A stretch of DNA of 64,000 bases, taken from NCBI GenBank assembly GCA_027491115.1, contig JAIXWV010000011.1, positions 1 to 64,000 on the forward strand. Direction: 5' to 3'. The stretch is from Pseudomonadota bacterium (GTDB lineage: Bacteria; Bdellovibrionota; UBA1018; CAIMNF01). Shown here piece by piece: positions 1-64,000 of the stretch (position 1 is the first letter of the stretch; the number at the start of each line of letters is the position of its first letter). The position numbers were made by a program, and so were the translations under genes. The notes under the pieces were generated by a model. It did not search any database, had not been told where the DNA came from, and was given only the letters and a program-made list of their open reading frames with translations.

Positions 1-536
1 CGACCTGAACCGCAAAGAAATTCGACAGAGGCTCGACCGTAACTTTCGGGAGTGAGTCGCACCCGCCCCGGAGCCTGACGTCTCACTCCGACCCCGTGCA
101 TCCGTGCGATCAACCTTCCCAGCTGTTCCAAGCGTTCAGCAGCAAGATCCTCCGGTTGACGGCCTCCGACCTTGGGATACAAACAGTAAAACAACCCCTC
201 GGGAGTCCGGCGAAGCGTGTCCCCTTCCCGCTCGAACCAATCCGGAACCACAACCGGAATATCGGCTTCGAGGATCTCGAGCATGAACTGGTGCTCCTCC
301 CGGATCTGGGACTCGGTCCAACGACCCGGGCGGTAGAATTTAGCGATCTTGCGGGTCCCGTTTTCGAACTCAATCTCGTAGACGCGATTCTCGAAGCTCG
401 CCAAAGGTTGACAAAAACCCGTACAACGCTCCCTTTGACCGAGCACCGGATCCTGCTCCACCGCATCCATGACCCGATCGGGGGTCAGGTCGAAAAAAAA
501 CCGGGTCGGCCCGGATCCCCAGCTGAGCTCGCTCAT
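1..536 (-). CDS. srkA: Stress response kinase A (SrkA/YihE/RdoA), 3'-truncated
   Basis: The minus strand is open from an ATG at 536 to the left edge, so only about the first 178 residues are present. The translation matches the N-lobe of the SrkA (YihE) protein kinase family, which belongs to the APH-like kinases. Visible are an ENRVYE strand near residue 50, KFYRPGRWT with the expected nucleotide-binding lysine, an EEHQFMLEIL helix and a VGGRQPEDL segment. In Enterobacteria this kinase acts in envelope and oxidative stress survival. The catalytic loop lies beyond the window. It is divergent from the MFS gene at 596. The family call is firm; the target in this organism is unknown. Confidence 0.85.
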   Translation of the reverse strand, partial: MSELSWGSGPTRFFFDLTPDRVMDAVEQDPVLGQRERCTGFCQPLASFENRVYEIEFENGTRKIAKFYRPGRWTESQIREEHQFMLEILEADIPVVVPDWFEREGDTLRRTPEGLFYCLYPKVGGRQPEDLAAERLEQLGRLIARMHGVGVRRQAPGRVRLTPESYGRASVEFLCGSG

Positions 537-595
537 ATTTCCAGGTTCTAACATTGAGTTTGAGAGCTTTCCTCAAGTTTGTTAGAAGCGAGACT

Positions 596-1816
596 ATGGA
601 ACACTCCGCCAACCCCCCTCGCAAGCGATCACCCCTTGTGGTGATCTTCACGACGGTTTTTCTCGATCTGGTCGGATTCGGCATCATCATCCCCCTCGTC
701 GGGATCTACGGGCGCCACTATGGCGCCACCGCGCTGGAGCTGGCCGTTCTCGGTTCCGTGTACTCCCTGATGCAATTCTTCTTTTCCCCCATCTGGGGCC
801 GATTGTCCGACCGCATGGGTAGGAGACCGATCCTGCTCCTGTCCCTGTTGGGCTCGACTCTCTCTTACTTTCTGTTCGCCTTTTCGAATACGCTCGGACT
901 CATCATCCTTTCGCGGGCTCTCGCAGGAATTTTCGCTGCAAATATTTCAACCGCTCAGGCCTATATTGCGGATGTGACACCCACGAAGGACCGGGCAAAA
1001 GGCATGGGCCTGATCGGGGCGGCCTTCGGGATCGGCTTCACACTCGGTCCTCCGCTCGGTGGGATTTCAACTGCGAAGCTCGGCATGAGTGCGCCGGGCC
1101 TGATCGCAGGAACACTGTGCCTCATGAATCTGATCCTTGCCTGGTTCAGACTGGAGGAAAGTCTTCCGGAGTCCATCCGGCGGGAGAACGAATCGAAAGC
1201 AGGAGTCGGCAAGCGATTAGCGCAATGGACGACTTTCAAACGGATCCTGAATGATCCGGCCTTGTTTCTGCCGGTGATCTCAACCTTCTTCGCGACCTTC
1301 GCCTTCTCGAACCTGGAGCAGGTGTTTTCACTCTTGATTCAGAAACGTTTTGATCTCGAAACGGAGTCTGCAGCCTACAAGACAGGCATGGTGCTGATGT
1401 GGTCGGGCATCCTCGGTGCTTTCATCCAAGGAGGCCTGATCCGGAAACTCGTCCCGAAATACGGCGAAAAACGACTGCTCATCACGGGCCTCGCACTCCA
1501 GGGTGTGGCGATGGTGCTCTTCGCCCACAGCCCCACCTACGAGGCCTTCTTCTACAATGCCATTCCACTTGCGCTCGGTAGCGGACTCATCAACCCAACC
1601 CTCGCCTCGCTCGTGTCAAAGCGGGCGATGGCTGACGAGCAGGGTGCCGTGATCGGACTGAAGGAGGGCATGAGTTCCCTCGCCAGGATCGCGGGTCCTT
1701 TTTGCGGACTGCTCGCGTTCGGATTCAAAATGGAACTCCCCTTCTATATCGGTTGCCTGACCGTGGTGGCCCTATCCCTGGTCTGGGTACGAAGAGAAGG
1801 ATTCAACTCGAACTGA
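596..1816 (+). CDS. MFS drug/metabolite exporter (DHA1, TetA-like)
   Basis: This is a 406-residue major facilitator superfamily transporter of the inner membrane with about 12 hydrophobic segments. MFS motif A is seen as GRLSDRMGRRP after TM2. The antiporter motif C region reads GIGFTLGPPLGG in TM5, which places it with proton-driven DHA1 exporters related to TetA and MdtG. The frame could start at a TTG at 554. The ATG at 596 gives the short charged N-terminus usual for the family, so I chose it. The 3' end overlaps the convergent heptose kinase gene by 14 bases. The substrate cannot be told from sequence. Confidence 0.85.
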   Translation: MEHSANPPRKRSPLVVIFTTVFLDLVGFGIIIPLVGIYGRHYGATALELAVLGSVYSLMQFFFSPIWGRLSDRMGRRPILLLSLLGSTLSYFLFAFSNTLGLIILSRALAGIFAANISTAQAYIADVTPTKDRAKGMGLIGAAFGIGFTLGPPLGGISTAKLGMSAPGLIAGTLCLMNLILAWFRLEESLPESIRRENESKAGVGKRLAQWTTFKRILNDPALFLPVISTFFATFAFSNLEQVFSLLIQKRFDLETESAAYKTGMVLMWSGILGAFIQGGLIRKLVPKYGEKRLLITGLALQGVAMVLFAHSPTYEAFFYNAIPLALGSGLINPTLASLVSKRAMADEQGAVIGLKEGMSSLARIAGPFCGLLAFGFKMELPFYIGCLTVVALSLVWVRREGFNSN

Positions 1817-2819
1817 GATAAGCCTGGATGATCTCCTGGGGCGAGACCGTGGCAGTCCCCCGTTTACTGACTTCGACACCGGCTGCAAGATTCGATACAA
1901 AAGCCGCCTCTTCAAGCTTCGCCCCTGAAGCTAAAGACAGAGCAAGAACGGAGATGACCGTGTCCCCCGCACCCGAGACGTCGTAGACCTCACGGGCGAA
2001 AGTCGGAATGAGCACCGGCTTGGACTGGGCGTTCTTGAAAATAGCCATACCTTCCTTGCCGAGCGTGATGATCAAGCTGTCCGCGCGAGTTTCTTTCATG
2101 ATGATGTGTCCGGATCGAAGCAAAGTCTCATCGCATTCAATTTTCAATCCTGCCAGAGCTTCGGCCTCTTTTTTGTTCGGAGTCAGCAGGGTGGCACCCG
2201 AATACCAACGGGCGGGAGTCTTCAAGTGCGGATCCACCAGCACCGGAATTTTACGTTTACGGGCCTCGGTAATCACGGACTTCATCATGGCCTCATTCAG
2301 CAGGCCCTTCGAATAGTCTTCGATGATCAAGGCACTCGCGCGCTTGACAGCCTTCAATGCCGAGGAGAGGACGCGCTTCTGGACCCCGGACGAGAGTGAA
2401 TGGGTGTCCTCATAGTCGACCCGGAGCATCTGCTGGGTCTCGGCCACAATCCGCTCCTTCAAGATCGTCCGCCTGGACGGATCGGGAACCAGACCACTCA
2501 CAGGAAGGGCCTTCTCCTTGAGCAATGATTCGAGATCGTGCGCATCTTTGTCTTTGCCCACGACACCTGTGAGTTCGGCGTTCCCACCGAGGGCGACGAT
2601 GTTGTCGGCGACGTTGGCGGCAAGCCCGAGCTTCAGAGTCTCTTTTTCAACGGCCACAATGGGAACCGGTGCCTCCGGAGAAATCCGGTCGACGCGCCCC
2701 TGGGTGTATCGATCGATGCCGACGTCCCCGAGCACCGCCACACGCTGTTCTCTGAACCGAGACAAGAGTTGAAGGAGTTCTTCCTCAGGCAAGGTCACGG
2801 GGTGTGGTTTTGTCTTCAT
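1803..2819 (-). CDS. rfaE1: D-glycero-beta-D-manno-heptose-7-phosphate kinase (RfaE domain I)
   Basis: This 338-residue PfkB/ribokinase-family kinase makes heptose-1,7-bisphosphate for LPS inner core. Typical HldE-N features are LGDVGIDRY at the N-terminus, GRVDRISPEAPVPI, EDYSKG in the middle, TPNKKEAEAL, and the ribokinase GAGDT anion hole with catalytic Asp in DVSGAGDTV. It covers only the kinase half of HldE. The nucleotidyltransferase half (domain II) is not in the window and is probably a separate gene. It is the last gene of the queC-to-rfaE1 operon. Its ATG overlaps the stop of the GT9 gene by 4 bases, which implies translational coupling. Confidence 0.92.
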   Translation of the reverse strand: MKTKPHPVTLPEEELLQLLSRFREQRVAVLGDVGIDRYTQGRVDRISPEAPVPIVAVEKETLKLGLAANVADNIVALGGNAELTGVVGKDKDAHDLESLLKEKALPVSGLVPDPSRRTILKERIVAETQQMLRVDYEDTHSLSSGVQKRVLSSALKAVKRASALIIEDYSKGLLNEAMMKSVITEARKRKIPVLVDPHLKTPARWYSGATLLTPNKKEAEALAGLKIECDETLLRSGHIIMKETRADSLIITLGKEGMAIFKNAQSKPVLIPTFAREVYDVSGAGDTVISVLALSLASGAKLEEAAFVSNLAAGVEVSKRGTATVSPQEIIQAYLSSS

Positions 2820-3826
2820 CGGTGAAGGGTCTCCAAGGTGCGCATCGCAGAGTCGACGTTAAATTGATCCATACAATCATAAACCGGACACTTAGAGCCT
2901 GCACAGCGGAATTTCTCGGGGCAGGAAACACCGGGAACCCAGACCGAACGGGGGCTGACCAAAGGCCCCCAGCGTTTCTCGGAAAGGACGAACAAGGGCG
3001 GAAAAATGGCCAATACCGGCGTCCCGACAGCTGCTGCCAAATGCAGTGGACCTGTTCCGTGCGCGACGACAGTTCTAGCCTGCCTCATCACCTCTGCCAA
3101 TCCGTCGAGTCCGATTCCGGCGTCACTTCCCAACAAAATCACTCCGGGGATCTTCGAGTGAAAGGCTTCGATCAACGCGCCTTCAGCGGGCCCACCGCTC
3201 ACCAAGACAGGCGTTCCCTTTCCCAACAAAGCCGAAGCCAATGACTGAAGTGCTTCCTGTCTGACATAACGAGCTGAGCCACTCGACCCGGGATGGATCA
3301 CCACGAAATTCCCGGGCAGCAATCCACGATCAGACAAGAACTTCCCAGCTGCTTGCTTGGCATTTGAATCGGTCTCGATCCAAGCGTCAGGTAAAGCACT
3401 CCCGCCTGCAGAATCATCCCCGACGAGATCCAGATTGTACTCGGCCTCATGCTTCAGGCAACGGGAGCGGCGCTGGAACTTCCCGCGATTGAAATGAAAA
3501 AAAGAACGAAACGTCGAAAGCGGCCCCACCCGCACCGGGATTCCCGCGTTCGAAACCGCTCGCGTCACCGGTTTCTCATCCCGAAGGACAAAAGCCGCAT
3601 CGTAGTTGCGCTGTCGGAGTGAGTCTACAAGTGCATCTGCCGGAGCATCAGGATCGAAAACCAAGGTCCGAACCGGATCCGGATACCTCAAAACAGGCAA
3701 CCAATCCTTACGGACCAAAAAGTCGATTTCCGCACCCGGGTAAGACCGGATCAACCGACGGAGCACCGGTGTCGCGAGGATTACATCCCCTAGCCGGTCC
3801 GTACGGGTCACCAGGATCCGATTCAT
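2816..3826 (-). CDS. Glycosyltransferase family 9 (heptosyltransferase-like)
   Basis: This 336-residue cytoplasmic GT-B transferase resembles the ADP-heptose:LPS heptosyltransferases (WaaC/WaaF/WaaQ group). The N-terminus has the GT9 hallmark RTDRLGDVILATPVLR. The C-terminal domain has VIHPGSSGSARYVRQE, a donor-site GTGPLHLAAAVGTPVLAIF segment and a late cysteine cluster (CPEKFRCAGSKCPVYDC). It lies between cmk and rfaE1, consistent with LPS core assembly. Which heptose it adds cannot be decided here. The ATG starts directly after the cmk stop. Confidence 0.88.
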   Translation of the reverse strand: MNRILVTRTDRLGDVILATPVLRRLIRSYPGAEIDFLVRKDWLPVLRYPDPVRTLVFDPDAPADALVDSLRQRNYDAAFVLRDEKPVTRAVSNAGIPVRVGPLSTFRSFFHFNRGKFQRRSRCLKHEAEYNLDLVGDDSAGGSALPDAWIETDSNAKQAAGKFLSDRGLLPGNFVVIHPGSSGSARYVRQEALQSLASALLGKGTPVLVSGGPAEGALIEAFHSKIPGVILLGSDAGIGLDGLAEVMRQARTVVAHGTGPLHLAAAVGTPVLAIFPPLFVLSEKRWGPLVSPRSVWVPGVSCPEKFRCAGSKCPVYDCMDQFNVDSAMRTLETLHR

Positions 3827-4567
3827 TCAGGCCTTCACTCCAAGTTCGGGGAACCTCTCCAAGATCTGATCCGAGATCATCTTGACCACTTCGTCCAAGG
3901 TATGAGCTGTGGTGTCGATCTCAATGGCATCAGCCGCCTTCTTGAGTGGAGCGACTGCCCGGTTCGAATCTCCCTCGTCACGCAGCCGGATCTGCTCACG
4001 GAGCTCATCGAACGAGATCGGCTCGCTGTCCTGCGCCTCAAGCTCAGCCAAACGACGCTTCACACGCTCATCAATACTTGCAGTCAGAAAAAACTTGATC
4101 GAAGCATCTGGAAAAATCACGGTCCCGATGTCACGTCCTTCAAGAATGGAGGGAGATTGGAGCCCGAGCCCCCGTTGAAGACCCTTAAGCGCCGATCGAA
4201 CACCGGGAATAGCTGACACCTTTGATGCCATCATGCTCATGTCCGGGGTCCGGAGCTGGGAGGTGACATCCTTACCGTTCACGAACAGGCGGTTCTTCGG
4301 GTTCTTGTCTTTCATTCGCATGAATTCGAACTGAGCCTTCTCAGCGATCCGCGTGATGGCGGCATGATCCGCCTCCTCGAAATCCAAATTGAAACCTGCT
4401 TCAGTGGCTAGAAAAGCAACGGCACGATACAAGGAACCGGTGTTCACATGCACGAGGTGAAAAAGATCCGCTATTTTTTTTGTCACCGAACTCTTTCCGG
4501 TGCCCGCCGGTCCGTCGACCGCGACGATAAAGGATTGGGCCATGGCAAGATCGTAGCACGGATTCAA
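3827..4567 (-). CDS. cmk: Cytidylate kinase
   Basis: Phosphorylates CMP and dCMP in pyrimidine salvage and nucleotide supply. The P-loop reads GPAGTGKSSVTKK near residue 20. The CMP-binding region has NTGSLYRAVA. Further conserved parts are ILEGRDIGTVIFPDA and the lid RLAELEAQ with downstream RDEGDSNRAVAPL. Length (246) suits the family. The ATG at 4567 overlaps the hisC stop by 4 bases. An internal ATG at 4543 gives MAQSFIVAVDGPAGTG, a more typical N-terminus, so the true start may be either. It is fourth in the queC-rfaE1 operon. Confidence 0.93.
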   Translation of the reverse strand: MNPCYDLAMAQSFIVAVDGPAGTGKSSVTKKIADLFHLVHVNTGSLYRAVAFLATEAGFNLDFEEADHAAITRIAEKAQFEFMRMKDKNPKNRLFVNGKDVTSQLRTPDMSMMASKVSAIPGVRSALKGLQRGLGLQSPSILEGRDIGTVIFPDASIKFFLTASIDERVKRRLAELEAQDSEPISFDELREQIRLRDEGDSNRAVAPLKKAADAIEIDTTAHTLDEVVKMISDQILERFPELGVKA

Positions 4568-5697
4568 CGATTTTTGTGCTTTTTAAGGCTTAAAAACGCC
4601 TTCTGAGCAACTCGGTTCTGAGAAGAAGTGCCCACCGTGACACGGAGCCAGTCAGGAAGCCCGTAATTGGCCACCGGCCTGAAGATCACTCCGAGACGAA
4701 GGCACGCTTCGAACACCTCTGGGCCGGACATTCCGAAACCCTGTCGGGTGTTGATCAACAAAAAATTACCCTGAGACGGAAGAAAAGGAATCTCAAGGTC
4801 GGTGAAGAACTTCTTCATGGTTTTGAGACCTTCCCGATTGATCCGGATGCTCTTCTTGATGAACTCCTTGTCACCGAGCGCGGCCTCGGCTCCGACCAGT
4901 CCGGGACCTGAGACATTGAAGGGCATCCGAACCTTCTGCACATACTTAGCCAGATCGGGACGCATGATCCCATACCCGACTCGAAGCCCTCCGAGACCAT
5001 AGATTTTTGAAAAAGTCTTCAATACTGAAACATTCGAAAATCGACGGTAAAGTGCCACCGGATCGGGAAGATCTTTTGCGTTCACATATTCCCAGTATGC
5101 ATAGTCCAGAATCACATGTACCGATCCGTCACGGACCTTCTCGACCTCGCTGAGAAAAACGGTGAGCTCGCGCTCGGTGACGTAGGTCCCGGTCGGATTG
5201 TTCGGATTTGGAATTGCGACCAACTTGACCCGCGGATTCGACCGGATCAGTTCAAGCATCGCCGGAAGGTCGAAGCGGAAATCCTGGGTCATGCGGCTGA
5301 AGAGAGTGTCCACTCCCTGGATCCTCGCTGAAATGGGATAAGCGGCAAACACGCCGTCGCTGGCGACCATGAAATCTCCCGGTACACAGAACGACCGAAT
5401 GAGAAGCTCGATCACCTCGTTGGAACCGTTCCCAAGCACGATCTCATCAAAGGACACTTTCTCGAGCTTGGAGAGGGCATGACGTAACCGGTATCCACTC
5501 GCGTCCGGGTACAATTGCAAATCCTTCATGGATTTCTTGATGGCGGCGACGGCCTTCGGGGAGGGCCCCAGAGGATTCTCGTTCGAAGCCAACTTGATCA
5601 CGCGCTTCACCCCGTATTCACGCTGGGTTTCCTCGATCGGTTTCCCGGCGATGTAGGGTTTCAACTGTTCGATGTAACTCGGAAACTGAATCGACAT
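4564..5697 (-). CDS. hisC: Histidinol-phosphate aminotransferase
   Basis: This 377-residue PLP-dependent class I/II aminotransferase matches the HisC group. Visible are ASNENPLGPSPKA at the N-terminus, LYPDASGYRLR, the PNPNNPTGTY loop, and the Schiff-base lysine at about residue 231 in KTFSKIYGLGGLRVGY. HisC-type enzymes act in histidine synthesis and often also on aromatic amino acids. No other his genes are nearby, and the pairing with cmk leaves room for an aromatic aminotransferase role. It lies 10 bases downstream of the DUF366 gene and overlaps cmk. Confidence 0.88.
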   Translation of the reverse strand: MSIQFPSYIEQLKPYIAGKPIEETQREYGVKRVIKLASNENPLGPSPKAVAAIKKSMKDLQLYPDASGYRLRHALSKLEKVSFDEIVLGNGSNEVIELLIRSFCVPGDFMVASDGVFAAYPISARIQGVDTLFSRMTQDFRFDLPAMLELIRSNPRVKLVAIPNPNNPTGTYVTERELTVFLSEVEKVRDGSVHVILDYAYWEYVNAKDLPDPVALYRRFSNVSVLKTFSKIYGLGGLRVGYGIMRPDLAKYVQKVRMPFNVSGPGLVGAEAALGDKEFIKKSIRINREGLKTMKKFFTDLEIPFLPSQGNFLLINTRQGFGMSGPEVFEACLRLGVIFRPVANYGLPDWLRVTVGTSSQNRVAQKAFLSLKKHKNR

Positions 5698-5707
5698 GTC
5701 CTGCTCC

Positions 5708-6271
5708 TCAAATCACCGGTTTCACTTTGACCGTGGCGCGCTTCACACTGGCCCATTCACGCTCGAAACCGCGCAAAAGGTCGTCGATGAAACCGTCGAT
5801 GCCGGCGGCTCCAAGGACCCCTGCCAGTCCGGCGGCCTTCACCGGGGCTCCCTCCGCGTCGAGATTGATTCCGAGATGCAAGAGCACGGAAACAGGTGAA
5901 GCGGTGACAATTGAAACACTGAGCTTTCCTCCGCCGAGAAACAGGTCGTCCCCGTCCCGACTCACCTCGAGCCCCTTGGCCCGAAGCCTTGCAGCGGCTT
6001 CCTGCACGAGATGGCGCTGGATCCAGACTCCCTCACGGAGCGTGATTCCGAAAAACTCACCCAAAAAATGGACCATTTCCTTCGCTGCGATGTGATCTGA
6101 AGCGAGACGGTCTTCCCAGTCCACGAGATGCGCGGTCTCCACACGACAAGGCCCACGGAAAGCAACGATCGCCGAGTCCTCGATCCTGAATCGGGAGAGG
6201 ATGAAATGGGGTCTGAGCTCGGGCCCGGTGTAAGGAATACTCTCTGACGAACGGTATACGGTCAAACTCAT
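5708..6271 (-). CDS. DUF366 family protein, coupled to queC
   Basis: This 187-residue protein resembles DUF366 (COG2029), a family I know mainly from archaea. The matching parts are YTGPELRPHFIL, DSAIVAFRGPCRVE, LVDWEDRLASD, and a MVHFLGEFF stretch followed by a helix with RHLVQEAA. The open frame extends up to 6325. The ATG at 6271 overlaps the queC stop as ATGA and gives the family-like N-terminus. No catalytic role is established for the family to my knowledge. The overlap with queC suggests a link to deazaguanine metabolism or tRNA modification, which is inference. The family call rests on memory of the pattern. Confidence 0.72.
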   Translation of the reverse strand: MSLTVYRSSESIPYTGPELRPHFILSRFRIEDSAIVAFRGPCRVETAHLVDWEDRLASDHIAAKEMVHFLGEFFGITLREGVWIQRHLVQEAAARLRAKGLEVSRDGDDLFLGGGKLSVSIVTASPVSVLLHLGINLDAEGAPVKAAGLAGVLGAAGIDGFIDDLLRGFEREWASVKRATVKVKPVI

Positions 6272-6942
6272 GCGGATCTCCCCGTTGCACGGAAGAACCG
6301 TTTGCACGACTCGCACTTTCCGCACATTTTTTCACCACCGTGATAACAAGACCAGACCAGCTCGAAGGGAAATGGCTTGGGAAGGTTCCTCAAGGCCTCG
6401 ACGATCTCGCTTTTGACCATCATGTCCGTGTAACAGGCGAGCTTTACCTTGCCTGCGGTCGAGTACTTGAGCGCCAGGTTCGCGGTCCCGAGGAACTGAG
6501 ACGAATTGTCAGGAAAGGTGGCCGCCTCTTCTTTGTTGAAGCCCACAACGACCTGTTGTGCGCCAGTGCTCTCTGCCACAGCCGCAGCAGCATTGATGAG
6601 AACCCCGTTTCGATTCGGAACCCACACCGCTTTTGCCGTCTCGGAAGCCGCTTTCAAGTCATCGAGCCGGGCGGAATCGGGCTCGGGAACCCCGATCGAG
6701 GACTCAGTAAGCGCACTACCGCCAAGACCACCCAACCACTTCAAATCGAGGACTTGGTGAGGCACTCCATAATACTCGGCGAGCAAACGGGAGGCGCGAA
6801 TTTCGGGCACTGCGGCCCGCTGCCCGTAATCCACAGTTAGAGCCAGCACGGGACGATCGAAATGATCGGCAATGGCCAGATTGGCACTGCTATCAAGCCC
6901 TCCTGAAAGGAGAACGACAGTTTTCAGACGGGAGTTTTCCAC
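6268..6942 (-). CDS. queC: 7-cyano-7-deazaguanine synthase
   Basis: QueC converts 7-carboxy-7-deazaguanine plus ammonia and ATP to preQ0, a queuosine precursor. The PP-loop SGGLDSS is at residues 13-19. DYGQRAAVPE matches the nucleotide-binding region, and VWVPNRNG is conserved. The structural zinc site has four cysteines at about 199, 207, 210 and 213 (CYHGGEKMCGKCESC). Length is 224, normal for the family. It is the first gene of a six-gene minus-strand operon. queD, queE and queF are not in the window. Confidence 0.95.
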   Translation of the reverse strand: MENSRLKTVVLLSGGLDSSANLAIADHFDRPVLALTVDYGQRAAVPEIRASRLLAEYYGVPHQVLDLKWLGGLGGSALTESSIGVPEPDSARLDDLKAASETAKAVWVPNRNGVLINAAAAVAESTGAQQVVVGFNKEEAATFPDNSSQFLGTANLALKYSTAGKVKLACYTDMMVKSEIVEALRNLPKPFPFELVWSCYHGGEKMCGKCESCKRFFRATGRSA

Positions 6943-7012
6943 CCCTTCAACTTAGTTTCACTTCGACCCTGGTGCAATCCGAAAAGCCCAAAATGACGCA
7001 ATCGGTCAAACC

Positions 7013-8431
7013 TCAAATCAACTTTTTTGACTTGAAGAGGCGGATGGCAGCATCGTTTGCGTACACATTGGGCACGAAATTGATGTATTGGGACAGACGC
7101 TTCACAATCGAGTTTTCCACCTCGATCAGGAGCTTTACCCCGGAACGCTTGGTGAGGATCTTCACCGGCTCGAGTTCGAGATACAGCGGACCCTTCCTCT
7201 CCTTCTTGTTCAGTTTTTCTCGGGAGGCGGTGAAGGCGATATCTTTTTCAGGAATGTCGGCCAGAATCCATTCTTTCCCGGTTCCGTGTTGATCGATCAC
7301 CCGCTCCATGTCCGCTACAATGGCGCGGATCCGTTTCACCCTCTTCTCGCGCTCTTTCTCAGACCCTGAGGCTTCGAGAATCCGGTGCTCGAACTCGGGG
7401 TGATGCACCGTTTTTGGAGCCTTCCGGTAAAGGAGCATCTCGATCAGCTCATTGGTGTTGCGATCGTCGATCAGACCGAGTTGCCTGACCTCTTGGCATC
7501 GGTTGATGAAATAGACGTCATTCCACCAGAAAAAACGTTCATCCCGATCCTCGATCATTTGGAGAAGGTCATGAAACTGGTGAATCAAATCTTCATCAAG
7601 GAATTTTTCTGCGATCTGGGTCGAAATGACATCGAACTTCGACGACTGCTGGTTCTTGATCACCTGGGAGTACCAATTGAATCGGGCAATCAGGAAATCC
7701 TCGACCGCACGCATGGCATTTTCTCGCACGCCGAATCCCACCTGACCCCTGCCGATGTCGAAGGTGGCCAGATTGGCGAGAATGTAATCCCGGTCGAACT
7801 GACCGTACTGGATCCCGGTGTAGTACGAGTCCCGGAGCAGGTAATCCATCCGGTCTGCGTCGAGATCGGAATGCATCAACTGATTCGCGACCATGTAGGG
7901 GGATTCCCCTTTGATGATCTTGGAGATCATGGCGACATCAAAACCGAAGTCCTCGAGGATCCGGGTGATCCCGCCCTCGTACCGGGTGTTCTTGATGATG
8001 AAGGCGCCTAGATGCTCATGGTTGTTAGAGAGCGTCTTCGCTCTTTTCGGCAAGCGACGCGCATCGTTCCCGTGCCTCATGTAGGCGTACTCGACGGTAT
8101 GCGAGAAAGGAAAGGTCCCGATATCGTGCATGAGAGCCGAGATCCGCAAACTCTTGTGGAGCATGGCGGCCGGTGACGTGGCGCGGGCATCGAAGAGTTC
8201 CTGGTCCGACACCGCCAGGCCGAGAGCCCGGAGCATCTGGTCCATCGAGTGCATCACCCCGATCGTATGGGCGAAACGGTTGTGCTCCGCCCCTGGGAAA
8301 ATATAGTTCGCAAAACTCAACTGCTTGATCCAACGCAGTCTCTGAAAAAACGGTGAATTGATGATCTGTTCTTCCCACTCGGTGATCGGGATGAACCCAT
8401 ACAGGACATCATAGAGTACGCTTCGCTTCAC
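7013..8431 (-). CDS. HD-superfamily phosphohydrolase (COG1078/SAMHD1-like)
   Basis: The predicted protein has 472 residues. The HD metal site is seen as RFAHTIGVMHS followed by ALMHDIGTFPFSHTVE, and a downstream SDLDADRMDYLLRDSYYTG is typical of COG1078. Relatives are dNTP triphosphohydrolases or other nucleotide phosphohydrolases; the exact substrate here is unknown. The open frame reaches an ATG at 8482, but the GTG at 8431 has a good GGAG Shine-Dalgarno about 9 bases upstream and gives the family N-terminus VKRSVLYDVLYGFI. It is a single gene, divergent from rimI. Confidence 0.85.
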   Translation of the reverse strand: MKRSVLYDVLYGFIPITEWEEQIINSPFFQRLRWIKQLSFANYIFPGAEHNRFAHTIGVMHSMDQMLRALGLAVSDQELFDARATSPAAMLHKSLRISALMHDIGTFPFSHTVEYAYMRHGNDARRLPKRAKTLSNNHEHLGAFIIKNTRYEGGITRILEDFGFDVAMISKIIKGESPYMVANQLMHSDLDADRMDYLLRDSYYTGIQYGQFDRDYILANLATFDIGRGQVGFGVRENAMRAVEDFLIARFNWYSQVIKNQQSSKFDVISTQIAEKFLDEDLIHQFHDLLQMIEDRDERFFWWNDVYFINRCQEVRQLGLIDDRNTNELIEMLLYRKAPKTVHHPEFEHRILEASGSEKEREKRVKRIRAIVADMERVIDQHGTGKEWILADIPEKDIAFTASREKLNKKERKGPLYLELEPVKILTKRSGVKLLIEVENSIVKRLSQYINFVPNVYANDAAIRLFKSKKLI

Positions 8432-8520
8432 GGTGCACCGCTCCTTCCAGAATAGGGTACCCCAGAGTCTACGGCCTTGCACCTTGCAATTGACGGGCCC
8501 AGTCTGATACGAAGCCCCGC

Positions 8521-9003
8521 ATGGACCCGCTTCCGAAGCTTAGCCCTCGCCCCGCCTGCCTGGAAGACCTCGTATCCGTACTGAAAATCGAGGGTTTGAG
8601 CCATCCTCTGCCTTGGTCCAGAGCCGGATTTGAAAAAGAACTTACGATTGCCTGGTCCAGATTCTTGGTACTGACCGACGATGAAACCGATTCCCGTATT
8701 TTTGGTTACATCGTCTACTGGATCCAGACTGAAGGAGTCTCCTTGCTCAACATCACAGTGGCCCCCGAGTGGCGTGGGATGGGGCTCAGTCGTATGCTCA
8801 TGCAACTGATGATCCAGGAAACCATTCGCGAGGATATTCCCCGAATCCTGCTTGAAGTCAGAGCCAGCAATCAGACCGCGATCAGCCTGTATGAATCCTG
8901 TGGGTTTAAGAAGACCCATGAACGTAAGAATTTTTATGCAGACGGTGAATCGGCATGGGTAATGGAAAGCAGGACCGAGGGCATCGAAACACCCATTCAA
9001 TGA
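8521..9003 (+). CDS. rimI: Ribosomal-protein-alanine N-acetyltransferase (RimI-like GNAT)
   Basis: This 160-residue GNAT enzyme resembles RimI, which acetylates the N-terminal alanine of ribosomal protein S18. The acetyl-CoA loop is NITVAPEWRGMGLSRMLM around residues 80-97. The RimI-type tail has LLEVRASNQTAISLYESCGF and RKNFYADGESAWVM. A related N-acetyltransferase on another substrate cannot be excluded. It stands alone between the HD gene and the convergent secreted-protein pair, whose 3' end is 13 bases away. Confidence 0.82.
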   Translation: MDPLPKLSPRPACLEDLVSVLKIEGLSHPLPWSRAGFEKELTIAWSRFLVLTDDETDSRIFGYIVYWIQTEGVSLLNITVAPEWRGMGLSRMLMQLMIQETIREDIPRILLEVRASNQTAISLYESCGFKKTHERKNFYADGESAWVMESRTEGIETPIQ

Positions 9004-9016
9004 GCCGGGAAACGCT

Positions 9017-9490
9017 TCAAAGGCAGTTTTTCCGCATCACCAAATGATCCAGGGACTGATAGACCGATGCACAACCTCTGACCTCCCGGACCTTGCCGAA
9101 GTGCAAGCGAAGGATCGCAGAATCCCGCACCGTGACCTCTTTTCCGCCCTTCCTTCCGATGTAGTGCACCTTGAGTTCGAGACGGTCTCCTGGAAGCCTA
9201 CGAACCGAGACATCCACCGGCCGATCATCCGGAATCACAAACTCGGGTTGGCGGAGACCCGGATCCGCAACCGGTGCCTCCTGCCTGGCCGGCCAGGTTT
9301 TCAATTTGAGGTCTTTCAGGCAGGCAGACTCGCCGCCTTGCCAGCGGAATCCTGACAGCTCGAGCTCGAGATAATCCTGGGCGACTTGCTGAATGTCCTC
9401 GCACTCCTCTTCGGAATACAACGACTCGACCACCACAGGACTGGCAACCCCTCCGGAGACGAAGAGGAGAGCAAGCCAGAACACCTTCAT
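9017..9490 (-). CDS. Small secreted protein of unknown function
   Basis: The protein has 157 residues with a short signal peptide (MKVFWLALLFVSGGVAS) and four cysteines in the mature part, including one two residues from the end. I do not recognise a family. The open frame extends upstream to 9571. The ATG at 9490 overlaps the stop of the upstream secreted-protein gene (ATGA) and gives a clean signal peptide, so I chose it. It is probably exported to the periplasm together with the product of the gene before it. Confidence 0.7.
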   Translation of the reverse strand: MKVFWLALLFVSGGVASPVVVESLYSEEECEDIQQVAQDYLELELSGFRWQGGESACLKDLKLKTWPARQEAPVADPGLRQPEFVIPDDRPVDVSVRRLPGDRLELKVHYIGRKGGKEVTVRDSAILRLHFGKVREVRGCASVYQSLDHLVMRKNCL

Positions 9491-10416
9491 GGCGCTTTCC
9501 CTCCCGCGGCACAGCACCAGGCACATTCGCGCTCTTGTTTGGAAAACGCTCCTGACACCGGAGTGCGACACCCGGCTCCGGTATCAATGAGGCGTTCAAC
9601 TTTCAAACGTGATGTCCCAACGCCCGTCTCCTTTTGGCCCTTTCGCAAAACCTTCTGAACACACTCGGCAAGCCCCCACTCTTGTAAAGCCTGATCCCAA
9701 AGCGATCCCGGGTGGTCTTCACTGATCAAAGACCCGAACGTCCCTTGACGGACTCTCATCCCATGACGACCTTCCCTTGAGAGAAAAATGACCGATATTT
9801 GGAACTTTGAAGAGTCCATCAACCACTCGCGACAGAGCTGTTGGGCACCCAAAGAAGCAACCCTTCCAGAAAATGCAGGGGGAACAGAAACAGCTGCGAG
9901 ACGCGCATCGATCCCGAAAGGGTCCTCACTGACCGAAGAAACGATCATCGCTTGATGGCCGAGACGAAAGACATCTCCACCCATCAAAGATGAACCAGCC
10001 GCAACCTCCTGGACACACCCGGGCCTATTCTGGAGACCAATCATTTCATAGGAACGGCGGACAAACCCTTCGCTGCCTTCGGACTCCATCTCAGCCCGGA
10101 GCTCCTCCAAAACAGGACGATTCATCTGGCAGCCTCCGGTCAGAACCGCAGCAGCCATTCGGGCTCCGACCAACAGGTCACGGTGATCTGGTAACCCGCG
10201 AGACGGCCTCTCCTTGATCGAGACTGGGCCCTCGATCCGACACACTCGCTTGCTACTCAAGACTTGATCCCACTGCCTTTCGATGGAATTCCCCAGCCTA
10301 CCCTGTTTCGATTTGCAAACTGACTCACAAGACAAGGCGGGCTCTGCTCGAGCAAGAGATCCCCACCCGAGTAAACCCGACACAGCCAACACGGAAACCC
10401 AAGAAAATCGCCCCAT
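9487..10416 (-). CDS. Secreted cysteine-containing protein, unknown function
   Basis: The protein has 309 residues with a signal peptide ending near residue 24 (ARA/EPALSCESVCKSK). Cysteines are frequent, and the C-terminus ends in a CAWCCAAGG cluster. A GGDVFRLGHQAMIVSS segment loosely recalls the His region of NlpC/P60- or CHAP-like hydrolases, but I cannot point to a matching catalytic cysteine block, so I assign no function. It begins 36 bases after valS and overlaps the next secreted-protein gene by 4 bases, so the two are probably co-expressed. Confidence 0.7.
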   Translation of the reverse strand: MGRFSWVSVLAVSGLLGWGSLARAEPALSCESVCKSKQGRLGNSIERQWDQVLSSKRVCRIEGPVSIKERPSRGLPDHRDLLVGARMAAAVLTGGCQMNRPVLEELRAEMESEGSEGFVRRSYEMIGLQNRPGCVQEVAAGSSLMGGDVFRLGHQAMIVSSVSEDPFGIDARLAAVSVPPAFSGRVASLGAQQLCREWLMDSSKFQISVIFLSREGRHGMRVRQGTFGSLISEDHPGSLWDQALQEWGLAECVQKVLRKGQKETGVGTSRLKVERLIDTGAGCRTPVSGAFSKQERECAWCCAAGGKAP

Positions 10417-10452
10417 CTGAATCAGTTTAACATGAAGCGACTCAGGCTCGCG

Positions 10453-13110
10453 TCAAGCTTTTTGGTCAGGACCGTACTCCACCGCGATTACACTGAATTC
10501 GTTGAGTGCCGCACCGGAATCGAGTTCCCAATCCAAGTGCTCGACTTTCGTGGCGCCGAGCACGTCAGACAGGACCGGCAACAGGGCCTCTTGGCTGATC
10601 GGGGCCGCTTTCAGCACGAGTCGGGTGACGGGCCGGGCGATCGAAACCTTCGAGAGGGTTTTTTGATGGTTAATGGCACTCAAAGCGGCCATGGCGGCAT
10701 CAAAGCTCACTGTCTTTCCTTCCGGAATCCCCTCGAAGTCCCCGGCCGACGGGAAGGAGGTCAGGTGGACACTCCCCTCTCCCCCAAAATCGAATCCCCA
10801 GACCTCCTCGGTCGTGTAAGGAAGAAAGGGAGCAAACGCCCTCAAAAACACCCTCAGACCGAAACGGGACGCATGAACCGCGGATGCTTTTTTCTGGAGC
10901 GCCTCTACTCCGGTTTTATCGCCCCAGGTGCGGGATTTCACCAACTCGAGATAAGTGTCGGTGAAGTTGGACCAGAAAAACTTCTCCATCTCCATCAAGG
11001 CTTGAGCGGGCTCGAACTCTTCGAACGAGCGGGCAGCCGCTTCCGCCTGGACCTTCAGCTTGGAAAGAAACGCCAGGTCGAGGGGCTCCGTCACCGTTCC
11101 CTCGACGGCGCTGTTCGAGAGGACGAACTTGCCAGCATTGAAAAGCTTCATGGCCAAGCGACGGCCGATCTTCATCACCCCCGGATCGAATGCGGTATCC
11201 ACTCCGTAACGGGCAAGCCCCGCCCAATACCGCACGGAATCCGCTCCGAACTCGTCGATGAATTGGGCCGGTGTCACCACGTTTCCTTTGGACTTGGACA
11301 TTTTCTTACGATCTGGATCAAGCACCCAACCCGAGATCATGATGTGCTTCCAAGGAATCTTCTCTTCGTGAAGCATCGCTTTTGCTATGGTGTAAAACGC
11401 CCAAGTTCGGATGATCTCGTGGGACTGCGGACGCATGTCCATCGGGAAAATCTTCTTGTGACGGGAGGGGTTCAGCTCCCACTGCGATCCGAGCTGCGGA
11501 GTCAGCGACGAAGTGAACCAGGTATCGAACACATCGGCTTCGCCGATGAATCCGCCGGCCTTCCCGCGTTGCTCCTCGCGATACCCTGCGGGCACGTCCG
11601 TCATCGGATCGACCGGGAGTTGCTCTTTGGAAGGCACCAGAGGACGCGAATGATCGACCATCCCCCGCTCATCGAGTGGATACCAGACCGGGATACTGAC
11701 TCCGAAGAATCGCTGCCGGCTCACGCACCAATCGATACTCAGGTTCTCGGTCCAGTTCTTGAACCGGGAATACATGAATTCCGGATGCCACTGCACCTTC
11801 GAACCGAATTCGATGATCTTGTCTTTCTTGTCGACCAGCTTCACGAACCACTGGCGCGTGGTCATGATCTCGACGGGGCGATCGCCTTTTTCATAGAATT
11901 TGACGGCATGTTGGATGGGCTTCGGAGGAGCCTTCAAAGCCCCCGACGCCTGGAGCAACTCCACGACCAGCTTCTGGGCCTGCTTGACCGTCTTACCTTT
12001 GATTTTTTCATAGTTTTCGTTGGCGGAAACCGGATCCACAGACGGGAAGCCCTCGGACCCGAAGGTCACAGGTTGCAAACGTCCGTCCCGTCCGATGATT
12101 TGGCGGAGGGCGAGCTTCTGCTCGCGCCACCACTGCACGTCGGTCTGGTCACCGAAGGTACAAACCATCAGGATCCCCGTTCCCTTCTCGGGATTCACGA
12201 GCTCGCTGGCAAAAATTGGGATCCTAGCACCGAACAGCGGACTGATCGCAGTCTTACCGATCAGTGCTCGGTATCGCTCGTCGGTGGGATGGGTTGCGAT
12301 CCCCACGCAGGCCGGAAGGAGTTCAGGCCGGGTCGTTGCGATCACGAAACTGCCACCTCCCTCGACTTTGAATTCCACATCATGGAATGCACCCGGGATT
12401 TCACGGTCCTCGAGCTCGGCTTGAGCGACCGCGGTCTGGAAATCGGTGTCCCAAAGGGTCGGCGCCTCGACCTGGACCATTTCTTTTTTCTGGAACAGAT
12501 CGAGGAAGCTCAACTGGGCGATGCGACGGGAATTCTCGTCGATCGTGGCATATTCGAGATTCCAGTCGACTGACAGCCCGATGTCACTCCAGAGCTTTTT
12601 GAATAGCTTCTCGTCCTCGACCGTGAGCTTGTGGCAATGCTCGATGAAATTCCGGCGGGACAGAGACCGCTGCGGGATCTTTTTCGCCTCGAGTTCCTTC
12701 TCCGTCATGGTGGACAGGATGGGAGGAAGGTCGAGACCCGCCTCATAAGGGACGGATGCGTCGCAACGGATGTGAAAAAAGTTTTGAACCCGGCGCTCGG
12801 TCGGGAGTCCGTTGTCATCCCAGCCCATGGGATAAAACACGTTCTTCCCCTTCATGCGCTGGTAACGGGCGAGAATATCAGTCTGGGTGTAGCTGAAGAT
12901 GTGCCCGACGTGAAGGGATCCGGAGACCGTGGGAGGAGGGGTATCGACTGCGAACACTGGGCGCGAATCATTCTCACGGTATTGGTAGGTTCCAGCGTCG
13001 GACCATTTCTTTTGCAAGCGTCCTTCCACCTCCTTGAATTCGAGATTCTTTGGGAGGGATTGAAGATCCAGGCCGTTCACCTGGGGAAAGGATTTTGATA
13101 GGTTTGGCAT
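10453..13110 (-). CDS. valS: Valyl-tRNA synthetase, archaeal/short type
   Basis: This class Ia synthetase charges tRNA-Val. The HIGH-type signature is SGSLHVGHIFSYTQTD near residue 62, followed by GWDDNGLPTERRVQN. The KMSKS loop is DRKKMSKSKGNVV near residue 605. The CP1 editing region lies between (ATTRPELLPACVGIATHP). At 885 residues it lacks the C-terminal coiled-coil tRNA arm common in bacterial ValRS. Its motif wording resembles the ValRS group shared by archaea, rickettsiae and some other bacteria. A 713-codon open frame on the opposite strand is a shadow of this gene. Confidence 0.95.
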   Translation of the reverse strand: MPNLSKSFPQVNGLDLQSLPKNLEFKEVEGRLQKKWSDAGTYQYRENDSRPVFAVDTPPPTVSGSLHVGHIFSYTQTDILARYQRMKGKNVFYPMGWDDNGLPTERRVQNFFHIRCDASVPYEAGLDLPPILSTMTEKELEAKKIPQRSLSRRNFIEHCHKLTVEDEKLFKKLWSDIGLSVDWNLEYATIDENSRRIAQLSFLDLFQKKEMVQVEAPTLWDTDFQTAVAQAELEDREIPGAFHDVEFKVEGGGSFVIATTRPELLPACVGIATHPTDERYRALIGKTAISPLFGARIPIFASELVNPEKGTGILMVCTFGDQTDVQWWREQKLALRQIIGRDGRLQPVTFGSEGFPSVDPVSANENYEKIKGKTVKQAQKLVVELLQASGALKAPPKPIQHAVKFYEKGDRPVEIMTTRQWFVKLVDKKDKIIEFGSKVQWHPEFMYSRFKNWTENLSIDWCVSRQRFFGVSIPVWYPLDERGMVDHSRPLVPSKEQLPVDPMTDVPAGYREEQRGKAGGFIGEADVFDTWFTSSLTPQLGSQWELNPSRHKKIFPMDMRPQSHEIIRTWAFYTIAKAMLHEEKIPWKHIMISGWVLDPDRKKMSKSKGNVVTPAQFIDEFGADSVRYWAGLARYGVDTAFDPGVMKIGRRLAMKLFNAGKFVLSNSAVEGTVTEPLDLAFLSKLKVQAEAAARSFEEFEPAQALMEMEKFFWSNFTDTYLELVKSRTWGDKTGVEALQKKASAVHASRFGLRVFLRAFAPFLPYTTEEVWGFDFGGEGSVHLTSFPSAGDFEGIPEGKTVSFDAAMAALSAINHQKTLSKVSIARPVTRLVLKAAPISQEALLPVLSDVLGATKVEHLDWELDSGAALNEFSVIAVEYGPDQKA

Positions 13111-13178
13111 GGAGCGAGCCTAACACGAGGCCCACCCTCCCGCAAAAAGATCACCCAAAGTGAAGCGGCGCAACAAAA

Positions 13179-13958
13179 TCAATACAGACAATTGGCCCGG
13201 TGCTGATCATTCAGCATCAGTGTGCGCTTGGTGTGCCCTTGGTTACCGTCGAATCCGACGGACGGGTACATCACTGCCTCCAGGTAATCATCTGGGGCAT
13301 CGGAACAACCTGAACCTGTGCAGGAATGATCGAGGCCAAGCATATGACCCAACTCATGGAGAACGATGGTCTGGAGATCGGGCACGGGAAGGCCGGTTCC
13401 AAAGAAGTGCTGATAGTTGATCTCCATTAAGGCGGAAAAATACATGGGATAAGTGGAGTTGGCCGTCCGAGAAGGGCATGTGCTGGTCAGACCGATCACC
13501 GACGAACCGTAAGGCCAATTAGAGGTCACTTTATAGATCATGATGTGTCGAGTAAATCCGCGAGAGTTCACCGCTTGTTGACCACAAACCGTCCGATTCG
13601 TGAGTCGAGTCCCCCCGGTGCTCACCACATCCAGTAGATTGTCCCCAGCCAAATAAAGCTGAAATCCCTTCGACTGTTGAAAAAAATCATTCCACGTTGC
13701 GATAGCGGCCTCGATTGCGCCAATCTCGGAAGGAGTAAAGTCAACCGCCTGCACGGCCAGTGGAATCGGCTTCACATTCCAATACCCCTTCAAGGTGGCT
13801 CTCTGATCATCATTCAATACGCACTCGCTGGTGAAGGTTCCGGTTTGAGGCGCGCACGCGAAAAACAGAAGGATGGCCAGGCCCTGCAACAGGCTCCTCC
13901 CAAACTTCCACTCCTTGATCCAGCGTACAGAATTCCCCAGCACCGATCCTCCACTCAA
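13179..13958 (-). CDS. Matrixin-like (M10 type) zinc metalloprotease, predicted lipoprotein
   Basis: The protein has 259 residues. The extended zinc motif HELGHMLGLDHS has ligands H201, H205 and H211 with catalytic E202, and EAVMYPSVG downstream fits a metzincin Met-turn. The N-terminus has a hydrophobic stretch and lipobox LFFAC with Cys35, so it is probably membrane-anchored by lipidation. No propeptide cysteine switch was identified. The region before the catalytic site is about 165 residues, compatible with a single metzincin domain. Substrate is unknown. It lies 68 bases upstream of valS on the same strand. Confidence 0.82.
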   Translation of the reverse strand: MSGGSVLGNSVRWIKEWKFGRSLLQGLAILLFFACAPQTGTFTSECVLNDDQRATLKGYWNVKPIPLAVQAVDFTPSEIGAIEAAIATWNDFFQQSKGFQLYLAGDNLLDVVSTGGTRLTNRTVCGQQAVNSRGFTRHIMIYKVTSNWPYGSSVIGLTSTCPSRTANSTYPMYFSALMEINYQHFFGTGLPVPDLQTIVLHELGHMLGLDHSCTGSGCSDAPDDYLEAVMYPSVGFDGNQGHTKRTLMLNDQHRANCLY

Positions 13959-14042
13959 ACAGGATCCACCCTGTTAGTGTATCATTTTTATCGGCTTTTC
14001 GGAGACGGGCATTGAGCGGTTTTTTTATCGCTGAAAAAGTGA

Positions 14043-14228
14043 TTAATTTCCGTAGCTTACGCCTATTTCTCGGGCCTCACGCAGCGGAATCCGTTCCACC
14101 ACAATGGTGGAACTGGCCTGAATGCCGAGTCGGGGTAGATGAATTCGGGGGAACCGAAATTCCAGAAGAGACCCGAGTGCCATCACAGAAAAAAGGATGA
14201 AATAAAGTGATAATTTTTTTGATGGCAT
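14043..14228 (-). CDS. Possible small membrane or secreted protein (61 aa)
   Basis: Between the metalloprotease gene and lipB there are about 340 bases without an assured gene. This short frame is the only credible candidate: it has an ATG at 14228 with a purine-rich GAAGGGA just upstream and an N-terminal hydrophobic segment (LSLYFILFSVMALGSLL) followed by a charged tail. No family is recognised. An overlapping frame at 14077-14259 is less convincing. I see no clear hairpin terminator or repeat in the remaining bases. Confidence 0.3.
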   Translation of the reverse strand: MPSKKLSLYFILFSVMALGSLLEFRFPRIHLPRLGIQASSTIVVERIPLREAREIGVSYGN

Positions 14229-14298
14229 GCATTCCCTTCCCCGCTTCCGATTTTAACAAGCTGCGTGTAAAAAAATGAAGGAAAAAGTGAGGGGTGAG

Positions 14299-14970
14299 TC
14301 AGGATTTTGTGAACTGGTCGGCGATCAATTGCGGAAGCATAGCGAACGCGTGCGACTGCTCAGAAACCGGAAGGTCGGTCAACAGGAAGTCGGGCAAGGC
14401 TCCGGAAAGACCACAGGGGTTGATCCCAGCAAACGCTCTCGAATCCGGAATTGCATTCAAAGCAAAACCACTGCTCGTATAGCCATCTCGAATTTTGATA
14501 CCGATGGACACGAGTTTTCCCCGATCTGTCCAGATCCCGAGCCGATCACCCTCTTCGATAGTGAGAGGTGAACGATACCCCTGTGCCACCCGCTTCACCC
14601 GATCCAGAATGCCCATGACCGCGGAGCGAACGCCGCGGGGATCTCCGGTGAATGACTCGAGCGAAGTGAGCACGAACCCCACCCATTGCCCCGGACCATG
14701 CCAAGTCTCATTCCCGCCTCTCTGGCCCGGAACCAGATCCACCCCGGGCCCCGATTGAGAGCGGAGCCGGTCGAGATCCGCACTTCCCTGCCTCGCCCCG
14801 AGGGTCAAAGTCGGCGGGAGCTCGGCAAACAACAACGCACTCTCACCAGTCCCTCGGATACGAACTAATTCGCGCTCTTGAAGAGAAAGGAGGTCCGAAA
14901 ACCGGAAGGGCCGGTCCGGATGATGCCGCTCAATAGAGACGGACCACATCGCCTTCCTGGAAGTTCCCAC
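14299..14970 (-). CDS. lipB: Octanoyl-[ACP]:protein N-octanoyltransferase
   Basis: LipB moves octanoyl groups from ACP to lipoyl domains, the first step of lipoate attachment. Conserved blocks are RGGNETWHGPGQWVGF (residues 84-99), GKLVSIGIKI with catalytic Lys152, and GINPCGL with catalytic Cys186. Length is 223. The frame's first ATG at 14970 lies inside the CsgG-like gene (41-base overlap); the ATG at 14949 is an alternative. lipA is not in the window. The fit to family blocks is good, though the sequence is somewhat divergent (YTSSGFALN where FHGLALN is usual). Confidence 0.88.
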   Translation of the reverse strand: MGTSRKAMWSVSIERHHPDRPFRFSDLLSLQERELVRIRGTGESALLFAELPPTLTLGARQGSADLDRLRSQSGPGVDLVPGQRGGNETWHGPGQWVGFVLTSLESFTGDPRGVRSAVMGILDRVKRVAQGYRSPLTIEEGDRLGIWTDRGKLVSIGIKIRDGYTSSGFALNAIPDSRAFAGINPCGLSGALPDFLLTDLPVSEQSHAFAMLPQLIADQFTKS

Positions 14971-15913
14971 CGGTGTGGATCACGGCCATGGCACTATCCG
15001 TACCAATGAACTCACTGACCTCCAGTGTTCCCTTCAGGAACCCTTCTGAACGACCGAGAAACGCGCGGGTGACTGGGTCGATGATTTCTTCTCCCGGTGA
15101 AAGCACTTTCAGGATATCACCTGCCAGGATTCCCGATGCTTTACCGGCATTGATGTACACTTTACTGCCAACGATCTTGGCGATCCGACCCTGCCAGTCC
15201 ATTTTTTCGAGGGAAATAACTGCATCTGGGATTAATTTACGCACTGCCTCGTAAATGGCTTCTTTCGCGAGTTCAGTCCTGGCCTCTTTGTTAGCAAGAG
15301 TATCCTCGTCAAAGGCCACCCTTGTAGAAGCGGTAGCACTTGCAGTGCGCTTATAGGAGGATACCTCCCGACCCGATACTACATCGAATACCTTCATCTC
15401 GACGTCCACACCGACCCAGCTCTCGGCCTGTCTGAAAATACCGACTTCCTCGCGATCCTGACGGAAGGTGATCTTCGAGACCCTTCCAAGAATCACCGCT
15501 GAAACTCCGAATCGACGTCCTTCCCGAACGAGCTGCGTGGTTTGAACCCGGTCTCCGTCCACGAAGTCCTTCGTCACGGCTGCTATCATTTTTTCTTCCG
15601 GGAACAACACATGCCGCCCGAGCTCAAGTTCGCGCTTGAACTCCTCGCTGGCAAAGGTGCCGATACTGTCATCTCCCACGGGCGTATCGTTCCAGAAGCC
15701 GAGCACGAGGACCCTCTTCTTCGGCCCCTTCAGTCGCTCGGGCCCACCAGGGGATGCGGATCGCCCCCCCTCTTCCTGCTCATAATAGCCGGAAGGAGTC
15801 TCCTCATAGAACTCGCGGTCGCGCCTCCGGTCATGGGCCCGGACACAGGCGCTCAACGCAAAACAGAACAACACCGGACTCAGGAGCCAGACGGACGGGT
15901 TCTTCGGCCTCAT
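14930..15913 (-). CDS. CsgG/FlgT-related outer-membrane lipoprotein
   Basis: This 327-residue protein has lipobox LSAC (Cys23) after a hydrophobic signal. After a low-complexity linker, residues 70-230 resemble the CsgG/curli-assembly type fold: RVLVLGFWNDTPVGDDSIG, a helix, SAVILGRVSKI and VKVFDVVSGREV-like strands. The C-terminal 90 residues (GSKVYINAGKASGILAGDIL and GTLEVSEFIGTDSAMAVI) resemble the FlgT C-terminal domain. A structural role in the outer membrane or envelope is likely. No curli or flagellar genes lie nearby. It sits between an outer-membrane protein gene and lipB. Confidence 0.75.
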   Translation of the reverse strand: MRPKNPSVWLLSPVLFCFALSACVRAHDRRRDREFYEETPSGYYEQEEGGRSASPGGPERLKGPKKRVLVLGFWNDTPVGDDSIGTFASEEFKRELELGRHVLFPEEKMIAAVTKDFVDGDRVQTTQLVREGRRFGVSAVILGRVSKITFRQDREEVGIFRQAESWVGVDVEMKVFDVVSGREVSSYKRTASATASTRVAFDEDTLANKEARTELAKEAIYEAVRKLIPDAVISLEKMDWQGRIAKIVGSKVYINAGKASGILAGDILKVLSPGEEIIDPVTRAFLGRSEGFLKGTLEVSEFIGTDSAMAVIHTGGNFQEGDVVRLY

Positions 15914-15930
15914 CTGGTACAGAGTAACAC

Positions 15931-16992
15931 TTAGAACTGGAGATTCATCCCGAAATTCAATGCATAGACCGAGGCGGTCGAAACCTGGCCTTGGGCAAAT
16001 AGATCAAAGGGCCCGAGCGGAAGCGAAGCTCCAGCCAAATACCTGAGCTGGACCAGGTTGGGCGATGTGCCGTTTGACGCTCCAGCTACAGTAGCCGTCC
16101 CGGTGAATACCGTGGTCCCAGCTTGAGTTCCCACCACCGGTCCGGTTGAGCCTCCTGTGAGCTTACTCGATCCGAAATTGAAATCGACTCCAAGACCGGT
16201 GAATACGTTCAAGACCCAAAGCAGACGCACTCCGGTCGTGACCTGGTTGGTGAGACTGACCACAGTAGAAGTGACCCCGATGTCGACATTGCTGTTCCAG
16301 ACCATGTCCACCCCACCACCGGACTGAGTGAGATTGAAGGGGGTCCGATAGGTGGCATCGAAGGAGGAATAAGTGAGACCGCTCGTAATCCGGAACCCGT
16401 TGAACCGGATGAGGGGCGTCCAGTCTTTTGGGGTGTACATCTGATACCCGAACCCAAGTGAGGCTTGCATCGACTGGAGACTGATTCCCTTTCCGATCCA
16501 GGAAGACAAATCCATCGAGTAAAATGAACCCCCAATCGAGAGTCTCGACGGATCGACTGGCCACGCGATTTTGATGTTCCTGGCCGGGATCATGACGGTC
16601 ACGCCAGTTTTCGCCCCCACTCCAATGGGCGGAAGCTGGTTCGCCGGAACACTGATCCCACTCGAGATACTGGAGCTCGAACCCAGTGCCAGCGCCATAC
16701 TGCCTCCCAACCCAAGGAGGATCTTGTCACTCGAGGTTTGGACCCCAGGCGCCAGGTAAGAACGGGCGGAGCCAGCGTTCGCATTTCCGACGGCCTCCAG
16801 GAAACTTTCTTGATTCGCAGAACTGGCGATCGAGGTGTTGAAAGATGACTCAAGGGAATCCGCCAGGGAGTCGAGTGCGGCTTGAATGCCTGCCCCGCCA
16901 TTCGGGTACGCCCGATTGGTGATGTCCAAAGTGAAGGCATAGGAGTCGAACGAAACGGCGCAGAGCAAGAAAACAACGGGAATGAGCTTCAT
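15931..16992 (-). CDS. Predicted outer-membrane beta-barrel protein
   Basis: The protein has 353 residues with a signal peptide (MKLIPVVFLLCAVSFDSYA). From about residue 90 the sequence alternates polar and hydrophobic residues in strand-like blocks and ends in NFGMNLQF, with the terminal phenylalanine typical of BAM-dependent barrels. I do not recognise a family. A serine/alanine-rich stretch (residues 35-75) precedes the barrel-like part. It ends 17 bases before the CsgG-like lipoprotein gene, so the two may be co-transcribed. Confidence 0.72.
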   Translation of the reverse strand: MKLIPVVFLLCAVSFDSYAFTLDITNRAYPNGGAGIQAALDSLADSLESSFNTSIASSANQESFLEAVGNANAGSARSYLAPGVQTSSDKILLGLGGSMALALGSSSSISSGISVPANQLPPIGVGAKTGVTVMIPARNIKIAWPVDPSRLSIGGSFYSMDLSSWIGKGISLQSMQASLGFGYQMYTPKDWTPLIRFNGFRITSGLTYSSFDATYRTPFNLTQSGGGVDMVWNSNVDIGVTSTVVSLTNQVTTGVRLLWVLNVFTGLGVDFNFGSSKLTGGSTGPVVGTQAGTTVFTGTATVAGASNGTSPNLVQLRYLAGASLPLGPFDLFAQGQVSTASVYALNFGMNLQF

Positions 16993-17055
16993 ATCCCCTA
17001 ATCGGTCGAACCCCCCGAGCGCTTGAAACCGGCTTAGGCCTTACCCTTGCGTCAA

Positions 17056-17075
17056 GATGTACCCTTTGTTACATC
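17056..17075. promoter_or_regulatory. Inverted repeat in divergent promoter region
   Basis: GATGTA and TACATC form 6-base arms around an 8-base spacer, 6 bases upstream of the EVE gene ATG and in the 89-base gap shared with the outer-membrane protein gene. This could be an operator or chance; no factor can be named. Confidence 0.3.
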
Positions 17076-17081
17076 CGAACC

Positions 17082-17519
17082 ATGCCGAAGACGTTTCTGC
17101 TCAAATCCGAACCCGAGGTCTATTCCATCGACCGTCTGATGCGGGAAAAGAGAACCAACTGGGACCATGTCCGGAACTTCCAGGCTAGGAATGTCCTTCG
17201 ATCCTGCAAAGAGGGCGACCTCGCCCTGATCTACCACAGCAATGACGACCGTGCTGTCGTCGGTGTGTCCCGCGTGGTTCGGGAAGCTTATCCCGACCCG
17301 GATCCTGAGCATGCCGGGGATTGGTCACAAATCGATGTGGCCTTTGTGATGAAGCTGAAAAAGACCGTGACTCTGGCCGAGATCAAGAACACTCCGGAGC
17401 TCGCCGAGCTCCCCCTCATCAAGCAATCGCGTTTGTCTTGCATGGAGATCGGGAAAAAAGAATTCGAATTCATCCTGAAAATGGGAGAATCATGGGCCGA
17501 TTTTCGAAAGCTCAAGTAG
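17082..17519 (+). CDS. EVE domain protein (THYN1-like)
   Basis: This 145-residue single EVE domain has the hallmarks LLKSEPEVYSIDRL, WDHVRNFQARNVLR, GDLALIYHSNDDRAVVG and the C-terminal LPLIKQSRLSC block. EVE domains are relatives of YTH and PUA folds and are proposed to bind modified nucleobases in RNA or DNA. A cellular role in this lineage is unknown. It starts at an ATG at 17082 and its end overlaps the ferritin-like gene by 28 bases, so the two are probably co-transcribed. Confidence 0.9.
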   Translation: MPKTFLLKSEPEVYSIDRLMREKRTNWDHVRNFQARNVLRSCKEGDLALIYHSNDDRAVVGVSRVVREAYPDPDPEHAGDWSQIDVAFVMKLKKTVTLAEIKNTPELAELPLIKQSRLSCMEIGKKEFEFILKMGESWADFRKLK

Positions 17520-18007
17520 ACTGGGCACCGTTCAGGCCCTGCGCATCCGGCGAAAAGGCCCCCTACCCTCGGAGCCTCCAAACACCCGAGGGGCTCGGAG
17601 ACCGACTGCGCTTCGTCGCTTTTGCAGAAAAACAAGCGATGGAGGCCTTTCGTCTGGCCGCCCATCTGTTTCCAGATTCGTCGCCCCTCCAGCGTGAGAG
17701 CTGGCTCCGACTGTCAGATGAGGAGCTGAAACACTTGTCTTGGCTGCTCAAACGGATGGAGGAATTGGGAGTCGACCCCGGAGAGCGCCCTCAAAGCCTG
17801 GCGCTTTGGAACTCGTTTGACCGGTGTGAAACTGCCGATCAGTTCGCGGTGTTCATGTCCAATGCCGAGGAACGGGGTCGGATCGCAGGAGAACAATTCC
17901 ACGAAACCCTGAAATCAACGGATCCCGTGACAGCGGAAATCTTCCGCAAAATCGCCGAAGAAGAGGTCGAACACATCCGGATCGCTGAACGCGCGCTCCG
18001 TTCCTGA
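17492..18007 (+). CDS. Ferritin-like superfamily protein
   Basis: The predicted protein has 171 residues and is largely helical. Helices carry spaced acidic and histidine residues typical of ferritin-like di-iron folds: FAEKQAMEAFRLAAH, LSDEELKHLSWL, SNAEERGRIAGEQFHE and EEEVEHIRIAERAL. The frame is open upstream to 17321 inside the EVE gene. I chose the ATG at 17492, preceded by GGGAG. The specific family (rubrerythrin-, MiaE- or DUF455-like) cannot be settled; MiaE, a tRNA hydroxylase, would fit an EVE neighbour but this is speculative. Confidence 0.65.
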   Translation: MGRFSKAQVDWAPFRPCASGEKAPYPRSLQTPEGLGDRLRFVAFAEKQAMEAFRLAAHLFPDSSPLQRESWLRLSDEELKHLSWLLKRMEELGVDPGERPQSLALWNSFDRCETADQFAVFMSNAEERGRIAGEQFHETLKSTDPVTAEIFRKIAEEEVEHIRIAERALRS

Positions 18008-18049
18008 GCCGCGCTTTTCAAATCGTTGGGCACGGGGCACAATGGAGGG

Positions 18050-18772
18050 ATGAGACGCCATTCTGTTTTCCTGCTCATTCTGCTTCTCCCCATGCTCCTC
18101 TGTGCCTTCTCCGCCTCTGCCCAAGAAAGCGGAAGTCGATCCTCCGCTTTCGGATGGTCATCCAAGCGGGCCGAGGTCAGATCCCAGACCCGGTGGAGTC
18201 TCGACGATTGGCTCAAGCAAAGGGAGCGGATGAAATGGTCCGATCTTTGGCTCCAGATGAATTCACCTTCGCCTTATGAGTTCTTTTTGAGTGCCGGGCC
18301 CACCCTGGTTCCGGAGTCTGTCGGAAGGGGACGCGCCGTCCGTTACGGAGCGGGCGCCTATGTGACGATCTTCGGACTCGAATACGAGCGACAAAAGGTA
18401 TTCGAACCTGAGAATCACCTCCGCTTCCATATTCGTTTCCTCGGAAACAGTCTCCAGAACACCAGCCTGACCCTGCACTTCGGGATGAGGCAGAGGTCGG
18501 ATCTGGAAACCTTCAATCAATGGTATGCCGGACTCGACAGCCAGATTTATCTCCACAAGGTCTTCGGCCTCACCGCAGGCTACCGCTATCATCTGAGGAG
18601 CATCCCAACCAACCTATACGGCTCACCCTTCGGGCATCGACTCGAGGGTGGCCCCTTTCTGGATTACGGATTTCTCAGGATTTTTGCGAAATTCCTGGCC
18701 GAGACCGAAAACCGGAGCACCGGAATGGCCGGAGCTTACGGATGGAGCGGTGGCGTGCAAGTGTTCTTCTGA
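18050..18772 (+). CDS. Predicted outer-membrane or periplasmic barrel-like protein
   Basis: The protein has 240 residues from the ATG at 18050, with a signal peptide (RRHSVFLLILLLPMLLCAFSASAQ). The later part has alternating strand-like segments (LTLHFGMRQRS, GLTAGYRYHLRS) and ends in GGVQVFF with a terminal aromatic residue, consistent with a small outer-membrane barrel. No family is recognised. A TTG at 18026 is an alternative start, which would place the GGAGGG inside the coding region. It ends 1 base before the convergent dut gene. Confidence 0.65.
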   Translation: MRRHSVFLLILLLPMLLCAFSASAQESGSRSSAFGWSSKRAEVRSQTRWSLDDWLKQRERMKWSDLWLQMNSPSPYEFFLSAGPTLVPESVGRGRAVRYGAGAYVTIFGLEYERQKVFEPENHLRFHIRFLGNSLQNTSLTLHFGMRQRSDLETFNQWYAGLDSQIYLHKVFGLTAGYRYHLRSIPTNLYGSPFGHRLEGGPFLDYGFLRIFAKFLAETENRSTGMAGAYGWSGGVQVFF

Positions 18773-19195
18773 TCACTTGCCAGAACTGCCGAACCCACCG
18801 GTACCCCGTTCGGAGGAACTGAGTAACTCGACTTCCCGGGTCTGAGGCGTGGCAATCGGTTGAATCAAGAGCTGGGCGATCTTGTCGCCGGCCATGATTT
18901 CCTGAACCTCTTTCGAGAGATTCCATAGGATCACTCCCACCTCACCCCGGTAACCGGAGTCGATCACCCCACCGAGCGTCTTGATCCCGCGTTTTCCCAT
19001 CGAAGAGCGGTCCCACACCAAGCCCACAAAACCCGGATCGATCTCGATTGCAATCCCGGTTTTGAAGATCCGGCCTTCACCCGGCTGAAGGGCATGGCGC
19101 TCGAGTGAATGAAGGTCGAGTCCGGCGTCGTGCTCATAAGCACGGGAAGGAACTTTTGCAGCAGGATCGAGTTTCTGGATGTGCAGGGTTTTCAT
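18773..19195 (-). CDS. dut: Deoxyuridine 5'-triphosphate nucleotidohydrolase
   Basis: dUTPase hydrolyses dUTP to dUMP, keeping uracil out of DNA and feeding dTMP synthesis. All five motifs are present in 140 residues: HDAGLDLHS, DRSSMG, GGVIDSGYRGEV with the substrate-base tyrosine, GDKIAQLLI, and the C-terminal ERGTGGFGSSG arm that closes over the nucleotide. It lies downstream of the small secreted-protein gene and hisS on the minus strand. Confidence 0.96.
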   Translation of the reverse strand: MKTLHIQKLDPAAKVPSRAYEHDAGLDLHSLERHALQPGEGRIFKTGIAIEIDPGFVGLVWDRSSMGKRGIKTLGGVIDSGYRGEVGVILWNLSKEVQEIMAGDKIAQLLIQPIATPQTREVELLSSSERGTGGFGSSGK

Positions 19196-19208
19196 CGTTT
19201 TCTCCCGT

Positions 19209-19631
19209 TCAGTTCAGACGTAGAACCATTCTCAAACCGGACTCTTCGCCGGTGATGCTCTGATTGGCGTTGATGGTCCTGAGCCCGCCATCGGTGTTGA
19301 AATCGTAAAGGCTCGTGGCCCCATTACCGTTCACCCAGTAAAGGACCTCGTAAGTGACCTCGGGAGGTGAGGGATGCCGGTACCTAGAGACGGCGAGGTG
19401 CACGATGAACTTCCGGAAGCGACCCTTGCCGTTCTCGCACTTCACCGTCCAATCGTAGGGATTGTCTTCACGCTCCAGAAAATGCCGGCAATTCATCCGT
19501 TCCGCACCATCGAAAGTCTCGAACAGGAAACTCATCCGGTCGTTCGAAATCTTCACCGTATCTTTAACAGATCCGGCATGGGCTTGTCCGAAATCACTCC
19601 ACAACATCGCAAAAAGGAACAGAATCTTCAT
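19209..19631 (-). CDS. Small secreted protein, unknown function
   Basis: The protein has 140 residues with a probable signal peptide (MKILFLFAMLWSDFGQAHA). The mature part is strand-rich with two cysteines (MNCRHFL and VKCENGK) that could form a disulfide. No family is recognised. The ATG overlaps the hisS stop by 4 bases and the gene ends 13 bases before dut, so it probably sits in a hisS-dut transcript. Confidence 0.65.
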   Translation of the reverse strand: MKILFLFAMLWSDFGQAHAGSVKDTVKISNDRMSFLFETFDGAERMNCRHFLEREDNPYDWTVKCENGKGRFRKFIVHLAVSRYRHPSPPEVTYEVLYWVNGNGATSLYDFNTDGGLRTINANQSITGEESGLRMVLRLN

Positions 19632-20926
19632 ACCTTACCCCCGAGCAACGCCAATGCTTTGCTGACCACTTCCAACTTCGGTATCACGTACTGCTCGCCG
19701 GTTTTCAAGAACTTGAGCACAACCTTGCCCTCCTGGAGTTCGTTCTCTCCGAACAACACGGCCAATTTGGCCTCGTGCCGGTTGGCGAGCTTCAACTGCT
19801 GACCGAAACCGCCCTCGGAGAGCGGGGTCATCACATTGAATCCGGCGTTCCGGAGGGATCTGGCGACCTCTTCGGACAGACTTCGAAGAGACATCGAAGG
19901 AAGGGAAACGAACACGTCGATCTCGCTTTCAAACTTCGGCACCAAGCCATGGGTCTCGAGGAAGTTCTGGAGCGACACATCCCCCATACCGAACCCGACT
20001 CCCGACAAGGATTCTTTTCCGAAAATCCCCATCAAATTGTCGTACCGTCCGCCACCGAACATCGCCCGGTGATTCTCGGGACTCACATCATAAATCTCGA
20101 ATACGGTTCCAGTGTAATAGTCGAGCCCACGCATGATGGTCGGATCGAAGACCACTTGCTGTCCCACCCCGGACTCCTCGAGTGCACGAAACAAGGCCAC
20201 CAGATGTTCGGAACCGGCACAAGGCAGGTCGTTCCGGATTTGTTCCAGACTCGATGAAAAAAACTTCTCCAGCTCGGCGATTTTCGACTCTTGCAAGCCC
20301 GCTTCGATCAGCCAGCCCCTGAACTTCGCTTCGTCAACTTTGGCTCGGGCATCGATCGCTTTCACCACTTTGTGAGCTTGGTCCGTGGTGAGCTCCATCC
20401 GCTTGTTGAAAAACTCGTCCATCAGTTGCCGGTGATTCACCCGAACCTGCATCCGTTCACCGCCTTCGAAGGCCCGCATGATTTCGACGGCGAGAGTGAG
20501 GACTTCGGTCTCGGCCAGCAAGGGATCGCCCCCGAGCACGTCCACATTTAACTGCCAATGCTCGCGGAGCCTTCCCCGTTGGGGGCGCTCGTAACGCCAA
20601 AGGTTCGGAATGCTGAACAAACGGACCGGTCTCGCCAGTTCGTGGATCTTAGCCGCCACCATCCGCGCCATCGTCGGGGTCATCTCCGGACGGACGGCGA
20701 TCTTGCGCCCCCCCCGATCTTCCATATGATAGAGCTGCTGATTCACGATCTCCTCGCCCGTCTTGGCGGCGTAGAGATCGAAACTCTCCAACATGGGCCC
20801 ACCGTACTCGCGATAACCGAACGAGCGGACTGTGGAGGAGAGCTTGCCGAACATCCAGTTCCTGAACTGCATGTCTTGTGGATAAAAATCCCGCGTCCCT
20901 TTGTAAGACTCTGTAGAAAGCGCCAT
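19628..20926 (-). CDS. hisS: Histidyl-tRNA synthetase
   Basis: This class II synthetase charges tRNA-His. Motif 1 region is KGTRDFYPQDM. Motif 2 is seen as AVRPEMTPTMARM followed by FSIPNLWRYERPQRGRLREHWQLNVD. The histidine-binding motif is GLDYYTGTVFEIY, and motif 3 is GVGFGMGDVSL. The C-terminal anticodon-binding domain follows from about residue 330. Length is 432. The wording RPEMTPT instead of RPEGT is the long-branch HisRS type found in several non-gammaproteobacterial groups. It is divergent from serB, with 69 bases between starts. Confidence 0.95.
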   Translation of the reverse strand: MALSTESYKGTRDFYPQDMQFRNWMFGKLSSTVRSFGYREYGGPMLESFDLYAAKTGEEIVNQQLYHMEDRGGRKIAVRPEMTPTMARMVAAKIHELARPVRLFSIPNLWRYERPQRGRLREHWQLNVDVLGGDPLLAETEVLTLAVEIMRAFEGGERMQVRVNHRQLMDEFFNKRMELTTDQAHKVVKAIDARAKVDEAKFRGWLIEAGLQESKIAELEKFFSSSLEQIRNDLPCAGSEHLVALFRALEESGVGQQVVFDPTIMRGLDYYTGTVFEIYDVSPENHRAMFGGGRYDNLMGIFGKESLSGVGFGMGDVSLQNFLETHGLVPKFESEIDVFVSLPSMSLRSLSEEVARSLRNAGFNVMTPLSEGGFGQQLKLANRHEAKLAVLFGENELQEGKVVLKFLKTGEQYVIPKLEVVSKALALLGGKV

Positions 20927-20995
20927 GATTCAAAGAGTTATCAATGCTCTTCCCGCTTGCCAAGGGATGTTTTTCCCTGAAATACTGGGACAAAC

Positions 20996-21943
20996 TTGGA
21001 CACCTGCGAGCCGCACACTCTCATCTGGATCAGCCCCGTCGTCCCCCAGACCCAACTGGAGGGATTGTACCATTGGATCAACCTCCACCTGACCGACTCG
21101 GGATTGCTTCCTTTGACCTCGTTTTCGAAAATCCGGACCCGGCTCGTGTCCGAACCCAAAGAGGCTCTCCGCCTCGAACTCGACATCCGGACACCGGGCG
21201 ACCCGGACGCCGTCCTCCGGTTCAAAGAACTGGTCTGGATGGAGCTGTTCGCCGGGAGTTTCCCTCTCGAACGTCCGTATGCCCTGTCTCTCCGCGAAGA
21301 AACGGTGGGTCGATCACCGTTCAAATTGGCCTGTTTTGACATGGACAGTACGCTGATCAACGAAGAGGTGATCGACGAGATCGCGCGGACCCGAGGCCTC
21401 TATGAAGAGGTCGCCACCATCACCGAGCGGGCTATGCAGGGTGGCCTCGATTTCAGTCAGTCCCTGAGAGAAAGAGTGGCCCTCTTCCGGGGCATGCCGA
21501 AAGCTGCAGCCGAGGGAATCATCCCACTTCTCAGCGTGAGTCCCGGAGGTGAAAAACTCCTGGACTACTTCCGCTTCAAAGGAATCCACACCGCCGTTGT
21601 GAGCGGCGGGTTCGAGTTCATCTTGAAACATTTCCAGAAAAAGCTGTTCCTCGATCAGGTCTACGGGAATGTTCTCGAGACAGACGATGATGAATGCTTC
21701 ACTGGAAAAGTCGAGGATCCCGTTGTGGACGCGACGTACAAACAGAAATTGGTCCACCGCATGAAGGAGAACTATGGTGCCTCGCGCTCTGAAACCATCG
21801 TCATCGGTGACGGCGCCAATGATCTTCAAATGATGAAGGAAGCCGGCATTTCGGTTTCATTTTGCGGCAAACCCAAACTGACCGCTGCAGTGAATACCTG
21901 GATTCTCGACCGCAACCTGCTGTGGATCAAGGTACTCTTATGA
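20996..21943 (+). CDS. serB: Phosphoserine phosphatase
   Basis: SerB dephosphorylates O-phosphoserine in serine synthesis. The HAD core is clear: FDMDSTLINEEVIDEIA with the nucleophile Asp, VSGGFEFIL, and IGDGANDLQMMKEAG. The roughly 100 residues before the core are a SerB-type N-terminal extension. An upstream in-frame stop at 20978 leaves a TTG at 20996 as the first possible start; no ATG lies close to it in frame. The stop overlaps the next gene's ATG by 4 bases. Confidence 0.9.
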   Translation: MDTCEPHTLIWISPVVPQTQLEGLYHWINLHLTDSGLLPLTSFSKIRTRLVSEPKEALRLELDIRTPGDPDAVLRFKELVWMELFAGSFPLERPYALSLREETVGRSPFKLACFDMDSTLINEEVIDEIARTRGLYEEVATITERAMQGGLDFSQSLRERVALFRGMPKAAAEGIIPLLSVSPGGEKLLDYFRFKGIHTAVVSGGFEFILKHFQKKLFLDQVYGNVLETDDDECFTGKVEDPVVDATYKQKLVHRMKENYGASRSETIVIGDGANDLQMMKEAGISVSFCGKPKLTAAVNTWILDRNLLWIKVLL

Positions 21944-22308
21944 ACATGCAACAGGCCCCTGAACCGCGCAATATTCCTCTCGACCTCTTCCTCACCCTGC
22001 TCACCTGCGGGATTTGGAACATGGTCGTCCAGAAGTCCCAGTTTGAGTATTTGAACCGCGAACTGAAGGAGGAAAAATACTCTCTCTGGAAGACCGTGCT
22101 CTGGACACTCCTCACCTGCGGCATTTACATGCTGGTGATTGAGTACCGGAAAGCCAGGGATTGGGAGCGAATCTCGGGACAGTCGGGTGATACCGATGCG
22201 ATCCTCGCCTTGACCCTGGGATTTCTAGGCCTCACTTTTGTTTTCGATGCAATCCTGCAGGACAAAATCAACCGCCGAATCGACCAAGAAAACGCCTTCA
22301 GACCCTAA
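21940..22308 (+). CDS. DUF4234-like small membrane protein
   Basis: The protein has 122 residues with three predicted membrane segments. Two repeats of a similar segment, LTLLTCGIWNMVV and WTLLTCGIYMLVI, match the DUF4234 pattern (L-T-x-G-I-Y/W). A third hydrophobic segment is LALTLGFLGLTFVFDAI. Function of the family is not known to me. The ATG at 21940 overlaps the serB stop (ATGA), which decides the start against a longer frame from 21862. Confidence 0.75.
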   Translation: MNMQQAPEPRNIPLDLFLTLLTCGIWNMVVQKSQFEYLNRELKEEKYSLWKTVLWTLLTCGIYMLVIEYRKARDWERISGQSGDTDAILALTLGFLGLTFVFDAILQDKINRRIDQENAFRP

Positions 22309-22349
22309 AAAAATTTAGGCCCGACCTCTGGCTAAAGAAGTCGGGCCTA
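22307..22349 (-). terminator. Rho-independent terminator after rpmG-rpmE2
   Basis: A perfect 10-base stem (22316-22325 with 22340-22349, TAGGCCCGAC and its complement) encloses a 14-base loop. Read on the minus strand, a run of seven U follows after three A. It lies 42 bases past the L31 stop. The stem may also end serB-DUF4234 transcripts from the other side. Confidence 0.85.
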
Positions 22350-22391
22350 GGCAATCGTCGCTTGCGCGACGCTCACCAATGGAGGAACTGT

Positions 22392-22643
22392 TTACTTTTT
22401 GAGGTTCTTGTACTTGTTCATGAACTTCTCAACGCGTCCGGTGGTGTCAACGCGCTTGTCGGTTCCGGTATAAAACGGATGCGACTTGGAAGAAACTTCG
22501 ACCTTGAACAAAGGATACTCTTTGCCATCTTCCCATACGATGGTTTCTTTGGTTGCGATCGTCGAACGGGTCATAAATGCGAAACCGCTCTGCAGATCCT
22601 TGAAAATGACTTCACGGTAAACCGGGTGCATATTTTCTTGCAT
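22392..22643 (-). CDS. rpmE2: 50S ribosomal protein L31, type B (zinc-free)
   Basis: This 83-residue protein of the large ribosomal subunit matches type B L31: [47 protein letters not shown] and RVEKFMNKY. It has no cysteines, so it cannot bind the zinc that type A L31 carries. It follows rpmG by 15 bases and is the last gene before the terminator at 22307-22349. Confidence 0.95.
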
Positions 22644-22658
22644 GATCAGACTCCTTGA

Positions 22659-22829
22659 TTACTTCTTCGAGTGGGACGGCATCTTGGTTTCAGTGAAGAG
22701 CACATGCTTGCGCACGATAGGATCGTACTTCTTCAGCTGGATCTTGTCCGTCTGCTTTTGCTTGTTTTTGGTCGTATAGTAGCTATACCCGGTTTTTGCT
22801 GAAGAAATCAGCCTTACTTTTTCACGCAT
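22659..22829 (-). CDS. rpmG: 50S ribosomal protein L33 (zinc-free)
   Basis: This 56-residue L33 of the large subunit reads [35 protein letters not shown] and [11 protein letters not shown]. The CxxC pairs of zinc-binding L33 are replaced, so this is a zinc-independent form. The frame is open upstream to 22904, but the ATG at 22829 gives the standard N-terminus. It is followed by rpmE2. The 130 bases upstream should hold its promoter. They also contain a short hairpin at 22903-22918 (AACCAG/CTGGTT). Confidence 0.93.
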
Positions 22830-22960
22830 GATTCGGTTTTCCGTCAAATTCGGCCCGGAAGAAAAACAAATTTTCTTCGATGAACTGCTGACACACAGCC
22901 ACAACCAGACCGCTGGTTATTTCACTTTAGTGTTGAGACTTTAGGACAAGTTCCCGGAAA

Positions 22961-24412
22961 TTACAAGAAAGACATCAGGAGTTTGATGTCCTCGTCCTCG
23001 AAACGCATGCCCCCACCGAAAAAAGAGGAAAACTGACCGTTGGCCCTACGGAATCCCTCGACCCCGCCGGTGAGGTAAAATATTGAAATTGGTTGGAAAA
23101 CGGCATAAATCCGTCCATCTGGCTCAGCGCTCCAAATCCCATTCAAGGTCTTGGCTCGGAAATAGAGATCCCCCACCAACTGGAATTGCTGCGGGCTGTC
23201 AGAAGGGCCAAGTCCAATCCCGACACGAGTAGCACCATCCCCGCGGAGGAGGCCGACCGCCACATCGAACCGCTCCTTGAAGATCTTTCCGAGCATCAGG
23301 GAGAAGTTGAAACCACCCTGGTTCTGAACTGTGGTGCGGACCACATTCGTCACTCCTGAAACCTCGGTGGTCGTGGTGCTCTGGGTGAAATAACCCCTTG
23401 GATCCATGTCCACCCCGAGCAAGTAGTACCGTGAAGGCTTCGGATAAATGGAGAGCATCACACTGGCACGACCTGCATTGTAAGCCGGCAGCTGATGAAT
23501 CCCGAGGTTCACTTCGAGCTTCATCTCGCTCGCCCTTCCGAGGAGCTTGTTCAGACTTTGCATCGCCTTCTTGAGCTCTTCCGCATAGACGGGATCATTC
23601 AATACCATCCCAACCGAGCCCTGACCTTGATTGATCCGGGTCATCTGATCACGCATCTGCTCGATCGCATCCTCAAGCTTCATGAGAGAACGCTGGGCGG
23701 TCTGAGTTAGGCCCCCTTGTGGTGAAAAGGTCCGAGAGGCCTCTTCGAGGGTCTTGTTCAGCTGCCGGATGGTCCCGCGAATCTCCTCCGGATTGATCGA
23801 ATCCTTGAGGGAACGCGTGAGGGACTTCATCTCGCTCATCAAGGCTTCCATATCGGTCGATTTTTCGCCCACAGGAACACTCCGGGTACTTCCCCCTTCG
23901 GCGGCCTGCGCTTCCGCAGCATTGGCTTCAGCAGCACTCGCTGAAGCTGGAGACAGCCAATCGTGTATAGATTTCAGAATTCTCATCGACGACGACTTCG
24001 AGTCTTCAGGGGTGGGAGCCTTCACCTTATCGTAAACTTTATCGCCGATGTACTTAACCGGCTTCAACTCCAGAAAGCGGTCTCCCAAGAACCCTTCGCT
24101 CCTCACATAAGCACGGGTGTCGGTTTGGATCTCTACCGGAGCAGTGATGCACAGCTGAAGACTCACACCGGAATTCACCAAGCCGAAATCGGCGATGTAG
24201 CCTATCTCCAGACCAAGCGATTTTACGGGCGATTTCACTTTCAGTCCGGTGGCGTCCTCCACCGTAACCTGAATCGGCTCACAAGTGCGCCACCAGTAGG
24301 GCCGATTGTTGATGTATACCGTGAGTCCGCCCAGAAACCCGAGTCCCAGCAGGGTGAAGAATCCGACTTTGAGCTTGGTTGTCTTGCTTGCAGCGTTTGC
24401 GTTTGCCATCAA
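22961..24412 (-). CDS. mlaD: MlaD-type MCE lipid-transport protein with barrel-like C-terminal region
   Basis: The protein has 483 residues. One N-terminal membrane anchor (KLKVGFFTLLGLGFLGGLTVYI) is followed by a single MCE domain at about 40-120 (TGLKVKSPVKSLGLEIGYI, TRAYVRSEGFLGDRFLEL). Residues 175-290 are helical and probably coiled coil. The last 180 or so residues are strand-rich (GGFNFSLMLGKIF, GVGIGLGP-like repeats) and end in KLLMSFL, which suggests a membrane barrel or barrel-like domain. MCE proteins bridge lipid transport across the periplasm. It lies 10 bases after mlaE. No mlaF, mlaB or mlaC is nearby. Confidence 0.85.
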   Translation of the reverse strand: MMANANAASKTTKLKVGFFTLLGLGFLGGLTVYINNRPYWWRTCEPIQVTVEDATGLKVKSPVKSLGLEIGYIADFGLVNSGVSLQLCITAPVEIQTDTRAYVRSEGFLGDRFLELKPVKYIGDKVYDKVKAPTPEDSKSSSMRILKSIHDWLSPASASAAEANAAEAQAAEGGSTRSVPVGEKSTDMEALMSEMKSLTRSLKDSINPEEIRGTIRQLNKTLEEASRTFSPQGGLTQTAQRSLMKLEDAIEQMRDQMTRINQGQGSVGMVLNDPVYAEELKKAMQSLNKLLGRASEMKLEVNLGIHQLPAYNAGRASVMLSIYPKPSRYYLLGVDMDPRGYFTQSTTTTEVSGVTNVVRTTVQNQGGFNFSLMLGKIFKERFDVAVGLLRGDGATRVGIGLGPSDSPQQFQLVGDLYFRAKTLNGIWSAEPDGRIYAVFQPISIFYLTGGVEGFRRANGQFSSFFGGGMRFEDEDIKLLMSFL

Positions 24413-24422
24413 ATCCTCGTTG

Positions 24423-25205
24423 TCATTTCAAAATCAGTTGGCTTCCCCGAAGCGGAAGAATCATGGTCCAAAAGTAATCAAGAAGCAGAATCGTGAGACA
24501 GGCCGCCACCACAGTGGATCGGGTCGACAAACCAACAGAGCGGGCTCCCCCGCTGGCACGGAATCCGTAAAAACAACCCATCAGTGAAAGTGCGGCACCA
24601 AAGGAAATGCTCTTCATCAGACAGTGAAGCAAATCAATCCAGTCCGTCCACTGTCGGAAGCCCTTCCAAAAAACGGGATAACTCAGATCCAAGACCCCAC
24701 ATGCAATCAATGACGAGGCCAGGGTCGCTACTCCCCCGAACAAAAATGCCAACAAGGGCATCATCGTCGCACCGGCGAGAACCCGTGGCACCACCAGATA
24801 TTCATGGGGATTCACCCCCATTACCTCGAGAGCATCGATCTGCTCTGTCACCCGCATGCTCGCAATTTCAGCACCAATGCCGGCACCGGCACGTCCGGTT
24901 ACCATGATGGCTCCGATCACCGGTGCCATCTCGCGGAAAATCCCCACCCCGAGTGTCCCACCCACCAATGCTTGCGCGCCAAAAAGTTCGAATGACTTGT
25001 ACAACTGGTACCCGAGCACGGCTCCGATGAAGATTGCCGCGACAGTCAGGATACCAAGACTGCTCACCCCGATGAACTCACACTGATTGAGAAAGATTCC
25101 GGAACGCCTTCCGGCATGCCCCAAGCTTTGGAAGGTTCGTGCGGTGAAGAGTGTGAATTCACCCAGCCATTCCATCCATTTTCTGAATCCGTACGCGAGT
25201 TTCAA
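24423..25205 (-). CDS. mlaE: MlaE-family ABC lipid transporter permease
   Basis: This 260-residue inner-membrane permease has the MlaE (COG0767) marks: a membrane-parallel N-terminal helix region, QLYKSFELFGAQALVGG, FREMAPVIGAIMVTGRAGAGIGAEIASM, TEQIDALEVMGVNPHEYLVVPRV, and an SFGAALSLMGCFYGFRASGG segment near the end. It works with an MlaF-type ATPase and an MCE protein to move phospholipids between membranes. mlaD follows directly; the ATPase must be encoded elsewhere. Confidence 0.93.
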   Translation of the reverse strand: MKLAYGFRKWMEWLGEFTLFTARTFQSLGHAGRRSGIFLNQCEFIGVSSLGILTVAAIFIGAVLGYQLYKSFELFGAQALVGGTLGVGIFREMAPVIGAIMVTGRAGAGIGAEIASMRVTEQIDALEVMGVNPHEYLVVPRVLAGATMMPLLAFLFGGVATLASSLIACGVLDLSYPVFWKGFRQWTDWIDLLHCLMKSISFGAALSLMGCFYGFRASGGARSVGLSTRSTVVAACLTILLLDYFWTMILPLRGSQLILK

Positions 25206-25287
25206 GGTTTCTCCATTATGGACCCGTGCCCCACATCCTGAAAAGCGAAAAACCTTGGGATGTCAACATTCTGCCGCGCCAGGACTC

Positions 25288-26220
25288 TCAATCCCTGTAT
25301 ACGCCGTGGTAGAAGTCGTGGAGAAAGTGCAGTCCGAGTAAGAGCGAGAGGATCGAATAAACGAAGCCGCAACCAAAAGCAATCAGCACTGGATGCACAT
25401 AGGGCAAAATCGGTGTTGGAAACCAACCGAGAACAACGAGACAGATCCCGATCACTCCAAGGATGTTGTCATCACTGACATACGCAGTGAAGCGGACCGC
25501 GTTATTGAACTCCCGCTTCCGGGTGATCCGAGCAAGCTCGTTCATGGTAGTGGCATCGCGCAGAGCCTTCCCTTCCCAGTCCTCCGCATGCCGTCGGCGG
25601 TCGATTTTTTCAAACCATTCTTCCGATACAAAGCGAATGGTCAGTGAGTCGAGCCAGAATCCGAATCGTGGGATCCATCCGCCTCCGTTCTCACTCACTT
25701 TCTGAGCGTGCTCCCTCCACTCCCTTTCCACGGAATCGATCTGCTGAAGGATAATCGATCCAAGTTTACGCTTCATCAGCTGGTAAACACTTCCGCAATG
25801 AGCCGCCGTCATGGCAAATAAAAATACCGCGATCAAAATCAAAGAAGGACGGTAGGTTGGAAAATCATGGATCATCCGGAGCGCTCCCGCGATCATAAGC
25901 GCATTGAAAGTGATCCCGTCAGCAATTGCATCGAGAGTCCGCCCAAACGCAGTGGACTGGTTCTTCATCCTAGCCAGGATCCCATCCATGCAATCCAAGA
26001 TGGCTCGAACCTCTAGCAAGAGAACTGCGAGCAAATAGCGTTTGTCATAGACACAAATCGCAGCCAATACTCCGACAACTCCATGAGCGAGTGAAATCTG
26101 ATTCGGGCTGATTCCAGTAGGCCGGATCCAGCCAGCAATCCGTTTTGCGACGCGGTGCCGGTAGAGCCGATTGATCGGATCCAGGAGCTCGTGGAGCTTT
26201 TTTTGTGCGATGGCATCCAT
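25288..26220 (-). CDS. CDP-alcohol phosphatidyltransferase family protein
   Basis: This 310-residue polytopic membrane protein carries the CDP-alcohol transferase signature D(x)2DG(x)2AR(x)8G(x)3D(x)3D as DCMDGILAR, then GRTLDAIAD near residues 90-105. N-terminal ISPNQISLAHGVVGVLAA is typical. Such enzymes join a CDP-linked lipid or alcohol with an acceptor in phospholipid or inositol-lipid synthesis; the acceptor is not evident. An extra soluble stretch of roughly 80 residues (SIILQQIDSVEREWREH onward) splits the membrane part. It lies 82 bases upstream of mlaE on the same strand. Confidence 0.85.
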   Translation of the reverse strand: MDAIAQKKLHELLDPINRLYRHRVAKRIAGWIRPTGISPNQISLAHGVVGVLAAICVYDKRYLLAVLLLEVRAILDCMDGILARMKNQSTAFGRTLDAIADGITFNALMIAGALRMIHDFPTYRPSLILIAVFLFAMTAAHCGSVYQLMKRKLGSIILQQIDSVEREWREHAQKVSENGGGWIPRFGFWLDSLTIRFVSEEWFEKIDRRRHAEDWEGKALRDATTMNELARITRKREFNNAVRFTAYVSDDNILGVIGICLVVLGWFPTPILPYVHPVLIAFGCGFVYSILSLLLGLHFLHDFYHGVYRD

Positions 26221-26280
26221 CTTTCCGAATTTTAAGGGTAGATCTTGGCAATTGGAAAGAAATTCGTGCAGACTGCACCC

Positions 26281-26580
26281 ATGCCGAACCTCACCAAGAT
26301 CCAGCCAGAAGACGCAACCAACGCCCTCCTCGGTTTTGACAACGGGGAGGAGTTCCGGGTTCCTTATCTCACGCTCCGGTTCGAGTGCCCCTGCGCGACC
26401 TGTGTGGACGAGATGACGGGCAAACGGACCCTCCGAAAGGAGACTCTGCGCGCCGATGTGAAGCCAAAACAGATTCTACCGGTCGGTCGCTATGGGATTT
26501 CGATCGCCTGGACCGACGGCCACTCCACCGGGATGTACCACTTCGACCGACTTTACGAGATCGCCCGCAAAGAATTGTAA
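26281..26580 (+). CDS. DUF971 family protein
   Basis: This 99-residue protein matches DUF971 (GBBH-like N-terminal fold): LRFECPCATCVDEMTG, a central PKQILPVGRYGISIAWTDGHSTGMYHFDRLYEIA block, and small size. In other bacteria the domain occurs with Mrp/ApbC-type Fe-S carriers or alone. Its biochemical role is unclear. I chose the ATG at 26281; a TTG at 26245 would add 12 residues. Its end overlaps the convergent helicase gene by 28 bases. Confidence 0.85.
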   Translation: MPNLTKIQPEDATNALLGFDNGEEFRVPYLTLRFECPCATCVDEMTGKRTLRKETLRADVKPKQILPVGRYGISIAWTDGHSTGMYHFDRLYEIARKEL

Positions 26581-27797
26581 AAGTCACGGACTTCCGGGTC
26601 GACCCTGAATACCGACGGAGACAACCCCTCCAGTGTGAGATCGTCTACGGAGCGCACCCTTGAAAGAGCGACATAGGCCTGTCCGTGCTCCCACACCCCT
26701 CGCAAGTCAGCATGCACTCGATCGAGGGTCGCACCCTGTGCTTTGTGAATGGTACAAGCCCATGCGAGATTCAGCGGGAAATTGGTCGCACTGGCAAGCA
26801 CTCCCCCTTCCGCATCGAGAAGACTAAAGGTGGCTTTGCCGAGCTCTACGGTCTTGCCAGAGAACAGCTCGACTTCAATCGCCTCGTCCCCGAGCTTACG
26901 AACCGTTCCGAGGGTTCCGTTGACAAATCGGTACTCTGGATCATTCTGCCGGAACATCACGAGTGCCCCTTCTTTCAGATTCAGTACCTCGGGAATGGGT
27001 GCATTCCGCCTGAGTTCGTCGAGGCGTTGGGCTTTACCCAGGTAGAGGGTGTCATAAGACCTCACCGTCCCCGGAAGAGTCTTCAATCGTTCCTGATTGA
27101 GGGAGTCGGCCTGATGCCTTCGAGCAAAAAGACGGGTCCCTTGGAAGTGCAAAGGAACGGGCGAAGCCCTCGACTGAAGCAGCTCGATCGATTCCCGGTC
27201 GGGATCCCCCCACCTCAAGCGACCGAGGATCCGGTTCCAGTGCTCGTCGCGGGAGCGAACCACTTCTTTCAAGACGACGGGGTCGAACAGACTCTCCCTC
27301 CAAACACTTGAGCGGAAACACCAAGGGCGCTCTGAAATACCGGTTCCGGGTTCCACCTTCACCACCGGTGGCAGCTGGGCGAAATCTCCGACCACCACTA
27401 CGCGCAAACCACCCCAGGGGGACGAGTTTTGCCGGGCTTTTCGCGCAATCCGCTCGGCAGTCTCGAGCTCACCCGTACCGATCATGGAGATCTCGTCCAT
27501 CAGCACGACATTGGTTTTCCGGAGACGCTGCACGATCCCCCGGTGCTTGAGGGCCCGTTCGACCACGGCATCCGACCCACCCTCCATGATTCCTAAACCG
27601 AAAAAGGAGTGTACCGTTCTTCCGCCGAGCAGAATCGCCGCCGTACCCGTTGAAGCCAAAACAGCGACTCCACCAGGCTTTTTGATAAAATCACGGATGA
27701 CGGTCGATTTGCCGGTGCCAGCGCCTCCAGTGAGAAAAACATTGTTCAATCCGTCCAGAGTCCGGAGGGCGACCTCCTGGTCCTGCGTCCATTCCAT
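26553..27797 (-). CDS. PIF1-like superfamily 1 DNA helicase
   Basis: The protein has 414 residues. Walker A is GGAGTGKSTVI near residue 24, Walker B is VVLMDEISMI, and VVGDFAQLPPV is helicase motif III. The C-terminal part has the UvrD_C_2-like AWACTIHKAQGATLDRV and ALSRVRSVDDL. The order and wording fit PIF1/Dda-type 5'-3' helicases, acting in replication or repair. At this size it is a compact form without accessory domains. It lies 7 bases downstream of the GlpT-family transporter gene on the same strand. Confidence 0.88.
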   Translation of the reverse strand: MEWTQDQEVALRTLDGLNNVFLTGGAGTGKSTVIRDFIKKPGGVAVLASTGTAAILLGGRTVHSFFGLGIMEGGSDAVVERALKHRGIVQRLRKTNVVLMDEISMIGTGELETAERIARKARQNSSPWGGLRVVVVGDFAQLPPVVKVEPGTGISERPWCFRSSVWRESLFDPVVLKEVVRSRDEHWNRILGRLRWGDPDRESIELLQSRASPVPLHFQGTRLFARRHQADSLNQERLKTLPGTVRSYDTLYLGKAQRLDELRRNAPIPEVLNLKEGALVMFRQNDPEYRFVNGTLGTVRKLGDEAIEVELFSGKTVELGKATFSLLDAEGGVLASATNFPLNLAWACTIHKAQGATLDRVHADLRGVWEHGQAYVALSRVRSVDDLTLEGLSPSVFRVDPEVRDFYNSLRAIS

Positions 27798-27804
27798 CTG
27801 GAAA

Positions 27805-29232
27805 TCACTCTCCCGCTTCTTCGGCGGTCAGGGTGACAGGAACCTTGATCTCGTGTTTGGCCTTGGCTGACGAGGTCGGGTGGGCGTTCCGGATCCGGAG
27901 CGCCAGGAGAAGTCCGATCAAGGCCAGGGGAATCATGGCCACCGGCCATTGACTCCAATTGGCAGGGTCCTTCGCAGCATCGCCGTTTGGAAGAATCCGA
28001 CCGTAGTAGAAGGCTTGAAGCCCGGTTCCGAGATAAACCATCCCGTCGATCAGACCCACTGCCGTTCCGACATTCTTCTTACCACTGAAATCCATGCTGG
28101 CGGTTCCCGAAAGCATGCCATGGACCCCGATCACGGCCATCGACATGAACACCATCAAGCCACCCAGATAAGGAGACTCGAGCATGAAGACTGCGAAAAC
28201 TCCACCGACCAACATGATCCCGTACAAGACGGCGGAAACAGGTCCGCGCCTCGAGTCGAACACCTTGTCCGAAATGGTACCGGCGAACACTCCCCCTAAA
28301 ATCCCCGCACAACACAGCAGGAGACCCCAGTTCTTCGGCACGAAGGTGTCCGTGATGCCCGTTTGCTTCGAGAAAATCAGATACCACTGCATGATTGCGT
28401 TCCGAAGGAACCCAGAGCAGAACTCAATGATCGCAATGGTCTGAATGACCGGATGGGAGAACATCCGCTTCGCGATCTCCCAAGTAGTGAGAGACTCTCC
28501 CTCGCCGATCTTGGCGTCACCGGCATCGAAATCCTGGAAACCCGCCTCAGAAGGTAGATCACGGACCATGGCGAATGAAAAAAGGAAGAATACGATCAGA
28601 ATCAGGGTCGGGACGAAGAACACCCACGGTAGGGAAAGGTTCTTCACGATCAGGGCGCCCCAGTCGTAAGCGAAATAAAGGCCGAGCGAGATCAGGATCC
28701 CGAAAATCCCACCAAAAGTGCCTCGCTCACGGACATGAAACCAAGCCGCATTCACCTTCACGATCGCCACGGCTCCGAAGCTCTGGAAATACATGTTGAG
28801 TGCGTAGAGTACAGAAAAAGTGACCACCAAATTGTCGGTGTAGCCGTACCAGGTCACCAATCCCATGAGAAGGTTCGCCATCGAGGCACCGAGAGCGCTG
28901 ATCAGGATGGTCCGCCGACCGCCGAGCTTGTCGGTGAGAGGACCGTTGATCACGAACGCGCAACCGTACACCCAGGTCCCGATCGAGAAGATGGTCCCGA
29001 AATCGGCGTTGGTCATTAGATCCCCGAAGGCGTTCTTGCTGACCGTCAGGTTGTACCGGCCCATGTACAAAAATGCATAAGTCAGACCAAGAGGAAGCCA
29101 GTTCCAAAGCCTGCGTCGCTTGAACGCCTCGCTGTGCCCCACATCCACTTTCGGAAGACGGGACAGGACGACCCAGATTGCCACGAGCAGGATCAGAATG
29201 GGCAAGGCCTGTTTGAGACTCTCGAAAAACAT
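27805..29232 (-). CDS. GlpT/UhpT-family organophosphate:phosphate antiporter
   Basis: The predicted protein has 475 residues and 12 or so membrane segments of the organophosphate:phosphate antiporter branch of MFS. Typical parts are YAFLYMGRYNLTVSKN in TM1, GTWVYGCAFVINGPLTDKLGGRR and FQSFGAVAIVKVNAAWF. Known members import glycerol-3-phosphate or hexose phosphates in exchange for phosphate; which applies here is not decided. The ATG at 29232 has an AAGGAG Shine-Dalgarno 7-8 bases upstream and is preferred over an upstream in-frame start at 29292. An extra N-terminal hydrophobic segment precedes the usual TM1. Confidence 0.85.
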   Translation of the reverse strand: MFFESLKQALPILILLVAIWVVLSRLPKVDVGHSEAFKRRRLWNWLPLGLTYAFLYMGRYNLTVSKNAFGDLMTNADFGTIFSIGTWVYGCAFVINGPLTDKLGGRRTILISALGASMANLLMGLVTWYGYTDNLVVTFSVLYALNMYFQSFGAVAIVKVNAAWFHVRERGTFGGIFGILISLGLYFAYDWGALIVKNLSLPWVFFVPTLILIVFFLFSFAMVRDLPSEAGFQDFDAGDAKIGEGESLTTWEIAKRMFSHPVIQTIAIIEFCSGFLRNAIMQWYLIFSKQTGITDTFVPKNWGLLLCCAGILGGVFAGTISDKVFDSRRGPVSAVLYGIMLVGGVFAVFMLESPYLGGLMVFMSMAVIGVHGMLSGTASMDFSGKKNVGTAVGLIDGMVYLGTGLQAFYYGRILPNGDAAKDPANWSQWPVAMIPLALIGLLLALRIRNAHPTSSAKAKHEIKVPVTLTAEEAGE

Positions 29233-29357
29233 GGAGGACTCCTTCCGGGAGCAGTTTAAGTGGTTGAAATTCCGTGCCTGTGACCCTACCAACCCGGAGG
29301 CTGGCTTTCAAGAAAAACACCGTGCATTAAAGCGTGCCAAAACTAGAATCATCAGGT

Positions 29358-30032
29358 ATGATCGGCGCGCCTATGCGCCTTCCCCTCTTTGTAAATCGTG
29401 AGAACAAATACATTGCCGGCGCGATCATGTATGCGATCGGATACGCCTGCTATTACATCACCAATCACCATCCGGTGTTCACTCCCCGTGAATTACCGAT
29501 GAACTGGATCGACCTGAACACGCCGTTTCTTCCATGGTCACTACTGATTTACATCAGCGAATACTTTTACTTTGCTTTCGTTTACATCCTGCTTCGCGAC
29601 TACGACAACATCAATAAATACCTGTACTCGTTCTTTCTGTTGCAGGTGGTGAGTTGCGGAATCTTCCTGGTTTACCCAACCATCTACCCGCGTGAATTGT
29701 TTCCAGTTCCGACCGACCTTCCCCAATGGCTACAGGCCACCTGGAGCTGGCTCAGGACCCAGGACGCGGCCACCAACTGCCTTCCAAGTCTTCATGTGAG
29801 CTCGGTTTACCTTTCAGCCTTTGCGTTCCTATCAGAAAACCGTCGCAAGCTGTTTTGGACTTTCTTCATTTGGTCAACCGGTATCGCATTGTCCACCCTC
29901 ACTACGAAACAGCACTACCTGGCTGACATCGTGAGTGGTGTGGCATTCGCTGTAGTCTTCTACACCTGGTTCCACACCAAACAGTCGTATTTCAGGATCG
30001 TTCCGCTCGAAGTCGAAGTCCGATCGAGCTGA
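29358..30032 (+). CDS. PAP2-family membrane phosphatase
   Basis: The protein has about 224 residues and some six membrane segments. The PAP2 signature is reduced but present: CLPSLHVSSVYLSAF corresponds to motif 2 (PSxH) and STLTTKQHYLADIVSGVAF to motif 3 (SxxxxxHxxxD). Members dephosphorylate lipid phosphates or inositol-lipid head groups. Motif 1 (KxxxxxxRP) is not evident, as in some inositol phosphorylceramide synthase-like proteins. I chose the ATG at 29358; starts at 29334 and 29373 are possible. Confidence 0.78.
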   Translation: MIGAPMRLPLFVNRENKYIAGAIMYAIGYACYYITNHHPVFTPRELPMNWIDLNTPFLPWSLLIYISEYFYFAFVYILLRDYDNINKYLYSFFLLQVVSCGIFLVYPTIYPRELFPVPTDLPQWLQATWSWLRTQDAATNCLPSLHVSSVYLSAFAFLSENRRKLFWTFFIWSTGIALSTLTTKQHYLADIVSGVAFAVVFYTWFHTKQSYFRIVPLEVEVRSS

Positions 30033-30044
30033 TCCTGCGGCCAA

Positions 30045-31049
30045 TCAGACCGCCAAATTGCGGGCGATGTCTAACATCTCAGCGGGAAGCCCCGAGGGAC
30101 GGGCGCTCAGCTTGGAAAACGAGGTCAGGACAATCCGGGAACCTTGGACTCCGACCATCCCTTCCTTCACACCCCCGAGCAAAGCGTGAACGCCCACCGC
30201 TCCCAGAGTCGAGGCAAGCAGACGGTCATGTGCACTCGGGCTTCCGCCCCGTTGCGTGTGTCCGAGGATCGCGATTTTCGTAGAATAGCCACGTTTTTCA
30301 AGTTCCTTTGCCAAGGGCGTGACGCCTCTGAATTGGCAACCTTCAGCCACCACGATGATGCTGCTGGTTTTTCCCCGACGGGCCCCACGGTCGATGCTTT
30401 CACAAATCGAGCTGATGGAGGTCTTGAATTCTGGAACTACGATGCTCTCGGCCCCGCCCCCCATCCCGGTATGGAGAGCGATCATTCCTGAGTGTCGGCC
30501 CATGACCTCCACCAGGAAGATCCGGTCGTGCGAGGACGCCGTATCGCGAATCCTGTCAATCAGTTCGATACCCGTATTCACGGCAGTATCGAAACCAATC
30601 GTATCTTCGGTGCAAGGGATGTCATTATCGATCGTGCCGGGAATCCCCACTACCGGAATTCCACTTTCCTGATGGAGAAGCTTTGCACCACGGAACGAAC
30701 CGTCTCCACCGATGACCACCAACCCCTCGACTCCCTGGCTGATCAGGGTCTGGATGGCCTTCTTTCTACCCGAGGCTTTGTGGAACTCGGGGCAACGCGA
30801 AGTTCTGAGGATGGTCCCCCCTCGCTGAATGATATTCGCCACAGATGCGGGAACCATAGGGTGGATGAGCCCTTCAAGCAAACCACTGTATCCGCGCTGA
30901 ATGCCCATGGACTCTGCACCATGGGCAATCGTGGTTCGGACAACAGCCCGGATTGCGGCGTTCATTCCCGGAGCGTCACCTCCACTGGTCAGGACCGCGA
31001 TGCGCTTCACCGCTTTTTTTGTGGTTTTGAATTTTGGAATTTCGAACAT
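30045..31049 (-). CDS. pfkA: ATP-dependent 6-phosphofructokinase
   Basis: Phosphofructokinase commits fructose-6-phosphate to glycolysis. Visible are TSGGDAPGMNAAIRAVVR, GGDGSFRGAKLL, the catalytic PGTIDNDI with general-base Asp, TAVNTGIELIDRIRDTA, and EVMGRHSGMIALHTGM. Length is 334. The glycine after GGDG supports ATP rather than pyrophosphate use. It lies 11 bases downstream of nadE on the minus strand and is convergent with the PAP2 gene. Confidence 0.95.
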   Translation of the reverse strand: MFEIPKFKTTKKAVKRIAVLTSGGDAPGMNAAIRAVVRTTIAHGAESMGIQRGYSGLLEGLIHPMVPASVANIIQRGGTILRTSRCPEFHKASGRKKAIQTLISQGVEGLVVIGGDGSFRGAKLLHQESGIPVVGIPGTIDNDIPCTEDTIGFDTAVNTGIELIDRIRDTASSHDRIFLVEVMGRHSGMIALHTGMGGGAESIVVPEFKTSISSICESIDRGARRGKTSSIIVVAEGCQFRGVTPLAKELEKRGYSTKIAILGHTQRGGSPSAHDRLLASTLGAVGVHALLGGVKEGMVGVQGSRIVLTSFSKLSARPSGLPAEMLDIARNLAV

Positions 31050-31060
31050 AAGTCGACTCC

Positions 31061-32965
31061 TCAGGGTTTCAATTCATCCGGTAATCTGAAATCAGATCGC
31101 GGAGAAAGCGATACTGAATGGACCTTCGGCCCCGGAGGAAGTGTGGTTCTTTTGAACTGCTGGGTGTAAAACCGCTTGAAGAACACCTCATGCGCACGAT
31201 CTACTTGGTTCCGGAGCTCGCGTTGGTCGTCGAATGCCACCCTCGCCAAGGCCAGGATCTTCTCTTTGGAATAGCCTGAAGATAGAAATGCATGCAGGAA
31301 AAAATCATGAAGATCGTAACTGCCGATCAGACTCTCCGTTTCCTGGGCGATCTCCCCTGACTCGTCGGGCGGAAGCAACTCCGGGGAAATGGGGAGAGCT
31401 AGGACTTTCTCGAGGATCTGAGTCAAGGGCCGGGAGGCTGAGATTTCAGCCCAATAAGACACCAACTCCTTGACCACGGTCTTCGGAATCCCAGAGTTCA
31501 CCGTATAGTGAGACATGTGATCGGCATTGAAAGTACACCATCCAAGCGCAAGCTCTGAGAGATCGCCTGTTCCGACGACCATCCCACGGTGTTCATTGGC
31601 CAAGTCAAAAAGGATCTGGGTTCGTTCGCGGGCTTGGGCGTTCTCGTAAACAACGCTTCGGTCACTCTGGGCCTTGCCGAGATCCTTTAGGTGAAGGTGG
31701 ACTGCTTCGGTGATGGAAACCTCGATGGTCAGATCGACCTTGGTTTCCTGAAGGAGAGCCCTGGCGAGGTTCAAGGTCTTTTCAGAGGTTCCAGGACCGG
31801 GCAAGGTGACGCCCACCACCTTGAGCCGGTTCCCTGAAATCTGTCTTGCTCGAAGAGCGATGTACAAGGCACAAGTCGAGTCGAGTCCGCCGGATACCCC
31901 CACGAGGAGGGTTTCTGCAGAGGCACTCAATGCGCGCCGGAGCAGACCGTGAGCCTGGATCTGGATCACATCCTCAAAGTCGGGAATTTCTTCCAAAAAC
32001 GGATAAGCCGCGACGGTGCGGTTCAGTCCGTTCAAGGGTCCGACCGGGCTTCGGAAGGCACTTCTCCAAACCACCTGCTCCCCTTTGTTCTCGACCGCTT
32101 CCATGAAGCAGATGTCTTTCGTCCTCGAATTCAGAATCCGCTCGAAATCGAAATCAATCCGGAACGCATCACGGGAGGTGTCGAACGGAACAGATTCGCC
32201 GAGACACTTTCCGAGTTCGTAAGCAAGGGAATGTCCGGAGAAAACGGTGTCCTTGCTCGACTCCGACATTCCCGAGCTTGCATAAAAGTAGGCACAATGA
32301 TTTTTCTGCGAATGAATCTCAACCAGTTTTTTCCTGAACCGGGGTTTGCCCACCAACTCGTTGCTCGCTGAGAGGTTCAGAATGAGATTGGCTCCATTCA
32401 AAGTGAGGCGGGTGGACGGAGCCTCTGGCGCCCAAAGATCCTGACAGATCTCGATTCCAACCCGGACGGGACCCCCCTCAAAAATCTGAGAAGGGCCGGC
32501 GCGGAAGACGCCCCACCGGGGATGGTGGACTTCTTCATTTAAATTTCGCCCGCTGGCGAACCACCGACGCTCGTAAAACTCACCCATGTTCGGGAGGAAG
32601 ATTTTTGGGACAAATCCGAGCACTCGACCGGAATGAATGACGTAGGCACCATTGAACAGGCGTCCGTCGGGCATCCGAAGCGGCGCTCCCAGTACCCAGA
32701 GCGAGTCATTCCCGCTGGAGCCCTCGACCAACTGATCGATGCCGAGTTCCACGTCGCGATGCAGACTCTCCGAATGGAAGAGGTCCTCACAGGTGTACCC
32801 AGTGAGAGAGAGCTCGGGAGTGAAAATCACAGTTGCTCCGGCCCCAGATTCCCTACGGAACAAAGACAGAAGCAGGCGGGCATTCTCGACGGGCTTCCCC
32901 AATTCGATGGAAGGAAGCAAGGCGGTGACTCGGGAGAATCCGAATGCCGACCAATCGGTTTCCAT
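31061..32965 (-). CDS. nadE: Glutamine-dependent NAD+ synthetase
   Basis: This two-domain enzyme amidates nicotinate adenine dinucleotide to NAD. The N-terminal nitrilase-type glutaminase has the triad Glu51 (FTPELSLTGY), Lys121 (FVPKIFLPNMGEFYE) and Cys174 (GIEICQDLW). The C-terminal synthetase has the PP-loop SGGLDST at about 358, VGTGDLSELALGW, and NSGIPKTVVKELV. At 634 residues it is a full-length bacterial glutamine-dependent type. It sits between the RRM gene (2 bases upstream) and pfkA. Confidence 0.95.
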   Translation of the reverse strand: METDWSAFGFSRVTALLPSIELGKPVENARLLLSLFRRESGAGATVIFTPELSLTGYTCEDLFHSESLHRDVELGIDQLVEGSSGNDSLWVLGAPLRMPDGRLFNGAYVIHSGRVLGFVPKIFLPNMGEFYERRWFASGRNLNEEVHHPRWGVFRAGPSQIFEGGPVRVGIEICQDLWAPEAPSTRLTLNGANLILNLSASNELVGKPRFRKKLVEIHSQKNHCAYFYASSGMSESSKDTVFSGHSLAYELGKCLGESVPFDTSRDAFRIDFDFERILNSRTKDICFMEAVENKGEQVVWRSAFRSPVGPLNGLNRTVAAYPFLEEIPDFEDVIQIQAHGLLRRALSASAETLLVGVSGGLDSTCALYIALRARQISGNRLKVVGVTLPGPGTSEKTLNLARALLQETKVDLTIEVSITEAVHLHLKDLGKAQSDRSVVYENAQARERTQILFDLANEHRGMVVGTGDLSELALGWCTFNADHMSHYTVNSGIPKTVVKELVSYWAEISASRPLTQILEKVLALPISPELLPPDESGEIAQETESLIGSYDLHDFFLHAFLSSGYSKEKILALARVAFDDQRELRNQVDRAHEVFFKRFYTQQFKRTTLPPGPKVHSVSLSPRSDFRLPDELKP

Positions 32966-32967
32966 GC

Positions 32968-33276
32968 TCAGGACGTAGGCGTCTCAGATGACGTCTCAGC
33001 GGTCTCACCCGCCTGTGCGATGGTCGCGGCCGGAGCAGTCGCCAACTGAACGGTCAGAGCACGCTCGTTCAAAGTCGCTCCTTCAAATTTCTTGACCGCA
33101 TCGAGAGCGAGTTCCTCGGTTTCCATTTCTACGAAGCCGTACCCTTTCGAGCGACCGGTTTTCTTGTTGAGGATCACTCGTGCTTCAACCACAGCCCCGA
33201 CCACAGAGAGCACGGTCTTAAGGTCCGCGTCATTCACTTCGAACGGAAGATTGCCGACAAAAAGTTTTTTTGACAT
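32968..33276 (-). CDS. RRM-type RNA-binding protein
   Basis: This 102-residue single RNA recognition motif has RNP2 as LFVGNLPF and RNP1 as KGYGFVEM, giving a complete fold over residues 4-78. A short alanine/threonine/glutamate-rich tail follows. Similar small RRM proteins occur in cyanobacteria and delta-like bacteria and bind RNA, sometimes in cold or stress response. Targets are unknown. Its start is 32 bases from the divergent HIT gene, so both promoters must share or overlap that gap and flanking coding sequence. Confidence 0.9.
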   Translation of the reverse strand: MSKKLFVGNLPFEVNDADLKTVLSVVGAVVEARVILNKKTGRSKGYGFVEMETEELALDAVKKFEGATLNERALTVQLATAPAATIAQAGETAETSSETPTS

Positions 33277-33308
33277 ATCCCGTCCACCTTAGCGAAACTG
33301 TGAGGCGC

Positions 33309-33650
33309 ATGGCAACCCTTTTTACCAGGATCATCAATCGCGAAATCCCAGCAAATATCGTGTATGAGAACGAGAAAGTCCTCGCTTTCCAAGACATCCA
33401 CCCTCAGGCGCCGCACCATGTCCTGATCATCCCGAAAACGGAGATCGCCACCCTGAACGACCTGGATGCGTCAACTGCACCTTTGGTCGGAGAAATGTTC
33501 CTGGCAGCCAAGGAAATCGCCCGGACCCTGGGTGTGGATCAAGACGGCTACCGAGTCGTGATGAATTGCAACCGGGACGGTGGACAAACTGTGTTCCACA
33601 TCCACTTGCACTTGCTCGCCGGACGGTCCATGCACTGGCCTCCGGGTTAA
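33309..33650 (+). CDS. HIT-family (HINT-like) nucleotide hydrolase
   Basis: The protein has 113 residues. N-terminal FTRIINREIPANIVYENEK and FQDIHPQAPHHVLIIPK are typical of the HINT branch. The histidine triad is QTVFHIHLHLLAG, with the nucleophile in the middle of the HIHLH pattern. HINT proteins hydrolyse adenosine phosphoramidates. The ATG at 33309 has GAGG just upstream and is preferred to an upstream frame start at 33270. The 3' end overlaps the convergent cpaF by 4 bases. Confidence 0.93.
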   Translation: MATLFTRIINREIPANIVYENEKVLAFQDIHPQAPHHVLIIPKTEIATLNDLDASTAPLVGEMFLAAKEIARTLGVDQDGYRVVMNCNRDGGQTVFHIHLHLLAGRSMHWPPG

Positions 33651-34801
33651 GCGGCTTTTTTGTCGGCGTCTTTCATCTTCACATACCACTCCGGTGGCGT
33701 GAACATTGCCCGGGTGAAGGGCAAGCGGTTGGTCTCGATCTCATTCATGAAGGTGGGCAGGTTCCCGACGGGAATGAACTCCCCTACTATCTTACCCTCC
33801 GGTGTCCTTCCCCTTTGGATGAAGCGGAACAGGTCGCGGATCATGTACCGGCCGAACTCATCGACCTCCGGGATCACCTCGCTGATGTGAGTGACCTTAC
33901 GTGATCCGTCTCCCAATCTTTTGATTTGCACCACGATATGGATGGCTGCTGCAATCTGCCTGCGGATCGCCGCGGGCGGAACATTGGAGTCTCCCATCAT
34001 CGCCAGGGTTTCAAGACGCACCAGGGCGTCATAAGGGGTGTTGGCATGGGCCGTCCCCATGGATCCGCCATGGCCCGTATTCATCGCAGAGATTAGGTCG
34101 AGTGCTTCCGCACCCCGGACCTCACCGACCACGATGCGATCGGGACGAAGACGGAGGGCGGCCTTGATGAGGTCACGAATCGTGACGGCACCTTTACCAT
34201 GCTCATCACCGTGTTTGGTCTCGAAAAAGACCACATGCTCGGTATTGATCTTGAGTTCCGACGAGTCTTCCACGATGAGCACCCGTTGAGTGGAAGGGAT
34301 TCTCGAACCGAGAACATTGAGCAAAGTCGTCTTACCCGAACCCGTTCCACCCGAGATGATCGTATTTTTTGCGAGGAAAATACAAACATCTAGGAATCGC
34401 GCAGCCTCTTTGGTGATCGATCCCCGGTTGATGAGATCGACAAAGCTCGGATTTCCTTTTGAAAATTTACGGATCGACAAAGTGGTCCCCTTCCGGGAAC
34501 AAGGGGGAAGTACGGCGCAAATCCTGCTTCCGTCGGGCAAGCGTGCGTCGAGAACCGGATTGTCCCCGTCGATAGTCCGGCCGACGAACTGTGCGATGTT
34601 CCGGACGGCGGCAATCAAGGACTGCTCATCCCGGAACTTGGCATCGGTTCGCTCGATGAGTCCCCGACGTTCAACGAAGATCTCCTCGGGTCCGTTGATC
34701 ATCACCTCTGAGATACTGTCATCCGCGAGAAATCCGACAATGGGCGACAGGAAGGTCGCGATCGAATCTTCAAAAACGCTAGATGCCTTGTTACCGCTCA
34801 T
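33647..34801 (-). CDS. cpaF: CpaF/TadA-type secretion ATPase
   Basis: This 384-residue type II/IV secretion ATPase powers Flp/Tad pilus assembly in known systems. The N-terminal domain reads DDSISEVMINGPEEIFVERRG. Walker A is GGTGSGKTTLLN (151-162). The Asp box is VLIVEDSSELK, Walker B is LRPDRIVVGEVRGAEALD, and the His box is NTGHGGSMGTAHANTP. The full Tad set (cpaB, cpaC, cpaE, tadB, tadC, flp) is absent here. It follows the cupredoxin gene by 3 bases, so the two are probably co-expressed. Confidence 0.92.
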   Translation of the reverse strand: MSGNKASSVFEDSIATFLSPIVGFLADDSISEVMINGPEEIFVERRGLIERTDAKFRDEQSLIAAVRNIAQFVGRTIDGDNPVLDARLPDGSRICAVLPPCSRKGTTLSIRKFSKGNPSFVDLINRGSITKEAARFLDVCIFLAKNTIISGGTGSGKTTLLNVLGSRIPSTQRVLIVEDSSELKINTEHVVFFETKHGDEHGKGAVTIRDLIKAALRLRPDRIVVGEVRGAEALDLISAMNTGHGGSMGTAHANTPYDALVRLETLAMMGDSNVPPAAIRRQIAAAIHIVVQIKRLGDGSRKVTHISEVIPEVDEFGRYMIRDLFRFIQRGRTPEGKIVGEFIPVGNLPTFMNEIETNRLPFTRAMFTPPEWYVKMKDADKKAA

Positions 34802-34804
34802 GAC

Positions 34805-35497
34805 TCAATGGTTCCCGGATGAAGATGCGGATTCCGACGCGGGCAGCCTCGCCTGGAGCTCGAGTTCCTTGACGACAAACCTCCCGCGCGCACCAGTCAT
34901 CGGACAGTGAAAGCTAAATGTTCCGCTGTGATCCGGCGTGAAGGTCACTTCCTCCACTTTCTGACTCCGGACCTGGCGTCGGATCCCGAAAGAGTCCGCC
35001 ATGAAACACTGCGATTTTTTCGATGCACCGGTGATGAATATCCTAGTGCTGATTCCTCGGGTCAGAAAAACGGTGGACGGATAGAAGCCAGTGTCATTTG
35101 CAATCACCGCGACCTCCTGGACTGCTCGATTCTGGACAGCCTTCCGAACGACACTTGCCGGATGGGCAGAGGTATCAGATGCCACGATTTTGACAGCACC
35201 AGCCGGACTCCGGCCCCGGCTAGATGGTGTCGAAGACGCGACGCGATCTGGAACGGACTCGAAACTGGACTCAGAAATGGGTGCAAGCTCACGGAACCTC
35301 ATCGCAGCCCTGACTTCAGCTTCTTCCACCGAGCCAGTCTCCGGTCCTCCAAATCGCGACACGGCATCCGCATTTTCATCCTGACTTTCGGAGCCGATCA
35401 CCTCTTGGTCGGGAAATACGGCTGAAACCGCTCCCTCGGGGATCATCAGAAAGCACAAGATCGACATGACCATCAACATCCGATTTTTCAGTTTCAT
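34805..35497 (-). CDS. Secreted cupredoxin-like protein
   Basis: The protein has 230 residues with an N-terminal signal (MLMVMSILCFLMIPEGAVSA), a variable acidic/serine-rich linker to about residue 120, and a C-terminal cupredoxin-like domain: ANDTGFYPSTVFLTRGI, SQCFMADSFGI, EVTFTPDHSGTFSFHCPMTGARG. The Cys and Met of HCPMTG, with an upstream polar site, recall copper ligands, but the usual first His is not clear, so metal binding is uncertain. It ends 3 bases before cpaF. Confidence 0.78.
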   Translation of the reverse strand: MKLKNRMLMVMSILCFLMIPEGAVSAVFPDQEVIGSESQDENADAVSRFGGPETGSVEEAEVRAAMRFRELAPISESSFESVPDRVASSTPSSRGRSPAGAVKIVASDTSAHPASVVRKAVQNRAVQEVAVIANDTGFYPSTVFLTRGISTRIFITGASKKSQCFMADSFGIRRQVRSQKVEEVTFTPDHSGTFSFHCPMTGARGRFVVKELELQARLPASESASSSGNH

Positions 35498-35622
35498 ACA
35501 CGTCCTCGTCCATCATTTCGGTCCCGCGAAAGGAAACCTTAATGCGTCAATTTCCCGGCACCGTTGTATTCGAGGTTTGAAATCGCTATGATTTTCAAAT
35601 CACGAAGCGAAAGGATGACTCC

Positions 35623-35955
35623 GTGCCCGCTCTGTTTATCCAACTGCTGTTACTCTTCACAATCACCCGGTTTGCTCATGCCGAACCCTGCATCGGGCCC
35701 TGTGAAGTCATGGCTCGTAGCCTCCAGGAAAAAACGGAAAAGCTTCAAAGAACTCAGATCATTCTTCAGAAAAATGAAGACTACATGAAGAAGAACCCAG
35801 AGGCGTCCCCATCCATCGCCATCAAGGTTCGCTCGAACATCCTCGTATCTAAACTGCAAATCGAAACCCTTCAAAACGAGAAGGTGCTGATCGAGAAAAC
35901 GATCTCCGAGAAAGGATGTGGAGCGTGCCTACCCAACCCTACAAAAGGAACCTAA
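35623..35955 (+). CDS. Small secreted coiled-coil protein, unknown function
   Basis: The protein has 110 residues from a GTG at 35623 preceded by AAGGA. Signal peptide (MPALFIQLLLLFTITRFAHA) is followed by CIGPC, a charged helix that probably forms a coiled coil (RSLQEKTEKLQRTQIIL), and a terminal CGACLP pair. The two CxxC-like ends could form disulfides or bind metal. It is the first gene of a four-gene plus-strand operon with the HAMP, TolC-family and barrel-like genes. The 125 bases upstream are shared with the divergent cupredoxin gene. Confidence 0.62.
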   Translation: MPALFIQLLLLFTITRFAHAEPCIGPCEVMARSLQEKTEKLQRTQIILQKNEDYMKKNPEASPSIAIKVRSNILVSKLQIETLQNEKVLIEKTISEKGCGACLPNPTKGT

Positions 35956-36374
35956 AGAACCTTCTTATCAATCCGCGCTATCAGTTACGATATGTGTTCT
36001 GGCTCACCTCGAGCGGGTTCGCCCTGGTTGCCCTGAATGCGGTGATCGCATTTAGCTTCATTAAAGAGAACTACTTGACTCTAGTGGACTTGAGTCCCAT
36101 GACAGACGAGGCAAAAACCCAGTTGTATGCCGAGCTCCGTCAACTGGCTCTATCGCTGGGTGGCCTTTCGATATTATTCATGGCCTTAATTTCGGTGATG
36201 GGAATCTTGCTCTCGCACCGTACGGCGGGGCCCATGTATCACTTCAAGCGGGTATTCGACGAGATCAGGTTAGGGAATCGAAAACAACGCGTCCGTTTAC
36301 GCCCTAAAGATGAGTTCCAGGATGTCGCAAAAAGCTTTAACGACATGATGGACTCCCTCCAAAATCCATCATGA
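35916..36374 (+). CDS. Membrane protein with two TM segments and a HAMP domain
   Basis: The protein has 152 residues. TM1 is about 28-50 (VFWLTSSGFALVALNAVIAFSF in shortened form), a periplasmic loop of some 40 residues follows, then TM2 (LGGLSILFMALISVMGILL). A HAMP-like segment follows (AGPMYHFKRVFDEI, RLRPKDEFQDVAKSFNDMM). There is no kinase, cyclase or methyl-accepting output domain, so it would need a partner. A start at the nearby GTG is possible. It overlaps both neighbours and probably belongs to the TolC-family operon. Confidence 0.75.
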   Translation: MWSVPTQPYKRNLKNLLINPRYQLRYVFWLTSSGFALVALNAVIAFSFIKENYLTLVDLSPMTDEAKTQLYAELRQLALSLGGLSILFMALISVMGILLSHRTAGPMYHFKRVFDEIRLGNRKQRVRLRPKDEFQDVAKSFNDMMDSLQNPS

Positions 36375-37798
36375 ATCTTTTTTCCCCGGCTTTGTGGATC
36401 ACCGCACTGGCATGGACTGCGGCTCCGTTCGCATGGTCGGCACCTGTGATCGGAGCACCTCAAAAAGCAGTAAGTGTCGGAGGAGCCTCGAAACCAAAAT
36501 ACTCCGGCCCGGCCCCCCTATCGTTGAAGCAGGCTATGGATATTTTTTTCAGGCAGAACCTAGGCTTTCAAGGAACGCTCCTGGACCAAGAGACTGCAAA
36601 AATCATTTACCGGCAAGCCTGGAGATCATTCTACCTTCCCACCTTGGTCTTCGAGTCTCGAATCGAACCCAGGCAAAACATTGGAACGCTACCTGGGTCT
36701 CCTGCCCGATTGAACTATCCCAATGGGTATCTCAATGGGTTTCCAAGGTCCGGCTTTGAAATCCGACTGACATCTCCGAATCTATTCGCATTCTTTTTGG
36801 ACCGTATCATCTTTGATAAAGCGAGCATGGACTTTGAGCGAACCCAGCAACGCCTGGATGAGGAAAAGCGCCTCCAAGGCAATTCTGTCTATGTGACCTA
36901 CATTGATGCCAGATTGGCTCAAGAACAATACGAAGCGGCTGAGCGTTCCGTACAGATCTCGGAAGTAATTTTGAACCTAGTCCGATCCAGAAAGGCGCTC
37001 GGAACCGCTGATCAAACTGAGGTGGAGTCTGCAGAAGTCGACCGAAATGATGCTCGAAATCTACTCATCCTACAAAAGACCGAACTAAAACAAGCGCTAT
37101 TCAAATTGAACGAGACCCTTAATGTGAGGTCAGACAGCGATTGGAACCTCACCACGAGCTTCGATTACAAACCCCTCGATATGAGCTTTGAACAGGCCTT
37201 TGAAGTCTTCAAAGAAAGGTCACCGACCATGCGGGACCAGAAGCTTAACCTGGAAAAGGTCCACATGGATCTCGAGACTTTCGAAAAAAATCGAATGGGT
37301 TTACCAAAACTCACTCTTTCTGCCATCACTGCCGCCTACGGAAATAATTGGGGAGGCTGGGATCCATCCTCAAACCTCTATTCGAATGATGGACGGATTG
37401 AAGCGGGCTTCGCACTCACCCTGACCATACCTATTTTGGATAATTCCGGATTCTTCCAGATGGATGCCTCTCGAATCAATCGGATCAATCTTGAAAAAAC
37501 AGAGATTGGCTTCCGACAAGTACTCATTCAGGGTGAAAGAGACATCCGGACCTCTTTCTCCGAGTTACAAAAGCTTCAAGAACAGCTCACACCCTTGAAG
37601 GACAGTTTTAACGCATCCGCAAAGGTTTTGGACCGGATGGTGAGTGAAATGGCGACTAAAAAGCCATCACGCCTCGAGCTCCGGGATGCGATTAAGAATG
37701 CGCGGGAAAAAGAACTTGAGCTATTGAAGAACGTCATGGACTTCATTAAGGCCCGAAACATCTTTTACGTTCAAATCGGAAAGGACTTGGAGTACTGA
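36371..37798 (+). CDS. TolC-family outer-membrane protein
   Basis: This 475-residue protein has a signal peptide (to about residue 23) and a TolC-like layout of long coiled helices and short strand blocks. Repeated parts include LSLKQAMDIFFRQN near 52, SVYVTYIDARLAQEQYEAAERSV near 173, LGTADQTEVESAEVDRNDARN near 215 and a second copy with SFEQAFEVF near 275. TolC proteins form trimeric exit ducts for tripartite pumps or type I secretion. No membrane-fusion protein or pump gene is adjacent. The ATG overlaps the HAMP gene stop. Confidence 0.85.
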   Translation: MNLFSPALWITALAWTAAPFAWSAPVIGAPQKAVSVGGASKPKYSGPAPLSLKQAMDIFFRQNLGFQGTLLDQETAKIIYRQAWRSFYLPTLVFESRIEPRQNIGTLPGSPARLNYPNGYLNGFPRSGFEIRLTSPNLFAFFLDRIIFDKASMDFERTQQRLDEEKRLQGNSVYVTYIDARLAQEQYEAAERSVQISEVILNLVRSRKALGTADQTEVESAEVDRNDARNLLILQKTELKQALFKLNETLNVRSDSDWNLTTSFDYKPLDMSFEQAFEVFKERSPTMRDQKLNLEKVHMDLETFEKNRMGLPKLTLSAITAAYGNNWGGWDPSSNLYSNDGRIEAGFALTLTIPILDNSGFFQMDASRINRINLEKTEIGFRQVLIQGERDIRTSFSELQKLQEQLTPLKDSFNASAKVLDRMVSEMATKKPSRLELRDAIKNAREKELELLKNVMDFIKARNIFYVQIGKDLEY

Positions 37799-38472
37799 TG
37801 AAGACTTCCCGATTCCTGATTCTAGCCTCGAGCCTCTTATTCGGCGCTTCTTCGCTAGCCACTGAACCCTTCTACAAAGAGAACACAGCTTACCAGTGGA
37901 TCACCCAAAAATACCGATTCTCCCATCATCTGGACTTCCGCTACATGAACGGATTGAATCCGGGCATGGGGGGTAGCTATCGACTCGCTTACAGTCTCGG
38001 GGAGCATGCTGTGGATCTCCAGGTAGCTTATGATCAGACCCGATGGGGGGCGATCTTTCCGAGCATGGACTATCCCCTGTTTCCCTATACTGGTCCCGCA
38101 GTCACTGACCCCAACTCTCAAGTGAACCTTCCACGCAACGCCTCGGATAAGTGGACGGTGCTCATTGCAGAAGCGGGACTTTCCTATCGGGGGCGATTAG
38201 TTCCCCTGACGGCCACGAAGTGGATCCAAAGCGGTAGGATTTCAGGAGGCCGAATGATGCTCACGGATCAGACCAACGGACTTTCCTTTTCAGGGCTCAC
38301 AGTGAATGTGGAGGTCAGCGTCTGGTATCAACTCCTGCCGAAACTTCTGATAGGCCCCACTTTCGGATACCGGTTCGGCTGGGCCTATCTCAATGATCAA
38401 CCCAATGTAGACACCAACCGGATCCCTGTAAGGATGCTTCAGGCTACCCTCGGGACAGTGTTCCGCTTTTAG
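37798..38472 (+). CDS. Predicted small outer-membrane beta-barrel protein
   Basis: The protein has 224 residues with a signal peptide (MKTSRFLILASSLLFGASSLA). Strand-like blocks alternate (HHLDFRYMNGL, YRLAYSLGEHAVDLQVAY, LLIGPTFGYRFGWAY) and the C-terminus ends LGTVFRF, with a final phenylalanine. It is fourth and last in the operon; its ATG overlaps the TolC-family stop by one base (TGATG). No family is recognised. Confidence 0.7.
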   Translation: MKTSRFLILASSLLFGASSLATEPFYKENTAYQWITQKYRFSHHLDFRYMNGLNPGMGGSYRLAYSLGEHAVDLQVAYDQTRWGAIFPSMDYPLFPYTGPAVTDPNSQVNLPRNASDKWTVLIAEAGLSYRGRLVPLTATKWIQSGRISGGRMMLTDQTNGLSFSGLTVNVEVSVWYQLLPKLLIGPTFGYRFGWAYLNDQPNVDTNRIPVRMLQATLGTVFRF

Positions 38473-38566
38473 TCAAATTCAGTCGTGACCGGGTAAATCT
38501 TTCCCGAATCCAGAACCGATCCGATTTCAATGGATTCCATTTTTTTCGCCTTAACACCATGAATTT

Positions 38567-39038
38567 ATGGAAATATTTCAACCCAATCCACCTGACCCAT
38601 TTTGGCATGAAGATTGTACATGTCCGAGCCGTATGGAAATCCAACTTGAGAATGTCATCGATTTGAATGCCCACCGTCGCCTCCCCTCCCCCCCCCCCGG
38701 CCAAGTCTGATTCTGGACGCCAAGCCGAGAGCGCTGAAATCCTTGATTGGATCGCCGCACGGAACAAGGCCAAGTTACGAACCGAAGACCCCTATTTCCA
38801 AGCGAAGGTGAATGGCATGCACATGGCTGAGCTTCTCGAGGAAATGGTCGCATTCCACGAAAAGAGGAGTGGCAAAGGAAAACTCTCTTTGACGATGATG
38901 GTCCGAGGAAAAATCCTTTTCGCAGCACTTGAAGCTAAAGCATCAACACGCGAATTGAGACTCCTCGCCAGCTCGAACCGTCGCCACCTCGAACACGAGA
39001 TCGCCATCAGCCTCCGAGCCGATCAGGCTCAAGTCTGA
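38567..39038 (+). pseudogene. Small gene split by a C11 run (frameshifted or phase-variable)
   Basis: An ATG at 38567 opens a frame of 47 codons that ends at 38710, just after a run of eleven C. A second frame, continuing to 39038, picks up in the same C run and encodes a plausible helical protein (AEILDWIAARNKAKL, MHMAELLEEMVAFHEKRS). Removing one C would join them into a single 156-residue reading frame; an internal ATG at 38633 would give 134. The downstream frame also has its own ATG at 38667 (123 residues). The N-terminal part reads ENVIDLNAHRR, the kind of short leader seen in small delta-like proteins. No family is recognised. Confidence 0.55.
38688..38698. repeat. Homopolymer run of eleven C
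   Basis: An uninterrupted C11 follows CTCCCCT inside the small gene at 38567-39038. Such tracts mutate by slippage during replication and are classic phase-variation switches; they also cause indel errors in sequencing. Current length puts the two halves of the gene out of frame. Confidence 0.9.
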
Positions 39039-39039
39039 A

Positions 39040-40389
39040 TTAAAGCAGGTTACTCGCCAACTCGGAGAGCTTCGAACGCTCACCTTTCAAGAAGGTCACG
39101 TGAGCCGCGATGGATTGGTCCTTGAACCGGTCCACCAGGTACACCAGACCGTTGTTGGCAGAATCGACATAAGGATTGTCAATCTGGAACGAGTCCCCCG
39201 TGAGGACGATCTTGGTGTCGTCTCCCGCGCGGGTGATGATGGTCTTGATTTCATGGGGAGTCAGATTCTGGGACTCGTCGACGATCAGATACTGCTGGGG
39301 AATGGTCCGACCCCGGATGTAAGTCAGAGGTTCGATCTGGAGCAATCCCTGATTCATCAGTTCTTGAGCCCCTTTTCCAGCCCCTCTGCGGTTCCGGTTT
39401 GCGGAGGATCCGAACAGGAAGTCGACGTTGTCGTAGATCGGCTGCATCCACGGGTTCAATTTCTCTTCGATGGTTCCCGGCAGGAAACCGATGTCCTTAC
39501 CGAGCGGGAACACAGGCCGTGAAACCAGCAAACGGTGATACACGCCTTCGTCGACGGTCTTGACCAAGCCTGCTGCGATTGCGAACAAGGTTTTGCCCGT
39601 ACCGGCCTTACCGAGAAGACTGACCAGTTTGACCTCGTCGTTCAGCAAAGCATCCACCGCGAACGCCTGTTCCGCGTTCTTCGGAAAAATACCCCACAGC
39701 CCTTCGGGTGGTTTCACCAAGGGCACGATCGACTCCAGTTCCTTGGAGTACCTTCCCATCGCAGTGTGGGTGGGATTCGCATAATCCTTCAGAATCAGAT
39801 ACTGGTTCGGATAAAGCACCTTCGAGGCTTCGGGCTCGAATTCGAAGAGACGCTCTGAGAAAGGAAGTCTCTTGTTCGCATAAAATTCATCCACGATGGA
39901 AGGATCCACCTTCAGCGTGGTGCTTCCGGAATACAGCTGATCCGGCTCCACGTTGGAAGGCTCGTAATCTTCGGCGACGATCCCCAGGGCATCGGCTTTG
40001 ATCCGCAGGTTGGCGTCTTTGGTGAGGAAAGTGATCGGGCGACGAGGCTGTTCTTTCTTCAGCATCAGAGCGAGACCGAGGATCTTGTTGTCGGCCTTGT
40101 CCATCCCGAGCTCGGCAGGAAGGGGCACATCCCCGCCCCCGAGTTCTACGGTGAGCTGACCGCCATTCGGCAATTTCACGCCCTTCGCAAGTTCCCCCGT
40201 CTTTCGCATTTCGTCGATCGAACGGGTGAACTGACGCGCATGGCGTCCGTTTTCGCTCATCTCGCGCTTGAAACGGTCGATCTCCTCGATCACCACGATG
40301 GGAATGATGACGTCATTCGCACCGAGTTTGAAAATGGCCAAGGGATCAAACAGCAGGACGTTGGTGTCGAGGATGAATGCTTTTTTCAA
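39040..40389 (-). CDS. phoH2: PhoH2-type PIN-PhoH ATPase
   Basis: The protein has 449 residues. The N-terminal PIN nuclease domain is 1-130 (FILDTNVLLFDP, VVIEEIDRFKREMSENGRHARQF, LTKDANLRIKADALG). The C-terminal PhoH ATPase domain has Walker A as LLGKAGTGKTLFAIAAGL and Walker B as YLIVDESQNLTPHEIKTII. PhoH2 proteins are RNA helicases/nucleases. The start is a TTG at 40389, directly preceded by GGAGCGACAC; no ATG is available at the conserved N-terminus. It is divergent from the SNF2 gene, with 99 bases between. Confidence 0.93.
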   Translation of the reverse strand: MKKAFILDTNVLLFDPLAIFKLGANDVIIPIVVIEEIDRFKREMSENGRHARQFTRSIDEMRKTGELAKGVKLPNGGQLTVELGGGDVPLPAELGMDKADNKILGLALMLKKEQPRRPITFLTKDANLRIKADALGIVAEDYEPSNVEPDQLYSGSTTLKVDPSIVDEFYANKRLPFSERLFEFEPEASKVLYPNQYLILKDYANPTHTAMGRYSKELESIVPLVKPPEGLWGIFPKNAEQAFAVDALLNDEVKLVSLLGKAGTGKTLFAIAAGLVKTVDEGVYHRLLVSRPVFPLGKDIGFLPGTIEEKLNPWMQPIYDNVDFLFGSSANRNRRGAGKGAQELMNQGLLQIEPLTYIRGRTIPQQYLIVDESQNLTPHEIKTIITRAGDDTKIVLTGDSFQIDNPYVDSANNGLVYLVDRFKDQSIAAHVTFLKGERSKLSELASNLL

Positions 40390-40488
40390 GTGTCGCTCCT
40401 TCTTGGTTTCGAGGAAGAGCGTCAGAATCCTCTCCCTCTTGCAAAAAAAGTATCATAGGATGCGAGGTGAGCGAGTCAAAAAACCGGT

Positions 40489-43086
40489 ATGAAAAAATTT
40501 TTGGAATGGTTGAGAGAAGAAACCACCACTGCCCTGTGGTCCAAAGGCGTCACACTCTCACGAAGCCCGGAATCCTTTGAGCGACTGGGCTCGAAGACGG
40601 ATGATGGCGAGCTGAAATTCAAGGTGCGAACAACTGAGCGGATTCTCGCCTACACGGTCACACTTTGGCCGGATGACGAGGATGCTCACTGCGATTGTGG
40701 CAGTAAAATCGAACCCTGTCACCATATTATCGGTGCGGCTGTCGCTCAAGCCGAAGGAAGGATTTCCGAGGTGCCGGACTCGAGTGTAGGGGCCCGCCTG
40801 CACTACCATTGGGAGTACCTGTCGCCTACCCCGAACTCGAAGGCTTCTATTCGGTTTCACCGGGGTTTGAAGGTCGAAGGTGAACTCAGGAAGATCGAGG
40901 GTTCCCTCGTCGCCCTGATCGGAGGGATCCGGAGCGGTCGGATCTCACTTCCGCTTCCTTCCACCACTCCGGTCGACCTTTCGATTGATGAATTGTACGC
41001 GTCACCGTCACCCTCCTGGAGCAGCCTCTTGAACCACATCGTGGACCTGGGACCGCTGCCCGTGTTGAACCACCCCCGACTCGGCGAATTGAAGATCCGC
41101 CCACGCCCGGAGCGCTCACGGGTCGTGATCCGTGAATCCATCAAGGGTGATTTGGAATTGCTGCTGGAAGACACCGCTCCAGGAGAGGATCTCGAGGGGG
41201 GGCTTAGAATCGAAGGGGACACCCTCGGGATTCGCGTGCAGCCACCGACCCACCTCGGAAGAAAGATTCCCCGCGACCGAGTCGGCGAGTGGACCTTGAA
41301 TGACCTTCCCCGATGGAAAAGCGCGTGTGATGTGCTGGATGAAAGATCTCGCCCGACTGAAATCGTCGAAGGAGTCCCTGTTTTGGAATGGGTGCTGGAA
41401 ACCATCGGAAAAAACGATCTCCGGCTGACCGGACGGATCATTTATCCCTTGCCCCTTCCCGGGCAAGTGCTCCGTCCTTCTCCTGAAAAAGAAGCCGAAC
41501 TGCGGAAAATGCTCCGCCTGGAATACGGATTGTATCCCGATCAGCCGCGTCCGGTCTCGATCGCTGAGGCGATCCGGATCCGCGACGGCCTTCCCGAGGG
41601 CGTCCGGGAAGATTTCGACCTCAAACTCGGCCCGGTGTTGTTGACTGAAACAGGCCTCAACCTCGGATCCGCCCTCGAGCATCGCGAATTGCTGCTGGGA
41701 TTGCTCGATAAGAAGCAAAAGCCGGATGCGCCGACCTCACTGATCGACCGCATGCTCCGCTCGCTGCCGATGGGAGCCCACCTGCCCCCTCTGCCCCTTC
41801 CGGGACAGATTCCCCCTTCACTCGAGGGGATCCTGCGTCCGTATCAGAAATCAGGAGTGGCCTGGATCCTGCGCAATGCGGAGAACTTCGGATGCGCGCT
41901 TTTGGCGGATGACATGGGATTGGGAAAGACGCTTCAAACGCTATCTACGATCCGGGGAAAAACCCTGGTGGTCGCTCCACTCTCTCTACTTGGAAACTGG
42001 CGGCGTGAATCGAGCCGATTCCGACCGGATCTAAAGGTCTCGACCTATCACGGACAGGGGCGTCATTTGGATGAGGAATCGGACTTGTTCCTGACCACTT
42101 ACTCGATTCTCCAACTCGACGCGCAGATTTTGTGCGCCAGGGAATGGGACATGGTTGTTCTCGACGAAGCTCACCAAATCCGGAATCCAGAGACCCGTGC
42201 GGCCATGGCAGCGACACGGCTGAATTCGAGATTCCGGCTTGCACTGACCGGAACACCGATCCAAAACTCCAAGCGCGACCTCCTGAGTCTCTTCCGCTTC
42301 CTGGCCCCGGGCCTCTTCGAGGAGGAGACGGAACTCACTCCCTCCGCTATCGCCCCCTTCCTGCTCCGGAGAACCAAGGATCAGGTTCTGACCGAACTCC
42401 CGCCCAAAACACCGATCGACCATGCGATCGAGTTGTCAGAGCCAGAAAAAAGCAGATATACGGCCTTGTTGAGTGCCGCCCGGCAAGAGTGCCTGGACCG
42501 GATCGGTCCGGATCGATCTCTCGAACCTCTCACCGTTTTCGAGGTGCTGCTCCGGGCACGTCAGGCTTGTTGTCACCCAGGCTTGCTGGAAGAGTCCCGG
42601 AAAAACGAAATCTCATCCAAGATGGCGGCGCTCCTGTCTTTGGTGGAAGAAATCCTCTCGGAGGGCCATTCGGTTCTCGTTTACTCCCAGTGGACCCGGT
42701 TCCTGGATTTGATCGAGCTGCAACTCCAGGAGCGCATCCCTTATTTCAGACTCGACGGCTCCACCCGTGATCGGGATGCGCGGATCGAAGGCTTCCAAGA
42801 GAGTGCGGGCCCGTCGGTGTTTCTCCTCTCGCTTCAAGCAGGCGGTGTCGGCCTCAACCTGACCCGGGCCAACCATGTCATTTTTTGCGACCCTTGGTGG
42901 AATCCCTACGTGGAATTGCAAGCCGAAGATCGGGCTTACCGGATGGGACAAGAGAAACCCGTCACCATCCACCGGCTGATCGCCGAGGGAACGATCGAAA
43001 CCTCGATCCGGGAGCTGCAGGCGGCCAAATTGCGACTCGGAGAAGCCACCCTGAGCACGGAAGACGTACTGGATCTCATTCGGTGA
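40489..43086 (+). CDS. SWIM-domain SNF2-family helicase
   Basis: The protein has 865 residues. A SWIM zinc finger is at about 67-78 (CDCGSKIEPCHH). The SNF2 ATPase starts near 440: LRPYQKSGVAWIL, Walker A in ADDMGLGKTLQTL at about 472, DEAHQIRN (motif II), LALTGTPIQNS, then helicase C with LVYSQWTRFLDLIE, LQAGGVGLNLTRANHVIF and DRAYRMGQEKPV. The order matches bacterial SWIM-SNF2 (RapA-like or HepA-like) remodelers that translocate on double-stranded DNA. The 350 or so residues between finger and ATPase are unassigned. Confidence 0.93.
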   Translation: MKKFLEWLREETTTALWSKGVTLSRSPESFERLGSKTDDGELKFKVRTTERILAYTVTLWPDDEDAHCDCGSKIEPCHHIIGAAVAQAEGRISEVPDSSVGARLHYHWEYLSPTPNSKASIRFHRGLKVEGELRKIEGSLVALIGGIRSGRISLPLPSTTPVDLSIDELYASPSPSWSSLLNHIVDLGPLPVLNHPRLGELKIRPRPERSRVVIRESIKGDLELLLEDTAPGEDLEGGLRIEGDTLGIRVQPPTHLGRKIPRDRVGEWTLNDLPRWKSACDVLDERSRPTEIVEGVPVLEWVLETIGKNDLRLTGRIIYPLPLPGQVLRPSPEKEAELRKMLRLEYGLYPDQPRPVSIAEAIRIRDGLPEGVREDFDLKLGPVLLTETGLNLGSALEHRELLLGLLDKKQKPDAPTSLIDRMLRSLPMGAHLPPLPLPGQIPPSLEGILRPYQKSGVAWILRNAENFGCALLADDMGLGKTLQTLSTIRGKTLVVAPLSLLGNWRRESSRFRPDLKVSTYHGQGRHLDEESDLFLTTYSILQLDAQILCAREWDMVVLDEAHQIRNPETRAAMAATRLNSRFRLALTGTPIQNSKRDLLSLFRFLAPGLFEEETELTPSAIAPFLLRRTKDQVLTELPPKTPIDHAIELSEPEKSRYTALLSAARQECLDRIGPDRSLEPLTVFEVLLRARQACCHPGLLEESRKNEISSKMAALLSLVEEILSEGHSVLVYSQWTRFLDLIELQLQERIPYFRLDGSTRDRDARIEGFQESAGPSVFLLSLQAGGVGLNLTRANHVIFCDPWWNPYVELQAEDRAYRMGQEKPVTIHRLIAEGTIETSIRELQAAKLRLGEATLSTEDVLDLIR

Positions 43087-43131
43087 TTTCTCGCTTTTCA
43101 CAGAGCTCTCGACGCTCTATGATCGGTGACC

Positions 43132-44976
43132 ATGTGCGGAATTGTCGGTTATGTCGGAGAACGTCAGGCCTTGCCCATCTTGCTCGAGGGACTCAAGCGG
43201 CTCGAATACCGGGGCTATGATTCCGCGGGCTTCGCACTTCAGGGGCCGGTGGACTTTGAGATCAAGCGGAACGCGGGCCCGGTCGACGGACTGGTCGAGG
43301 TGTCGAAAGGACTCGGACTGACCGAGAAAGAAGGCATCGCCCACACCCGCTGGGCTACTCATGGTGCCCCGAACGAAACCAACGCCCATCCCCATCGCGC
43401 GGGAGAGATCGTCCTGGTTCACAACGGCATCATCGAAAATTACGCGGAGATCAAGGAACGCCTGACAGCTTCGGGCGTGAAATTCTCCTCTCAGACCGAC
43501 ACCGAGGTGTTCGCTCAACTCATCGAGGCCAAGCGCAGTCGCCTGGCTGAAGATTCTCCTGGAGCGAATCCGGAAACAACCCTGATTGCCGCGATGAAGG
43601 CGGCGATGGCCGAGGTGGAAGGCCACTATGCGATCGTCCTCATGTCGCGCCAGATCCCCGGCAAGCTCTACGGCATCCAGAATGGTGCACCCCTGGTGGG
43701 ATCGACACTGAAAGACGGAGCGCTGATCGCGAGCGACCTTCAGGCAGTCATCCCCCATCACAATGAAGTTTCTTTTCTGCCGAAAGGTGAGATTTTCATC
43801 GCCGACCGTGACGGCATCCACTGCGCCGGCCTGAAAGTCGAGAAAATCGACTGGACCGCCGACAAAGTGGAGAAAGGCGGTTACGAGAGCTTCATGCTGA
43901 AAGAAATCTTCCAGCAGCCCATGGTGGTGGCCGACACCCTGACAGGCCGTCTCCCCTCCGATCCGAAGAGCCCCTTCATCTGGGATCACCAGAAGGCTCA
44001 CGAGGTGCTCTGGAAGAATGTGAAACGTCTCTACCTGGTCGCCTGCGGAACGAGTGCCCACGCCGCCATGGCCGCCAAGTATTTTTTCGAACGCTGGGCC
44101 CGTCTCGACTGCCAGGTCGACATCGCAAGTGAGTTCCGCTATCGGGATCCCGTTTTCGAGCCGGGTACGGTCGTGGGAGTGATCTCCCAATCCGGAGAAA
44201 CCGCCGACACCCTGGCGGCACTCCGTCTCGCCAACGAGCGTGGAGTCTCCACGTTCTCCATCTGTAACGTTCCCAATTCGACGATCGCCCGTGAGAGCTC
44301 GTTCCAGTATCCGACCAAGGCAGGGCCTGAAATCGGAGTCGCCTCAACCAAGGCCTTCACCGCCCAGCTCACCGTGCTCTGTGCACTTGCTCTCGATGTG
44401 GGCCGTTTGCGCGGGATTCAAAGCGCACGGGACACCGAGCAAGAATCGTTTCTCGGCCTCGCCCGACTGCCCCAGGACCTGGATCACATCCTTTCTAGAA
44501 GCGAAGAATTCATCCGTATCGGTGAGACTCTCGGCAAGCAGCGGATCATCCTCTTCGTCGGGCGGGGAACCATGTTCCCCATCGCACTGGAGGGAGCCCT
44601 CAAGTTCAAGGAACTCACCTATCTGCCTGCGGAAGGGTTCGCGGCGGGTGAACTCAAGCACGGGCCCATTGCTTACATCGACCCCGAAGTGACCGTGATC
44701 ACCTTGGCACCCAAAGACGAATGGTATCAAAAGACGGTGTCGAATCTCGAAGAAATCCGTGCTCGAGGAGGACACCTCATCACCCTCGGTACGGAGGGCG
44801 ACCGGGTCCTGGAGGGTCTCTCCGACTCGTTCATTGGACTTCCTTCGGCTGCCTGGGGAACAGCCCCCATCCTGTCCGCGATCCCTCTCCAACTCCTCGC
44901 CTACGGGTGTGCGAGGGCTCTCGATCGGAATATCGACAAACCGAGGAATCTCGCAAAATCCGTCACAGTCGAGTAA
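43132..44976 (+). CDS. glmS: Glutamine-fructose-6-phosphate aminotransferase (isomerising)
   Basis: GlmS makes glucosamine-6-phosphate, the entry to peptidoglycan and LPS amino sugars. The N-terminal nucleophile cysteine is residue 2 (MCGIVGYVG), which fixes the start at the ATG at 43132 rather than the GTG at 43126. Glutaminase motifs include RGYDSAGFA and THGAPNETNAHPH. Two SIS domains follow, with CGTSAHAAMAAKYFFE, SQSGETADTLAAL and GRGTMFPIALEGALKFKE, and the C-terminal PRNLAKSVTVE tail. Length is 614. No glmS ribozyme was seen upstream; only 45 bases separate it from the SNF2 gene. Confidence 0.97.
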   Translation: MCGIVGYVGERQALPILLEGLKRLEYRGYDSAGFALQGPVDFEIKRNAGPVDGLVEVSKGLGLTEKEGIAHTRWATHGAPNETNAHPHRAGEIVLVHNGIIENYAEIKERLTASGVKFSSQTDTEVFAQLIEAKRSRLAEDSPGANPETTLIAAMKAAMAEVEGHYAIVLMSRQIPGKLYGIQNGAPLVGSTLKDGALIASDLQAVIPHHNEVSFLPKGEIFIADRDGIHCAGLKVEKIDWTADKVEKGGYESFMLKEIFQQPMVVADTLTGRLPSDPKSPFIWDHQKAHEVLWKNVKRLYLVACGTSAHAAMAAKYFFERWARLDCQVDIASEFRYRDPVFEPGTVVGVISQSGETADTLAALRLANERGVSTFSICNVPNSTIARESSFQYPTKAGPEIGVASTKAFTAQLTVLCALALDVGRLRGIQSARDTEQESFLGLARLPQDLDHILSRSEEFIRIGETLGKQRIILFVGRGTMFPIALEGALKFKELTYLPAEGFAAGELKHGPIAYIDPEVTVITLAPKDEWYQKTVSNLEEIRARGGHLITLGTEGDRVLEGLSDSFIGLPSAAWGTAPILSAIPLQLLAYGCARALDRNIDKPRNLAKSVTVE

Positions 44977-44993
44977 CGCCTCCGAGTGAATCC

Positions 44994-47900
44994 TCACTGC
45001 TGACTCTGGTGGTAGGCTTTTGCAGGGTCAATGGGTGATGGATCGATACGGAGTCCCAACCTCCCGTCGATCACTGAATCCGGACCGAACCCCACACCGT
45101 AGAGCTGATGGGAGGCTACGACCCTGAGCACCTCGCTCTCTGGGCGCGGCGAAAGCACTGCCTCGCTCAAGAGCTTCCGGTAGCGATCGCGCTGGAACCG
45201 ATTTGCACAAGGGAGAACGGAACTCATCGGATCCATCGGAATCCTGAGGCCGCAGCTCGCTGCGAACGCCAGGTTCTTGAGATTTTCGAGTGCCGGATAC
45301 ACCTCCCGGAGCGCCTTCACCCGGGTCGGTACGGATGAGGGCATCATGGTGACAAATGCTCCACCGTACTTTTCGAGAACCTGCTCGTAACTTTCCGGGC
45401 TTTGGCGAATGGCTTCGACAATCTCCCGGATCACGTGACTCTCCCCATGACTGGCCAGTCGATCCTGTAAACCATAAAGGACGGATCTCCCGTTCTTCAA
45501 ATGTTCAATCGCCGGACCTGAATCCAATCCGAAAAAGTTTCCATAGAGATTCATGAATCGGGCGATGCCAGCAGGCCCGTTCAAGCGGGCAAACTTTTCA
45601 GCGGATCGAATCCCTTCGACCTGCATGGCGTGATGAAGCTCATGTCCAATCGTATAGGCCTGACAAATCGGACTTTGTTGTTTCGAGACCCAGAGGTGAC
45701 TCCGCCCCTCCAACAACTCCGAGGTCCCGGTGGACTTCCTGACAAAACAGGCCCCCGCCCCTCGCCACTCAGGTTTCTCCAGCAATGCGATCTTCCCTGG
45801 AGACATCCGGTCGGTGAACAATTCCCGAACGCCCATCCCGGAGGCGATTGAAAACCGTTCCAGATTGTACCGGGCGTATGGCAAAACCTCGAGAAGGTAG
45901 AGTATTTCCTCCACTCCCCCGCCAGAAGTCCGATCGATGGATCGCTGGATCTCCACCAGGCGCGGAAACCGTTGAAAGTGTTTCTCTCTGGTCCGCTCGA
46001 GATCCCCGGGAGCGGAGTTTGGGGTAAGACCCCAGGCGTATTTCGCCTCCTGAACCCATTCCTCCAAGGGGAACATCTCGAATATCAGTTTCCCTTTTTC
46101 TTCCTCCTGACGGGAGGCCGACCCCTCTGCCGGGGTCTCGATCCAGACGGGACGGGACTCGAGACCCACACGCGTGCTCTCATCGTTGAGCCATGCCAAA
46201 CCCGGACTCCCGGCCCAACGTTCCTCCACTCCGTTCTCGAAACGGGAGAGTAACTTTCGCATCCGCCTCGATTCCAATCGCGTGATCATCCGATCCGGAC
46301 ATCGGGCCCGGACCATCAGACGGAGTAACGGGAGGGCTTTTTTTGAGATCCATCCCCGGGACTCAGGGTGAATGGAAATCCGCTTGAGAACCGCCTCATG
46401 AACCTCTCGATCCTCGCCTCGTTGATCTACTGAGGGATGATGCAGCACGGAGAGTCGGTCGAGTTCTGCTGCCACATCCGGACTGGAACTTTCAATCTTC
46501 ACTGTGTTGAAAACCCACTCCGAACGAGCCCGGTTGATTTTGGAAAAAAAGGACGCAATTTCATTTCGATCGATCTTGGCCTCGACCCGCCTCAACCAGG
46601 AATGAATCACCTCGGGTGCCGCTGGATCGAGGAACGCAGCCACCTCCTTGATTTGAATCGAAAGTCCGAGCAAAATGCCGTAAATCCTGTAAGCGCTCGG
46701 TGAGCCCTGATCGAGCTCCGATCTCAATTGAGCGAGCATTCTCAGAATCTGGATCAGTTGTGCCGCAGAGAAGACCGGCACCTGCTCTACGGGTATCGGA
46801 GACTTCGTCGTGTCCTGAACCGTGGGCCTTCCGGATCCGTTCCTCACTCCGTCATCGACAATCACAAAAGGGGCGTATCCCCCGCCTTTCGAGGTGTTCA
46901 CGGTCGAACTCAAGGCTCCCTTCTCCACCGGAGCGAATCGGACCAGGGCATTGCGGGTCAGCTTGGGCATGGATCCATCACCTCCGTAAAGCACCCACAT
47001 CCTCAAATCCGCGGCCAGGTTGGCAAGGCGGTAACGTTCACCGGAGACCTCTTTCATCGAAACCGGGATTCGAGCGATTCGAACCATCTTCTGATAGGCG
47101 AAGTATCCGGGTCGCTCGCGAACTTCCCGGAGGACACGACTCCGCTCCCGTTTTGGAAGTGCCATGAGCACATGGACCCCGGTGCCCCCCGAAAGATGCG
47201 GTGATTTAACCACCCACTCCTCGGGACTGGCACTCAGTAGCCCTACCGAATCAGGATTCGAAGGCAGGGAATCGGGAGGAAGGAGGCAGGCGGATTCCGG
47301 ATCGAGACCGGCCGCCTGACAGTCACCACGGTAGAACCGGGGCGCGTAACGTGTCAGCACGTCTAGAAGGAGCTTGTTATCGAGGAGACGGTTCAATCCT
47401 CCGACATAGAGTTTTCTCTGATGAATCGCACTCAAGGCTCCCTTCACCCGGAAGACGGATTCGAGAGGAACCGGCCGGCCCGTCTGATCTTGAATCACCT
47501 CGCCCGACAGGGGGTCGTGACAAACCAAGGGTTCGCCACTTTCCTGATCGCGGAGGAGCACACCCTGATCCGGATCAAAAAGCACACTGTCGCTGTTGAC
47601 CCTGGAATAGATCGAAGTGACGATCGGATCGGATCCGTCCACCGAGCGCATCCTGACCCAGCCCGCAGAATCGCGGTACAAATGGGCCGCCTCACAAAGT
47701 GTTAGGCCGGATCTGGCTGCCAGGCTGTGGATCTCCGGTGCTGCAGCGTTCGCCCCACCCGGAGGCAGGAGGATCGCCGTCCCTTCGCGGTAGTCTGTCC
47801 AAGACTCTCCGAGCGATCGATAAGTGGTCCTAAGCAAATCAAAGTGATCGTTATCACAGACCGGACCAACCGACTCCAGAAGTGATGGATCGGTTGCTCT

Positions 47901-48545
47901 CATTCCTTCGAGCAGTACTGAATTATTTGAGGCTCCGGACGGAGACCCTGCGTTGATTTCAAGGAGACGGAATGGAAGTCCGCCTTCAGTCGTTCCGTAG
48001 TCCTCCACCAGAACCAGATCCAGACCCACTTGGTCGAAAAACGGGTATTCCAGCATCACTGGATGATGAAGCTGTGGGATATAGTGGGGAGATTCGCGAA
48101 TCGTCTTCAAGAATCGCTCCCGCTCTGTCGGAGGCAAACTCTGAATAAAAGGACTTTGATCGGGGTTCACTCCTCCGTAAATCTCACGGAGGATCTTCCT
48201 CATGCAGAACACGAGTATCGCGGCGGCAGCCGAAAGCCGGTCAAACTGCGACTTGGGCAAGGGCACCACCGAGGTGGTCACCGGAACAGGGAAAATCTTC
48301 TGTTCTCCGCCTTTCCCCGATTTACGGAATGTCAGGCCCCTGGCCTCGAGGTAACGTGTCAGGCGACGGCTGTTGCGATGATGTTCAAGGGGCGTGCGCC
48401 TCAAAAACGAGGTGACAAGTCCACGAGCATGACGGTGTCCTTGGCCTGTCCCGGACTCAAACAGGTAGTTGGCAACCCGGACCTCTTTCCGTCCAATGAA
48501 GCCTCGATCAGGGATGTACTCGGAATTTCGATTGCGGTCAGTCAT
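44994..48545 (-). CDS. Circularly permuted ATP-grasp protein fused to HELHH zincin-like domain
   Basis: The protein has 1183 residues. Residues about 150-570 match the circularly permuted ATP-grasp group (COG2308-type): HHPVMLEYPFFDQVGLDLVL, LLEINAGSPSGASNN, DNKLLLDVLTRY, WVVKSPHLSGGTGVHVL, DLRMWVLYGGDG, and LTRNALVRF with NTSKGGGYAPF. Such enzymes join amino acids or peptides to acceptors using ATP. Residues 570-870 are unassigned and helical. Near 966-977, IGHELHHAMQVEG gives HExxH in a helix, with E and H further on (ESHVIREIVE), suggesting a zinc peptidase-like domain. I know no described protein with this layout. There is no signal peptide, so a cytoplasmic location is likely. It is divergent from the next gene. 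Confidence 0.8.
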   Translation of the reverse strand: MTDRNRNSEYIPDRGFIGRKEVRVANYLFESGTGQGHRHARGLVTSFLRRTPLEHHRNSRRLTRYLEARGLTFRKSGKGGEQKIFPVPVTTSVVPLPKSQFDRLSAAAAILVFCMRKILREIYGGVNPDQSPFIQSLPPTERERFLKTIRESPHYIPQLHHPVMLEYPFFDQVGLDLVLVEDYGTTEGGLPFRLLEINAGSPSGASNNSVLLEGMRATDPSLLESVGPVCDNDHFDLLRTTYRSLGESWTDYREGTAILLPPGGANAAAPEIHSLAARSGLTLCEAAHLYRDSAGWVRMRSVDGSDPIVTSIYSRVNSDSVLFDPDQGVLLRDQESGEPLVCHDPLSGEVIQDQTGRPVPLESVFRVKGALSAIHQRKLYVGGLNRLLDNKLLLDVLTRYAPRFYRGDCQAAGLDPESACLLPPDSLPSNPDSVGLLSASPEEWVVKSPHLSGGTGVHVLMALPKRERSRVLREVRERPGYFAYQKMVRIARIPVSMKEVSGERYRLANLAADLRMWVLYGGDGSMPKLTRNALVRFAPVEKGALSSTVNTSKGGGYAPFVIVDDGVRNGSGRPTVQDTTKSPIPVEQVPVFSAAQLIQILRMLAQLRSELDQGSPSAYRIYGILLGLSIQIKEVAAFLDPAAPEVIHSWLRRVEAKIDRNEIASFFSKINRARSEWVFNTVKIESSSPDVAAELDRLSVLHHPSVDQRGEDREVHEAVLKRISIHPESRGWISKKALPLLRLMVRARCPDRMITRLESRRMRKLLSRFENGVEERWAGSPGLAWLNDESTRVGLESRPVWIETPAEGSASRQEEEKGKLIFEMFPLEEWVQEAKYAWGLTPNSAPGDLERTREKHFQRFPRLVEIQRSIDRTSGGGVEEILYLLEVLPYARYNLERFSIASGMGVRELFTDRMSPGKIALLEKPEWRGAGACFVRKSTGTSELLEGRSHLWVSKQQSPICQAYTIGHELHHAMQVEGIRSAEKFARLNGPAGIARFMNLYGNFFGLDSGPAIEHLKNGRSVLYGLQDRLASHGESHVIREIVEAIRQSPESYEQVLEKYGGAFVTMMPSSVPTRVKALREVYPALENLKNLAFAASCGLRIPMDPMSSVLPCANRFQRDRYRKLLSEAVLSPRPESEVLRVVASHQLYGVGFGPDSVIDGRLGLRIDPSPIDPAKAYHQSQQ

Positions 48546-48669
48546 AGTTAGACCTCTAGCAAGTCCGATACCGTTCTCAGAAGCAACTGACCGGCACGAG
48601 AAGATCCGTAGGAATGATTCCGTTCCCCTGGGCGGGTCAAAAAGTCACATTAGATCATCACGAAGATTT

Positions 48670-48684
48670 CAGAGTGAAACTCTG
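48670..48684. promoter_or_regulatory. Inverted repeat CAGAGT-GAA-ACTCTG between divergent genes
   Basis: A perfect 6-base dyad with a 3-base centre lies in the gap of about 175 bases between the ATP-grasp/zincin gene and the divergent unknown gene, 36 bases before the ATG at 48721. The position suits an operator for control of the plus-strand pair. It may be chance. Confidence 0.4.
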
Positions 48685-48720
48685 CAAACTTGAACTGTGT
48701 CGTGTTATGTACCGCCTCCG

Positions 48721-50544
48721 ATGAAAAACGAACTGAATCCGATCACTTCAGCGCCTGACCTCGAAACCCTCGTTATGGATATCCTTGCAGACGGAGGGAA
48801 GCGCCGTTTTGATCTGCCCTATTCCGTTGTCTCTTTGTTCCGAAAAAATGAGAGTGCCGGATTCGCTTACTTCGACAAAACCCGACTTACTCACACTTTG
48901 GAGATTCAAAGGATCGGATCAGGTAGGATCGAATTCAAGTGGCTGGATGCAGGGTCCGGAAACACTATTCATCAACGCACTTTTTGGACTGGGGGCGACG
49001 ATGAATCGATCCAAACACGGGTTCTCCAAAAGTTTGAGTCTGCTTGCCCGTTGATCGATCTCCTCTATCGAATGGGATTTGCGGAATATGAAAAGATCCA
49101 AGCCGGTCATGCTGATCCTCGCTGGATCGGACGACTAGAAAAGATCTTTGGAACAATCAACCGTGAGAAGCCTGGACTGCTCAGTTTCCAACAAGGGAGA
49201 GATCTAGATGCTTGGAATAAACTCCAGGATGATCTCGACCGGCTATCTATCAGCCAGATCCATAGCTGGAAAGAACGCCTTTCATCATCAAAAAGACTGA
49301 AAGTGAATTACCGAAACTTCATTCGTTTCAAACAAAGGATTCATCGTTGCGGATCGCTTCGAGCCAGGGCCCTTGAGGCATGGCTCGGCTGGACCTCAGC
49401 CCTTCGGAGATTCTTGAAGCGCCCCGGAGATAATGGAGTCGGAGTCCTCGATTATATTCTCCTGGACCCGATTCGGTGGTTTGGAAAGGTGGTTCGCTCC
49501 AACATGGGTTATTCAATCGCGCTCGCTGTCTACAGCCCTTTCACTTTCTTTTTCATCACTCAGCCCATGAATCCACATGCAATGAGAGCCGTGGAGACGG
49601 TAAGAAATGCCGGACTTGCTATCGTCGAATCGAAAACCGTACCGAGCCGGAAAGCTCCGATTGCAACCTACACAGCGGATGTGGATGAGACAGGCTGGCG
49701 CAAGCGGATGGAGCATTTCAAGTCCATGCAAATCGCTCTCGAGAGTCATCTTGATTACTCAAAAAGGGTCGGGAGACTCGAGGAAATCGAAACCCAACTC
49801 GCCTGGCCTATCACTCTTCAGGGTGCCTGGGACGAGTCCACACGGTACCGACAGGCTCTCGATTATCTGACACGATCGGCAACCGATGACCCATGGAGCA
49901 ACCTGCTGGCATCTGAGAGGCGAAGACTCAGTGACATCAGGATTTATCTGCGCGATCGTATGCTTCGTTTTATTCTCGATCATCGCTACCTGATTCTTGA
50001 TCCAGGATCTGAATTGGGGCCATCTGGACAGGCTGCACGAAGCGCCATCAGCATTTACTCCCGTATGAACGATGCGATCCTGCGGGAGCATCCGACCCTT
50101 CCCATACCTTCGGAATCCGATGAGATCGTCGCAATTGCTTCAAGAGATCCTGCCACTGATCTTCCAAATCCACCGTTCAACCGTGAAGAGCGGTCTCGAT
50201 ACTGGGAATCACTCTATCTCATGCAAAACAGGACCCAGGAGTCATCTAACGCAGGTTTACAGGCATACTGGTGGTCAGTGCGAAACACCGTTTCTGTGAT
50301 CCAGATGATGTTGGCCACACGGAGAGAAGAAATGCTCCTGCTGTCACTCCAACCGCGCCCCCCATCACGTGAACGCACGGTCTTCGAGGATCGGTATCGG
50401 TCAATGCTCCGATTGCTCGATATTGAGTTCCATTCAATTCGTCCTGAACTTTCCACAACTTTACCTGGGGATCAGGAGGCGAGTTACCGAGAAGGAATAT
50501 TGATCGGGATCCGAGAGTTTCTCGTCGAAAGGGAGAAACTTTGA
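48721..50544 (+). CDS. Unrecognised 607-residue protein with one membrane segment
   Basis: I do not recognise a family. From the ATG at 48721 the protein has 607 residues, mostly helical and charged. A single strong hydrophobic segment lies near residues 263-281 (YSIALAVYSPFTFFFI), with about 260 soluble residues before it and 320 after. The N-terminal 90 residues look strand-rich (LTHTLEIQRIGSGRIEFKWL). Aromatic and basic residues are frequent. A GTG at 48697 would add eight residues. No obvious Shine-Dalgarno precedes either. Base use looks AT-richer than in the neighbouring helicase and glmS. Its stop overlaps the next gene's TTG start. Confidence 0.75.
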   Translation: MKNELNPITSAPDLETLVMDILADGGKRRFDLPYSVVSLFRKNESAGFAYFDKTRLTHTLEIQRIGSGRIEFKWLDAGSGNTIHQRTFWTGGDDESIQTRVLQKFESACPLIDLLYRMGFAEYEKIQAGHADPRWIGRLEKIFGTINREKPGLLSFQQGRDLDAWNKLQDDLDRLSISQIHSWKERLSSSKRLKVNYRNFIRFKQRIHRCGSLRARALEAWLGWTSALRRFLKRPGDNGVGVLDYILLDPIRWFGKVVRSNMGYSIALAVYSPFTFFFITQPMNPHAMRAVETVRNAGLAIVESKTVPSRKAPIATYTADVDETGWRKRMEHFKSMQIALESHLDYSKRVGRLEEIETQLAWPITLQGAWDESTRYRQALDYLTRSATDDPWSNLLASERRRLSDIRIYLRDRMLRFILDHRYLILDPGSELGPSGQAARSAISIYSRMNDAILREHPTLPIPSESDEIVAIASRDPATDLPNPPFNREERSRYWESLYLMQNRTQESSNAGLQAYWWSVRNTVSVIQMMLATRREEMLLLSLQPRPPSRERTVFEDRYRSMLRLLDIEFHSIRPELSTTLPGDQEASYREGILIGIREFLVEREKL

Positions 50545-51314
50545 GAGGATCCATCCTGAGCATCCTGATTTTTTTGATTGGACCCCATGCATTTGGTCAG
50601 TCTCCCCGCGAAATGCCTCCAATCAGTGACATTCTGCGTGAGATGCGTGCTTCGTATCTTATTTCCATGCCCGGGGTAGAGGAACCGCTCCTCTACCACT
50701 CCTTTCGTTTGGGCTACCAAGTAAATGAAACCCTGAGGATGGGACTGGGGGGGGACCTTTCTAATTCGGTCTCCTCGACATCCACCACCTGGTACGATCC
50801 CTGCCTCTACGCCGAGCTTCTGTCCACCTCCTCCCCACCAGCACCTTACACCACTCTTTCGATGAGTTTGCCGATCACTCGTAATTCACAAGAGGCTCTC
50901 AGGATCACGAGTATGGTGTTCACGCAATCCTGGTTACTGAGTGGACGACAATCACCCTGGCAATGGGGCATCCAGTATAGTCTGAATCCGGTCTTCGAGC
51001 ACGAGCCCCTTTCCGATGGCGTCCGGGACAGACAACTTTTCTTCGCCTCTATCGGCCACTCGCTCTCCCTCAGGCTAACAGATCACTGGTCGCTTTCATC
51101 CCGGAGTTCATTCCAGATTGAGCATCGAAGACCGGTTTCAGCGGAATCTCCTTTTCTCCAGGTCCCATTTCCGGAATCCCATCAACTCGGCCTCACCTGG
51201 TCTGCAGCCTTGCAAGCGCTCCGGGTCTCAGTCGGAGCCTCCCTGCAAACAGTCTTATTCCACCCAGAAGCGAGGACCTCGCGGATCGGTGGTCATCTCG
51301 CCTTGGGTTTCTGA
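50541..51314 (+). CDS. Secreted barrel-like outer-membrane protein
   Basis: The protein has 257 residues and probably starts at a TTG at 50541 that overlaps the upstream stop (TTGA), with GGGAG a few bases upstream. The signal peptide is RGSILSILIFLIGPHAFGQ. The rest has alternating strand-like blocks (LLYHSFRLGYQV, TLRMGLGGDLSNS, LRVSVGASLQTVLF) ending in IGGHLALGF with a terminal phenylalanine, typical of small outer-membrane barrels. It is coupled to the unknown membrane-anchored protein, which suggests a shared envelope function. Confidence 0.7.
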   Translation: MRGSILSILIFLIGPHAFGQSPREMPPISDILREMRASYLISMPGVEEPLLYHSFRLGYQVNETLRMGLGGDLSNSVSSTSTTWYDPCLYAELLSTSSPPAPYTTLSMSLPITRNSQEALRITSMVFTQSWLLSGRQSPWQWGIQYSLNPVFEHEPLSDGVRDRQLFFASIGHSLSLRLTDHWSLSSRSSFQIEHRRPVSAESPFLQVPFPESHQLGLTWSAALQALRVSVGASLQTVLFHPEARTSRIGGHLALGF

Positions 51315-51321
51315 ATCGGGT

Positions 51322-52086
51322 TCAAGTCCGGATCAAGCGCGTCCAGAAAATCGGTCCCGCACCGGGATAACGATCTGGAAAAATTTGAAATCCGTAACCC
51401 GTTCGCTCGCCTATTCCTTCGGGGACACTGTCCAGATCCAACCTGACCCGTTCGCTTTTCTTTCTGAGCACACGCTCGATCACCCCGTCATTCTCTAACG
51501 GCGAAATCGAGCAGGTTGAGTAAACCACAACCCCCCCTAGTTTGACCGTGAGTAAAGCAGAACAGAGTAGTGAATACTGTCGCATGGCGAGTTGACGGGT
51601 TCGGCTTTCCTTCCATGCCAGCTGTTCGGGATCTTCCAAAAGTAGATGCGCCTCACTCGAACAAGGGGCGTCGAGGAGCACGCGATCGAAATATCCCTCT
51701 TTTTTGAGACCGAAACGATTTGCATCGAATGCGGTGACCCCGACCAGACCCAAAAGCGGCGGTGGAACATGTCCTTCAATGACTTGCTTTAGCCTGAATC
51801 GCCGTGAGGATGAAAGCTCATTCGCCACCAGCTCCCCACGCCCTTCCAGGCCTTCGAGCAATATCAGGGTCTTTCCACCGGGTGCTGCGCAAGCATCAAG
51901 CACCTTATCTCCGGGACGTACCCCGAGGGCTTCTGCAGCACGAATCGAAGCCAAATCGAGCGTATAACGAGAGTATCCACCAAAACAGCTTCGTTCTACC
52001 TTATCCCCCGGCTCGAGAAGCGCCGACCTGAGTCCCGGCCATCTAGGTCCATAAACTCCAGAATAAAACCGATCGAACTCACTCAC
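51322..52086 (-). CDS. RsmB/NOP2-family RNA 5-methylcytosine methyltransferase
   Basis: The protein has 254 residues. The SAM-binding motif is VLDACAAPGGKTLILLE, motif IV is LLDAPCSSEAHLLL with the release cysteine, and motif VI is YSTCSISPLENDGVIERVL with the catalytic cysteine. It lacks the N-terminal NusB-like and C-terminal PUA-like domains of RsmB and RsmF, so it is a compact member, closest in layout to NSUN4-like enzymes. The RNA target (rRNA or tRNA) is not evident. It lies 1 base after the TIGR03663-like gene on the minus strand. Confidence 0.88.
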   Translation of the reverse strand: MSEFDRFYSGVYGPRWPGLRSALLEPGDKVERSCFGGYSRYTLDLASIRAAEALGVRPGDKVLDACAAPGGKTLILLEGLEGRGELVANELSSSRRFRLKQVIEGHVPPPLLGLVGVTAFDANRFGLKKEGYFDRVLLDAPCSSEAHLLLEDPEQLAWKESRTRQLAMRQYSLLCSALLTVKLGGVVVYSTCSISPLENDGVIERVLRKKSERVRLDLDSVPEGIGERTGYGFQIFPDRYPGAGPIFWTRLIRT

Positions 52087-52087
52087 T

Positions 52088-53515
52088 TCAAGGCCCTTGG
52101 GTTTTCCGGAAAATCACAATGGGAGCGGCCCATTGTCTGGAACGGGCCTCAGTTCGGGAATAACTCCCGACCAGGCGAGGCGTGAGCTCGGACTCAAAGG
52201 TCTTGTCCATCCACACCCAATCGGCATCAAGTGTGGTGGGTACATTCTCGCGTCCGTGAAAGGCGGCCATCCGGATGCCACCGAAAAGATACGGTAAAGG
52301 CCAGGTGAACGCACTCACAACCTGGACTCTCACCGCGTCCTGGGATCCCGGTCTTGAGTTGATTTCCCGCCACATGAGATTATTCTGATCGACGAGTTCC
52401 TGATAGGTCTGACCGTAAATATAGGGGTGACCGTCCTGATCCGGACTCTTCCATGCGACATCCCAGGATGAAGCACTCGCATGCACCACCATGACACCCA
52501 GAATACCCCAGCCGAATAATGCCCCCTTACGAGATTCAATCATTTGACCAAGTCCCAACCCAGCCAATAGAACCAGGCCCCAGGTGAAACTGAGCATGCA
52601 CCATGGAGTTTTATAGGCGACCACGGAATAAATGATGAAGTGAATGACAGTCGACCAGGCCAGGAGACGGACCCACCCCATCCCACGGAACAGAAAATAG
52701 GGTGTCATGATCAAACCAAGTAAATACGCCCATTCGTAACTTGCCATCAACCCAATCCAATAATCCCAGGGCTTCTGATGTCCGTTACCTTTAGTCCCCG
52801 TGTCGGACCAGAACTCGAAGGCCTTGAAAAACTTGTGTATCCCTTCTTGATCCTGAAAAAATGCCGTGTAGCAAAGGACAATCATTACAAAGCCCAAAGC
52901 AAACCCTGAAGCCAACCCGATCCAGAATCGTCGTTCGAGGCGAAGCGGGAGTTTCCGGTCGAAAGCCAACAGAACACCTTCAGCTAGGATGATACTCCCT
53001 CCGTAAAGGACGAAGTTCTCCTTAATGCAGGCGAGTAGTCCGAACGAGAGTCCGAAACCGAGCATGGTCCTAAGGTGGAATCCTTCTTCACGGACCCTAA
53101 TCCAGTTGTAAAAAAACAGGATGATCGCGAGCATGAAAAACATCTCGTGTATGGCATAGCGTGAGAAGAATACCATTGCCGGCGATGCCGCAAAAATCAA
53201 TGCGGCGACCCATGCTGAGGTTTCGCCGATCCATTTTCTGAAAAGCCATGGGCTGAGTGTCACAGCGGCTCCGGCCAGTACGGTAGTCGTCCGCATGACT
53301 TCGACACTCCTGCCAAATAGAATCTCGAAAAACTTGAGTACGTAAAAAAAGAAAGGACCGTGATAGTTCTGAGGATCGTAACTGTAATAGCCTCTTGATA
53401 TCATTCCATCAACGAACCAACCATTGACCGCTTCGTCGTGATGAATCGGTCTTGCGCCGAGATCCCAAAAGCGGAGGAGGACCAAAATCAGGATTGGTAG
53501 CCATCGGATAAGCAT
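52088..53515 (-). CDS. TIGR03663-type polytopic GT-C membrane protein
   Basis: This 475-residue integral membrane protein has about 10-12 hydrophobic segments. The N-terminal loop has PIHHDEAVNGWFVDGM followed by YYSYDPQNYHGPFFFYVL, the signature of the TIGR03663 (Agl23-like, flippase-associated) family, which belongs to the ArnT/PMT-like GT-C glycosyltransferases. The acidic DEA pair corresponds to the metal/substrate site in GT-C enzymes. It probably transfers a sugar from a lipid carrier in the outer leaflet. The acceptor is unknown. It is divergent from another polytopic GT-C-like gene. Confidence 0.82.
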   Translation of the reverse strand: MLIRWLPILILVLLRFWDLGARPIHHDEAVNGWFVDGMISRGYYSYDPQNYHGPFFFYVLKFFEILFGRSVEVMRTTTVLAGAAVTLSPWLFRKWIGETSAWVAALIFAASPAMVFFSRYAIHEMFFMLAIILFFYNWIRVREEGFHLRTMLGFGLSFGLLACIKENFVLYGGSIILAEGVLLAFDRKLPLRLERRFWIGLASGFALGFVMIVLCYTAFFQDQEGIHKFFKAFEFWSDTGTKGNGHQKPWDYWIGLMASYEWAYLLGLIMTPYFLFRGMGWVRLLAWSTVIHFIIYSVVAYKTPWCMLSFTWGLVLLAGLGLGQMIESRKGALFGWGILGVMVVHASASSWDVAWKSPDQDGHPYIYGQTYQELVDQNNLMWREINSRPGSQDAVRVQVVSAFTWPLPYLFGGIRMAAFHGRENVPTTLDADWVWMDKTFESELTPRLVGSYSRTEARSRQWAAPIVIFRKTQGP

Positions 53516-53544
53516 GCTTAAATGCTAATGGAGGTTTTCGGAAC

Positions 53545-55197
53545 ATGAAACTCAAAATTCAACCCGAGCATTGGGTCTTGCTCGCGGTTTCCGTTTGGAT
53601 CACTTGGGTTTGCGCGGGAATGCTCCACTGGAGCCCTCGAGGTGATCTGATCGCGGGCAGCTACTCAGTCTGGGGGGACTGGTCGGCCCACTTCACTTTC
53701 ATTGAAGCGTTCCATGAGCGCGGTGCAGGATGGATCACCGGTGACAACCCCCTGTTCGCAGGTGAGCCATTTCGCTATCCATTTTTGAGTCATTTATTGA
53801 CCGCTTTGGCCTCGACACTCACTGGAGGAAGTACCATTCTTGCGTCCTTAGGGCTCAGTTTGTCGTTGGTATTCGCACTCCCTTTCATCATCCTACGCTT
53901 CTATAAAGCGAATGGATTCACTTCCCGATCGTCCCTTTTGTCGACACTCCTTTTTTTATTCATGGGTGGGTGGCAGTGGATGGATTCTTCGCTTTCAGCA
54001 AATGAGCCTCTGACAAACCAATTCCAGAATGCATCGATCTTCACTCAGTTCGTTCTATTCGAGATTTTCCCTCAACGTGCTTTCCTGTTCGGAATGGTCA
54101 TCCTTCTCTTGATATTGACCTCTTGGCTCCGTCGTGTCCGGCCTGGTTTTTCCCTGATCGCCCTTCATGCACTAGGGCTTTCCCTATTGGTATTTACCCA
54201 TCTACATTCATGGATCGCCATGGGCACATTGCTCCTGATGATGGCGTGTTTCCCCACCAATCAAGGACCGGACCGTAAATCTCGCTGGATCCTCGGCGCA
54301 CTCACCCTACTTTTCTCAATTCCCGGTCTGGCTCACCTATTTTTGCGGCAATCGGATTACGGCCTTTCTTGGGAGATCTGGCTCCCCGGATGGGCACAAA
54401 ACCCCGGAGCAGGGATTCATACTGCCGCCGAGATGGGATTCGCTACGTTCTGGCTGTACAATACAGGACTTTTTCTTGTCCTCGCCGGATTGGAACTTGG
54501 TCTCAGCATCAGGGCCGGGTATAGACGGGCTCTGGGGCTTGGAGGGATGCTTCTATTCCTGATCCCGCTCTTAATCAACCTTCAACCTTACTTTTATGAC
54601 AACCTGAAGACTTTCACTTACTCCTTCTTGTTCCTCGCACCCTTCGCAGGAGCTGCACTCGAACGGATTCTTGGCCTCACTAAAATCCCACTTTGGTCAA
54701 GATGGGGGATCTTGTTGTTGGTGCTAGCCTCACAAACCGGAAGCGCTCTATCAGATTTCAGGTTTTTCGATCAAGGCATGCAAAAGACGATGTTTTTCAC
54801 AGAGGAAGAGTTCCAGCTGGCAGAACGCTTCAAAACCATTCGCAGAAATCCGAATGATCTCTCCCTGATCGTCCCACGCCACAATCATTGGCTACCCTGC
54901 TTGACCGGAACCCCATTGCTCATGGGGTATCCCGGCTGGCTCTGGAGCTGGGGGATTTCTTATTCCTCACGCGAGGCCGAGGTCAAGGAGATCCTCACTG
55001 GAGGGAGCCGGGCTGAGGAATTGATCCAGAAGTACTCCATCCAGTATTTTGTGATGCCGCTCCAACAAGGACGGACCGAATCTGGAGTGAATGGTCCTTT
55101 CTTTGAGAGTCGCTTCAGACCCGTGCTCGAATCTTCTTCATGGCGGGTTTATTCGCTCACTGAGACCATCAAGTCCCCTTCCACGTCTGTCCGGTGA
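53545..55197 (+). CDS. Polytopic membrane protein, GT-C glycosyltransferase-like
   Basis: The protein has 550 residues with about 12 membrane segments. The first periplasmic loop has YSVWGDWSAHFTFIEAF, then NPLFAGEPFRYPFLSHLL; the acidic residue placed just after TM1 recalls GT-C transferases. The C-terminal 130 residues after the last segment are soluble and periplasmic in such models. I cannot place it in a named family. It is only 29 bases from the divergent TIGR03663-like gene, and its 3' end overlaps comEC by 49 bases. Confidence 0.65.
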   Translation: MKLKIQPEHWVLLAVSVWITWVCAGMLHWSPRGDLIAGSYSVWGDWSAHFTFIEAFHERGAGWITGDNPLFAGEPFRYPFLSHLLTALASTLTGGSTILASLGLSLSLVFALPFIILRFYKANGFTSRSSLLSTLLFLFMGGWQWMDSSLSANEPLTNQFQNASIFTQFVLFEIFPQRAFLFGMVILLLILTSWLRRVRPGFSLIALHALGLSLLVFTHLHSWIAMGTLLLMMACFPTNQGPDRKSRWILGALTLLFSIPGLAHLFLRQSDYGLSWEIWLPGWAQNPGAGIHTAAEMGFATFWLYNTGLFLVLAGLELGLSIRAGYRRALGLGGMLLFLIPLLINLQPYFYDNLKTFTYSFLFLAPFAGAALERILGLTKIPLWSRWGILLLVLASQTGSALSDFRFFDQGMQKTMFFTEEEFQLAERFKTIRRNPNDLSLIVPRHNHWLPCLTGTPLLMGYPGWLWSWGISYSSREAEVKEILTGGSRAEELIQKYSIQYFVMPLQQGRTESGVNGPFFESRFRPVLESSSWRVYSLTETIKSPSTSVR

Positions 55198-56732
55198 ATC
55201 CGCCCCCCACTTCTTGACAGCCTCGCGAGAGCTTCCGGACTGGGGTGGCCATACCTGTTCTTTGCTCCGACCGAGACCCAGACTTCGGCGGGATTCAGCT
55301 GCGCCAGCAGCCTGGGATCCGAAGAGTATTTTGATCCATGGTGGCCGGCTTTCCAGATTCGCGCCTGAAACTGAGGCAACTTCTCTTGAATCCAGTCCAG
55401 ATAAAGTCGCTCTTGCATCTGGTCCCCGTCTCCGAGAGCAAAGTAACCAAGACCCTTCGATAGGGGAAAAACAATGCCAGCCATCCACTGGTTTCCTCCT
55501 TTCTTTTTTGACCGGAACCAGCCGAGCTCGAAGTTCCTCACGCAACCGTTCAGGCGGAGCACTGGATGCAATGAAATCGGCAATTTCTCTCGAGCCAGAT
55601 TGAGTTCATGCACCTCGATGCATGCAATTCTCACCACGGGCGCGAGCCAGTCCAGTCCCCCTCGATGGTCCACGTCCAAGTGCGTGAGGAGTACGCCATC
55701 GAGTTTTCCAACCCCAGCGCGTGCCAACCTCCGGATCCACTGGCCCGGATCAGCTCTCCATGCAGGTCCTACATCCACCAATTCTCTGCGGCCGCGGAAC
55801 TCGATCAATGCGGCATCCCCCTGACCGACATCCCATTGAATCAGGCGCCTGGTGGGATGCGGGTCCGATAGGAGTCGGGCCAGCACCAGTAGTGGTGGAA
55901 TCACCCAATGACGATTCCTAACAGGGATCAACCCGTGGAGTATCACTAAACCCAGAGCAGGAATCCATGCATCCGGAGCAATTCTGGCAAAAGCCGGAAG
56001 AACATCGGCTAACCCGACTAGACTCGACATCCAAACCGACCACGCCTCAACCAACCAGTGCGGGAACTCTCCCGTCAGGATCCGAACTGTGGCAGCTGCC
56101 GGGTAAAGAAACAGTGAAATCGGAGGGATACTGATCCAACTGTAGATCGGTGTCATAAACGAGATGATTCGATCGTGCGCCAATTCCCAAAGTGCGCCCG
56201 GGATCCAGGAGTATACGGCCATCTTTGCATGAAGGCGCCAGGCGGGGGCTCCACGTTGAGTCTCGATTGCCACCAAGGAACCCGCAACGGCGAGGTAGTA
56301 GTGCAAAGCTCCCGGAGAGACCCCTTTCTCATGACTGAGGATAGACTCGAGTCCAGCCGTGAACAACAATGGGAATAAGATCCGCACTTTCGCACCCCTT
56401 GCCTCAAAGTAACGGCGAAGGAGATGGGTCAGGACAGGGCGGAACCAGGAGAAGTGAAATCCTTGAAGGATCCAGATACAAAGTGCGAGCGCAGCATGGA
56501 GAGCACCTGTACAGATTCTTGACACATCAGGTGAAACTCCTCTTCCCTGAATCAGAAGCTGCATCGCCCGGTCGGCCCAAAAAAACAAAGCAAACAAATG
56601 GAGTCCGCTACTCCGAAACAAATGAACGAAACCGACCAGTCGAAACAAACCTTCGACCCGGCTTAAATGGGAATCGTGGAAAAACAAAGATACCAGGATC
56701 CCATAAGGATCGTTCGGAACAACCTCGTGCAT
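55149..56732 (-). CDS. comEC: ComEC/Rec2-family DNA uptake channel, short form
   Basis: The protein has 527 residues. The competence domain is seen from HLFRSSGLHLFALFF and a set of membrane segments to about residue 290. The C-terminal metallo-beta-lactamase-like domain has IQWDVGQGDAALIEF, LLTHLDVDHRGGLDWL, GHHGSKYSSD and RYGHPSPEALARL. ComEC moves single-stranded DNA across the inner membrane. Full-length relatives have 700 or more residues, with an N-terminal OB-type (DUF4131) domain that is missing here. The ATG at 56732 is preceded by AGGCAAGCAGG. Confidence 0.87.
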   Translation of the reverse strand: MHEVVPNDPYGILVSLFFHDSHLSRVEGLFRLVGFVHLFRSSGLHLFALFFWADRAMQLLIQGRGVSPDVSRICTGALHAALALCIWILQGFHFSWFRPVLTHLLRRYFEARGAKVRILFPLLFTAGLESILSHEKGVSPGALHYYLAVAGSLVAIETQRGAPAWRLHAKMAVYSWIPGALWELAHDRIISFMTPIYSWISIPPISLFLYPAAATVRILTGEFPHWLVEAWSVWMSSLVGLADVLPAFARIAPDAWIPALGLVILHGLIPVRNRHWVIPPLLVLARLLSDPHPTRRLIQWDVGQGDAALIEFRGRRELVDVGPAWRADPGQWIRRLARAGVGKLDGVLLTHLDVDHRGGLDWLAPVVRIACIEVHELNLAREKLPISLHPVLRLNGCVRNFELGWFRSKKKGGNQWMAGIVFPLSKGLGYFALGDGDQMQERLYLDWIQEKLPQFQARIWKAGHHGSKYSSDPRLLAQLNPAEVWVSVGAKNRYGHPSPEALARLSRSGGRIHRTDVEGDLMVSVSE

Positions 56733-56773
56733 CCTGCTTGCCTTGCAGGAAATAGACCTCCTATAATCGATCT

Positions 56774-57223
56774 ATGTCTTCGCCTGTCGAATGGATGAGC
56801 GCCTTACGTCCCCATGCTCCCTCCTTCATGTTTTTGTTTTCGATTGCTCTGATCTACCTTTTGCTGCGTGACAAACAAGCTGGCTCCCATTTTCGAAAAC
56901 GTGAGGCCGATCGCTCCGATCTCGATCGGATTCTGAACCAAGGTCCGGATCTCGCACAGGCAAAAATAAAAAAGGCCACGCCCCCACCACGGCCCTTGGC
57001 ACTTCCAGGGGTCACGTTGGCGGGTGAACCCCACGAAATCCTAGGCGTGCCAGAGAACGCCGATGAGACGACGATTCAAAAGGCTTATAAAGAAGCCATC
57101 AAACGATATCACCCTGATCGGATCCAGGGTCTTCCACCTGACCAAATGCGCTTTTACCAGGATGCTTCAGCGAGGATCACCGAGGCTAAAAATGCAATGA
57201 TCAAGAAGCAAAAGGACCGCTAA
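56774..57223 (+). CDS. Membrane-anchored J-domain protein
   Basis: The protein has 149 residues. One N-terminal membrane helix (PSFMFLFSIALIYLLL) is followed by a charged linker and a C-terminal J domain from about residue 87: EPHEILGVPENADETTIQKAYKEAIKRYHPDRI, here shortened, with the HPD motif at 114-116. The J domain would stimulate a DnaK partner at the inner membrane. It lacks zinc-finger and substrate domains. It is 41 bases from the divergent comEC and followed by the ComM-like gene. Confidence 0.85.
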   Translation: MSSPVEWMSALRPHAPSFMFLFSIALIYLLLRDKQAGSHFRKREADRSDLDRILNQGPDLAQAKIKKATPPPRPLALPGVTLAGEPHEILGVPENADETTIQKAYKEAIKRYHPDRIQGLPPDQMRFYQDASARITEAKNAMIKKQKDR

Positions 57224-57258
57224 TTTCCCCGGCCCCGGACTTGCTTATCCAGTCGGTC

Positions 57259-58809
57259 ATGGAACTTCAGAACCGGTCCTTTAGCGTGCACTCCTGTTTT
57301 CGTGACGGTTCACGTCCTGCATGGATCGAGGTTGAGGTCCATGCCCGGATCCAGATTCCAGGATTTCAGATCCTTGGCCTCCCTGCCCCGGAAATCCGCG
57401 AAGCCAAAGAGCGCATTCTCGCCGCATTCCCGGCCTCAGGATTCGAGTTCCCCCGAAAAAAAGTCACGATCAACCTAGCCCCATCTTCCGTTCCAAAATG
57501 GGGAACTTCTCACGATCTTTCCATCGCGCTTAGAATCCTGACCCTTGTCGAACCCTTACCGACGGGTCCTCCCATCCTCGCAAGCGGAGAGCTTGGACTT
57601 GATGGTGGAATCAAAAGTACAGGATCTCCGGCTCTTCTTCTCGAACTTCTTCTCCGGCACTCGAGTCCAAGTGGATTCCGATTGATTCTGGCCGAGGACG
57701 ATCACCGCGAATTCATGAATCTAATCCGATGGCGCTTTTCCAAAAATCTATCCCTTCCTCAAGATGTGAACGTCTTCACACTCTCTCACTTCTCCGACAT
57801 CCGTAAGGCACTCTCCCATGGTAGCACCCCTAGACAACTCATCGAGTCAACCCCCATCTTCTCATCCAGTCTTGAGTCCCAATCCCCACCCCTACTCTCT
57901 CCAGGTCCACGCCTCGAGCGGATCATCACTCTGGCCTCGGTGGGTCGTCATCACACCCTCTTACTTGGACCGAAGGGAGTCGGGAAGTCGGAGTCTTTGG
58001 CATGGTTCAAAGAGCTCGCTGGCGATCCGGTTCCGGGCGACTCCTGGACACGCATCCTCCATCAAGAAAGCCGAAGCGAAGTCCCCGACCCTGGAGTCCC
58101 GATACGGAGAGTTCATTCACAGGTCAGGCCTCAACACTTGCTGGGCTCGTTTGGCTCGAAAGGCTACCGGGCTGGAGAATTGGCCCTAGCTCACGGAGGA
58201 CTCCTTTTCGCCGATGAGTTCATGGAATGGTCAAGGGATTCAAAAGAAATATTGAGAGAACCGATCGAAACACGATCCTTCAAGCTCATCCGCGTACAAG
58301 GTACCATCGCGGTACCGTGCGATCTTCAGCTGATTGCAACTGGCAATCTTTGCCCCTGTGGGGGCATACCATTGGAATTGAGTCGCTTGATCCCTGGAGC
58401 CAGGGTCAATTGCCGATGCGCCCACGGAGTGGCACGGAACTATCTATCCAGACTGTCCGGGCCGATCCTTGACCGGATCGATCTCCCGGTGTTGCTCCGA
58501 GAAGAAACCTGTGGAAAGTCTGCTGGAGAACGAATGAGAGAAGCCGTTCTTCGTGGACGGACTTTTGCGTTGGACTCCTTCGGAACCCTCCCATCGCTCC
58601 TCAGACCATCGGATCTCGAGGCGGAGTATGAAAGGCGGGATCTGCGCTCCTTGTTCGAATCATCCCCTACCAGCCTCAGATTCCGGCACAAGACACTGAG
58701 GGTTGCCAAGAGCATCCAAGCGCTAGAAAAAACTCCGCGTCTCGAGCGCCATCAAGTCATGGAAGCCTTGTCCCTCAGAGATCTCGAATCGCACCTAGGG
58801 TCTGGCTGA
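57259..58809 (+). CDS. comM: ComM/YifB-like Mg-chelatase-type AAA ATPase
   Basis: The protein has 516 residues from the ATG at 57259. The N-terminal ChlI-like domain has FQILGLPAPEIREAKERI, FPRKKVTINLAPS and HDLSIALRIL. The AAA+ core has Walker A as LGPKGVGKSESLAWF and the downstream LLFADEFMEWSRDSKEILR, with cysteines in TGNLCPCGG and ARVNCRCAHG and the arginine-rich SGPILDRIDLPVLL. ComM is a branch-migration helicase in natural transformation. The Walker A sequence differs from the usual GPPGSGKT and the insertion is divergent, but the layout fits. comEC nearby supports a competence role. Confidence 0.85.
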   Translation: MELQNRSFSVHSCFRDGSRPAWIEVEVHARIQIPGFQILGLPAPEIREAKERILAAFPASGFEFPRKKVTINLAPSSVPKWGTSHDLSIALRILTLVEPLPTGPPILASGELGLDGGIKSTGSPALLLELLLRHSSPSGFRLILAEDDHREFMNLIRWRFSKNLSLPQDVNVFTLSHFSDIRKALSHGSTPRQLIESTPIFSSSLESQSPPLLSPGPRLERIITLASVGRHHTLLLGPKGVGKSESLAWFKELAGDPVPGDSWTRILHQESRSEVPDPGVPIRRVHSQVRPQHLLGSFGSKGYRAGELALAHGGLLFADEFMEWSRDSKEILREPIETRSFKLIRVQGTIAVPCDLQLIATGNLCPCGGIPLELSRLIPGARVNCRCAHGVARNYLSRLSGPILDRIDLPVLLREETCGKSAGERMREAVLRGRTFALDSFGTLPSLLRPSDLEAEYERRDLRSLFESSPTSLRFRHKTLRVAKSIQALEKTPRLERHQVMEALSLRDLESHLGSG

Positions 58810-58812
58810 GCA

Positions 58813-61356
58813 TCATCGAACGGGCCAGCCGCAGAACCGCACTTCAGGAACTTGTGAATTGTACTGTGGTTCGAGATGCCCTTTCCTAACTCCGGCTGCC
58901 TGGAGACCGCTCAAGACCGTGACGTTACCGATTTTTCCGCAACATCCAGTTGAGGGATACGCCGTCCGCACCTTCGTCCGGTCGGGACTCACTGAATACG
59001 TACAGGCAAAATTCTTCTTTCCTAAGAGGTCTCTTTCCAAAACCTCCTCAATGTCTGAACTCGATGCCTGAAGGGGAAAATCCTTGTAATCCTTGAACGG
59101 GCTGTACATCACAGTCCGGTCACAACTCAGGGCACTCCTGGTCGGGCTAATGTTTGTCGAACTCAGATAATTCGAACAATAGGGGTCGGTTCCCGATCCC
59201 GTCGTCATCTGACAAATTGAATGAATGCCCGTACCCGAACATTTATTATTGGCTGCATCCACGTTGCGTACATCCAGGTCTCCAGTGCCATCCACATGAC
59301 TTGTAAAACCCGAAACCCTTGCTTGAGAGCCAGCTAACATGCTCTGAATGGTGCCTGCATTCGAATCCATTCTTCTCAAGCTATTGAGTGTGACCCAGTT
59401 CGAATTCTGAGTCGGATAGATTTTCGAACACCAACCATAATCACCTCCAGCGGTCTTGTAGAAATGCATGGGCGGCTCGAGATAAGGGTCGGCCACTGGA
59501 GCACAGGCAAGAAAAGAAGTGTCTTCAAGGTACTCGGGAGTCCAGGGATCTACCGGCTGAAGATGGACTTCGTCAAGTCGAAGACTCAGATTACCGAGAG
59601 TAATCAACCCGACTCGACTCTGGTGAGTTGTCACGAGCTGCATTCCGGTGATCTCACCATTCTGGTACAAGACTTTCGGAAGAACTGCCGAACACGACAC
59701 GTCTCTCAGTTGATTGATGTTCGCGTTCATATCATAGTTCGGAAACACCATCCCGTCCGGATTGACCGACTCGTGAGGTCCGTCCCATATTTGGTTATTG
59801 TTAATGTCCCGAAAGTACTTTGCGGTCGAGCGATACTGTGGAGTGGCGAAAAAAGCGCTGTTATTGTTGAACTTGGAGAAAAAATTAGATCCATTGGCAA
59901 TCCGCTTGGTCATTCCCTCATGGTCGAACCAGGCATAACTGCAGGGCTTGGGACCGTAGATCATCTCACCCGTAGCCACCCCGTTCTGGTCAATGACCAA
60001 ACGATCTGCAACATAAATCTCGTCGGCATGGGGTACGACTTGCACCGGCTTACCCCTGTTGTCGAACGCGCCAGGAAGCACGGCCCGATAGCGTCTCAAC
60101 CGCACGAGGGGGCGCACCCTGCCGTTGTTGTCCCGGATGGTTCCGCAGGTTCCATCAGCATTTGGTTTCTTGGCATATCCCAAACAGTCCCGAACCAAGA
60201 GATGACGTTCCTCAAGAATTCCGTTTACTGTCTCACCCGTGCACAAACTAGAAGTACTGCTCGTCGCGTCTCCATTTCGCAACAGTCGGGATGCAGCACT
60301 CACACCGACATTCCAATCCGGAGAGTAAGTCGTAGCCAATGCGAAAGTCGTGTCCATCGGCCAGAGTTGATTCTGCTCATTCAAGGGTACCAGAGTCGCG
60401 CCCGTAGTGGAATCTGATCGAGCAATCGTTCGAATCGATTCGAGCACGCTCGGGCACTCGAAATTGTTACTGGACGCGGTGAGGTTCAATGTGTCGGACT
60501 TCACATAAAAGCTCCGATAGTAATTCTGGGCCGAGAAGCCGGTTCGAACCGGTCCACAACTGTACTGGACCGAAGTCCCGCCGCTATTGGCATTGCCTCC
60601 CCCGTCATCATCCACTGGTCCTACACAAAACTTGCTCGCAATCGGGACATTGGCCGATCCACGTTCGGGCGGGCTCTGTGAAGCGTCAATCTCACCGACT
60701 CCGTCCAAATTTTCGGCTACCTGACTGTTGATCTCGTACGTGCCCATCCGCTTGGTATGACACGCATAACGTCGAATGTTTCTAAATGGGGTCAAAGTAC
60801 TGTCAAGGAAGTCTCCATTCGCCCCCACCACCGTTCCCTTTTTATAGGTCAGGGGAACGCAACTCAGCCCAGTGGTGTTTCCTACTCCAGGGACAAGATT
60901 CATCTGAACCTGGACTGACACACCGATCTCATCCCAGATGGACTGAGGAATGAGACATTTCACCAACCCGCTCTGCACCGTGGTCACCTGGAGTTTACGC
61001 GTTCGGGTGAAATCGGACTGATCCGGTGTGGTCTGAACCCACTTCAACTCACAGGTACACGGATTTGTCTGACCCAGTCCGCAAAAGCCCGTGAGAGGCT
61101 GGAAATTCATCTGGCCGGTATCGACAGCCAGGGTGATCTCTAGATTGGCACTCTGTGCCCCTCCGCTTGAGGGGATCGTTGCGACGACGGCGTTTTTCAG
61201 GATGTGCGAGTCCGAAATTCCTGCAAAACTGGCAATTGCCGGGTTCCCACCGGTATTGAACCGCGCGCTACCCCGTTTTTCGGTAATGTTTGTACAGGCA
61301 CCGAGAAGAAGAAGCATGGTCGCACTTGAAAAATTGACTAGAAAACGGCTGTTCAT
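58813..61356 (-). CDS. Large cysteine-rich lipoprotein, unknown function (paralogue 1)
   Basis: The protein has 847 residues with a lipoprotein signal and lipobox LLGAC (Cys21). Around residue 90 comes FCGLGQTNPCTCELKWVQ, and later RRYACHTKRMGTYEI; many other cysteines follow, so disulfides are likely. The 200 or more residues after 450 hold MIYGPKPCSYAWFDHEGM and KYFRDINNNQIWDGPHE. I recognise no domain. The gene upstream has the same order of features, so they are tandem paralogues. It is probably surface or periplasmic, anchored in the outer membrane. It starts 19 bases after the upstream gene's stop. Confidence 0.8.
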   Translation of the reverse strand: MNSRFLVNFSSATMLLLLGACTNITEKRGSARFNTGGNPAIASFAGISDSHILKNAVVATIPSSGGAQSANLEITLAVDTGQMNFQPLTGFCGLGQTNPCTCELKWVQTTPDQSDFTRTRKLQVTTVQSGLVKCLIPQSIWDEIGVSVQVQMNLVPGVGNTTGLSCVPLTYKKGTVVGANGDFLDSTLTPFRNIRRYACHTKRMGTYEINSQVAENLDGVGEIDASQSPPERGSANVPIASKFCVGPVDDDGGGNANSGGTSVQYSCGPVRTGFSAQNYYRSFYVKSDTLNLTASSNNFECPSVLESIRTIARSDSTTGATLVPLNEQNQLWPMDTTFALATTYSPDWNVGVSAASRLLRNGDATSSTSSLCTGETVNGILEERHLLVRDCLGYAKKPNADGTCGTIRDNNGRVRPLVRLRRYRAVLPGAFDNRGKPVQVVPHADEIYVADRLVIDQNGVATGEMIYGPKPCSYAWFDHEGMTKRIANGSNFFSKFNNNSAFFATPQYRSTAKYFRDINNNQIWDGPHESVNPDGMVFPNYDMNANINQLRDVSCSAVLPKVLYQNGEITGMQLVTTHQSRVGLITLGNLSLRLDEVHLQPVDPWTPEYLEDTSFLACAPVADPYLEPPMHFYKTAGGDYGWCSKIYPTQNSNWVTLNSLRRMDSNAGTIQSMLAGSQARVSGFTSHVDGTGDLDVRNVDAANNKCSGTGIHSICQMTTGSGTDPYCSNYLSSTNISPTRSALSCDRTVMYSPFKDYKDFPLQASSSDIEEVLERDLLGKKNFACTYSVSPDRTKVRTAYPSTGCCGKIGNVTVLSGLQAAGVRKGHLEPQYNSQVPEVRFCGWPVR

Positions 61357-61375
61357 TACTCCTCCCTCCTGTTGA

Positions 61376-63397
61376 TCATTGAGTGAACTGTACCACGCAC
61401 AAAGGATAAACGTACTGGGAACTGATGGTCCCAGAGTTCACTTCTGTCCGGGAATTGAGCCAATTGATCTCACTTCCCTGGAACTCTGGATTGTTCGGAC
61501 ACCCGACGCGAGTACTTGAGATCACTCCTCCTACCATGCAAGCCGCCTTGGCTCGGTAGGTAACAGGAGTGTACTCATCCGGGGGATCAACCGTCATCTG
61601 TTGGTCACTGACATCGGCTTCAGTAACAATGAAGAGATTGTCGGTGTAGGATTGGCTCGAAAGGGTTCCAAAAGCAAGATTGGTTTTCGAATCCCCTGGC
61701 GTAGGATTCAATAGGGATCCTGTCCAAGAACTGGGGGCAGGACCACCAGGAGCCGGGGTTGGGCAGGGTTGAGTACTCATCCACTCCTCATTGTTTGGAT
61801 CATTATTCTGACTACAGGCATTGAGCGTCGAGTTCACGCTGTAGACACCCCAAGGATAGGCCTTCATGTCGCCAATCGACATGGTGGGATTGAACTTGTG
61901 CCGACTCATGATCCAGGTGTCGCTCGATCCCGCGCCAAACGTACCGAGATCCTGAATAAAGCAAGCCGCGGCAGCGGTAGAACCCCGAGTAGGCATCACC
62001 ACCCGGGCGGACAATGCACCAGGACTGAGACTCTCGTCCAAAGGAAACCAGTTTACGCTCGAATCACGAGTAAAGTTTCTGTCATAGGGAGACACCTGAG
62101 ACTCACCCGGGCGCTGACATGACGCAAAGCTCTTGGGTGGACGACAACCGATAGTCGACCCCTGACTCGAAATGGAATTGATCACTATCGGAGATGCGGG
62201 GATTGAAGTGGCGCGAAAATTCCAAAGCTTCACCCAACGAGCTCCCTCCGGCAGGGGGATCGCAGGGCAACTGGAGGATCCATTCACCGAGGGAATGGGT
62301 TTCGCAGCCCAACCGAGCGGACTTGTTGCGGTGGAGTAAACCGACGTGAGATAGTCCCGGGGCGCGACTGCCGCAATCACCGGAGTCTGGAACACGCCAT
62401 AAGCGCGTCTTGCCAACGAAAACGACGAACGTCGCTTGGCCGTATTCGACACGGATGCACCCAACGCAGGCACCGGTCCACTCGACAAGGAGTCTGTAGG
62501 ATACATGAGCTCACCGTCCGCCGAGCAAAAACTGTTGGTGCACGGGGTCCTCGAATAAACAGCGGGATTCGCCCACCAATGGAGGTTCGAATCGGGGGTT
62601 GCGTTCAAAGTACACTCCCAAGACTGGTCGCCCGTGCTTGGACCATTCGCAACAGACAATCCCCTTTGCATCTGTAGCAGGCTTTCACTCACATTGGTGG
62701 TGTAGTACGTGAAGGGGTAGAACACCCGCGGATCCGAAGTCTGGAAAGGATCGGCGATCTTATCATCAAGCGGATTTTGAATGAACTCCCGCCTCCGACA
62801 CTGGTAACGCTGGACTGGCACATAGCTGTCAGGGTGGGAGAGATCAAGGTAGATAGCAGAATTCAAGTTAGAATTATTTCCACCACCCAGACTGTAGGCC
62901 AGCCGGTTTGAGTGGTAAACGGTTCCTCCTGCCTGTGTCGGAATTGCACGGATCCGAACATCGAAGGAGTCGATGCCTGAAGGTACCTGATTCGGACAAC
63001 GAATCATGTCGGCTTCCACATAAGTCGGAGTCACATTCAGAATCTGCGCGCCGATTCCAGGTTGTTGATAGCTAAATTCACATTCGCAGGTACTCGTACC
63101 ACTATTGCAGTACTGCTCGAATTCCTGATTCTGACCGATCAAGGCATAGAGAGCTCCTGGGCTGATCGGATCAGGCGACATCTGGATCAGACTGAAATCA
63201 CCGGTGGCTTGCGAGGTGCTCACCTGACTGAAAGTACTCGAGGGCCCACGACTGATCTTCACTCCGTGGTTCGTGCATGAGGAAGAAAACAGAATGGAAA
63301 AGACCACGAGCAGGATCTGAATCCTTCCCCATTCTTTTCCGGATTGGATTGCCGCGCTCCAGGAGTGCGGAACAATCTTCTTCATTGAACCCCTCAT
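61376..63397 (-). CDS. Large cysteine-rich lipoprotein, unknown function (paralogue 2)
   Basis: The protein has 673 residues from the ATG at 63397, which is preceded by GGGGGAG; an ATG at 63385 and a GTG at 63412 are alternatives. A long basic N-region leads to a hydrophobic stretch and lipobox FSSSC. Shared features with the next gene are a CECEFSYQQ block after a TSTC pair, IRCPNQVPSGIDSFDVRI and the QRYQCRRREFI block. Serine, threonine and asparagine are frequent. No domain is recognised. A hairpin (AGCAAGA/TCTTGCT, 63423-63441) lies just upstream. Confidence 0.78.
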   Translation of the reverse strand: MRGSMKKIVPHSWSAAIQSGKEWGRIQILLVVFSILFSSSCTNHGVKISRGPSSTFSQVSTSQATGDFSLIQMSPDPISPGALYALIGQNQEFEQYCNSGTSTCECEFSYQQPGIGAQILNVTPTYVEADMIRCPNQVPSGIDSFDVRIRAIPTQAGGTVYHSNRLAYSLGGGNNSNLNSAIYLDLSHPDSYVPVQRYQCRRREFIQNPLDDKIADPFQTSDPRVFYPFTYYTTNVSESLLQMQRGLSVANGPSTGDQSWECTLNATPDSNLHWWANPAVYSRTPCTNSFCSADGELMYPTDSLSSGPVPALGASVSNTAKRRSSFSLARRAYGVFQTPVIAAVAPRDYLTSVYSTATSPLGWAAKPIPSVNGSSSCPAIPLPEGARWVKLWNFRATSIPASPIVINSISSQGSTIGCRPPKSFASCQRPGESQVSPYDRNFTRDSSVNWFPLDESLSPGALSARVVMPTRGSTAAAACFIQDLGTFGAGSSDTWIMSRHKFNPTMSIGDMKAYPWGVYSVNSTLNACSQNNDPNNEEWMSTQPCPTPAPGGPAPSSWTGSLLNPTPGDSKTNLAFGTLSSQSYTDNLFIVTEADVSDQQMTVDPPDEYTPVTYRAKAACMVGGVISSTRVGCPNNPEFQGSEINWLNSRTEVNSGTISSQYVYPLCVVQFTQ

Positions 63398-63422
63398 TAC
63401 GAACTCCCCCACTCTTTATTGA

Positions 63423-63441
63423 AGCAAGATCCATTCTTGCT
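63423..63441. promoter_or_regulatory. Hairpin AGCAAGA-N5-TCTTGCT upstream of lipoprotein genes
   Basis: Seven-base arms surround a 5-base loop in the 138-base gap between the partial gene at 63536 and the lipoprotein gene start at 63397. There is no U run, so it is not a canonical terminator. It may be an operator or a leader hairpin. Confidence 0.35.
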
Positions 63442-63535
63442 AGGGAGCCTGAATATGATTCGGATTTTTATTGGATAAACTGTAGAGATTCAGAACACCG
63501 TCAAGAATCTGTACAGAATGAACGGAAGTACTTGA

Positions 63536-64000
63536 TCACTCGCGATTCCCAAGACGATATAGATCCACCTGATAGAGATGAAAGGATCCCCTGACCCGAT
63601 CGATCCGAATTCGATCCACCAGGGCATTCTGCGACAAAGGAATGACGATGGACTCGCTTCTCAGAGATCCGAAAGGATCCTCGAGGCGAGCGATACGACT
63701 GATCTGTACCGGCATTTCCGGGTTTCCATGATCAGACCATGGACGAGGTTGCTTGGCTCCGAGAAGGAGCTCAAGTGACAGGGAGGTCGTGACCAGATTC
63801 ACTTCGAGGATGGTTTGATCAGACGCTCCGTGGGCGTCAGGCCAGGACGCATTTTGGTCGAGCCCATGGTAGGTCAACACCATGAGGAGATCTTCCGAAT
63901 CACCCAATTGCGTCCGATCCAGGTCGATGCTCACTCCGCCAACACGGGATTTGGTGATTTCCTCGCTTGGAGAAAGGATGGGGCCTTGGCGAACACACCA
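63536..64000 (-). CDS. 5'-truncated gene of unknown function
   Basis: The minus-strand frame is open from the stop at 63536 to the right edge, at least 154 codons, so the start lies outside the window. A GTG at 63934 inside the frame is probably not the start, because the reading frame continues upstream without a stop (WCVRQGPILSP). The visible C-terminal part looks strand-rich (GVSIDLDRTQLG, ILEVNLVTTSLSLELLLG, FHLYQVDLYRLGNRE). No family is recognised. It is on the same strand as the lipoprotein pair and may be the third gene of that group. Confidence 0.6.
   Translation of the reverse strand, partial: WCVRQGPILSPSEEITKSRVGGVSIDLDRTQLGDSEDLLMVLTYHGLDQNASWPDAHGASDQTILEVNLVTTSLSLELLLGAKQPRPWSDHGNPEMPVQISRIARLEDPFGSLRSESIVIPLSQNALVDRIRIDRVRGSFHLYQVDLYRLGNRE

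Follow-up and report, generated by a model that had tools for sequence, protein, structure and literature searches.

A Bdellovibrionota protein combining a circularly permuted ATP-grasp domain, a putative HExxH metallopeptidase domain, and a conserved C-terminal glutamine tail

Introduction

Several described systems pair a ligase or synthetase with a hydrolase. RimK is an ATP-grasp enzyme that adds glutamate to the C terminus of RpsF, and RimB removes the glutamate (PMC11957791, PMC7343187); in the RimB-RimK hybrid (RimBK), ligase and peptidase reside in one protein (PMC11957791). Trypanothione synthetase-amidase also holds a synthetase and a hydrolase in a single chain (PMC2784880). The Anbu operon encodes an ATP-grasp protein, Alpha-E, a transglutaminase-like protein, and Anbu (PMC6376114), while the Pseudomonas Rlo operon (RloA/B/C), which has an envelope phenotype, encodes a cytosolic ATP-grasp protein, a membrane protein, and a peptidase (PMC12239564).

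Here we describe a protein, encoded within a 64,000-nucleotide stretch of a Bdellovibrionota genome (the window), in which a circularly permuted (CP) ATP-grasp domain is fused to an HExxH domain and a glutamine tail. A first-pass annotation of the window had called such a fusion of synthesis and cleavage undescribed. This was too strong, since RimBK (PMC11957791) and trypanothione synthetase-amidase (PMC2784880) are published; the combination of CP ATP-grasp, HExxH domain, glutamine tail, and obligate partner genes was not found in the limited literature that we searched.

The closest described systems each share part of this arrangement. Like RimK and RimB, which are fused in RimBK, the protein would unite an ATP-grasp ligase with a peptidase, and in both cases there is a homopolymeric C-terminal tail to act on. 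However, the ATP-grasp domain of RimK is not permuted, RimB is an N-terminal retropepsin-like aspartic protease, the residue is glutamate, and the substrate is RpsF; a Pfam search of the fusion protein found no aspartic protease, and CP_ATPgrasp instead of a RimK-type domain. COG2308-type CP ATP-grasp proteins have the same fold, the same catalytic positions, and the theme of ligase with peptidase (PMC6376114), but the fusion protein has neither Alpha-E nor an Anbu operon and differs by its HExxH domain, its glutamine tail, and two other partners. The Rlo operon also brings together ATP-grasp and peptidase, although as separate proteins, with an aspartic peptidase and an inactive transglutaminase membrane protein. 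Glutathionylspermidine/trypanothione synthetase-amidases are single chains with both synthetase and hydrolase but, unlike the fusion protein, have no glutamine tail and no partner genes.

Results

The open reading frame (ORF) drawn at 44994-48545 by the first-pass annotation is a real gene. It lies on the minus strand, with an ATG start and a stop codon from 44994, and its 1183-residue product (44997-48545) has full-length homologues, 39-78% identical, across the Bdellovibrionota. The source genome (2.5 Mb, 45 contigs) contains a single copy, which is also its only CP ATP-grasp. Every one of the 12 genomes from its own genus has a homologue, as do three genera from a second family in the order and numerous genera from a third Bdellovibrionota family. 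A species-titled collection contained one homologue, in a metagenome-assembled genome labeled Bdellovibrio, and no relatives were found among plasmids or viral contigs. The N terminus has no hydrophobic stretch, and the protein is predicted to be cytoplasmic.

Residues ~15-565 (46851-48503, minus strand) form the CP ATP-grasp domain, which had been placed at 150-570 from its motifs. Both CP_ATPgrasp_2 (E 1.4e-16) and CP_ATPgrasp_1 (E 9e-8) match above their Pfam gathering cut-offs (for CP_ATPgrasp_1/2, 60.9 bits versus 32 and 31.9 bits versus 23.1), with the match low-scoring and split, and by sequence the protein matches PDB entry 3n6x, a putative glutathionylspermidine synthase, at 4e-8. We modeled the fusion protein with AlphaFold2 using 23 homologues as input (mean pLDDT 83.7) and checked for the ATP-grasp fold using Foldseek. 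The fold was found: the best match was again 3n6x (E 1.8e-16, TM 0.81 by target), followed by eukaryotic glutathione synthetases. The ATP/Mg residue pattern E-x-N, K, GGxG, D-x-R, and N-T-S-x-GGG is present, and E196/N198, K447, G453/G454, D513/R515, and N550-TSKGGG, which we take to be the ATP- and metal-binding positions of the superfamily, are invariant in all alignment rows that cover them. Given this modeled fold and these invariant positions, the N-terminal half is likely an active ligase.

These fold matches would also suit a metabolite enzyme akin to glutathionylspermidine/trypanothione synthetase-amidase, in which a small amide is made and then hydrolyzed by the zincin domain, with the tail serving assembly or partner binding; fusions of synthetase and amidase are known. 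However, the hydrolase of those enzymes is an N-terminal cysteine amidase rather than an HExxH protein, and a Pfam search of the fusion protein gave no match to CHAP, the cysteine amidase domain, at E≤1. For a thiol metabolite, one would not expect partner genes that are obligate or a partner that is exported (below), and the conserved tail would still have to be explained separately. We consider this explanation rather unlikely.

Between the two halves, DSSP assignment of the model gives a helical linker at residues ~566-839 (46029-46850, minus strand). The linker has no detectable similarity to Alpha-E (hhalign probability 0.2), and the idea that it is a divergent Alpha-E was rejected. The earlier observation that no Alpha-E gene lies alongside holds more widely, as none was found in the source genome or 29 relatives (30 genomes, in which the controls worked).

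Residues 840-1183 (44997-46028, minus strand) make up a putative gluzincin-like C-terminal domain. The sequence IGHELHHAMQ occupies residues 966-975, of which GHELHHAMQ (967-975; 45621-45647, minus strand) is the HExxH motif and putative zinc-binding site. G967, H968, E969, H972, and Q975 are invariant, and GHExxHxxQ is kept in 23/23 homologues. Because H968, E969, H972, and Q975 never vary, the HELHH motif picked out in the first pass is not a chance match. In the model, strands are followed by the HExxH helix (959-988) and further helices, including one at 1082-1097 that holds E1087 and N1091, with E1081 just ahead of it. Strands, an HExxH helix, and then a glutamate helix is the order found in gluzincins (PMC6414381). 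As E1081, E1087, N1088, and N1091 are invariant in all 23 homologues, the segment E1081-VYPAL-E1087-NLKN1091 (45273-45305, minus strand) is a candidate glutamate helix that may supply the third zinc ligand. By conservation, E1087 or E1081 fits this role better than ESHVIREIVE, the first-pass proposal, which is present but varies freely among homologues. E983 is invariant, yet it lies in the HExxH helix itself, 11 residues past the second histidine, and we judged it too distant to be a ligand.

The isolated C-terminal domain was modeled with a pLDDT of 82 and had no fold match in the PDB or a viral fold library. DUF6782 (PF20573, "putative metallopeptidase") is matched by 18 of 24 members around the HExxH motif only and below threshold (best 20.9 versus 27 bits), and the domain scores below every curated family cut-off. 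The domain resembles gluzincins and DUF6782 in its predicted strands, HExxH helix, and later candidate glutamate helix and differs in its low score and lack of a fold match. The missing fold match and the confinement of the sub-threshold Pfam match to the HExxH region are consistent with a domain that is no peptidase, in which the motif sits in a degenerate or structural helix or binds metal to regulate the ligase. We think this unlikely: H968, E969, and H972 are invariant over many genera, along with E1081/E1087, and even the weak matches of most members are to a putative metallopeptidase. From its conserved residues and predicted structure, the C-terminal domain is likely a metallopeptidase.

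The protein ends in YHQSQQ (44997-45014, minus strand), and the family consensus is YNQTQQ plus zero to four glutamines. Each of the 35 close homologues whose end is intact terminates in QQ, with few exceptions in the form Y[NH]Q[TS]QQ; the variants are YNQTEQQ (twice) and YNQNQQ, YNSAQQQ, and CYNNIQQ (once each). Tail positions are the best conserved among the final 30, and the number of terminal glutamines varies from 2 to 6. The glutamine codons are a mixture of CAA and CAG, making replication slippage an unlikely origin; together with the varying glutamine number, this argues for selection at the protein level.

We asked where else such tails occur. The tail motif is found once in the source genome, in the fusion protein, which rules out a genome-wide tag and argues that the tail acts in cis. 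Among other genes in the examined loci, 1/455 ends in QQ. Apart from the proteins described here, a QQ end turned up in the examined loci only in a PP-loop (TilS-like) protein of one genus, which ends in SQQ (L057 14357-15697; L113 1601-2947). Counted by genus, QQ ends occur in 16/17 genera with HExxH versus 0/5 genera of relatives without it (p=2e-4, ignoring shared ancestry between genera), and one remnant that lost HExxH (L016/L076) also lacks the tail. The tail therefore belongs to the fusion proteins in cis and tracks the HExxH domain.

In both AlphaFold models, of the full protein and of the isolated C-terminal domain, the penultimate glutamine (Q1182) is placed in a beta-bridge at low confidence. 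This placement, and the fact that the tail follows the HExxH domain and not the ATP-grasp domain, would be explained if the tail were a product-like pseudo-substrate that lies in the HExxH cleft and keeps the peptidase latent until displaced or clipped, with the ligase acting elsewhere. However, the pLDDT of the tail is only about 50-60, and a varying number of glutamines would be unusual for a fixed pseudo-substrate. A latent peptidase is nearly as likely as the reading that we prefer, in which the protein makes and cuts bonds on the tail (Discussion).

A far Bdellovibrionota family has the same ATP-grasp domain and a different HExxH domain (AHExxHFKxW; L062 5604-8870, L063 5976-9437, L070 7626-11150, and L122 6005-9466). 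Comparison of near and far HExxH domains with hhalign revealed no similarity past the HExxH motif, leaving a single detectable family unsupported. In four of five far-family genera the proteins end in QQQQ, QSQQ, QQQ, or QQQQ, and in one there is no such end (4/5 versus background, p=1e-8, again ignoring shared ancestry between genera); two far-family members of genus g65 have HExxH without QQ. The N termini of this family are hydrophobic and signal-peptide or lipoprotein-like, which suggests that these proteins are secreted. Export is odd for an ATP-dependent ligase, as the periplasm has no ATP, and the site of action may be the interior of another cell.

The remnant named above (L076 6681-7433) is a 251-residue piece of the C-terminal half in genome G029, from which partner gene 1 (below) is absent, and has neither HExxH nor glutamine tail. 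In G259, ATP-grasp and HExxH are on separate ORFs (L064 6680-9316 and 9556-10179), and the QQQ end sits on the HExxH ORF; a split gene or a frameshift is possible. At L108 (2673-5441, minus strand), a far-type HExxH domain is joined in one protein to a MutS-like ATPase (MutS domain V, 6.7e-8), and the N terminus is hydrophobic.

Two genes accompany the fusion gene. Gene 1 (48697-50544, plus strand) encodes 615 residues with a semi-hydrophobic conserved segment at ~265-300, and gene 2 (50541-51314, plus strand), which overlaps it by 4 bases, encodes 257 residues with a signal-peptide-like N terminus and an aromatic C terminus. The pair is divergent from the fusion gene in the source genus and directly downstream of it in other families; gene 1 adjoins the fusion gene in loci with flanking sequence, and the genes of the module overlap by a few bases in several loci. 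Across homologous loci, gene 1 proteins have 600-800 residues and gene 2 proteins 257-397. Gene 1 protein has no Pfam match and is not a clear membrane protein, as its hydropathy of 1.37 is under the usual transmembrane threshold. From the signal-like N termini and usually aromatic C termini of gene 2 proteins, we infer an outer-membrane beta-barrel-like product. In a sample of 291 genomes, gene 1 was present in 44/44 genomes with the fusion and 0/247 others, and thus is an obligate partner. Genes 1 and 2 form a conserved module with the fusion gene.

With gene 1 an obligate partner, the glutamine tail could be a recognition signal for its protein, for docking or turnover, apart from catalysis. 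We regard this as very unlikely, since the QQ-ending proteins of the far family have no gene 1 neighbor, and far-family genomes without the near family also lack gene 1.

A protein-glutaminase gene (PF18626, Gln_deamidase_2) adjoins the module in 7/12 members of the genus and also in G039 and G161 (genes beside the module include L043 6728-7468 and L053 11947-12645). In the source genome, the PF18626 gene lies elsewhere, away from the module. A tie between this neighbor and the glutamine tail is suggestive only.

Discussion

Our preferred reading, which we hold tentatively, is that the protein both makes and cuts, with a CP ATP-grasp ligase and an HExxH gluzincin-type metallopeptidase acting on a C-terminal peptide, likeliest its own tail. 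The ATP-grasp domain would activate a carboxylate with ATP and form an amide bond on a peptide C terminus, and the metallopeptidase would remove or trim the product. The encoded oligo-glutamine tail, whether of the same chain or of another copy of the protein, would be the likeliest target of extension, conjugation, or trimming, similar to the way in which the glutamate tail of RpsF is lengthened by RimK and shortened by RimB. The two partner genes, the product of one of which is probably exported to the outer membrane, may link the fusion protein to the cell envelope.

Several observations support the make-and-cut reading. These include the ATP-grasp fold, the invariant HExxH motif and E1081/E1087, and the gluzincin-like order of elements; the conservation of the tail (35/35), its varying glutamine number, and its association with HExxH; the beta-bridge of the penultimate glutamine, modeled at low confidence; the precedent of RimK/RimB and RimBK; and the adjacent protein-glutaminase genes in several lineages. 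The reading is weakened by the C-terminal domain, which lacks a PDB fold match and falls under every curated family cut-off, and by the two g65 proteins that have HExxH and end without QQ. The precedent is also imperfect, as RimK has no circularly permuted ATP-grasp, and the target of RimK and RimB is a separate ribosomal protein and not the enzyme. It is more doubtful that the enzyme is specifically self-modifying, its ligase and opposing metallopeptidase writing and erasing a modification on its own encoded oligo-glutamine C terminus, and that it forms the center of a module tied to the envelope and, in the collections searched, restricted to Bdellovibrionota.

If ligase and peptidase do share the C-terminal glutamine tail, the protein would be a self-contained, reversible tagging switch in a single chain, comparable to RimK/RimB or tyrosination cycles. 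The retention of the tail across otherwise dissimilar C-terminal domains provides a sharp and cheap experimental handle, and the obligate partners define a conserved module in the Bdellovibrionota, a phylum noted for its predatory bacteria.
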